From the NCBI GenBank assembly GCA_949127975.1, contig CASBRB010000181.1, forward strand, positions 1-32,932: a stretch of 32,932 nucleotides of DNA, written 5' to 3'. The stretch's first letter is position 1. Each line of letters starts with the position of its first letter. Under the pieces are notes generated by a model that was given only the letters and a program-made list of their open reading frames with translations, was not told the DNA's origin and ran no database searches. Made by a program: the position numbers and the translations under genes. The DNA comes from Oscillatoriales cyanobacterium PMM_0019. Its GTDB lineage: Bacteria; Cyanobacteriota; Cyanobacteriia; Cyanobacteriales; CASBRB01. Below, piece by piece: positions 1-32,932 of the stretch.

Positions 1-276
1 GGGCTAGGGGTGGGTTGCCCCTATATAAACTGAAAACTCTTAAAAATCTGCGACTATGAGAGAGCGCAGAGGGTCAACTAACGGAGGAACAAGCAAATTT
101 GTGCGAAAATATTGTAAAAACTAGATGTCGATGCTACCTCCAGGAGGCAGAGCCGACAATTTCCTTTTTTCCAGCCCGCCCCGGTGCCCCTACGAACCCG
201 CTATATATAGAGGCAGTACATAAGTCCTGTGTATATGTAAAAATCTAGATGGCTCGATCGGTACTGGGTGAACTAA
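1..276. repeat. Leader region with dispersed palindromic repeat fragments
   Basis: No gene is seen in these 276 bases. The first 25 bases carry the right half of a repeat found complete near 27569-27604 (ggggtgggttgccccta), so the window begins inside a repeat copy. Bases 183-240 hold related pieces: a CCCCTACGAACCCGCTATATATAG segment is followed by GAGGCAGTACATAAGTCCTG, which resembles the tail of the 27.6 kb copy. The kinase promoter should lie here, but I cannot pick a convincing -35/-10 pair. Confidence 0.5.
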
Positions 277-2895
277 ATGCTAGGGACAATACTTGGTGGG
301 CGCTACAAAATCATAGATTCATTAGGTAGCGGGGGGTTTGCGGAAACTTATCTGGCATCAGATATCCATCTGCCTAATCATCCTGTCTGTGTTGTCAAAC
401 GGCTTCAACCTAATGTTATTAATCCTACATCTTTGCACTTATTTGACAATGAAGCAAAAGTTCTCTACCAGTTAGGAAAACATGACCAAATCCCGCAACT
501 GTTAGCTCACTTTCAAGAAAATAAAGGATTTTATTTAGTTCAAGAATTTATTGAGGGACACGATCTTAGTGAAGAAATAACCCCAGGTACGCGCCAAATT
601 GAAGATTATGTGATTAAATTTTTGCAAGATATTTTAAAAATATTAGAGTTTGTCCATGAAAACAATGTCATTCACCGGGATATTAAACCCTCTAATATCA
701 GACGGAGAAAAGATGGAAAAATTGTTTTAATTGACTTCGGAGGAGTGGCAATGGTTGTGAAGGCTCCGGAACAGGGTGTTCTCTCTATAGATGCATTGAA
801 TCCTATCGTGGGCACTCCCGCCTATATGCCAGCAGAACAAAAGCTTGGCAATCCGCAGTTTTGCAGCGATATCTATGGGGTGGGGGTAATTGGAATTTTG
901 GCTTTGACAGGTATTCCACCGCATAAATTACCAAAAGACTCCAATCAGGATTTTATCTGGCGAAATCAGGTACAGGTAAGCCAGAAGTTAGCAGATATTT
1001 TAAATAAAATGGTGCGCTATTCTTTTGAATGGCGCTACCAGTCAGTAATGGAAGTATTGGCAGAAATAGACTTATTAGTTAATGATTTAAACGTTTTGCA
1101 TTTGCCAAGTAATCAAAAGCCGCTGCCAACAGAGGAAACGATGACTTGGCAATTTAATCAAACTATAGAACCAGAAAATGAAGAAGCGGAAATTATTTTT
1201 AGTCAAGCGCAGGAGTTATTAAAATTAAAACAGTATTCTTCAGCACTGTCGGAGTTTGGCAAAGCAATTGCCATCAAGCCTGAATATGTTGAAGCTTGGT
1301 ATTACCAAGGCAATGCTTTAAAAAGTTTACAACGATATTCAGATGCGATCGCTTCCTATGATAAAGCACTCCAAATCGACCCTCAATATGCTGAAGTTTG
1401 GTATAACCGAGGCTTTGCTTTGTATAAATCGCGACAATACTCAGAAGCGATCGCATCCTATGATAGATCGATCGCAATCAACCCTGAATATGCCGAAGCT
1501 TGGAACAACCGAGGGAACGGGCTATATAAGTTAAAGCGATACCCAGAGGCAATCGCTTCATACGACAAAGCCCTGCAAATTCAACCTAACTATGCTGAAG
1601 CTTGGAATAATCGAGGTTGGGCTCTCAAGGAATTGCCAAAGTACATTCAAGCAATTGCCTCCTATGAAAAAGCCATTGAAATTAAACCTGACTTTGCTGT
1701 AGCTTGGTATAACCGAGGCTATGCACTATATCAATTGAAACGGTACTCTGATGCCATCGCCTCGTTTGATACAGCTATTAAAATACAGCCTAAGGATGCT
1801 GAAGCTTGGCATAACCGAGGCAATGCCCTATATAGATTACAAAGATATTATGAAGCACTCACTTCTTATGAAAAAGCCCTGCAAATTCAGCCTAACTATT
1901 TGGAGGCGTTGATTATGCGAGGCAATTTATTATATAAATTAAAACGTTATGAAGATACACTTGCTTCCTGTGACAAAGCAATTGAAATTCAGCCTAACCA
2001 TCCTGACGCTTGGCTTATCCGAGGCTGGGCGCTAGAAAACCTGGAACAGTATTTAGATGCGCTTCTCTGTTATAACAAACTCGTTCAAATTAACCCTGAC
2101 GATGCGGTAGTGTGGCATAGCAAAGGGAGTGCGCACTCTAAATTACAAGGATATTCAGATGCCCTTGTTGCTTATAATAAAGCAATTCAGATTAACCCTA
2201 AGTATGCGGTGGCGTGGCATAACCGAGGGGAGACGCTATATAATTTAGAACGGTACGAAGAAGCACTCGCATCCTATGATAAAGCCGTTGAAATCAAATC
2301 AGACAATGCTGTGGCGTGGCATAACCGAGGGTTGGTGCTAGAGAAATTGCAACGCTACTCGGAGGCGATCGTTTCCTATAAAGAAGCGGTTACAATTAAA
2401 CCTGACTATGCTGAAGCTTGGCATAACCGAGGCTGGGCGCTTTATAAAGTGCAAGATTACTCAGAAGCGCTTGTCTGTGAGGACAAAGCCATTCACATCA
2501 ATCCTGAAGATACTGTGGCTTGGTATCACCGAGGCTTAGTGCTAGATAAATTGAAATGCTACTCAGAGGCGATCGCTTCCTATGAAATAGCGGTTAAAAT
2601 TCAACCTGACTATTTTGAAGCTGGGTATAATCTAGGCATAGCCCTCAGCCATGTGCAACGCTACTCAGATGCCCTCGCCTCTTTTGACAAAGTTATTCAC
2701 ATTAAATCTGACTATGCTGAAGTATGGTATCATCGAGGTGTAGCTCTAGAAAACTTGCAACGTCACTTAGACGCACTTGCCTCTTATAACAGAGCGATTA
2801 AAATCAACCCCAATTACCAATCTGCCATAGAGAGTCGCACCCAATTGCAGAATAAATTGAATAAGCCGGGATGGCGAGGATGGTTAGGAAAATGA
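277..2895 (+). CDS. Serine/threonine protein kinase with C-terminal TPR array
   Basis: An 872-residue signalling protein. The N-terminal Hanks-type kinase domain (about residues 9-270) has a glycine loop GSGGF near 17-21, a lysine in VVK at 41, the catalytic loop HRDIKPSN at 133-140 with Asp135, and DFGG at 153-156, so all main catalytic residues are present. After a short linker, about 16 consecutive 34-residue TPR units run from about 302 to 860, each with the A-E-A-W / N-R-G / Y-x-x-A-I-A-S-Y-D-K-A pattern. Kinase-TPR fusions of this type are common in cyanobacteria; the TPRs probably hold partner proteins or substrates. No membrane segment is seen, so it is probably cytosolic. The stop codon overlaps the next gene as ATGA. 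The substrate is unknown. The near-identical TPR units make the gene prone to recombination and misassembly. Confidence 0.93.
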   Translation: MLGTILGGRYKIIDSLGSGGFAETYLASDIHLPNHPVCVVKRLQPNVINPTSLHLFDNEAKVLYQLGKHDQIPQLLAHFQENKGFYLVQEFIEGHDLSEEITPGTRQIEDYVIKFLQDILKILEFVHENNVIHRDIKPSNIRRRKDGKIVLIDFGGVAMVVKAPEQGVLSIDALNPIVGTPAYMPAEQKLGNPQFCSDIYGVGVIGILALTGIPPHKLPKDSNQDFIWRNQVQVSQKLADILNKMVRYSFEWRYQSVMEVLAEIDLLVNDLNVLHLPSNQKPLPTEETMTWQFNQTIEPENEEAEIIFSQAQELLKLKQYSSALSEFGKAIAIKPEYVEAWYYQGNALKSLQRYSDAIASYDKALQIDPQYAEVWYNRGFALYKSRQYSEAIASYDRSIAINPEYAEAWNNRGNGLYKLKRYPEAIASYDKALQIQPNYAEAWNNRGWALKELPKYIQAIASYEKAIEIKPDFAVAWYNRGYALYQLKRYSDAIASFDTAIKIQPKDAEAWHNRGNALYRLQRYYEALTSYEKALQIQPNYLEALIMRGNLLYKLKRYEDTLASCDKAIEIQPNHPDAWLIRGWALENLEQYLDALLCYNKLVQINPDDAVVWHSKGSAHSKLQGYSDALVAYNKAIQINPKYAVAWHNRGETLYNLERYEEALASYDKAVEIKSDNAVAWHNRGLVLEKLQRYSEAIVSYKEAVTIKPDYAEAWHNRGWALYKVQDYSEALVCEDKAIHINPEDTVAWYHRGLVLDKLKCYSEAIASYEIAVKIQPDYFEAGYNLGIALSHVQRYSDALASFDKVIHIKSDYAEVWYHRGVALENLQRHLDALASYNRAIKINPNYQSAIESRTQLQNKLNKPGWRGWLGK

Positions 2896-3272
2896 ACAGA
2901 CTAAAAAAATCAGAACAATTACTCCGAAATAACGAAATACAGAAGAATCTTTACAAGAAGTCACTTCTAGAAATGGCAGTCCAAATCTGGCAAATATACC
3001 CAACCGAGTCACTCTACCAAATCTTATCTAACTGGGGAGATATCGTAACTGTAGCTGAAGAAATACCTATACACGCACAGCGTTACTTTTCCTGGGCAAT
3101 CAACTTAGATGAAGGCTTTATTGATGAAGTTTTTGATTTAGAGGAATTTACTGCTGGGGAAAATTTGAGGATGGCGAGAGAAACTTATCAAAAAAACTCT
3201 AGCACAGACCTCCCGAATATACTGGAGGCTATGAAATGGTTCCTCAAGCAATTTAATTCTTTGCCAAATTAG
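2892..3272 (+). CDS. Small hypothetical protein coupled to the kinase gene
   Basis: I do not recognise this protein of about 126 residues. The ATG at 2892 overlaps the kinase TGA in an ATGA arrangement, with GAGGATGG just upstream, so I prefer it to the in-frame ATG at 2871 that would overlap the kinase by 25 bases. The start is basic and polar (MNRLKKSEQLL), followed by a helical, acidic stretch with many Trp, Tyr and Phe (QIWQIYP, YFSWAINLDEGFIDEVFDLEEF). There is no signal peptide or membrane segment. Translational coupling suggests a role tied to the kinase, for example a substrate or accessory protein, but this rests on position alone. Confidence 0.7.
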   Translation: MNRLKKSEQLLRNNEIQKNLYKKSLLEMAVQIWQIYPTESLYQILSNWGDIVTVAEEIPIHAQRYFSWAINLDEGFIDEVFDLEEFTAGENLRMARETYQKNSSTDLPNILEAMKWFLKQFNSLPN

Positions 3273-3405
3273 CACTAGCTGCCCACAGCTCTTATGCCTT
3301 GTCGTCAGAGCCGGTCGCTGGATAAGTTTATCCGGAACCACAGACAATTGACTAGACTGAAAATAACTGCTCGTGCGTTCAGCGCAGAACTGCTGATATA
3401 TACAA

Positions 3406-4233
3406 ATGCAAACTCTGGACAAATCACTGCAACAAACCGATCGCCCTCTGATTATAGCTGGAAAGACTTTCTCATCTCGCCTGATGACGGGTACAGGCAA
3501 ATATCGCAGCATTGAGGAAATGCAGCAAAGCATTGCAGCTAGCGGTTGCGAAATTGTTACTGTTGCCGTGCGTCGGGTGCAAACCTTAGCTCCTGGACAT
3601 GAAGGGCTGGCTGAAGCCTTGGATTGGAAAAAAATCTGGATGCTGCCTAACACTGCTGGCTGTCAAACTGCTGATGAGGCTATTAGGGTAGCACGATTAG
3701 GGAGAGAAATGGCTAAAATGTTGGGGCAAGAGGATAATAATTTTGTCAAGTTAGAAGTAATTCCTGATCCTAAGTATCTGCTGCCTGACCCAATTGGTAC
3801 ACTAGAAGCGGCAGAAAAGCTAGTAAAAGAAGGCTTTGCCGTGTTGCCTTATATTAATGCTGACCCAATGCTGGCTAAACGCCTAGAAGAAGTTGGTTGT
3901 GTGACGGTGATGCCCTTAGGTTCGCCTATCGGTTCAGGACAGGGAATCAAAAATGCTGCCAATATTCAAATAATTATTGACAATGCAGGTGTTCCTGTGG
4001 TAGTGGATGCTGGTATTGCTACGCCCAGTGAAGCAGCACAGGCGATGGAGATGGGGGCGGATGCTCTGCTGATTAATACGGCTATAGCCCAAGCCCAAAA
4101 CCCAGTAGCAATGGCTCGCGCTATGGGCATGGCAACCGAAGCGGGGCGTCTAGCTTACTTAGCCGGAAGGATTCCAGTTAAATCTTACGCCAGTGCCAGT
4201 TCCCCCTTAACTGGCAAGATATCTAGCCCGTAG
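3406..4233 (+). CDS. thiG: Thiazole synthase ThiG
   Basis: Thiazole synthase forms the thiazole phosphate half of thiamine from deoxyxylulose 5-phosphate, dehydroglycine and ThiS-thiocarboxylate in the cytosol. The 275-residue length fits the family, a TIM barrel. Seen in the sequence are the N-terminal [15 protein letters not shown] segment, TVAVRRV, LPNTAGC, the Schiff-base lysine in [16 protein letters not shown] (Lys115), [14 protein letters not shown] and the phosphate-binding [22 protein letters not shown]. It stands alone here, with no thiS, thiO or thiC nearby. No Shine-Dalgarno is obvious before the ATG and I saw no TPP riboswitch in the 133-base upstream gap. A weak in-frame alternative start cannot be excluded. 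Confidence 0.96.
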
Positions 4234-4254
4234 CGTCTAGCAGTAGTTGTAGCA

Positions 4255-4411
4255 GTAGTTGTAGGTTGGGTTGAGGAACGAAACCCAACATCTTTAGGAC
4301 TTACGAACGCTGGGCATATATAGGGGCAACCACAGGGGGTTTGCCCCTACTCACCCGCTATATATAGTTGTAGGTTGGGTTGAGGAACGAAACCCAACAT
4401 CTTTAGGACTG
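4255..4411. repeat. Two copies of a GTAGGTTGGGTTGAGG repeat flanking a second repeat
   Basis: Bases 4261-4300 and 4370-4409 are near-identical copies of a repeat that contains GTTGGGTT and its complement AACCCAAC around a 9-base loop, an 8-bp hairpin. Between them, at about 4318-4367, lies a different dispersed element with a GGGGCAA/TTGCCCC hairpin. This fills most of the gap between thiG and psb34. Further copies lie at 26929 and, inverted, at 11121. Confidence 0.85.
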
Positions 4412-4558
4412 TAGCACCTTGACAGGGCTAGGATTTTAGCCCTAGCAAGGGACTTTAGTACCTACTACAAACGTTACTGAAAAATTTTTGTAAAGATTTG
4501 TTGCAAAATCTGTAATTGTTTGTTAATTTAGGTAAAGAAGTAAATGAGGATTTTGAAC

Positions 4559-4738
4559 ATGCGATATACAACCGAAGATGGTGGACGTCTTAATAACTTT
4601 GCTATTGAACCCAAGATGTATAAAGCAGAACCACCATCGAGCACTCAAAAGCGCAACTATGTAATCGTTGGCGCTGCAGCTCTGATACTGGTTAGCGGCT
4701 TAATGTTCGTTGCTTTCTCAGTATCGAGCATCAGCTAA
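4559..4738 (+). CDS. psb34: Psb34 (Ssl1498 family) photosystem II assembly protein
   Basis: A 59-residue protein with a soluble N-terminus (MRYTTEDGGRLNNFAIEPK) and a single C-terminal membrane helix (about residues 34-55, VIVGAAALILVSGLMFVAF). This matches the light-harvesting-like Ssl1498 family, now known as Psb34, which binds the CP47/RC47 side of photosystem II during assembly and shares the N-terminal style of high-light-inducible proteins. I chose the ATG at 4559 because family members begin MRYTTE and AGGA lies 8 bases upstream; the ATG at 4544 would add five residues. The protein stands alone and follows a repeat cluster. It is placed in the thylakoid membrane by family knowledge. 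Confidence 0.88.
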   Translation: MRYTTEDGGRLNNFAIEPKMYKAEPPSSTQKRNYVIVGAAALILVSGLMFVAFSVSSIS

Positions 4739-4836
4739 TCGGCAAACAACGAGCAGTACTCAGCTTGATGCCGCTAGTACCGATAGGCTGTAGTCAACAG
4801 CCTGGGGATTTTAGAAAGGTAAACCAGCGGCTTAAG

Positions 4837-6429
4837 CTAAGCTAAACTCACAGTTTCACGAATTTTTTCCTGGGGTAATTCCCTGGATAGCTTTGCCTCT
4901 TCTGCTAGAAACTCAGCCAACTGTGCTTCAATCTCGTTGCGCACAATCTGGCGATACTCTAGGAAATGCTCGTTGTGGGCGCAGACAGTGATGTAGTGGT
5001 CCCACACAGCAGGATTATTCTTAATAATACTAAACAGGTGGTGCCAGAACTTCCACCGCGTTGAGCGTTTCACACCCTGCCGCCAGATGACGATAGACAG
5101 CGCTCGCAAATCCACCCAGCTAGGGAATTTAAACGGAGTTTTTACCTTTGGCGCACCCAGCATCAAGAAACAGCGATAAGTGCGATCTAAATAGCGCTCC
5201 GGATCGTATAATTCCCAGAAAGCCTCCACATATTCGCGGGCAATTTCTTCCAGGGGTCGAGTTGGGATAAAATTCATCAAGGTAGTTTGGTTGATATTGC
5301 CATCGCTATGGCGCAACCGCCCTTCTTTTTCTAGGCGGTGCCAGAGTGCAGTATTGGGCAAAGCTTGCAGCATGGCGAAAGTAGTGGTAGGAATAGCTGT
5401 TTGCTCTGCAAACCGGGCAATCCGCGAACCCGATCCTGATTTTTCTCCATCAAAGCCAATAATAAAACCAGCAATCGGTCGCAACCCTGCCCGCGTCATC
5501 ATCTCCACAGCATCACTGAGAGGATTGCGCATATTCTGGAACTTCTTAGTTAGCTGTAAACTATCCTCGTCCGGCGTTTCAATTCCGATAAACACCGCAT
5601 CAAAAAAGCACTCTACCATTAACTCCATCAATTCCGGGTCTTGAGCCAAGTCAATGGAAGCTTCCGTATTAAACCGGAAGGGATACTGGTGTTCCGCTTG
5701 CCAAACTTTTAGCTCTTTGAGGAATAACTTGACATTGCGCTTATTGCCAATAAAGTTATCATCCACCATGAACACACCACGCCGCCACCCCAATTCGTAG
5801 AGGTAATTCAACTCTGCCAACAACTGTGCAGGAGTCTTAGTGCGGGGCTTCCGACCATAGAGAACAATAATATCACAGAATTCGCACTGGAAAGGACAAC
5901 CCCGCGAGAACTGTACAGACATCGAGTCATAAGCATCAAGCTCCAACAAGTCAAAGCGAGGAATAGGAGTGTTTGTGACATCTGGTTTTTCGCCGTTAGA
6001 GCGGAAAATACCACTGGTGTCACCCCGCTCAATTGCCTCTACAAACATTGGCAGCGTGATTTCCCCTTCATCCAGAATCATATAATCCGCACCCGCGTTA
6101 AGTGCTTCTTCAGGTACAGAAGTCGGATAGGGACCACCCACTGCTACCCGCTTACCGCGTCGCTTTGCTTCCCGAATTTGTTCTACTAAATCATCTTTCT
6201 GGACAATCATCGCTGAGAAGATGGCTACATCTGCCCATGCCCACTCCGCATCTGTCACAGGTCTAATATTTCGGTCTACAAGCTTGAAATCCCAAGCTTG
6301 AGGCAAAATTGCCGCCACTGTTACTAATCCTAAAGGTGGTAGCAGCACCTTGCGATCGACTAATTCCAGAATTTTTTCGTAAGACCAAAATGTTTTGGGA
6401 AATACGGGATAAATTAGCAAGACACGCAT
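4837..6429 (-). CDS. B12-binding-domain radical SAM protein
   Basis: A 530-residue enzyme with an N-terminal cobalamin-binding-like Rossmann domain (about 1-150) and a radical SAM domain whose CX3CX2C cluster motif is C178-PFQ-C182-EF-C185 within RGCPFQCEFCDIIVLYGRKP. The motif VFIGIETPD follows in the barrel, and a C-terminal region of the DUF4070 type carries YDPERYLDRTYR. Such proteins are architecturally related to methylases and cyclases such as HpnP and BchE, but the exact reaction is not readable here. It follows the cyclase-family gene by 49 bases on the same strand, so the two may be co-transcribed. A hopanoid C-2 methylase is one possibility that I cannot confirm. Confidence 0.88.
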   Translation of the reverse strand: MRVLLIYPVFPKTFWSYEKILELVDRKVLLPPLGLVTVAAILPQAWDFKLVDRNIRPVTDAEWAWADVAIFSAMIVQKDDLVEQIREAKRRGKRVAVGGPYPTSVPEEALNAGADYMILDEGEITLPMFVEAIERGDTSGIFRSNGEKPDVTNTPIPRFDLLELDAYDSMSVQFSRGCPFQCEFCDIIVLYGRKPRTKTPAQLLAELNYLYELGWRRGVFMVDDNFIGNKRNVKLFLKELKVWQAEHQYPFRFNTEASIDLAQDPELMELMVECFFDAVFIGIETPDEDSLQLTKKFQNMRNPLSDAVEMMTRAGLRPIAGFIIGFDGEKSGSGSRIARFAEQTAIPTTTFAMLQALPNTALWHRLEKEGRLRHSDGNINQTTLMNFIPTRPLEEIAREYVEAFWELYDPERYLDRTYRCFLMLGAPKVKTPFKFPSWVDLRALSIVIWRQGVKRSTRWKFWHHLFSIIKNNPAVWDHYITVCAHNEHFLEYRQIVRNEIEAQLAEFLAEEAKLSRELPQEKIRETVSLA

Positions 6430-6478
6430 AAAACCTCTTTTTTTTCAGGCTAGACAACAAAATCAACACCGAAAAATT

Positions 6479-7177
6479 TCACGGCACCAAAGCCATTACT
6501 GCGGCTGGTGAGCCAGAGCCATCTAACAAACGCAGGATACCGATAATCAAGGTAGTGCCCGTAGGCGTCAACTGGTTTAGATTAGCAAGATTCTCTAATA
6601 CTATGCGGGGTTTCTGCAAGACTAGGCGGTTGATAGCAAAGGTGCTATTTTGACCAGAATCTACTCCGTGAGTATCAATCCCCACGCCAACCACTTGACG
6701 TTCATCGAGCAAAAATTGGGTGGCATCATTGCTAAAACCTGGAAAATGTAAGCCAGCATTAGAGTTGAGGAACAGGGTAGGGTCTTGCCACTTTTCTTGC
6801 CAACCGGTGTATAATAAAACTATACTGCTTTTTGGGATATTACGGTATTTTTGCTCCCAAGCCCAGATATCGGCAAGACTCAACAGATAATCGGGATTGG
6901 CAGCAGATTGCGGACGAATATCAATTACTACTGCTGGCACAACTAGCGACTCGGCAGGATAGCGATCGATTCCCACCCCATCGGCGTAAAAACTTTTAGG
7001 CGCATTGATATGAGTAGAACTGTGTTCGCCTAGGGAGAAACTGCGCAAGTAATAACCATCATTTTCTAGTTGAGCTACTGTTTCAAATTCTACGGGTGGA
7101 TCTCCTGGCCATTGTGGGATATTTTGGTGGATGATATGACTTAGGTGAATTACTTTTGAATAAGCGATCGCTTTCAT
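6479..7177 (-). CDS. Cyclase-family (kynurenine formamidase-like) metal-dependent hydrolase
   Basis: A 232-residue protein of the cyclase/kynurenine formamidase fold. The N-terminal IHLSHIIHQNIPQWPGDPPVEFE and the metal motif HSSTHINAP (His52, His56, Asn58) identify the family; the usual motif is HxGTHxDxP, so Asn replaces Asp here. A later VVIDIRP and GVGIDTHGVDSG are also typical. Such enzymes hydrolyse amides or esters with Mn or Zn; the substrate is unknown, and no tryptophan-catabolism genes are nearby. The start MKAIAYSKV lies over a GCGATCGC site. It is upstream of the radical SAM gene by 49 bases, a likely operon. Confidence 0.87.
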   Translation of the reverse strand: MKAIAYSKVIHLSHIIHQNIPQWPGDPPVEFETVAQLENDGYYLRSFSLGEHSSTHINAPKSFYADGVGIDRYPAESLVVPAVVIDIRPQSAANPDYLLSLADIWAWEQKYRNIPKSSIVLLYTGWQEKWQDPTLFLNSNAGLHFPGFSNDATQFLLDERQVVGVGIDTHGVDSGQNSTFAINRLVLQKPRIVLENLANLNQLTPTGTTLIIGILRLLDGSGSPAAVMALVP

Positions 7178-7609
7178 AAAGATATGTTTATGTACAAGGG
7201 CATAGCCTGCCGTTCGTAGTGAGGGCTTTAGCCCTTACCCATTGATAGCGGAGAGAGTTAATCTGACAAGAGTTGTTTCCATTACCGATGACGGTTTTAC
7301 AGGTGGTAAGTTCCTGGTTGAGAAAATTATCTGCCTCAATGATAAACGTAGCAGGACTTACGGAACTACACTACATATAGTGGTTCGTAGGGGCAATCCC
7401 CCTGTGGTTGCCCCTATATATGCTACATATAGTGGTTCGTAGGGGCAATCCCCCTGTGGTTGCCCCTATATATGCCCAGTGTGCGTAAGTCTTGCGTAGG
7501 TTAGTAGTGAGGACTTTAGTCCTCACTACCTTACCCTATAGCCAGGCAACTGCAATTAAAGTTATAAAATATACATGGTATTACGCAATCAACCGATAAG
7601 AGTGTAGAT
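7178..7609. repeat. Repeat-rich intergenic region with a 52-bp tandem duplication
   Basis: Bases 7371-7422 and 7423-7474 are head-to-tail copies of one 52-bp unit, each with an 8-bp AGGGGCAA/TTGCCCCT hairpin. Two copies of the GTAGTGAGG(G/A)CTTTAG family lie at about 7215-7238 and 7503-7531. A TTG-started reading frame at 7242-7442 runs into the tandem repeats; its first 35 codons (VVSITDDGFTGGKF) look protein-like, so it may be a gene remnant, but I do not call it a gene. Confidence 0.75.
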
Positions 7610-8224
7610 ATGGGCTTTTATTCACAAGTTATTTTTCCCCGTTTAATCGACTTAACTATGTCTACCTCCCCAATGGGAAACTATCGTCAGGATATCTTGT
7701 CTGATGTTCAAGGAGAGGTGTTAGAAATTGGGTTTGGCACAGGGTTGAATTTGCCTTATTACCCAAAACACATTAAAAAAATCACGGTTATCGAGCCAAA
7801 TCCGGGAATGAAACCTCTGGCTGGAAAACGCATTCAAAAATCTGATATCAAAGTAGAAAATTTCGTCCTCCAAGGTGAAGAACTTCCTTTTGCGGATGAA
7901 AGTTTTGATAGCGTGGTAAGTACCTGGACACTATGTAGCATAGCCAATATTGACCAAGCCTTGAGGCAAATCCATCGGGTACTCAAGCCAGAAGGAAGGT
8001 TTTTTGTTCTAGAGCATGGTTTGAGCGATGATCCCAAAGTGGAAGTCTGGCAAAATCGATTGAATCCTATCCAGAAAGTCGTTGGTGATGGTTGCCATCT
8101 CAATCGCAACATCAAACAGTTAATCGAAAACAACCAGTTTAAGTTTCTCGAGCTAGAGCAATTTTACATGGCTGACTTGCCCAAGTTTGTGGGATATATG
8201 TATAAGGGCATAGCCACCAAATAA
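7610..8224 (+). CDS. Class I SAM-dependent methyltransferase (METTL7-like)
   Basis: A 204-residue Rossmann-fold methyltransferase. Motif I is VLEIGFGTGLNLPYY (about residues 38-52), the acidic end of strand 2 is TVIEPNPGM, motif IV lies in FDSVVSTWTLCSI, and HRVLKPEGRFFVLEH follows. The order and wording resemble small membrane-lipid or thiol methyltransferases of the UbiE/METTL7 group. The N-terminal stretch MGFYSQVIFPRLIDLTMS is typical of that group. It stands alone between repeat clusters; the substrate is unknown. Confidence 0.88.
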   Translation: MGFYSQVIFPRLIDLTMSTSPMGNYRQDILSDVQGEVLEIGFGTGLNLPYYPKHIKKITVIEPNPGMKPLAGKRIQKSDIKVENFVLQGEELPFADESFDSVVSTWTLCSIANIDQALRQIHRVLKPEGRFFVLEHGLSDDPKVEVWQNRLNPIQKVVGDGCHLNRNIKQLIENNQFKFLELEQFYMADLPKFVGYMYKGIATK

Positions 8225-8239
8225 CATTGGCAAGCCTTT

Positions 8240-8347
8240 CGTAGTAAGGCTAACGCCCTTACTGAGGGCTTTAGCCCTCACTACCAACCAAGATGCCGTT
8301 CGTAGTAAGGGCTAAAGCCCTTACTGAGGACTAAAGTCCTCACTACG
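8240..8347. repeat. Cluster of GTAAGGGCTAAAGCCCTTAC palindromes
   Basis: Two adjacent units, each with back-to-back hairpins of the type GTAAGGGCT-AA-AGCCCTTAC and GAGGACT-AA-AGTCCTC, fill the gap before ccmP. The same family recurs near 7215, 7503, 20998 and 22386. It is probably a non-autonomous dispersed repeat and could also act as a terminator for the methyltransferase gene. Confidence 0.85.
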
Positions 8348-8377
8348 AACCTAAAATACAACAGGGAGATTGAGACA

Positions 8378-9019
8378 TTGGGTATAGAATTGCGAAGTTA
8401 TGTATTTCTAGACAACTTGCAACCTCAGCACGCGGCTTACATGGGTACGGTAGCACTAGGGTTCCTGCCATTGCCAGGAGACGCTTCCTTGTGGATTGAA
8501 ATCTCACCGGGAATAGAAATTAACCGGATTACCGATATCGCTCTGAAATCCACCTCAGTACGTCCAGGCGTGCAGGTTGTCGAACGACTTTACGGACTTT
8601 TAGAGATTCATTCTAGCAGACAGGGGGACGTCCGAGCTGCGGGAAAGGCAATTTTAGAGGCATTAGGAGTAAGTGAACGTGAGTGCCTCAAGCCCCGCGT
8701 TATTTCTAGCCAGATTATCCGCAACATCGATGCCCACCAAACCCAACTCATTAATCGTACTCGACGCGGACAGATGATTTTAGCAGGGCAAACGCTTTAT
8801 GTGTTAGAAGTGCAACCTGCTGCCTACGCCGCCTTAGCTGCAAACGAAGCAGAGAAAGCCGCCTTGATTAACATCCTTGAGATTGGCGCTGTCGGTAGTT
8901 TCGGACGCCTCTACCTAGGAGGAGAAGAACAGAATATTTTAGCAGCTTCTAGAGCAGTGCTAACGGCAATTGAAAACGTGGTTGGGCGCGAACAACCTAG
9001 CCGTGGGCGAAATGAATAG
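8378..9019 (+). CDS. ccmP: Carboxysome shell protein CcmP (tandem BMC domains)
   Basis: A 213-residue protein made of two bacterial-microcompartment domains (about 1-100 and 108-205), the length and start ([20 protein letters not shown]) of CcmP. CcmP forms double-stacked pseudohexameric trimers with a gated central pore in the beta-carboxysome shell. The start is TTG at 8378, with AGGGAG nine bases upstream and no suitable ATG nearby. The gene lies outside any ccmKLMN cluster, as is usual for ccmP. A repeat cluster lies immediately upstream, leaving only about 30 bases for leader sequence, so the promoter must lie in or beyond the repeats. Confidence 0.9.
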
Positions 9020-9058
9020 AGGAAAATTTTTACAGAGAAAGCTAAGAAAAAATAAAAT

Positions 9059-9970
9059 ATGGCAAATATAGAGCATCTGGCGCTACTGCAAGAGGGTGCA
9101 GTTAGATGGATTGAGTGGAGAACGAAAAACTTACAGATAGAACCAGATCTCAGTGATGCTAACCTGAGAGGTGTTAACCTGAGAGGTGCTAACCTGAAAT
9201 CAGTTAACCTGAGCAAAGCCGATCTTTGTCAGACTAAACTGATTTCAGCTAACTTCAGCAATGCTAATCTCAGTAGTGCTAATCTCCAGGAAGCTCAACT
9301 TATCGATGCTAACCTGAGGGAAGCTAACCTTAGTCTGGCTAACTTTATGGCAGCAAACCTTAGTTTAGCCGATCTCAGTTATTCTAATGCGATCGCTGCC
9401 GATTTTAGAAGTTCTAATCTCAATGGGGCTGTTCTGATTAATGCTAACCTAATTGGGGCTGATTTTAGAGCAGCTAACCTAAGAAATGCCGATTTTGGTG
9501 ATGCTACCCTGAGAAGGGCTAACCTCAGTGATGCTGATTTAATGGCAGCTAACCTCAACAATGCTAATTTGAGCCATGCTAACCTCTATGAAGCTGAATT
9601 GATTTCTGCTTACCTTTTCAAAGCCTCGTTGCACAAAGCTAACCTCATCTGTGCTCATCTGACTGGGGCTTACCTCAGAGAAGCTAACTTAAGCGAGTCT
9701 GAGCTATACCAAGCTGATTTCAGATGGGCTAACCTTACTAAAGCTATTTTTATCCGAGCTAACCTTACTAAAGCTAACCTTAGAGGTGCTGACTTAAGAG
9801 GGGCTAACCTGAGCGAAGCTGATTTAAGAGGAGCTAACCTGAGAGGAGTTAACCTGAGCAAAGCTAACCTAGAACAGGCTAACCTCGCAGATGCTAACTT
9901 TGAAGATGCTAACCTGAGCAAGGTTAACCTGCACGGGGCAATTATGCCTGATGGCACAATTCACAATTAG
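9059..9970 (+). CDS. Pentapeptide-repeat protein
   Basis: A 303-residue protein. After a 28-residue N-terminal segment (MANIEHLALLQEGAVRWIEW) come about 50 consecutive A(N/D)LXX pentapeptides up to about residue 293, then the family-like tail AIMPDGTIHN. The repeats should fold into a right-handed quadrilateral beta-helix of about 13 coils. There is no signal peptide or membrane segment. Such proteins are abundant in cyanobacteria and most have unknown function; a few bind DNA gyrase as DNA mimics. The gene lies 39 bases after ccmP on the same strand, so read-through is possible. Repetition makes the reverse strand open in several places, which is an artefact. Confidence 0.92.
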   Translation: MANIEHLALLQEGAVRWIEWRTKNLQIEPDLSDANLRGVNLRGANLKSVNLSKADLCQTKLISANFSNANLSSANLQEAQLIDANLREANLSLANFMAANLSLADLSYSNAIAADFRSSNLNGAVLINANLIGADFRAANLRNADFGDATLRRANLSDADLMAANLNNANLSHANLYEAELISAYLFKASLHKANLICAHLTGAYLREANLSESELYQADFRWANLTKAIFIRANLTKANLRGADLRGANLSEADLRGANLRGVNLSKANLEQANLADANFEDANLSKVNLHGAIMPDGTIHN

Positions 9971-10050
9971 GGTTGCGATCGAAAGGGAGGGAATTTCTGC
10001 TTGAACATCGTATAATAGTAAAGGGTATTAAAATTAATTTTTGGTGTAAT

Positions 10051-10656
10051 ATGACAACAACAGAAATTCAACAACCAGAAGTAAAAGAGCGAGAACAGCG
10101 CTACTATTCCCCAGGAGAATATCTGGAACTAGAAGCTGCTGCCGAATTCAGAAGTGAATATGACGATGGTAGGATAATACCAATGCCCGGTGGAACACCT
10201 AATCATAATCGCATAGCACTTAATCTGAGTGCTGCGTTAAATTCTGCTTTTAAAAAGCAACCATACGATGTTTTTATGACAGATATGCGCTTGTGGATAC
10301 CCCAAAAGCGCATCTACACCTATCCAGATGTAATGATAGTTGCAGGTAAGTTAGAGTTGGCTGAAAATCGTAAAGACACGATTACCAATCCCATAGCGAT
10401 CGCCGAAGTATTATCACCATCCACAGAACAATATGACCAACATGGAAAATTCAAACTTTATCGTACTCTGATAAGTTTACAGGAATATATTCTCATCGAG
10501 CAATCTGAAATGCACGTCGAACAGTTTTCTAAAACTGCTGATAACAAGTGGCTGTTCGCTGAGTATGATGGTGAAAATACCGTGTTAGCCTTAACTTCTG
10601 TTCAATTTCAAATTTCTTTACAAGATATCTATGATAAAGTACAGTTTGAGTCTTAG
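10051..10656 (+). CDS. Uma2-family (DUF820) PD-(D/E)XK protein
   Basis: A 201-residue protein of the Uma2/DUF820 family, which expanded greatly in cyanobacteria and has a restriction-endonuclease-like fold. Seen are YSPGEYLELEAAAEFRSEY near the N-terminus, the NHNRIALNLSAAL segment, the catalytic-type Asp in TYPDVMIV, Glu in IAIAEVLSPST, and the following YDQHGKFKLYR. I chose the ATG at 10051 (MTTTEIQQ); an upstream in-frame TTG at 9973 adds residues unlike the family. The true role of these proteins is not established. The next 30 bases contain a fragment shared with the gene at 10791. Confidence 0.88.
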   Translation: MTTTEIQQPEVKEREQRYYSPGEYLELEAAAEFRSEYDDGRIIPMPGGTPNHNRIALNLSAALNSAFKKQPYDVFMTDMRLWIPQKRIYTYPDVMIVAGKLELAENRKDTITNPIAIAEVLSPSTEQYDQHGKFKLYRTLISLQEYILIEQSEMHVEQFSKTADNKWLFAEYDGENTVLALTSVQFQISLQDIYDKVQFES

Positions 10657-10658
10657 AG

Positions 10659-10685
10659 CTGAAGCCCATTATCATCAACCAGATA
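10659..10685 (+). repeat. 27-bp exact duplicate of the tail of the downstream gene
   Basis: These 27 bases are identical to 11092-11118 within the gene at 10791-11156. In the matching frame they read EAHYHQPD, the same residues as in that gene. Just 12 bases after this copy a 79-bp palindrome begins. The fragment looks like the remaining end of a lost paralogue or the footprint of a local duplication. Confidence 0.8.
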
Positions 10686-10697
10686 CAGTCGCATTGA

Positions 10698-10776
10698 GTA
10701 GGGTGTGTTAGCGTCAGCGTAACGCACCGAAAATTAGCATATAGATGGTGCGTTACATTTCATTAACGCACCCTAC
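10698..10776. repeat. 79-bp imperfect palindrome, MITE-like
   Basis: The ends GTAGGGTG and CACCCTAC are inverted copies, and the inner parts AACGCACC and GGTGCGTTA also pair, so the whole element folds into one long imperfect hairpin. Similar GTAGGGTGCGTTA palindromes are widespread in cyanobacterial genomes. It ends 14 bases before the next start codon and so may influence the leader of that gene. Confidence 0.75.
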
Positions 10777-10790
10777 AAGAGAAACTGTTT

Positions 10791-11156
10791 ATGATTACAT
10801 CTGAAGCTTTGCAAACAATAATTGAATCTATTGAAGCTCTTACTCTAGAAGAGCAAGCTTTTTTATTTAACCTACTTCACAGCAGATGGATAGAATGGCA
10901 GCACCAGTCAAACACTGGTAAAATAGCCCAGAAGCAGGAAGAACTAAAATTAGGTACTGAAATTGTTCCTGTAGAAAACACTTCTACCCAATCCGAAAGG
11001 CTGAGGCTTGCTGGTAAGCTCAAAGAAAATCCTTTATTTGATGAGGTATTGGGGTATATGGAAGCATATCGTCGCGAGCTTGACGCAGAGACTGAAGCCC
11101 ATTATCATCAACCAGATAATGTTGGGTTTCGTGCCTCAACCCAACCTACAACTTAG
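10791..11156 (+). CDS. Hypothetical protein with a repeat-encoded C-terminus
   Basis: A 121-residue protein that I do not recognise as a named family. The first 35 residues (IIESIEALTLEEQAFLFNLL) resemble the helical start of small cyanobacterial proteins found near toxin-antitoxin genes. The C-terminal half (LRLAGKLKENPLFDEVLGYM) is helical and charged. Residues 111-121 (VGFRASTQPTT) and the stop are encoded by an inverted copy of the dispersed GTTGGGTT repeat at 11121-11152, so the original end has been replaced. EAHYHQPD just before it is duplicated upstream at 10659. An antitoxin-like role is only a guess. Confidence 0.6.
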   Translation: MITSEALQTIIESIEALTLEEQAFLFNLLHSRWIEWQHQSNTGKIAQKQEELKLGTEIVPVENTSTQSERLRLAGKLKENPLFDEVLGYMEAYRRELDAETEAHYHQPDNVGFRASTQPTT

Positions 11157-11181
11157 ATACAATTTAGATGCGCGTCAGCTT

Positions 11182-11231
11182 AGTCCGTTTTAACGGACTT
11201 TCGCTATTAGCCTCCGGTTTGAACCGGAGGC
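11182..11231. terminator. Two adjacent hairpins between convergent genes
   Basis: AGTCCGTT-TT-AACGGACT (11182-11199) and GCCTCCGGTT-TG-AACCGGAGGC (11210-11231) are perfect stems of 8 and 10 bp. They sit between a plus-strand gene ending at 11156 and a minus-strand gene ending at 11265, where a bidirectional terminator would be useful, but neither is followed by a T run. They may equally be a dispersed palindromic repeat. Confidence 0.55.
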
Positions 11232-11264
11232 GGGCTGGTGGATAAGCGATAAAGGTGGGTAATG

Positions 11265-12854
11265 TCAAATTGCCAATGCCAACCCATCAGAGCGAGGTTC
11301 TGATGCTGCCACCAGTACCCCTGATTGCCGTAGAATAATCTGCCCCTTACCAAATAGTTTCGTTTCAGCACTTAGTTGTACATCGTGACTGCGCTCAGCT
11401 AGTGCCGACACCAAATGCTGAGGCACACTCTGCTCTAAAAGTACGTTATTTCCTGAGACAAATTGCCATCTAGGAGCATCCAAGGCGGCTTGGGGATTCA
11501 TCCCATAATCCGCCAGATTAACTACTACTTGCAAATGTCCCTGGGGCTGCATATGTGCGCCCATAACGCCAAATGGTCCTAACGGTTGGCTGTCTTGGGT
11601 GAGAAAGCCTGGTATAATTGTATGGAAAGGTCGTTTAGCCGCTCCTATTTGATTCGGGTGTCCCGACTCCAGGGTGAAAGCAGCCCCTCGGTTCTGGATG
11701 GCTATGCCTGTGCCAGGAATCAGAATACCGCTGCCAAAACCCATGTAATTGGACTGAATGAAGGAAACCATCAACTCCCCATCCGCTGTAGCTAGATAAA
11801 CGGTTCCGCCTTTAGGTAAACCAGGGTGAGCTAGAGTTATCGCTTTTTCTCCGATTAACTGCCGACGTTCTGCGGCATAAGTTTTGTCTAACATTAACTC
11901 CACAGGTACGCCCAAAAATCTAGCATCGGTAACGTACCGATGAACATCGGCAAATGCTAGCTTCATTGCTTCAATTTGCAGGTGGTAACTTTCTACCGAT
12001 TCGCGGGGATAACGGGAAAGTTCAAATCCTTCCAGAATATTCAATGCTATCAGAGTAGCTATGCCTTGAGTATTCGGCGGCAGTTCCCAAACGGTAAGAT
12101 CTCGGTAGTTTGTAGAAATAGGTTCTACCCAGTCTGCCTGGTGTGCTGCCAAGTCAGCCAACGTCAGCAGCCCGCCCGTATCGGCGGCAAAAGCCGCGAT
12201 TAGCTCTGCCAGTTCTACTCGGTAAAAACTCTCACCTCCGGTAGATGCGATCGCTCTCAGTGTCTTAGCATGAACCTGACTTTTCCATACCTCTCCTGCT
12301 GCTGGTGCCCGATTTTGTGGGAAAAACACTTCCTTAAACGGCGCAAACTCTGCACCGCTTAGAGGCAAGTAGACATTCTCTGCTCGCTTCCAAGCTTGGG
12401 AAGTCACTGGTGATACTGGGAAGCCCTCTGAAGCATATCTAATCGCTGGTGCAAACAGTTGCTCAAAGGGTAATTTTCCCCAACGTTCCCACAAACTTCG
12501 CCAAGCTGAAACCGCTCCCGGTACTGTTACCCCCAGCCAACCGAGTTCAGGCACTTGACTCATCCCGGCAAAATGCTCTAAAGTAAGCTCGGCAGGACTT
12601 TTGCCCGAACCGTTCAATCCATGCAGTTTGCCATCCCAAACGATGGCAAAGGCATCTGAACCGATGCCGTTAGAGGTGGGTTCAACTACTGTTAGAGCGA
12701 TGGCTGTAGCAATTGCTGCATCCACCGCATTGCCCCCAGCCCAAAACATCTCCATCCCGGCTAGAGTCGCCAGGGGTTGGCTAGTTGCCACAGCACCCCG
12801 TTTACCTAAAACCACCCGTCGTGTTGAAGGATAGGGATAATCTGTCAGGTTCAT
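11265..12854 (-). CDS. Gamma-glutamyltransferase-family protein
   Basis: A 529-residue member of the Ntn-hydrolase gamma-glutamyltransferase family. Seen are AVATSQPLATLAGMEMFWAGGNAVDAAIATAIALTV-type residues (about 22-60), the GSGKSPAEL segment, and the predicted autocleavage Thr351 in PKGGTVYLATADGE, followed by FGSGILIPGTGIAIQNRG. No signal peptide is seen, unlike classic secreted GGT (about 570-580 residues), so this is probably a cytoplasmic GGT-like hydrolase or acylase; the substrate is unknown. It is the last gene of a tight minus-strand run, 5 bases after its upstream neighbour, so co-transcription is very likely. Confidence 0.9.
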   Translation of the reverse strand: MNLTDYPYPSTRRVVLGKRGAVATSQPLATLAGMEMFWAGGNAVDAAIATAIALTVVEPTSNGIGSDAFAIVWDGKLHGLNGSGKSPAELTLEHFAGMSQVPELGWLGVTVPGAVSAWRSLWERWGKLPFEQLFAPAIRYASEGFPVSPVTSQAWKRAENVYLPLSGAEFAPFKEVFFPQNRAPAAGEVWKSQVHAKTLRAIASTGGESFYRVELAELIAAFAADTGGLLTLADLAAHQADWVEPISTNYRDLTVWELPPNTQGIATLIALNILEGFELSRYPRESVESYHLQIEAMKLAFADVHRYVTDARFLGVPVELMLDKTYAAERRQLIGEKAITLAHPGLPKGGTVYLATADGELMVSFIQSNYMGFGSGILIPGTGIAIQNRGAAFTLESGHPNQIGAAKRPFHTIIPGFLTQDSQPLGPFGVMGAHMQPQGHLQVVVNLADYGMNPQAALDAPRWQFVSGNNVLLEQSVPQHLVSALAERSHDVQLSAETKLFGKGQIILRQSGVLVAASEPRSDGLALAI

Positions 12855-12859
12855 TTTCT

Positions 12860-13849
12860 CTAGGTTGCAGGTGCCAGCTCAGATTTTGGCTTACGTTCAA
12901 AAGTTTGAATTGTAGGCTGCTCTAAGATAAACCCATTTGCAGTACGTGCCCCCAGTTTACCACCGATCGCAGCAACCCACAGTGGCCAATTCACCTGGGC
13001 ATCTTCTAGCTTCTTAAACATTTTTGGCTTGACAGTAATGCTCACCATTTGCCCGTCGCAATCCACCTCAAATGATTTCCCACCATTTTGAGTTGTGCGA
13101 ATTTCATCAGGGAAAGAATTAATTTTAATCGTTATCTCTAGCTTACCTGAAATTGCCATGTCATCACCTGTCTGAAAGGTTGGTTGAGTAGTGTTCGGAG
13201 CTTTGGGAGCTTTTTTCGGGATTGGTGGTTGAGTCTTAGTAGTATCGTGAGCCCCAGGGCTTACCGCGTTGCTCAACAGAGGTACTTGGGGTGGCTCACC
13301 CTTGAGACTGGCAGACTCTATCAACAACAACGAGCCACTTCTCATACAGTCGAATTCCCAGAACTTTCCTACTGCATCCAATTCTGGCAATTGTCCCTGT
13401 AGAGTAAGCGTAAAAGGTTTCCAAATCTGCCAATGTTCCTGTCCGGGTGGTGGTGCCATGTTGCGCTTAATAGTGACTGTCACGCTAGACTCATTAACCG
13501 ACTGAACCTCACCCGAAATTGTGAAGTAATCTACCCTACTTTTTACCTTCTCCAACTTCTCTGGATTCCTGTACAACTGTAGCAGGTCAAATTCTAATCC
13601 TATTTCTCCATTTTTAATTCTCGGATAACAAGACCAAATGTGTTGACTATTTAAAATTTCAGGATTGTCCAAAAGTAATTTACTTATTCTGTTGGTGACG
13701 ATCATCCCTGGAAAATTTTCTTCATCGGAGGTTACAAAAATTCCCCGTCTGAATTTGTAAGTGCTGGGGACGTATTGACCCTTCACTATCCCGACAGCTC
13801 TGTAGAATAGTGGATTTTCTGGAGTAGCAATAATCGAAGGTTCTACCAT
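12860..13849 (-). CDS. Conserved cyanobacterial hypothetical protein
   Basis: A 329-residue protein. The N-terminal half (about 12-180) is beta-rich: FYRAVGIVKGQYVPS begins it and FTLTLQGQLPELDAVGKFWEF ends it. A Pro/Lys/Thr-rich linker (about 190-225) leads to a second compact domain beginning GKLEITIKINSFPDE and containing SFEVDCDGQMVSITVKPK and WPLWVAAIGGKLGART. From memory, relatives in cyanobacteria have been labelled FinO-like, but I cannot verify a ProQ/FinO domain and would not rely on that. There is no signal peptide. It sits between gluconokinase and the GGT-family gene with a 5-base gap to the latter, so it belongs to the same transcript. Confidence 0.75.
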   Translation of the reverse strand: MVEPSIIATPENPLFYRAVGIVKGQYVPSTYKFRRGIFVTSDEENFPGMIVTNRISKLLLDNPEILNSQHIWSCYPRIKNGEIGLEFDLLQLYRNPEKLEKVKSRVDYFTISGEVQSVNESSVTVTIKRNMAPPPGQEHWQIWKPFTLTLQGQLPELDAVGKFWEFDCMRSGSLLLIESASLKGEPPQVPLLSNAVSPGAHDTTKTQPPIPKKAPKAPNTTQPTFQTGDDMAISGKLEITIKINSFPDEIRTTQNGGKSFEVDCDGQMVSITVKPKMFKKLEDAQVNWPLWVAAIGGKLGARTANGFILEQPTIQTFERKPKSELAPAT

Positions 13850-13885
13850 AACTTACTGTTGTAGAGGGTTACTAATATTATAAAC

Positions 13886-14401
13886 CTAAAGTTTCAGACT
13901 GCTCATAATTTCGGGCGCGATCGCTTCAAAGGGCTGTGAGATATCCACCCAGATGCTCGACTGTGGATCTGGTTCTTCTAAAATATCAAGCTGGCTTTGG
14001 AGCAGATTTTTTTTCATAAAATGACCATGACGATCGCTCAACCTTTGGGCGAGTAGCTCAGAGCTGCCTTTCAGGTAAACCAGCCGCATTCTATCCGGAT
14101 CGCGCCACAGAGCTTGCCGATAAGCGGCTTTCAAGGCAGAACACGCCAGCACAACATTTTTATTTTCCTGCAACCACCCGTCAATAGCTTGTTGCAGCGC
14201 CTCCAGCCAAGGCATCCGCGAGGCATCATCCAGAGGAATTCCTTGGCTCATCTTTTCAATGTTAGCTGGTGGGTGGAAGCTGTCGCCGTCGGAGAATTCC
14301 CAGTTGAGGGCCGCCGCCAACTGCTTGCCGATGGTAGTTTTGCCGCTACCAGTGACACCCATAACAATCACAATACAGGATTTATCGTCAGTTGCGTTCA
14401 T
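13886..14401 (-). CDS. gntK: Gluconokinase
   Basis: A 171-residue GntK-type kinase that phosphorylates gluconate to 6-phosphogluconate with ATP, feeding the oxidative pentose phosphate or Entner-Doudoroff route. The Walker A is VMGVTGSGKTTIGKQLA (about 13-29), followed by the family's substrate segment FSDGDSFHPPANIEKM and the GIPLDDASRMPWL motif. ACSALKAAYRQALW and HFMKKNLLQSQLDILEEP are also standard. The length matches the family. The gene lies 26 bases after a secreted TPR gene and 36 before an unknown gene, all on the same strand; no gluconate transporter is nearby. Confidence 0.94.
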   Translation of the reverse strand: MNATDDKSCIVIVMGVTGSGKTTIGKQLAAALNWEFSDGDSFHPPANIEKMSQGIPLDDASRMPWLEALQQAIDGWLQENKNVVLACSALKAAYRQALWRDPDRMRLVYLKGSSELLAQRLSDRHGHFMKKNLLQSQLDILEEPDPQSSIWVDISQPFEAIAPEIMSSLKL

Positions 14402-14427
14402 AAAGGTAAACTAAAGTACATATTATT

Positions 14428-15249
14428 CTAAGAGCCAAACTGTTTGATTGCCTCCAGGGCTTGCTGGTTATTTTTTGTTCTTCCTTGTGAGAGGAAAATA
14501 TCTGCCGCTTTGCGTAAATCTGCCAGTGCTTCCTTCTTGTTTCCGAGTTCTATGCGGGTAATACCCCGATTGTAGTAAGCGTCAGCAAACTGGGGTTCGA
14601 TATCGATAGCCTGAGTGTAATCTGCAACTGCTTTTTCTTTTGCTCCCATCCGGTTATGAGTCAAAGCTCGGTTGTAGTAAGCCTTGGAATTTTTGGGATC
14701 GATAATCAAAGCTTGATCGTAATTTTCCAGTGCTGCTTCATGATCTCCCACTTCATCGTGGGCATTCCCCCGATAAATATAGGCATCAGTATTTTTGGGG
14801 TTAATCCGAATCGCTGACGTGCAATCGGCGATCGCTTGTTTATAATTACCAGCTAGATAATTGGCATAGGCGCGGTTGCCGTAGGCGTCGCCAAAGTCCG
14901 GTTTGAGGCGAATGGCTGCCGTATAGTCTGCGATCGCTTCTGGGTAATTTCCCAGTAAACTGTGGGCATAAGCTCGGTTGTAATAGGCATCGACGTCTTT
15001 GGGGTTGAGCCGGATGGTTTCTGAGAAAAGAGCGATCGCTCCCTTGTAGTCACCACTATCCAGTTTATCAACCCCTTGGTTGTATAATTCCACTGCTTGA
15101 CTTGTGTCTGCGACACGACTCCACTGGATTGGCGGCAACTGAGCGTGGGCAGATGCCATCCCCGCCACTGACAAGGCAAAGGGCAAACAGGCAACAGAGA
15201 AAATTACTGCTTTTTTCTTTCTGAAGATAGTTCGATGAGGATTGTTCAT
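14428..15249 (-). CDS. Exported TPR-repeat protein
   Basis: A 273-residue protein. A basic start (MNNPHRTIFRKKK), a hydrophobic core and AHA before Gln make a signal peptide with cleavage near residue 37, so the protein is probably periplasmic or lumenal. About six TPR units follow (residues 52-255), with N-R-A-Y-A and Y-x-x-A-I-A-D-Y-T-x-A-I patterns. The role is likely protein-protein contact; the partner is unknown. It is the first gene of the minus-strand run with gntK and is divergent from cyanoP, sharing an 87-base gap that should hold both promoters. Confidence 0.88.
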   Translation of the reverse strand: MNNPHRTIFRKKKAVIFSVACLPFALSVAGMASAHAQLPPIQWSRVADTSQAVELYNQGVDKLDSGDYKGAIALFSETIRLNPKDVDAYYNRAYAHSLLGNYPEAIADYTAAIRLKPDFGDAYGNRAYANYLAGNYKQAIADCTSAIRINPKNTDAYIYRGNAHDEVGDHEAALENYDQALIIDPKNSKAYYNRALTHNRMGAKEKAVADYTQAIDIEPQFADAYYNRGITRIELGNKKEALADLRKAADIFLSQGRTKNNQQALEAIKQFGS

Positions 15250-15336
15250 GGCTTGACTGAGGTTCTATGTAGCAGATAATGTTAAAAAGGCATTGATTAG
15301 TACCAACTCCCAATTGTACGTGAAGGAAAATGGCAA

Positions 15337-15879
15337 ATGCTGAAACGGGTTATCGCAATCCTGCTGATGGTATTGAGTTTGAGTCTACCATCTGACGCTG
15401 CCACCGCTGCTAATGGATTGAAATTGTATGTAGATAGCCTCGACGGCTATAAGTTTCTCTATCCCAATGGCTGGGTCGCTGTCAAGGTGCCTAATGGTCC
15501 CGATATTGTGTTGCACGATTTAATTGAGTATAGTGAAAATGTCAGTGTTGTGGTCAGCTCAGTTTCTAAAGACAAAACTCTTGCAGACTTGGGAACACCT
15601 GGAGAAGTAGGGTACAAATTAGCAAAAAGCGCCCTCGCTCCCCCTGATTCAGATCGGAAGGCAGAATTGGTAAACGCTGAAGCTCACGAAAGAAACGCCA
15701 AAACCTACTATATTCTAGAATACGAGGTAAAACTTCCCCACCAAGAGCGGCATAACTTAGCCAGCGTCGCTGTTAGCCGAGGTAAACTCTATTCCTTTAA
15801 CGCCTCAACCACAGAAAAACGCTGGAAAAAGGTGAAAAATATGCTCAAACAAGTAGTAAATTCCTTTACTGTTGACTAA
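15337..15879 (+). CDS. CyanoP (PsbP-family) photosystem II protein
   Basis: A 180-residue PsbP-fold protein. An N-terminal hydrophobic signal (residues 1-26) is followed by [25 protein letters not shown], the characteristic PsbP-domain start, and by [13 protein letters not shown] and a C-terminal VVNSFTV. CyanoP is a lumenal factor in early photosystem II assembly. Known CyanoPs are usually lipoproteins with a Cys after the signal; here the signal region ([15 protein letters not shown]) contains no Cys, so this copy would be cleaved by signal peptidase I and be soluble. The gene is followed after 8 bases by maf, suggesting one transcript. Confidence 0.88.
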
Positions 15880-15887
15880 TTAGTGCT

Positions 15888-16487
15888 GTGACTAATAACT
15901 TGCCTACTTTTGTATTAGCCTCAGCATCCCCAGCCCGACGACGTTTACTGCAAAGTGCTGGGATTGAACCGCAGGTTTGCATTAGTGATTTTGATGAATC
16001 CCTTGTCCAAATAACTGAACCAACAAATCTGGTGCAAACTCTAGCACTGCGTAAAGCCGAAATAGTTGCGAGTAAATTTACAGACGCTTTAGTGCTGGGG
16101 TGTGATTCAGTTTTAACTGTCGAGGGAGAGATTTATGGGAAACCAGCAACGCCTGAAGAAGCGCAAGCCCGTTGGCAAAAAATGCGCGGCAAGACTGGTA
16201 TATTATACACAGGTCACGCTTTAATAGACCAACGACAAAACCATAATATTATCCGCTGTGGCATCTCAGGGCTTGTGTTTGCCCATGTAAGCTCTAGTCA
16301 GATAGCCGCCTACGTTGCTACTGGGGAACCGCTGAAATGTGCCGGATGCTTCGCCCTGGAAGGTAGAGGGGGACTATTTGTATCCAAACTGGAAGGCTGC
16401 CACAGTAATGTCATTGGGTTGAGCCTGCCCTTACTGCGACAGATGCTAAGCGAACTAGGTTACGATATAATCGACTTCTGGCAGTAA
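15888..16487 (+). CDS. maf: Maf-family nucleotide pyrophosphatase
   Basis: A 199-residue Maf/HAM1-superfamily protein that hydrolyses non-canonical or methylated nucleoside triphosphates. Seen are the N-terminal [19 protein letters not shown] motif, the SDFDES segment, [24 protein letters not shown], and [22 protein letters not shown]. The start is GTG at 15888. It lies 8 bases downstream of cyanoP. Specificity between dTTP/UTP-type and m7GTP-type Maf cannot be decided by eye. Confidence 0.93.
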
Positions 16488-16545
16488 AGGTAATTTTAGT
16501 CTAATCTTGAGCTAGCTCCACTAATTTCAGTCAAAAGTAATCTTT

Positions 16546-18102
16546 ATGGCGGCAAGCGACGACTTCAAACAACTACTCAAGGCGGGCAAAATTGTTGAGG
16601 CTCTGGCTCTAGCACTGGGCGAAGCCGTTGAGTTGAAAATCACCACCTGGGTATCAACAGAGTCAACAGCTGATGCCCAAGCATCTACCTTTGGGCAAGA
16701 TTCGGCAACATCCGGGAATCGCATGGAAACCCGGATTAATCTGGTTGACGGCGAAATCGACAACGAAATTGGCAACCAGTTTATTGCTAATGGCCCCTAT
16801 ACTGAACTACGGAACTTTCACCAACAGCAGATTGCCCAGAGCTACAAGTTTATTCAAAACAACCTCCACAGTTTGCAACAGTTGCTTGAGGTTTGGGCAA
16901 GCATGCAGCAGCTTGGTTTGTCTGATGCGGAAAGTCAGCTTTTGCCAACGGCTAAGGAAACTGCTCCTAGTTTACCAGTTGACAGCCGACAAGAGCCTGC
17001 CGAATCTAGTGAAGTGGAAGAATCTGACATAGCAACTCAAGTAGAACCAACTGAGATGCCATCCACCCCGCAGAGCGCATCCACTCCCTTGCCACCGACA
17101 GATTTACCCACTTTGGATCAATTAGACCTAGGAACACACGAGAGCTGGAAATCTTCGGTAGGGGCAGAAATACCACAACCAGATACATCGCACCTGGGAA
17201 CCGATGGACTTCAGGAAAATTTATTACAAAAACCAGAGTTACCAGAGCCTGAGATTAGCAACAACTTAGTATTGAGCCATCTCATGCCCACAAATGCTCA
17301 ACCAATGCCGACTTTGGAGCAATTGCACCTGGGAACCGATAGGGGATGGGAAAAATTAATTGCACAACAACTGCACCCTCAACAAGCGACACCAGCACTT
17401 ACTCAGGAACAATTGCTTCTGGGAACCGCTTTAAAAAACTCTGTTGAACAAAATATTAACCCTAATCCAGCAACACCGACACCGGATAACACGGAGTTAA
17501 ACTCGCAACAGGAGGAGGAGTGGGATAACTGGGTTATCGACAATCCTGAAAATGTAGCGATTTTATCGGCACCGGAACAAGCAGTTTTGGAGCCGGAAGA
17601 AGAAGATGAGTGGGATAACTGGGTTCTTTCCAATCCTGAAAATGTGGCAACTGCACCTGCGCCTAGAAATACTTCCCTAGGTGAGCAGGAGGAGGATTGG
17701 GAAGACTGGATTGTGGAACAACCAGGACAAGTTCCGGTGGCAGTACCACCTTCTGTCTCAATAGATAATGACTGGCAGCAGTTTGTTAACGAACCTTTGG
17801 ATTTCCACCCACTGGCAACAGACCCTTTTAACAATCTTGACGAGTCGGCTTGGACTGGAAACTTAGAGGCGGAATTAATAGCAGAAAGACACCGACTTGA
17901 ACAGTTAGAGTTAGAGCCTCACCAGCCTGAAGTAATAGCCTCTAGCACGTCTGTTAGCATACCAGATGCTACTACAACAGAGACACATATTCAGCAGTCG
18001 GGGTCTGTCAGTGAAAATCACCCCGTTCCCCCTCGTCCACCAACTCCACCACCACCACCACCACCACATGGAGTTAACAACCGGAACAACCAACAGCAGT
18101 GA
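16546..18102 (+). CDS. Acidic repeat protein with W-D-N-W-V motifs and polyproline tail
   Basis: A 518-residue protein that I do not recognise. The first 130 residues look folded (DDFKQLLKAGKIVEALALAL; LRNFHQQQIAQSYKFI) and resemble a helical domain. The rest is low-complexity and acidic, probably disordered. Two repeat types are visible: L-x-Q-L-x-L-G-T at about 186, 259 and 285, and three E-W-D-N-W-V / D-W-E-D-W-I units at about 324, 355 and 383. The C-terminus has PVPPRPPTPPPPPPP before a Gln/Asn tail. No signal peptide or membrane segment is seen. The next gene overlaps or closely follows, so the two may act together. The short motifs look like linear binding sites on a scaffold. Confidence 0.8.
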   Translation: MAASDDFKQLLKAGKIVEALALALGEAVELKITTWVSTESTADAQASTFGQDSATSGNRMETRINLVDGEIDNEIGNQFIANGPYTELRNFHQQQIAQSYKFIQNNLHSLQQLLEVWASMQQLGLSDAESQLLPTAKETAPSLPVDSRQEPAESSEVEESDIATQVEPTEMPSTPQSASTPLPPTDLPTLDQLDLGTHESWKSSVGAEIPQPDTSHLGTDGLQENLLQKPELPEPEISNNLVLSHLMPTNAQPMPTLEQLHLGTDRGWEKLIAQQLHPQQATPALTQEQLLLGTALKNSVEQNINPNPATPTPDNTELNSQQEEEWDNWVIDNPENVAILSAPEQAVLEPEEEDEWDNWVLSNPENVATAPAPRNTSLGEQEEDWEDWIVEQPGQVPVAVPPSVSIDNDWQQFVNEPLDFHPLATDPFNNLDESAWTGNLEAELIAERHRLEQLELEPHQPEVIASSTSVSIPDATTTETHIQQSGSVSENHPVPPRPPTPPPPPPPHGVNNRNNQQQ

Positions 18103-18179
18103 TTGAGGAACTAGGTAAAAGAAAAACAAAGTCGTTGAGTTATCTGCTAATAGATATCACGACTTTGGAAGTTAATACG

Positions 18180-18809
18180 ATGGTGGTAGAGCAAGTTACA
18201 GGGAATCAGTTTATTCCTTGGGAAGTGTATCGAGATGTCTACCCCATCTCTAAGCAATATCTTGAAAGTAGAGGTGTTTATCCTGCTCTGCGCGATCGCT
18301 ACCTCAGTTTGCGCAAACAACTGGAAATTGAGTATTGCCTACTTCTGGTAGAACATGACCCCACTGCCATAAAAGATTGTCCCATTCTGACCGATCGCAC
18401 TGTTAACCTGGATCTGGTAGAAACGAAACTGCCTAACCCCTTCAATACAGGCGATCGTCCAACAGAGAATAGTAAAATACAGAGTATTTTTAAACAGCAG
18501 AATTTTCTTAATAGTCTGGAGAAAATTGGGCAACTTAAATTAACGCTCGATCTCCAGAATCAAGCGCTTAAAAAAAATCAAACTTTGGCAGTTAATGATA
18601 TAATTTATGCTCAAACAGTGATAAAATTAAATGGAGAAATCATTAACCGCTTTCACCACCAACTGTTTGAGCATGAGCATAAGGATTTAATTCTCAAAAT
18701 CCACCAAGAGGAAATAGTCGCCGGGTCAGCTCAGTGGCACAAACTTCTAGAAACCGCACTCTCCTCAACCTTCGCCCAACCGACGCTCAGTACAGGGGAT
18801 TTCCCATAG
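18180..18809 (+). CDS. Hypothetical helical protein
   Basis: A 209-residue protein that I do not recognise. It begins VVEQVTGNQFIPWEVYRDVYP and contains mostly charged helical segments (LRDRYLSLRKQLEIEYCLLL; FHHQLFEHEHKDLILKIHQEE). I chose the ATG at 18180 because GGAAG lies 8-9 bases upstream. A GTG at 18099 overlaps the previous stop as GTGA and would add 27 residues; coupling makes that start possible too. There are no membrane segments. With the preceding gene it forms a probable two-gene unit. Confidence 0.7.
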   Translation: MVVEQVTGNQFIPWEVYRDVYPISKQYLESRGVYPALRDRYLSLRKQLEIEYCLLLVEHDPTAIKDCPILTDRTVNLDLVETKLPNPFNTGDRPTENSKIQSIFKQQNFLNSLEKIGQLKLTLDLQNQALKKNQTLAVNDIIYAQTVIKLNGEIINRFHHQLFEHEHKDLILKIHQEEIVAGSAQWHKLLETALSSTFAQPTLSTGDFP

Positions 18810-18855
18810 AATTTGTACAATCAGATTACCGATTCACAACCCGGGAGCATGAAAG

Positions 18856-18932
18856 CCACCATTGAGGGTAAGGGAAAGGGAAAGGGTGAATAAAGTTTCT
18901 TCCCTTTCCCTCTCCCTCTCCCTCTTTGGTGG
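18856..18932. repeat. Long purine/pyrimidine hairpin
   Basis: CCACCA at 18856 pairs with TGGTGG at 18927. Inside, an AGGGTAAGGGAAAGGGAAAGGG run faces TCCCTTTCCCTCTCCCTCT across a short A/T-rich loop. The element lies after the gene ending at 18809 and could terminate transcription. Such polypurine-polypyrimidine mirror-like tracts can also adopt unusual DNA structure. A second perfect hairpin, ACGCAGAAT-TC-ATTCTGCGT, follows at 18970-18989. Confidence 0.7.
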
Positions 18933-18989
18933 ATGAAATGCGACACTTCGACTAAGCTCAGTGCATGACACGCAGAATTCATTCTGCGT

Positions 18990-19221
18990 TAATCTCATAC
19001 TAAGGGAAGATTTATGGTTACGAGTTAAGCTGAGAAGATTTAAAACAACAGGCAAGGTAATAAACCTGTATAAAAACCTAGTAGCCTAAGGGCCGCTGAA
19101 CCTTGATAATTGAAGATAGGGGGTTCTATTCCGCAATTCTAGTCCCTACCCAGGAATAGGTAAAATCTTCATGGGAACTAGACGACCAGCATTTAATTCA
19201 AACAAATCTTGATTTGGGAAA
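18990..19221. other. Structured non-coding stretch, probable transposon interior remnant
   Basis: No gene is seen. Between about 19113 and 19175 GAAGAT pairs with ATCTTC and CTATTCC with GGAATAG, enclosing TAGGGG and CCCTA arms, so the stretch could fold as a compact RNA. It is continuous with the IS200/IS605-type end that follows and may be its decayed upstream part. I could not match it to a known RNA family. Confidence 0.35.
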
Positions 19222-19358
19222 GAATCAACTACTCTGGGGCGCAGAGGAAGTAACGCTTAAGGAGAGAACCACCTCTGGACTAAGTACCGCAAGGAGCTTA
19301 GTTTAAGTGGACGAAGTTGTTTTAAGAATCCCCCGATTAGAAATCGGGGGAGCGTCAA
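19222..19358 (+). mobile_element. IS200/IS605-type right end with decayed tnpB tail (possible omega RNA)
   Basis: Bases 19222-19260 read ESTTLGRRGSNA then a stop, and the frame continues GENHLWTK; TnpB proteins of cyanobacterial IS200/IS605 elements commonly end with a similar GSNACGE, so TAA appears to replace the Cys codon. Hairpins CTCTG-CAGAG (19232-19246) and ACTAAG-CTTAGT (19279-19302) follow, as in omega RNAs that overlap the 3' end of tnpB. The element ends with CCCCCGATT-AGA-AATCGGGGG and a terminal TCAA (19355-19358), the same tetranucleotide as the IS608 right cleavage site. No tnpA or intact tnpB is present. The methyltransferase ATG is 20 bases beyond the end. Confidence 0.6.
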
Positions 19359-19378
19359 ATTTGCTAAAAATTACCTCA

Positions 19379-20371
19379 ATGCTACCCTTTCAATTAATTT
19401 CACCGTCGATCGCCAATGAGCAAGGATTAAGACAGGTTTACCTAAGTGAGTATGGCGTTCTCTATCAGGGAGATTGTCTCAAGCTATTATCAGTTTTGCC
19501 TGATACATCTGTGGATCTTGTGTTTGCCGATCCACCCTTCAACCTTGGCAAGGAGTACGGTGAAGGTATAAGCGATCGCATGGAAGCAGATAAATACCTT
19601 ACATGGTCCCAACAATGGCTCAGCGAGAGCATTCGAGTGCTTAAGCCAGGTGGAAGTTTATTTGTGTTTAATCTGCCTAGATGGTGCATAGAGTATGGTG
19701 CATACTTAAATCAACAGGGTATGTGGTTTCGGCACTGGATTGCTTGCAGAATGCCTAAAGCTTTTCCTAGAGGGCGCAAAATGTCCCCTGCACACTACGG
19801 ATTGCTTTATTACAGCAAAGGAGAACCAGCAGTTTTCAACAAAATTTACACACCAATTCAACTTTGTCGGCATTGCGGTGGTGAAATTCGTGACTATGGC
19901 GGACACCGCAAAAAGCTGAACGAGCAAGGAATTAACCTGATGGATGTTTGGGATGCACCAGAAGATGTTTGGGAAGATGCTTCTGGAACTAATTTTAGCG
20001 AGGTTTTATGGACGCAAGCCGAGGAAATGTGGAATGATATTCCACCAGTTCGGCATCGTCGGCACAAAAAAAGAGTTTCTAACGAAATTGCTCCAATCAT
20101 GCTGGAGCGTGTCATTGCAATGGCATCAAATACAGGTCAAATTGTAGTCGATCCCTTCGGGGGGTCAGGAACTACATTCTATGCAGCAGAAAAACTGCAC
20201 CGTTACTGGATTGGTTCGGAAATTGGTGATACCGATCCGGCAGTGGAGCGACTTACTAACCTAGATAATGGAATTATGGAACACTGGGAATCAGCCAGGG
20301 GAAAGAAGAAAGCGAAGCCTCAGCCTAAGAAAATTGATGAGTCTCAACTGTCCCTTCCCTTTTTCCTGTAA
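19379..20371 (+). CDS. DNA methyltransferase of a type II restriction-modification pair
   Basis: A 330-residue amino-methyltransferase. The catalytic motif IV FADPPFNLG (Asp51-Phe54) comes before the SAM-binding motif I DPFGGSGTT (about 258-266), the beta-class order, so it methylates adenine N6 or cytosine N4. A CRHCGGE segment near residue 164 could bind zinc. I chose the ATG at 19379 (MLPFQLISP); a GTG at 19307 would translate the transposon hairpin and is unlikely. Its stop is 24 bases from the convergent BamHI-like endonuclease stop, so it should protect that enzyme's site. The IS end immediately upstream may supply or disturb its promoter. Confidence 0.9.
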   Translation: MLPFQLISPSIANEQGLRQVYLSEYGVLYQGDCLKLLSVLPDTSVDLVFADPPFNLGKEYGEGISDRMEADKYLTWSQQWLSESIRVLKPGGSLFVFNLPRWCIEYGAYLNQQGMWFRHWIACRMPKAFPRGRKMSPAHYGLLYYSKGEPAVFNKIYTPIQLCRHCGGEIRDYGGHRKKLNEQGINLMDVWDAPEDVWEDASGTNFSEVLWTQAEEMWNDIPPVRHRRHKKRVSNEIAPIMLERVIAMASNTGQIVVDPFGGSGTTFYAAEKLHRYWIGSEIGDTDPAVERLTNLDNGIMEHWESARGKKKAKPQPKKIDESQLSLPFFL

Positions 20372-20395
20372 TAGTTGCTTTAAAACTTGGGTATT

Positions 20396-20989
20396 CTACA
20401 CCAGGGCACGACCATCTGTTCCTTTTATGATTCTCGGTACACTAATATCTATCCGATCGTGTTCGATGGCGAAGATGGCAAGAAAACCTTCTTGTATTCT
20501 GACTGCCCGCCAAACATCAAAATAAGGTTCTAGTTCTTCGTAATTGCCAATACGATCGGTTAAATAAGGGTACAACTTCCTACTAGGAAGCACTAAGGCA
20601 CCACCAAGAAAAACACCACGTAGCAATCCAAGAACCAGCTTATTTACGGCTCGGTGACTTGAGGAAATATTGCCCGTTTCCCACTCAAACGCGAAAAGAT
20701 GATTGTCGATAACTTTCGTTGCGTCCACTTTTCCTGGTGATTTGGTGGCGTACTGTACTAGAGTGTCAAGCTCCCACCCAAATCTGTCTTTGAGCGCAGT
20801 CATGGCAGCTTCCTTAATCGGCTTGACACCATTGCCGTGTCTAGTTGGGTTAATGGTGAAGCTGGATGTACCAGGAGGATGCACGATTAGAGAAATTGCA
20901 TCGCGGATCTCCTCTCGGATGATACACCAGTCGCTAGACTCCTCAAAGGTGCCAACACTAATCAGTGACAGTTCTCGAACAATCCTCAT
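20396..20989 (-). CDS. BamHI-like type II restriction endonuclease
   Basis: A 197-residue protein that I align by eye with BamHI (213 residues). Shared segments include FTINPTxxxNGVxPIKE, FEWETGNISSSHRAVNKL (BamHI: EFETGNISSAHRSMNKL), LTDRIGNYEELEPYF (BamHI: LTDRVTNFEELEPYF) and VPRIIKGTDG. The BamHI catalytic residues E77, D94, E111 and E113 correspond to Glu73, Asp89, Glu102 and Glu104, so the enzyme looks intact. GGATCC is the likely target, by homology only. I start at the ATG at 20989; a longer frame to 21061 would run through a dispersed repeat at 20998-21028. It converges on the methyltransferase gene. The N-terminus is slightly shorter than BamHI. Confidence 0.88.
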   Translation of the reverse strand: MRIVRELSLISVGTFEESSDWCIIREEIRDAISLIVHPPGTSSFTINPTRHGNGVKPIKEAAMTALKDRFGWELDTLVQYATKSPGKVDATKVIDNHLFAFEWETGNISSSHRAVNKLVLGLLRGVFLGGALVLPSRKLYPYLTDRIGNYEELEPYFDVWRAVRIQEGFLAIFAIEHDRIDISVPRIIKGTDGRALV

Positions 20990-20997
20990 TATCAAAT

Positions 20998-21028
20998 CTT
21001 CGTAGTAAGGACTAAAGTCCTCACTACA
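20998..21028. repeat. Dispersed GTAGTAAGGACTAAAG palindrome at the endonuclease 5' end
   Basis: A single copy of the family seen at 8240 lies 9 bases upstream of the chosen endonuclease start. It forms AGGACT-AA-AGTCCT. It separates the endonuclease from the small unknown gene on the same strand and may have displaced the original leader. Confidence 0.8.
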
Positions 21029-21045
21029 AACTAATCCATTGCTTG

Positions 21046-21294
21046 TTAATTGGTAAAGCAAAACTGGCTGGTGTATAGCACTGCTTCACCATGATCTGGA
21101 ATCCAGGTGAGCCATTCGTCCTCTGAATGCTTACATATTAGCAGTGCTTCGTCATAACTGTAGGGACTAGGAAGCTCTAGCAAATGCACCCAGGTAGAAG
21201 TTGGGTACTCTTTGTTTACAGGGCATGAGGCATAGGCTACAGCACTCGGATTACGGAGGACGGCAGTTCCAGATTTATAGGTATCGAGTTTCAT
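21046..21294 (-). CDS. Small hypothetical protein
   Basis: An 82-residue protein beginning MKLDTYKSGTAVLRNP and containing SPYSYDEALLICKHSEDEWLTWIPDHGEAVL. I do not recognise a named family, but the acidic, Trp-rich second half looks like a conserved cyanobacterial small protein. I prefer the ATG at 21294 to a GTG at 21321 because the extra residues are low-information. There is no helix-turn-helix, so it is unlikely to be a restriction-modification control protein, although it lies just upstream of the endonuclease on the same strand. Confidence 0.6.
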   Translation of the reverse strand: MKLDTYKSGTAVLRNPSAVAYASCPVNKEYPTSTWVHLLELPSPYSYDEALLICKHSEDEWLTWIPDHGEAVLYTSQFCFTN

Positions 21295-21430
21295 GGTTTT
21301 TTTCCCCTCTATAGGCAGCACCCGACTAAGGCTGGTTTATCTTCCTGGCTGTGAGCCGCCTTAACCTGTGCTATAAACAAAAAATTATTTCTGTAACTAT
21401 TGTTACAAAAATCTGGGTTGGTTGGCGAAA

Positions 21431-21559
21431 ATGTTGAAAAACTTAACGTTTGCTGAGGTAGATGTCTTGGCGGTGGCGTGGGAGATTGATGGAAGGCTGC
21501 TGCCTCAGCGCTCACGACTACCGTACTCAAAAATAGTCTACAATCGGTTGGACAAGTGA
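21431..21559 (+). CDS. Possible 42-residue small ORF
   Basis: An ATG-started frame beginning MLKNLTFAEVDVLAVAWEID and ending NRLDK. The composition is protein-like, but there is no clear ribosome-binding site and I recognise no family. It may be a remnant of a longer gene or not translated at all. Otherwise the 276 bases between 21322 and 21597 hold nothing I can identify. Confidence 0.25.
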   Translation: MLKNLTFAEVDVLAVAWEIDGRLLPQRSRLPYSKIVYNRLDK

Positions 21560-21646
21560 GGTTCCCGTAGCTTGCACAGATACTCCTGGAGCTTTCTGCA
21601 TGGTTTAAAATCAGTTTCTAGTACAAAGCGCGATCGCACCAAGCTC

Positions 21647-22381
21647 ATGCAGACATTTAGACGCAAAACTATAAGTATCCCTGTTAAGGCTTTGATTCTA
21701 GGGCTGTGTATAACAGGTGGGAATGTCTTAGCTCAGACATTACCACTTCCTAGTAACCTGATTAACTTCAACTCACCTCAAGGTGAAGATTTACTAATTA
21801 AAAGTAAAGCCCGCGCCGACTACTGGTCTTTAAGTATTAACTTTGTCACCCAAAAAAATCAAGCTTATTGTGGAATCGCCAGTATTGTCATGGTACTAAA
21901 CGCCCTAGCTATCCCGGCACCTGCAGCCCCAGAATACTCGCCTTACCACACGTTTACCCAAGAAAACTTTTTTAATAACCCACAAACTCAAAAAATTATA
22001 ACTCCTGAGGTTGTGTCTAAACAAGGTTTGACTTTAGATCAGTTAGGGGAACTACTACAAAGCTACTCTATCCAAGCAAAGATTTACCATAGTGGAGATA
22101 CTAATTTAACAAATTTTCGTAAACTAGCAATAGAATATTTACAAAAACCCGACCATTTTGTCCTAGTCAACTTCTTACGTAAAACAATTGGTGAACAAAC
22201 AGGTGGTCATATTTCCCCCATAGCTGCCTATAACGAGGAGAGCGATCGATTTTTAATTTTAGATGTCTCACGCTACAAATATCCGCCAGTATGGGTAAAA
22301 GCGACAGAGCTCTGGCAGGCGATGGCGACAGTAGATGCAGGTGCCAAGAAGACACGCGGGTTTCTATTGGTAAGCCGATAA
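21647..22381 (+). CDS. Phytochelatin synthase-like glutathione peptidase
   Basis: A 244-residue protein of the phytochelatin synthase catalytic (papain-like) family, the short form typical of cyanobacteria. The catalytic triad is Cys75 (NQAYCGIASIVMVLNAL), His188 (TGGHISPIAAY) and Asp206 (FLILDVSRYKYPPVW); these are each five residues on from Cys70, His183 and Asp201 reported for the Nostoc enzyme. The short form mainly deglycinates glutathione and makes little phytochelatin. A hydrophobic N-terminal segment (VKALILGLCITGGNVLAQ) suggests a signal peptide and export. I chose the ATG at 21647; a TTG at 21572 would place 25 residues before the signal peptide. Confidence 0.93.
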   Translation: MQTFRRKTISIPVKALILGLCITGGNVLAQTLPLPSNLINFNSPQGEDLLIKSKARADYWSLSINFVTQKNQAYCGIASIVMVLNALAIPAPAAPEYSPYHTFTQENFFNNPQTQKIITPEVVSKQGLTLDQLGELLQSYSIQAKIYHSGDTNLTNFRKLAIEYLQKPDHFVLVNFLRKTIGEQTGGHISPIAAYNEESDRFLILDVSRYKYPPVWVKATELWQAMATVDAGAKKTRGFLLVSR

Positions 22382-22385
22382 TGAG

Positions 22386-22475
22386 GTTCGTAGTAAGGGC
22401 TTTAGCCCGTAGTGAGGGCTTTAGCCCTTACTCCAAACTTTTTCGTTCGTAGTGAGGGCTTTAGCCCTTACTCCC
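22386..22475. repeat. Three GTAGT(A/G)AGGGCTTTAG units at a convergent junction
   Basis: Three units of the family seen at 8240 lie between the phytochelatin synthase-like gene and the convergent permease gene. The last unit supplies the permease stop codon and its final residues (22461-22472). The hairpins could act as a bidirectional terminator. Confidence 0.8.
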
Positions 22476-23564
22476 AATGTCAACTAGCTGCTCATAATCT
22501 GCAACCCCCGCTTGCTGTTCTGCCAGCTTTTTAGGTTCTAAGTAAAGATTTTCCAGCAGTACGCCAGCACCAGCAACCCAAGGGGGAACAATCAACGCAC
22601 CTACAATACCTAAAACCTGCGTTCCTCCTAATACAGCCAGTAGTTGATACAATGGGTGGATGCTGACAGAAGAACCTACCAGCAAGGGATCTAATACATA
22701 AGTTTCCACATTCTGGATAATTACGAAAAACAACAGCACCCACACAAACAACCACCATCCGTGAGATATTGCCACAATCAAAGGGGCAACTGCTCCCAAA
22801 ATTGGTCCTACAAAAGGAATTAAATCCGTAACCGCCGCAATCGCTCCTAGTGCTAGGGAAAACTCCGACAATCCCAATACATTTAAGCCGATGGTAATTG
22901 CTACACCCAAAATCGCGGAAACTAAAATCCTCCCTTGGATGTAATTTCCCATTCTTTGGCTCATTGGTGCCACCTGCTCTGCCATCCGCAGATCCCAAGG
23001 GTGTGGAAATAACCTCACTAAACCTTTAATCAAGCTTTCACTACCTGCCAACATATAGCCGGAAAGTAACAAAGCTAAAATGAAGCTGAAAATGCCACCA
23101 ACAATGACTCTGGTGACACTATAAGAGCGTACCAACAATTGTTGACTTGAACCAATTATCCAACTGGTAAGTCCCTGAGTATTAAAAATTTTACGCACCA
23201 ATTCTGGCTCAGTCATTCCCAAGCGAACTGCTAAACGCTCTCCTAGGTTTAGGATTAGTTCTACATAAACAGGAAACTGACCGATTAAACGCTCAATTTG
23301 CTGTACTACTGGGGGACCGATTAATAAACCCACCCCAATCAACCCAGCTATTAAAACTAGATAAACTGCCACCACTGTCAACCAACGAGGAATCCTCCAT
23401 CGATCGGCCCAATCAACTATTGGTGCTACTGCGGCTGACAGAACTATGGCAATCATCAAGATTACTAATAAACTCCGCAGTTGCCACAATAAGACTAACA
23501 ATAAGCCAGTAGCAACAACTAGCAGGATGTTAGATAGCGTAATATTAGTGCGTCGCTCAAACAT
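22461..23564 (-). CDS. AI-2E-family (PerM/YdiK) membrane protein
   Basis: A 367-residue multi-span membrane protein. Hydrophobic segments start at about residue 9 (NILLVVATGLLLVLLWQL), then about 27-48 and 60-83; a soluble amphipathic section spans about 90-145, and several helices occur in the C-terminal half, with the typical DLIPFVGPILGAV segment. Members export small molecules or Na+; AI-2 is only one case and the cargo here is unknown. The last residues, SKG and the stop, come from a dispersed repeat. It follows cysS by 21 bases on the same strand, so the two are probably co-transcribed. Confidence 0.9.
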   Translation of the reverse strand: MFERRTNITLSNILLVVATGLLLVLLWQLRSLLVILMIAIVLSAAVAPIVDWADRWRIPRWLTVVAVYLVLIAGLIGVGLLIGPPVVQQIERLIGQFPVYVELILNLGERLAVRLGMTEPELVRKIFNTQGLTSWIIGSSQQLLVRSYSVTRVIVGGIFSFILALLLSGYMLAGSESLIKGLVRLFPHPWDLRMAEQVAPMSQRMGNYIQGRILVSAILGVAITIGLNVLGLSEFSLALGAIAAVTDLIPFVGPILGAVAPLIVAISHGWWLFVWVLLFFVIIQNVETYVLDPLLVGSSVSIHPLYQLLAVLGGTQVLGIVGALIVPPWVAGAGVLLENLYLEPKKLAEQQAGVADYEQLVDIGSKG

Positions 23565-23585
23565 AATTTGTAATTTTTTTAAGTA

Positions 23586-25046
23586 TTAACTCCGATGCCA
23601 TCTGGTAACACCATCTGGACTATCAATTAGGGTAATCCCTTGGGCTTGCAATTCATTACGAATGCGATCGGATTGGGCAAAATTCTTGGCTTTACGCGCT
23701 GCCTGACGTTGCTGAATCAATTCTTCAATTTCAGCTTCGCTGATTACATAAACTTGAGCTTGTGCAGTTGCATCCCTAGGAACTTCTAAGCCTAATACTT
23801 TTGCTAAGTTGACGAGTGTGTGCCACTGCTGCATTAGCACCTCAGACGGCGTTTCAGTTTTCCCCTCGTGTACCAGAATATTACCCTCCCGGCGTAGTTC
23901 TTTCGCCAAATCGAACAAAACCGCTAAACCGCCAGCAAAATTAAAGTCATCATCGACGGCATTCTGGAATTGTTCTAAGTGGAGATTTTGGATTGGGGGA
24001 TTCTCCTCCTCTCCTACATTCCAACCCATTTGCTTACCATATTGGTAGCCAAACAGCAAACCTTCTTTGAGGGTGTGCCAACCGTTTTCGGCGGCACAGA
24101 TCGCATCAGGGGTAAAATCAATTGGCTTACGGTAATTTGCTATTAGTATGAACAGACGTACTGCCATCGGATCGGTGGGCCGATCGAGCAATTCCCGAAT
24201 CGTGATAAAATTGCCCAGAGATTTGGACATTTTTTCACCATCCACCGTCACCATGCCGTTATGTATCCAGTAGTGAGCTAAAGGCTTGCCCGTTACTGCT
24301 TCCGATTGGGCAATTTCATTTTCGTGGTGAGGGAAAATTAAATCTGCACCCCCAGCATGGATATCTATAGTATCTCCCAAGCGATCGCGCACCATCGCAG
24401 AACATTCTATATGCCACCCAGGACGCCCCGCACCCCAAGCTGATTCCCAAGCGGGTTCCTCCGGTTTAGCAGCCTTCCACAAAGCAAAATCAGCAGGGTC
24501 TTTCTTCTTCGCCGCGTCGGTATCTTCCACATCAACCCGTCCGCTAGCACCAGCTTGCATATCTTCTAACTTGCGCCCTGAAAGTTTACCATACTCTGGG
24601 AATTTTCGCACAGCATAGTAAACATCTCCTTCTGCTGGATAAGCATAGCCTTTGCATTCCAACTCATGAATCAGTCGCTTAATCCCATCTAGGGAGTGAG
24701 TGGCACGGGGATATTCATCGGCTTCCAAAATCTTCAGTCGCCCCATATCCTCAAAATAAGCTTGGATGAAACGCTCAGCAACTTCTGCCATCGACGAGTC
24801 TTCCTGCCGTGCTCGATTGAGAATTTTATCATCAATATCAGTAAAATTCTGCACAAACCGCACTTGGTAGCCCCGCCATTGAAGATATCGACGTACTACA
24901 TCCCACACAATGCAAGCCCGTGCATGACCCAAGTGGCAGTAATCATACACTGTAACGCCGCAGTAGTACATCCCCACTTTACCAGGTTCTAGCGGTTCAA
25001 AGGGTTCTTTGCGACGAGTGAGAGTGTTGTAAATGGTTAGGGTCAT
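23586..25046 (-). CDS. cysS: Cysteinyl-tRNA synthetase
   Basis: A 486-residue class I synthetase charging tRNA-Cys. The HIGH-type motif is CHLGHARACIVWDVV (about 37-51), the zinc ligands include Cys29 in MYYCGVTVYD and the Cys of HIECSAM, and the KMSKS motif is GEKMSKSLGNF near residue 271. HENEIAQSEA is also typical. The C-terminal anticodon-binding part ends RIRNELQAQGITLIDSPDG. The length is standard. It is the first gene of a minus-strand pair with the AI-2E-family permease. Confidence 0.97.
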   Translation of the reverse strand: MTLTIYNTLTRRKEPFEPLEPGKVGMYYCGVTVYDYCHLGHARACIVWDVVRRYLQWRGYQVRFVQNFTDIDDKILNRARQEDSSMAEVAERFIQAYFEDMGRLKILEADEYPRATHSLDGIKRLIHELECKGYAYPAEGDVYYAVRKFPEYGKLSGRKLEDMQAGASGRVDVEDTDAAKKKDPADFALWKAAKPEEPAWESAWGAGRPGWHIECSAMVRDRLGDTIDIHAGGADLIFPHHENEIAQSEAVTGKPLAHYWIHNGMVTVDGEKMSKSLGNFITIRELLDRPTDPMAVRLFILIANYRKPIDFTPDAICAAENGWHTLKEGLLFGYQYGKQMGWNVGEEENPPIQNLHLEQFQNAVDDDFNFAGGLAVLFDLAKELRREGNILVHEGKTETPSEVLMQQWHTLVNLAKVLGLEVPRDATAQAQVYVISEAEIEELIQQRQAARKAKNFAQSDRIRNELQAQGITLIDSPDGVTRWHRS

Positions 25047-25266
25047 AGAGCAATAGTGAAATCAGCCTTAAGCAGATGAGCAATAATAGGGGAGGGCAGT
25101 AGGGATGTCTACAGGCATCCTGATGCCGGACTTAATAGCACTAGATTAAGGAATGGTTCTAAGTTAACCGCGAACAGTCAACAGCCAACGATACCCGCAA
25201 GTTATCTTAGTGACATCCCGCTCTAGAGATAGACTCACATTTTTTGACGTTTTTGACAGCCGCCCT
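25047..25266. other. Divergent intergenic region
   Basis: This 220-base gap separates divergent cysS and the COG0523 GTPase gene and should hold both promoters. I looked for a Zur/Fur-type palindrome ahead of the GTPase gene and did not see a convincing one. Confidence 0.4.
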
Positions 25267-26343
25267 ATGCAATCAGCAGTCACATCTGAGCAAACCCAAG
25301 GAATAGATACAGCTAAACACGGTTTGCCAGTCACGATCATTACAGGTTTTCTCGGTAGCGGTAAAACTACTCTACTCAACCATATCTTGAACAATCAGCA
25401 GGGCATCAAAACTGCTGTGCTGGTAAACGAGTTTGGTGAAATCGGCATCGATAACGAACTGATTGTCACCACAGGCGAAGATATGGTGGAGCTAAGTAAC
25501 GGTTGTATCTGCTGCACCATCAACAATGATTTAGTCGATGCCGTCTACAAAGTGATGGAGCGCCAAGACAAGTTGGATTATCTGGTGGTGGAAACCACTG
25601 GTATTGCCGATCCTCTGCCAATTGCTCTGACCTTTTTAGGCACGGAACTGCGAGACTTAACCCGTTTAGATTCTATCATTACGCTGGTAGACTCGGAGAA
25701 TTTCAGCCTGGATTTGTTTAACAGCGAAGCTGCCTACAACCAAATCTCTTACGGCGATATCATCCTGCTTAACAAAGCTGACTTGGTGGATGAGGCAGAT
25801 TTAGATCTGTTAGAAGCTAGGGTTCGCGATATCAAAAAAGATGCGCGAATTTTACGCACCACGCGAGGGCAAGTATCACTGCCGTTAATTCTCAGCGTTG
25901 GTTTGTTTGAATCCGATCGCTATTTGGAGTCGGAAACATCAAATAGCCACGACCATCACGATCACGATCATAGCGAATGTGACCACGAGCATCACGAACA
26001 TCACCATCACTCTAACCACCTGGAAAATGACGGGTTTACCTCAATTTCCTTCCAGAGTGACAAGCCGCTAGCAATCAAGAAGTTCCAGTATTTCTTAGAT
26101 AATCAGCTACCTGGCAATGTTTTCCGCGCCAAGGGGATTCTCTGGTTTGATGAAAGCCCGAAACGTCATGTTTTCCACCTGTGCGGCAAGCGGTTTTCAA
26201 TTGATGATGAAGAATGGAAAGGGGCACCGAAGAATCAGTTAGTGTTGATTGGTCAAAATTTGGATAGTGAGAAGTTGCGATCGCAAATACAAAATTGTGT
26301 TTGTATGCCTACCACCACTCGCGGCAAAGGGTTTGGAAAATAA
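25267..26343 (+). CDS. COG0523 (CobW/ZNG-type) GTPase with histidine-rich loop
   Basis: A 358-residue G3E GTPase of the metallochaperone group. Walker A is GFLGSGKTTLLNHIL (about 27-41), the metal motif GCICC (Cys80, Cys82, Cys83) follows, then ETTGIADP and the guanine motif NKADLVDE. A His/Asp/Glu-rich stretch at about 227-251 contains some 14 His residues and likely binds zinc or another metal. The CobW C-terminal domain runs from about 255. Family knowledge points to zinc delivery. The in-frame GTG at 25210 is an alternative start; neither has a good Shine-Dalgarno. A strong hairpin follows the stop. The metal cannot be read from sequence. Confidence 0.92.
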   Translation: MQSAVTSEQTQGIDTAKHGLPVTIITGFLGSGKTTLLNHILNNQQGIKTAVLVNEFGEIGIDNELIVTTGEDMVELSNGCICCTINNDLVDAVYKVMERQDKLDYLVVETTGIADPLPIALTFLGTELRDLTRLDSIITLVDSENFSLDLFNSEAAYNQISYGDIILLNKADLVDEADLDLLEARVRDIKKDARILRTTRGQVSLPLILSVGLFESDRYLESETSNSHDHHDHDHSECDHEHHEHHHHSNHLENDGFTSISFQSDKPLAIKKFQYFLDNQLPGNVFRAKGILWFDESPKRHVFHLCGKRFSIDDEEWKGAPKNQLVLIGQNLDSEKLRSQIQNCVCMPTTTRGKGFGK

Positions 26344-26345
26344 AT

Positions 26346-26394
26346 CTCACACCCCCTCTTTGAGCCTCGGAGAGAGGAGGGGGTGAGCTTTTCC
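26346..26394 (+). terminator. Hairpin with T-rich tail after the COG0523 gene
   Basis: CTCACACCCCCTCT pairs with AGAGGAGGGGGTGAG across a loop containing TGAGCCTCGG, followed by CTTTTCC. It starts 3 bases after the stop, so it is a good intrinsic terminator candidate. A weaker GGGGATG-CATCCCC hairpin follows at about 26440-26456. Confidence 0.65.
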
Positions 26395-26489
26395 TCCCCC
26401 TTTCCTCGTTCCTAGCCAGAGCCTGAGAACCAACAGGGGGATGCTGTACATCCCCACTGGCTAGTTGCACTCAAAACCAATCTAGTGGA

Positions 26490-26861
26490 TTAATCAAAAT
26501 CGAGAGAGTGTTGCTTCAATTCTGCCAAAGAAACATATTCTAGAGCTAATGCATGGGTGGCAGACAACATTACAGGGGGGGCAGCGCCTGCATCCAGTGC
26601 TTCCTTCCACCGGGAGGCACACAAACACCAGCAATCGCCAGGGTTCAAACCGGGAAAATTAAACCTAGGGACTGGTGTACTCAAATCATTACCCCTAGAC
26701 TTGCTGAATGCTAGGAACTCGGCACTAACTCGTGCGCAGACGACGTGTGCGCCCATATCCCCACCTCCGGTGTTACACATTCCATCCCGATAAAACCCAG
26801 TCATAGGAGAGGTACAGCAAGTCAACAACTCTCCTCCAACAACGTTTTTAGCACTTGTCAT
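26490..26861 (-). CDS. DUF2237 family protein
   Basis: A 123-residue protein matching DUF2237: NVVGGELLTCCTSPMTGFYR at residues 6-25, then TGGGDMGAHVVCARVSAEFL, GNDLSTPVPRFNFPGLNPGD and WCLCASRWKEALDAGAAPPV. The conserved CC, C and CLC cysteines suggest metal or cofactor binding, but the function is unknown. The length is standard for the family. It is convergent with the COG0523 gene, and the two are separated by the terminator region. Confidence 0.92.
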   Translation of the reverse strand: MTSAKNVVGGELLTCCTSPMTGFYRDGMCNTGGGDMGAHVVCARVSAEFLAFSKSRGNDLSTPVPRFNFPGLNPGDCWCLCASRWKEALDAGAAPPVMLSATHALALEYVSLAELKQHSLDFD

Positions 26862-26928
26862 AACATCACCTTTTCTGAGACAATATAGTTGGCTTGTTCG
26901 TGTGAACCAATTAACCGGGTTTCTAGTT

Positions 26929-26961
26929 GTAGGTTGGGTTGAGGAACGAAACCCAACATCT
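26929..26961. repeat. GTAGGTTGGGTTGAGG repeat copy
   Basis: A third direct copy of the repeat present twice at 4261 and 4370, with the same GTTGGGTT/AACCCAAC hairpin. It lies between the divergent DUF2237 and HAD genes. Confidence 0.85.
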
Positions 26962-27026
26962 TCTTTGCCGTGAGTTTAGCTTACTACAAACTCTAGCTAG
27001 TTTTAATCGCTCATAAAAAACTAACG

Positions 27027-27508
27027 ATGTGGATATTTTTAGACCTTGACGGTGTGCTTGTTCCTGAAAAAAATTCGACTCCTTCGTGAGCAGCGAAGAT
27101 CTGATGAAGTTCGACCCTGTGTGCTTGAGGGAGTTTGAAAATGTCTTGCGCTGCTATCCTCATGTGAATGTAGTTATCTCTTCATCCTGGCGAGAAGTAT
27201 TCCCATTCGAGGCTGTGCGTTACTTGTTTTCGCCTGATATTGCTGGCAGAGTTGTCGGATTTACTCCATTTTTGGACTGCGAAATTGTTCTTGATTTTAA
27301 ATACCTGCGTCACCAAGAGGTTCTTGGGTACTTACGACAAAATGAAGCATCAGACGCACCTTGGGTAGCTATTGATGACATCGCAGAACACTATCCACCA
27401 GATAGTCCCATTGTAGTCACGGATGCTTACATTGGATTCGATCGATCCGCAGCGCTGGCTTTGGAACAGTACATTCTCCTTGCCCAGCTATCCATAGGTA
27501 ATACCTAG
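27027..27508 (+). pseudogene. HAD-like phosphatase-domain gene with a frame break at an A7 run
   Basis: ATG at 27027 begins MWIFLDLDGVLVPEKN, which holds the HAD nucleophile motif (Asp6, Asp8), but stops at 27087. A second frame, shifted by -1, continues FDSFVSSEDLMKFDPVCLRE and carries the rest of the HAD domain: VVISSSWRE (motif II), a Lys in LDFKYL, and VAIDDIAEHYP (motif IV). The frames join at A7 (27067-27073): one extra A, or a -1 slip on A-AAA-AAT, gives a continuous protein of about 160 residues. The gene is related to HAD domains described in RNA-repair proteins. It is a recent pseudogene, a sequencing error or a slippage gene. The part from 27086 alone would lack the nucleophile. 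Confidence 0.8.
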
Positions 27509-27568
27509 GACTTACGAACCATTCACGCTACCTAACAAGAGTCAAGACTTATGTAGACTAGGCATATA

Positions 27569-27604
27569 TAGGGGCAACCCACCCCAAGGGGTGGGTTGCC
27601 CCTA
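27569..27604. repeat. Perfect 36-base palindrome of the GGGGCAACCCACCCC family
   Basis: A perfect 17-bp stem, from TAGGGGCAACCC to GGGTTGCCCCTA, around an AA loop. It lies between the HAD gene and the convergent glgA, so it may act as a bidirectional terminator. Fragments of the same element occur at bases 8-25 and about 185-235. Confidence 0.85.
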
Positions 27605-27660
27605 CGAACCACTGTATGTAGAGGCAGTGCTACAGTACTGAAACTTTAGATATCCAAGGA

Positions 27661-29136
27661 TTACTTATGCCGAATCTGCTCGTAAACTTCCAGATATTCC
27701 TTACCTGGATGGTTCCATGAGTAGTCATACTCCATCCCCTGAAGGACGAGTTGGCGAAACTCTTCAGGATAGTTATCCCACAACCCAATTGCCCGATCGA
27801 TTGTAGATTCTAGAGCATTATAGTCTGTCTGATAGAACACGTAACCATTACGCTGCTCGGGTAAATGGTTTTCGTCGTAGTCTCTGTCGAACACAGTATT
27901 TACTAAACCGCCAACTCCCCGGACAATTGGTACAGTGCCGTACTTCAACCCTATCATCTGCGTCAGTCCGCAAGGTTCGTAGTTGCTGGGAACAATAATC
28001 ATATCCGCACCTGCATAAATTAGGTGGGATAATTCTTCGTTAAAGCCCAGTTCTAAATGACAGTCAGGGTTATCATTCAAAAAGTATTTTTCGTGCCGGA
28101 AATGTGAATTGATTTCTGGCTCTGTCGCTGAACCTAAAAGCACGAATTGAGCCCCCTTACTTAGGGCGTAGTAGATTGCATGATGGACAAGATGAACCCC
28201 TTTTTGACCGTCCAACCGACCAATATAGGCAACGATCGGTTTATCTACATCCTGCAACAGTAGACGCTCTTGTAGGGCTTTTTTGTTCTTGGCTTTTCCT
28301 TCTAAGTTATCCTTAGTATAGTTATAGGGAATGTAACGGTCTTTTTTGGGATTCCAAAAATCATCATCAATACCGTTGAGAATCCCTCTAAATTTATCCT
28401 GGTGCAAATGTAAGGTATGACTTAAACCACAACCAATATCGGTGTAGTGAGCTTCCCAGGCATGGTTGGGGGAAACTGTGGTGACAGCGTTAGAATAAAC
28501 TATGCCGCCTTTCATAAAATTCAAGGCAAAGGGGTTGAAGTTGTCTCGCAGCCGATCGTATTGGAAGTAATAACCTTCTTGGTTTAAACCTGTTGCCGAA
28601 AGAATTTCATTGCCTCCTATCCCCTGATGTTTAAAGTTGTGAATTGTGTAGCAAACTCGTTGGTTTCCCATCCCATGATATTTGTACATCTCGAAAAGCA
28701 TAACTGGAACTAAGCCAGTCTGCCAGTCATGGCAGTGGATAACATCAGGGCGCTTATTGCTCTGGAGTAGAAATTCTAAAGCGGCTTTGCTAAAAAACGC
28801 AAATCGCATATTATCGTCGGAGCAACCGTAATAACAGCCCCGGTTAAAGAAATTATCGCCAGAGTGAGGTTCAATAAAGAAACACACTCGCCCATGCACC
28901 CAACCACAATATACAGAGCAGTGAATCGCCGCGCCATACCAGGGCACCCACAACTCCCGGTAAGCATCGTGGAGTCCCCAAATATGGTCGTAACGCATAC
29001 CATCATACTTCGGCAGAATAATCTCGACGCAATGACCCCTGGTTTCTAACTCCCGACTCAGCCCGTAAACCACATCCCCCAAGCCTCCAGCTTTGATGAC
29101 AGGGGCGCATTCAGAGGCAATTTGTACGATGTACAT
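27661..29136 (-). CDS. glgA: Glycogen synthase, GlgA2-type
   Basis: A 491-residue GT5 glycogen (starch) synthase transferring glucose from ADP-glucose. The ADP-glucose-binding KAGGLGDVVYGLSREL lies near residues 15-30, VIHCHDWQTGLVPV in the first domain, AYIGRLDGQKGVHLV at the start of the second, and SNYEPCGLTQMIGLKYG near the C-terminus. The length and the N-terminal MYIVQIASECAPV fit the longer cyanobacterial isoform (GlgA2, as Synechocystis Sll1393) rather than GlgA1. No other glycogen genes are nearby, as is usual in cyanobacteria. Confidence 0.95.
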   Translation of the reverse strand: MYIVQIASECAPVIKAGGLGDVVYGLSRELETRGHCVEIILPKYDGMRYDHIWGLHDAYRELWVPWYGAAIHCSVYCGWVHGRVCFFIEPHSGDNFFNRGCYYGCSDDNMRFAFFSKAALEFLLQSNKRPDVIHCHDWQTGLVPVMLFEMYKYHGMGNQRVCYTIHNFKHQGIGGNEILSATGLNQEGYYFQYDRLRDNFNPFALNFMKGGIVYSNAVTTVSPNHAWEAHYTDIGCGLSHTLHLHQDKFRGILNGIDDDFWNPKKDRYIPYNYTKDNLEGKAKNKKALQERLLLQDVDKPIVAYIGRLDGQKGVHLVHHAIYYALSKGAQFVLLGSATEPEINSHFRHEKYFLNDNPDCHLELGFNEELSHLIYAGADMIIVPSNYEPCGLTQMIGLKYGTVPIVRGVGGLVNTVFDRDYDENHLPEQRNGYVFYQTDYNALESTIDRAIGLWDNYPEEFRQLVLQGMEYDYSWNHPGKEYLEVYEQIRHK

Positions 29137-29302
29137 CCTTTACACCTCGTCTACAACAATCCTCATCTTTACAAAAGTTTACATGGTTGAGTAAGCATTT
29201 GTACCCGTCATTGGGGGAGTATCTGGGGCGTTTTCGCGCTATCTTGGTAAAGGAACCCTCGCGTTCTGCCGTTCTAGAAAATGCTGTAGGAGCAAAAAAC
29301 CC

Positions 29303-30076
29303 ATGCAGGTGACTCTACTTCCAGTGCTTTCTGACAACTATATCTTTTTGCTGACAGACTTATCACAGAAGATAGCAGCGGTTGTCGATCCTGCTTTAGC
29401 CGAACCAGTGCTGCGGAAGCTCCAAGAAATGGGAGCATCGCTGGTGACAATTTTCAACACTCACCATCATAGCGATCATGTGGGCGGCAACGAGGAGCTA
29501 ATCAAACATTTTCCCAACGTCCGCGTTTATGGGGGAGCTGAAGATAAGGGAAGAATTCCGGGGCAACAGGTATTTTTAGAGGAGGGTGAGTTAGTCGAGT
29601 TTGCTGGTAGAGTCGGTGAAGTTTTCTTCGTTCCTGGGCATACCCGCGCTCATATTGCTTACTACTTTTCTCCGACAACTCCCGGTGAAACTGGTGATTT
29701 ATTCTGTGGTGACACTTTATTTGCTGGCGGCTGTGGTAGGTTGTTTGAAGGCACACCTGCTCAGATGCTAAACTCTTTGAGCAAGTTACGGGCTTTACCA
29801 GATAATACCAGAGTCTGGTGCGCTCATGAATATACCCTAGGAAATCTCCAATTTGCCCTTACCATAGATGGGAATAACCCAGATTTACAAGCCCGATTTG
29901 CAGACGTCAAGGCGGTTCGCAGTCGCTCGGAAGTAACGATACCATCGTTGCTGGGTGTGGAAAAGCGCACGAATCCCTTCTTACGCTGGGAGCAGCCAGC
30001 GCTACAATCAGCAGCGAACAGCCAAGAATCGGTACAGACTTTTGCGCGGATACGGGCAATGAAGGATCGATTTTAA
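29303..30076 (+). CDS. gloB: Hydroxyacylglutathione hydrolase (glyoxalase II)
   Basis: A 257-residue metallo-beta-lactamase-fold enzyme hydrolysing S-lactoylglutathione to lactate and glutathione in methylglyoxal detoxification. The metal motif [11 protein letters not shown] (His54, His56, Asp58, His59) is intact; [30 protein letters not shown] and [16 protein letters not shown] provide the further metal ligands and glutathione-binding residues. The C-terminal [11 protein letters not shown] segment is standard. The length matches the family. It is divergent from glgA. Confidence 0.96.
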
Positions 30077-30106
30077 CTTGCATTTAGAAGTTTTAGCTCG
30101 AAATTA

Positions 30107-31027
30107 ATGAAAGTTTGTTATTTTATCCAAACTCACAAGAACCCAGAGCAAATTTATCGACTGGTTCGCACTATTAAAAAGTCAAGTCCTAAAGCTCAAA
30201 TTTTGATTGGTCACGACTTCACTAGCTGTCATTTAGACATGACTCCTATTCAGGATTTGTCAGATGTTGAGCTGCTTAGAGGTCATTTTCCTGTGCTCCG
30301 GGGACATATTTCTATCCTCCAGCCCTATTTTAATGCCATTGACTGGCTGTTTAAACACAACTCTGACTTCGACTGGCTGATATATTTGTCGGGTCAAGAC
30401 TATCCTACTCAATCACTCTCTGAAGTGGAGGATTTTCTTTTTCAAACCGAGTACGATGGCTTTATACGTTATTGGGATGTTTTTTCTGAGCTAAGTCCTT
30501 GGAATAAAGAGGAGGCATACAGCCGTTATTTTTGTCATTACTATCGCTTGTCGGAAAAATTAGGTAAATGGTTATATGAGAGAAGAGGAAAAATAGGTAA
30601 ATTTATACCTATTGAGTTTTTTCCTCTTGGTTATGGTTGGCTGCTCAAGCTAGCAGCACCAATAAATTGTCCATTTAACGAGCAATTTATTTGCTATGGG
30701 GGATGGGCATGGTTCACACTTTCTAGAAAATGCATTCAATATTTAATGAAATTTATTAAAGATAATCCTAAATTAATTAATTATTATAAGCGAACTGTTT
30801 TACCTGAAGAATCAATTTTCCAAACCATTCTAGTTAATAGTAAATTATTTAAATTTTGTAACGATGACAAACGGTTTGTTGATTTTGCCAGAGGTAGTGG
30901 TTATGGTCATCCTTGGATAATTACCACAGAAGATTATTCAACTATAACCAATGGAAATTTTCATTTTGCTAGAAAATTTGAGCAAGATTCGGAAATTTTA
31001 GATATGCTCGATCGGATAATTTCTTAA
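30107..31027 (+). CDS. Branch-family (GT14-like) beta-N-acetylglucosaminyl/xylosyltransferase
   Basis: A 306-residue protein of the core-2/I-branching glycosyltransferase type. Seen are the N-terminal VCYFIQTHKNPEQIYRLV, ILQPYFNAIDWLF, the conserved WLIYLSGQDYPTQSLSEVED (about 95-114) and YGGWAWFTLSRKCIQYL, followed by PEESIFQTILVN. There is no membrane segment. It is A/T-richer than its neighbours, as is common for glycosyltransferases acquired by transfer. It follows gloB by 30 bases on the same strand. The acceptor is probably a surface polysaccharide, by inference. Confidence 0.85.
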   Translation: MKVCYFIQTHKNPEQIYRLVRTIKKSSPKAQILIGHDFTSCHLDMTPIQDLSDVELLRGHFPVLRGHISILQPYFNAIDWLFKHNSDFDWLIYLSGQDYPTQSLSEVEDFLFQTEYDGFIRYWDVFSELSPWNKEEAYSRYFCHYYRLSEKLGKWLYERRGKIGKFIPIEFFPLGYGWLLKLAAPINCPFNEQFICYGGWAWFTLSRKCIQYLMKFIKDNPKLINYYKRTVLPEESIFQTILVNSKLFKFCNDDKRFVDFARGSGYGHPWIITTEDYSTITNGNFHFARKFEQDSEILDMLDRIIS

Positions 31028-31089
31028 CAGTAAATTACTTTTCAGGCTCCCGAACCATTTGGTAAAGTTTGCGATCGCTCACTTAGTTG

Positions 31090-31117
31090 TTGTACAATGG
31101 AGTGTTTGCAATATAAT
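31090..31117 (+). promoter_or_regulatory. Sigma70-type promoter candidate for rplI-dnaB
   Basis: TTGTAC at 31090-31095 and a perfect TATAAT at 31112-31117 are 16 bases apart. Transcription would start near 31124, about 23 bases before the rplI ATG. Confidence 0.55.
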
Positions 31118-31146
31118 CACTCCTACTGGGTTTCCAAAAAAAGACG

Positions 31147-31605
31147 ATGGCGAAACGTGTACAATTAGTTTTGAATCAAGATGTCAGCAAGCTAGGAAAA
31201 AACGGCGATGTCGTGGAAGTGGCTCCCGGCTATGCCCGCAATTACCTACTTCCGCAAGGATTGGCGGCTATAGCCACTGCCGGGATACTCAAGCAAGTCG
31301 AACGACGCCGAGAAAAAGAGCGGCAGCGCTTATTGGCAGAGAAGCAGCAAGCCGAAGCACGTAAGACTACTCTCGAAGGTGTTGGTAGATTTACCATTGC
31401 CAAGCAAGTCGGTGAAGGCGATGCCATTTTTGGTACCGTTACCGATCCAGATGTGGCTGCTGCTATTCTACAAGCAACCGGTGAAGAGGTCGATCGCCGG
31501 GGTATTACCTTACCCGATATTCACAAAACTGGTGTTTACAAGGCTGAGATTAAGCTACACCCTGAAGTTACCGCTGTTGTAGAAATTCAGGTTGTGTCTA
31601 CCTAA
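31147..31605 (+). CDS. rplI: 50S ribosomal protein L9
   Basis: A 152-residue L9. The N-terminal domain [20 protein letters not shown] and [16 protein letters not shown] match the family signature; a long charged helix follows (about 42-78, rich in R, K, E and Q), and the C-terminal domain contains [19 protein letters not shown]. The length is standard. A strong TATAAT promoter lies just upstream. dnaB follows after 56 bases, an order common in cyanobacteria, with a hairpin in between. Confidence 0.97.
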
Positions 31606-31608
31606 TTA

Positions 31609-31640
31609 TTGACACTCCCCCGATTTCTAATCGGGGGATT
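31609..31640 (-). repeat. Second copy of the IS200/IS605-end hairpin
   Basis: Read on the minus strand, these 32 bases match 19327-19358 at 31 of 32 positions, including CCCCCGATT-AGA-AATCGGGGG and the terminal TCAA. The copy begins 4 bases after the rplI stop and lies 22 bases before dnaB. It may be a solo right end of a transposon or a co-opted attenuator. No other part of an element is seen around it. Confidence 0.75.
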
Positions 31641-31661
31641 ATTAGTTCCAATACTTTTTTT

Positions 31662-32932
31662 ATGGCTAAAGAACTTAATTTTCAAGCTAGTGAGGGTAGC
31701 TTACCGCCTCAAAATATTGATGCCGAGGAGGCGATTTTAGGCGGCATTTTGCTAGATCCAGAAGCTATTAGTCGGGTGATTGAGGTACTTGTACCACAAG
31801 CATTTTATATCAACGCCCATCAAGAAATCTATCGCTCGGCGTTAATTCTCCACACCCAAGGCAAGCCTACGGACTTAATCAGCGTCACTACATGGCTATA
31901 TGACAACCAAAAACTGGATAAGGTTGGTGGGCAGAGCTTTATAGCGCAGTTGGTCGATCGCACCGTGTCAACTGTCAATATTGACGCCTTAGCAGGGCTA
32001 GTAATGGATAAGTACCTGCGCCGTAAGTTAATTCAGGCGGGCGTCGAAATTGTGCAATTGGGTTACGAAACAGCCACAGATCTAGAAACAATCCTTGATG
32101 AGTCACAGCAGAAAATTTTCAACCTCACCCAAGAACGCCCACAAGAAGGTTTAGTTCACATTTCTCAGGCTGTAATTCAAACTTTTAAGAATATTGAAAT
32201 CCTCAATCAAGGCATAGCACTGCCAGGTATTCCTTGTGGTTTCTATGACCTGGATGCGATGACAGAAGGTTTTCAGCGTTCTGATTTGATTATCTTAGCT
32301 GCCAGACCGTCAATGGGAAAGACGGCTTTGGGTTTAAATATTGCTCACAATATTGCAACTGCTCTTAAGTTACCCGTAGCTATTTTCAGTTTGGAAATGT
32401 CGAAAGAGCAACTGGTACAGCGCCTGCTGACTACTGAATCTAAGATTGAAAGCAACCGTCTGCGGGCAGGGCGGGTGGCACAAAACGAGTGGGAAAGTTT
32501 GAGCCTTGCTGTTAGCAATCTATCCAGTCTGCCTATTTTTATTAATGATACCCCAAATATTACCGCTACTCAGATACGAGCCCACTCTCGTCGTCTACAG
32601 GCAGAGCAAGGTGGGCAGTTGGGATTAATCTTGTTGGATTATTTACAACTGATGGAAGGTAGCGGTGACAATCGGGTACACGAGTTGTCAAAAATTACGC
32701 GATCGCTCAAAGGATTAGCCCGTGAACTTAACGTCCCCGTAATTGCCCTATCTCAGCTAAGTCGAGCAGTTGAAGCCCGCAACAACAAGCGCCCGATGAT
32801 GTCTGATTTGAGAGAGTCGGGATGTCTAACTGGCGACAGCCTAGTGACATTAGCCGACAGTGGCGTGCAAGTGCCGATTCGTGAATTAGTGGGGAAATCG
32901 GGTTTCGCAGTTTGGGCGCTGAACGAAACCAC
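31662..32932 (+). CDS. dnaB: Replicative DNA helicase DnaB, N-terminal part, intein-interrupted
   Basis: The reading frame starts at the ATG at 31662 (MAKELNFQASEGSLPPQNID) and is still open at the window end, so the gene is partial. It encodes the hexameric helicase that unwinds DNA at the replication fork. The N-terminal domain contains AEEAILGGILLDPEA; the RecA-like domain shows Walker A ARPSMGKTAL, FSLEMSKEQLVQRL and Walker B GLILLDYLQLM. After 387 extein residues ending MMSDLRESG, an intein begins. It follows rplI by 56 bases and probably shares its promoter. Confidence 0.96.
   Translation, partial: MAKELNFQASEGSLPPQNIDAEEAILGGILLDPEAISRVIEVLVPQAFYINAHQEIYRSALILHTQGKPTDLISVTTWLYDNQKLDKVGGQSFIAQLVDRTVSTVNIDALAGLVMDKYLRRKLIQAGVEIVQLGYETATDLETILDESQQKIFNLTQERPQEGLVHISQAVIQTFKNIEILNQGIALPGIPCGFYDLDAMTEGFQRSDLIILAARPSMGKTALGLNIAHNIATALKLPVAIFSLEMSKEQLVQRLLTTESKIESNRLRAGRVAQNEWESLSLAVSNLSSLPIFINDTPNITATQIRAHSRRLQAEQGGQLGLILLDYLQLMEGSGDNRVHELSKITRSLKGLARELNVPVIALSQLSRAVEARNNKRPMMSDLRESGCLTGDSLVTLADSGVQVPIRELVGKSGFAVWALNET
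32823..32932 (+). other. N-terminal part of DnaB intein
   Basis: Directly after DLRESG, codon 388 is Cys and the frame reads CLTGDSLVTLADSGVQVP, then IRELVGKSGFAVWALNETT. This is block A of an intein (catalytic Cys1, then SGDS-like and LADSG) at the same site as the Synechocystis DnaB intein, which begins CISGDSLISLASTGKRV. The window ends after 36 codons, so I cannot tell whether it is a mini-intein, carries a homing endonuclease, or is split. Confidence 0.92.

Follow-up and report, generated by a model that had tools for sequence, protein, structure and literature searches.

A HAD_SAK_2 gene of an Oscillatoriales cyanobacterium broken by one base at a run of seven A residues, possibly a recent private indel

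The window, the whole 32,932-nucleotide stretch that was analysed (contig 181 of a 5.74-Mb genome in 512 contigs), carries on its forward strand a gene for a HAD domain that is divided between two reading frames at an A run, and to a recent and private one-base indel in an accessory gene we give an even chance of being the cause. The split, its place, the single-frame reading in 26 full-length relatives and the lack of other visible damage are observed, and the event is of an ordinary kind. A stand-alone accessory phosphatase gene of family PF18143 would have lost its frame very recently by the loss of one base, presumably in the DNA itself. Loss at or beside an A run is the usual outcome of replication slippage, which is the likely mechanism here, and the catalytic aspartates of motif I would thereby be parted from the main product, leaving an enzyme that is inactive or made in traces.

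The first frame starts with the ATG at 27027–27029 and ends with the TGA at 27087–27089 (27027–27089, 20 codons and the stop), and its translation is MWIFLDLDGVLVPEKNSTPS followed by the stop. It contains HAD motif I as LDLDGVL, and the rest of the domain is found in the -1 frame, at 27068–27508 with a TAG stop at 27506–27508; this arrangement, including coordinates and frames, is as the original prediction had it. The nearest upstream stop of the -1 frame is at 27065–27067 and that frame is therefore open from 27068, while the open reading frame counted from the GTG at 27086 (27086–27508) gives 140 amino acids. The two frames overlap only in the 22 bases 27068–27089, within and just past the A run, and the join proposed at GAA-AAA-AAT (27066–27074) is confirmed, with the seven A residues at 27067–27073 in a G-A7-TTC context. 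The heptamer A_AAA_AAT lies in the right phase at 27068–27074, inside the overlap. The gene is single copy, with one match only in its own genome.

Both pieces belong to PF18143 (HAD_SAK_2, HAD domain in Swiss Army Knife RNA repair proteins). The downstream piece, read from the GTG at 27086, matches profile positions 24–137 of 139 with an E-value of 1.5e-18 and 67.9 bits (curated cut-off 27.5), and the upstream piece of 20 residues matches positions 2–16 with 0.0034 and 18.2 bits, which is below the 27.5-bit cut-off. Two intact relatives span positions 2–138 and 2–136 of the profile in one frame each, and since the two pieces fall in neighbouring ranges of one family the split is not due to chance. 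In the whole protein 37 of the 38 columns that are conserved in at least 90% of the relatives are kept, the sole change being Ile to Leu in motif I. The gene differs from the family in its broken reading frame and in standing alone. The DxDG of motif I (frame 0) and the main domain (frame -1) are not in the same polypeptide in the DNA as given. The first aspartate of motif I is the nucleophile of HAD phosphatases, and neither single-frame product should therefore be an active phosphatase. A role in RNA repair is suggested by the family name only; inspection of the window's open frames by eye showed no RNA-repair gene nearby. The downstream piece matched no NCBIfam family, and no solved structure was matched at E-values up to 1. 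Neighbouring genes encode a DUF2237 protein (PF09996), for which no NCBIfam family was found, and a CobW-like GTPase that scores below the curated cut-offs; a further near neighbour is presumably a glycogen synthase. When the open frames around six relative loci were compared by eye over the first 60 residues, no shared neighbour was recognised.

Relatives were collected by searches of 60, 386 and 388 genomes (overlapping sets) and from one named contig. The distribution of the gene is sporadic, with matches, own genome included, in 5 of the 60, 8 of the 386 (a sample of the phylum) and 26 of the 388 (the order). Three further genome-set searches gave no new copy, the matches in 2 of 20, 0 of 1 and 16 of 61 genomes all being copies already seen. 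The 31 relative copies (L002–L032), a set that covers genera and families other than the window's own, include 30 from the same phylum and one (L007) from a Competibacteraceae bin. By tblastn with one full-length relative as query, and by alignment, 26 of them have a whole or nearly whole domain in a single frame, and the frame transition is present in 0 of these 26, all from outside the genus and family of the window. The remaining five copies are fragmentary or damaged, with two in-frame stops in L028, short stop-bearing remnants in L013, L029 and L031, and no N-terminal part found for L030; loss of the gene thus seems to be tolerated. The original prediction had named further disabling mutations in relatives as evidence that would count against it; they are present in these five copies, but at other places. 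In L028 (1495–1953, minus strand) an A8 run lies in frame with one stop two codons past the run, an independent decay in the family. Two copies counted among the 26 full-length ones are otherwise intact but have an asparagine in place of one aspartate of motif I, L014 reading LDING (motif starting at 1441) and L021 LNIDG (starting at 1432); these residues suggest that the two may be inactive or drifting.

The run length, which the original prediction had proposed to compare, was examined at the break place in the window and 27 relatives and ranges from under 5 to 8 in the latter. Eight A residues are found in L003 and L028 and seven, in frame, in L009, L020 and L022, the remaining relatives having shorter runs or none, and the closest copies (L014, L016 and L032) are one codon shorter at this place, with A runs that do not reach 5. 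As read in the alignment, none of the copies seen shares the frame break of the window, and the A run is not conserved. The codon at the break is AAA, AAC, AAG, AGT, ACT or another in the relatives, so the lost letter is not surely an A; of the earlier proposal that one added A restores the domain, the one-base break at the A run stands but the identity of the missing base does not follow.

The frame downstream of the break is clean, as had been claimed: all 29 columns there that are conserved in at least 90% of the 26 relatives are kept without a stop, and any loss must therefore be young. In a neutral, substitution-only simulation with 1,500 replicates each, the probability that those columns all stay unchanged and no stop arises is 0.22 at 2% divergence and 0.044 at 4%, and the break is probably younger than about 4% divergence, or else the gene is not truly off. 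A clean downstream frame is equally expected from a consensus error or from a rescued gene. In the tree the end branch of the window is 0.29 long and the nearest row is L016 with 69% identity, which is weak for dating, and none of the well-supported groups with at most half of the rows includes the window.

That the gene is intact in the organism and the break an error of consensus or assembly, or the product of mixed strains merged into one consensus, is somewhat less than probable but has to be taken seriously. The break is at a homopolymer with the rest undamaged, and the genome resembles a metagenome bin: besides the many contigs, the shortest of 100 sampled ones is 2,533 bases long, which fits a binning cut-off of 2,500 bases and suggests such a bin, in which mixed strains might occur. 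The likeness to singleton frameshifts, in being one break that is validated by homology and absent from relatives, points the same way, as the available part of Antonov et al. 2013 (PMC3711429) expects BLASTp-validated singletons to be sequencing errors and not genuine indels; between the present break and the singleton frameshifted genes or young pseudogenes of prokaryotes treated there, no difference is notable.

To look for errors in the assembly, about 0.94 Mb from 100 contigs and the window was set against 0.79 Mb of G025, which of the 60 searched genomes scored best for CysS (84% identity). A strict scan of 124 gene hits in the genome of the window (98 kb aligned) gave one frameshift candidate, and in the reverse direction five rows from three genes in 122 for G025. 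In a relaxed scan frame breaks were found at 3 of 295 coding places in the genome of the window against 5 of 267 in G025, the five being in three genes; the sampled part of this assembly thus has no excess of breaks over G025. The window's own break is invisible to the scan because the HAD gene was not found in G025, but tblastn with L008 as query splits the gene cleanly. The sample contains 335 A/T runs of at least 7, and the 21 that are checkable, lying well inside one homologous frame (13 of length 7, seven of length 8 and one of length 9), are all in intact frames. None of the three break places found is at an A/T run of 7 or more, the surrounding runs being at most 6. Together these two results argue against a general base-call problem; a single error is compatible with them, since 0 breaks in 21 still allows up to about 13% per run by simple arithmetic. 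Another frame-broken gene of the same genome, L093 at 6380–7443, encodes what we take from its Cys motifs to be a TnpB-type transposon protein. In G025, one gene (L126, 12467–13715, minus strand) changes frame three times relative to an open frame in the genome of the window and is probably decayed.

It is unlikely that the break is a functional slip, in which either RNA polymerase adds an A in the run or ribosomes slip -1 on A_AAA_AAT to give a useful whole enzyme. The phase of the heptamer within the short overlap would allow it, and rescue of frameshifted genes by transcriptional slippage is described for insect endosymbionts in the available text of PMC3017870. In the portions at hand of two further papers, a human apoB mutant makes about one-tenth full-length product through an A added in its run of eight (PMC1088944), and in E. 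coli and Buchnera transcript insertions grow exponentially as runs lengthen (PMC5574713). With such a rise some extra-A transcripts are expected here, with no sign of a designed switch. In the 26 full-length relatives the domain is read without any slip. The run of seven is below the length of about nine taken for transcriptional-slippage genes and is not kept in relatives for alternative products; in the same portion of PMC1088944 a large share of genomes show selection against A/T runs once these reach nine, though the length varies.

The heptamer is neither rare nor avoided in this genome, as the 415 stop-to-stop open frames of 300 amino acids or more in the sampled genome contain it in frame 43 times, where 25.1 are expected from codon use, and 122 homology-supported frames contain it six times, where 6.2 are expected. 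According to the available part of PMC4066793, slipping in E. coli without stimulators is about 0.3% even for the three best V_VV.A_AA.G motifs; A_AA.A_AA.U is missing from the list of chosen motifs in that part, which shows little because the list also required under-representation. Inspection by eye of the 26 upstream bases showed no SD-like stimulator as defined there.

RNA folding was compared with 42 other heptamer sites (one of the 43 dropped out) and 830 random coding stretches. A weak local hairpin of six pairs at 27082–27098 (-7 kcal/mol with 27079–27105 folded alone) begins 7 nt past the heptamer, is ordinary for coding sequence here and is absent from the best fold of longer stretches. 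With the heptamer included, the fold of 27060–27140 has a z-score of -2.49, with 4 of 200 shuffles as low, and at offset 0 and length 60 no control site of the 42 and 19 of the 830 random stretches are as low; this is the fold evidence in favour of a slip. At offset 5 and length 60 the value is matched by 1 of 42 controls and 61 of 830 random stretches, the only low value among offsets 5–8. At length 60 and offsets 6–8 the controls that are as low number 7, 10 and 18 of 42 (at offset 6, 7 of 42 together with 111 of 830 random stretches). At length 40, 8–12 of 42 controls are as low at offsets 5–8, and at offset 7 8 of 42 controls and 240 of 830 random stretches are at least as low, and the corresponding numbers at length 80 (offset 7) are 6 of 42 and 101 of 830. 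The start of the strong fold coincides with the heptamer's end or slightly precedes it; the value remains low with offset 5 and fades from offset 6, and the fold at the usual spacing is mostly unremarkable, that at 6–8 nt being matched by many controls.

The emphasis of the original prediction on a plausible -1 slippery site is not borne out, the frame transition and the site being unconserved, the heptamer common in frame and no convincing stimulator having been found; of its three readings, a very recent mutation and a base-call error survive. We give little credence to the A run acting as a low-level leak, supplying a trace of active HAD phosphatase in what is probably a free-living cyanobacterium, or as an on/off switch in the population. 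Least probable of all is a coupled split gene, in which the 20-codon leader ends in GTGA (27086–27089), where a GTG start overlaps the frame-0 TGA, and restart gives a HAD protein without motif I: the overlap, on which the original prediction is silent, would permit translational coupling but is probably due to chance, the GTG encodes a valine within the domain when the -1 frame is read through, the product would be without its catalytic aspartates, and 0 of 26 full-length relatives are split.

The break resembles the poly(A)-tract frameshifts of Blochmannia and Buchnera, for which the available part of PMC3017870 describes a possible rescue by transcriptional slippage, in being a single indel in an A run with the rest of the frame clean. 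It differs from them in that the genome is not extremely AT-biased (40–47% G+C in the window), in that the HAD gene is sporadic and not core, and in the run of seven, as tracts of 9 or more are counted there. If rescue by slippage were true, the poly(A) rescue reported for endosymbionts would extend to a phototroph and to a run of only seven. Beyond annotation the break has little meaning, and the gene should be annotated as a frameshifted HAD_SAK_2 gene and not as a 140-residue protein without motif I.

A search of phages gave no match at E-values up to 1e-5, and viral contigs gave no match in a search that reaches close relatives only. Plasmids carry distant HADs only, with less than 60% identity, in 674 records, 603 of which are from Klebsiella by organism name.
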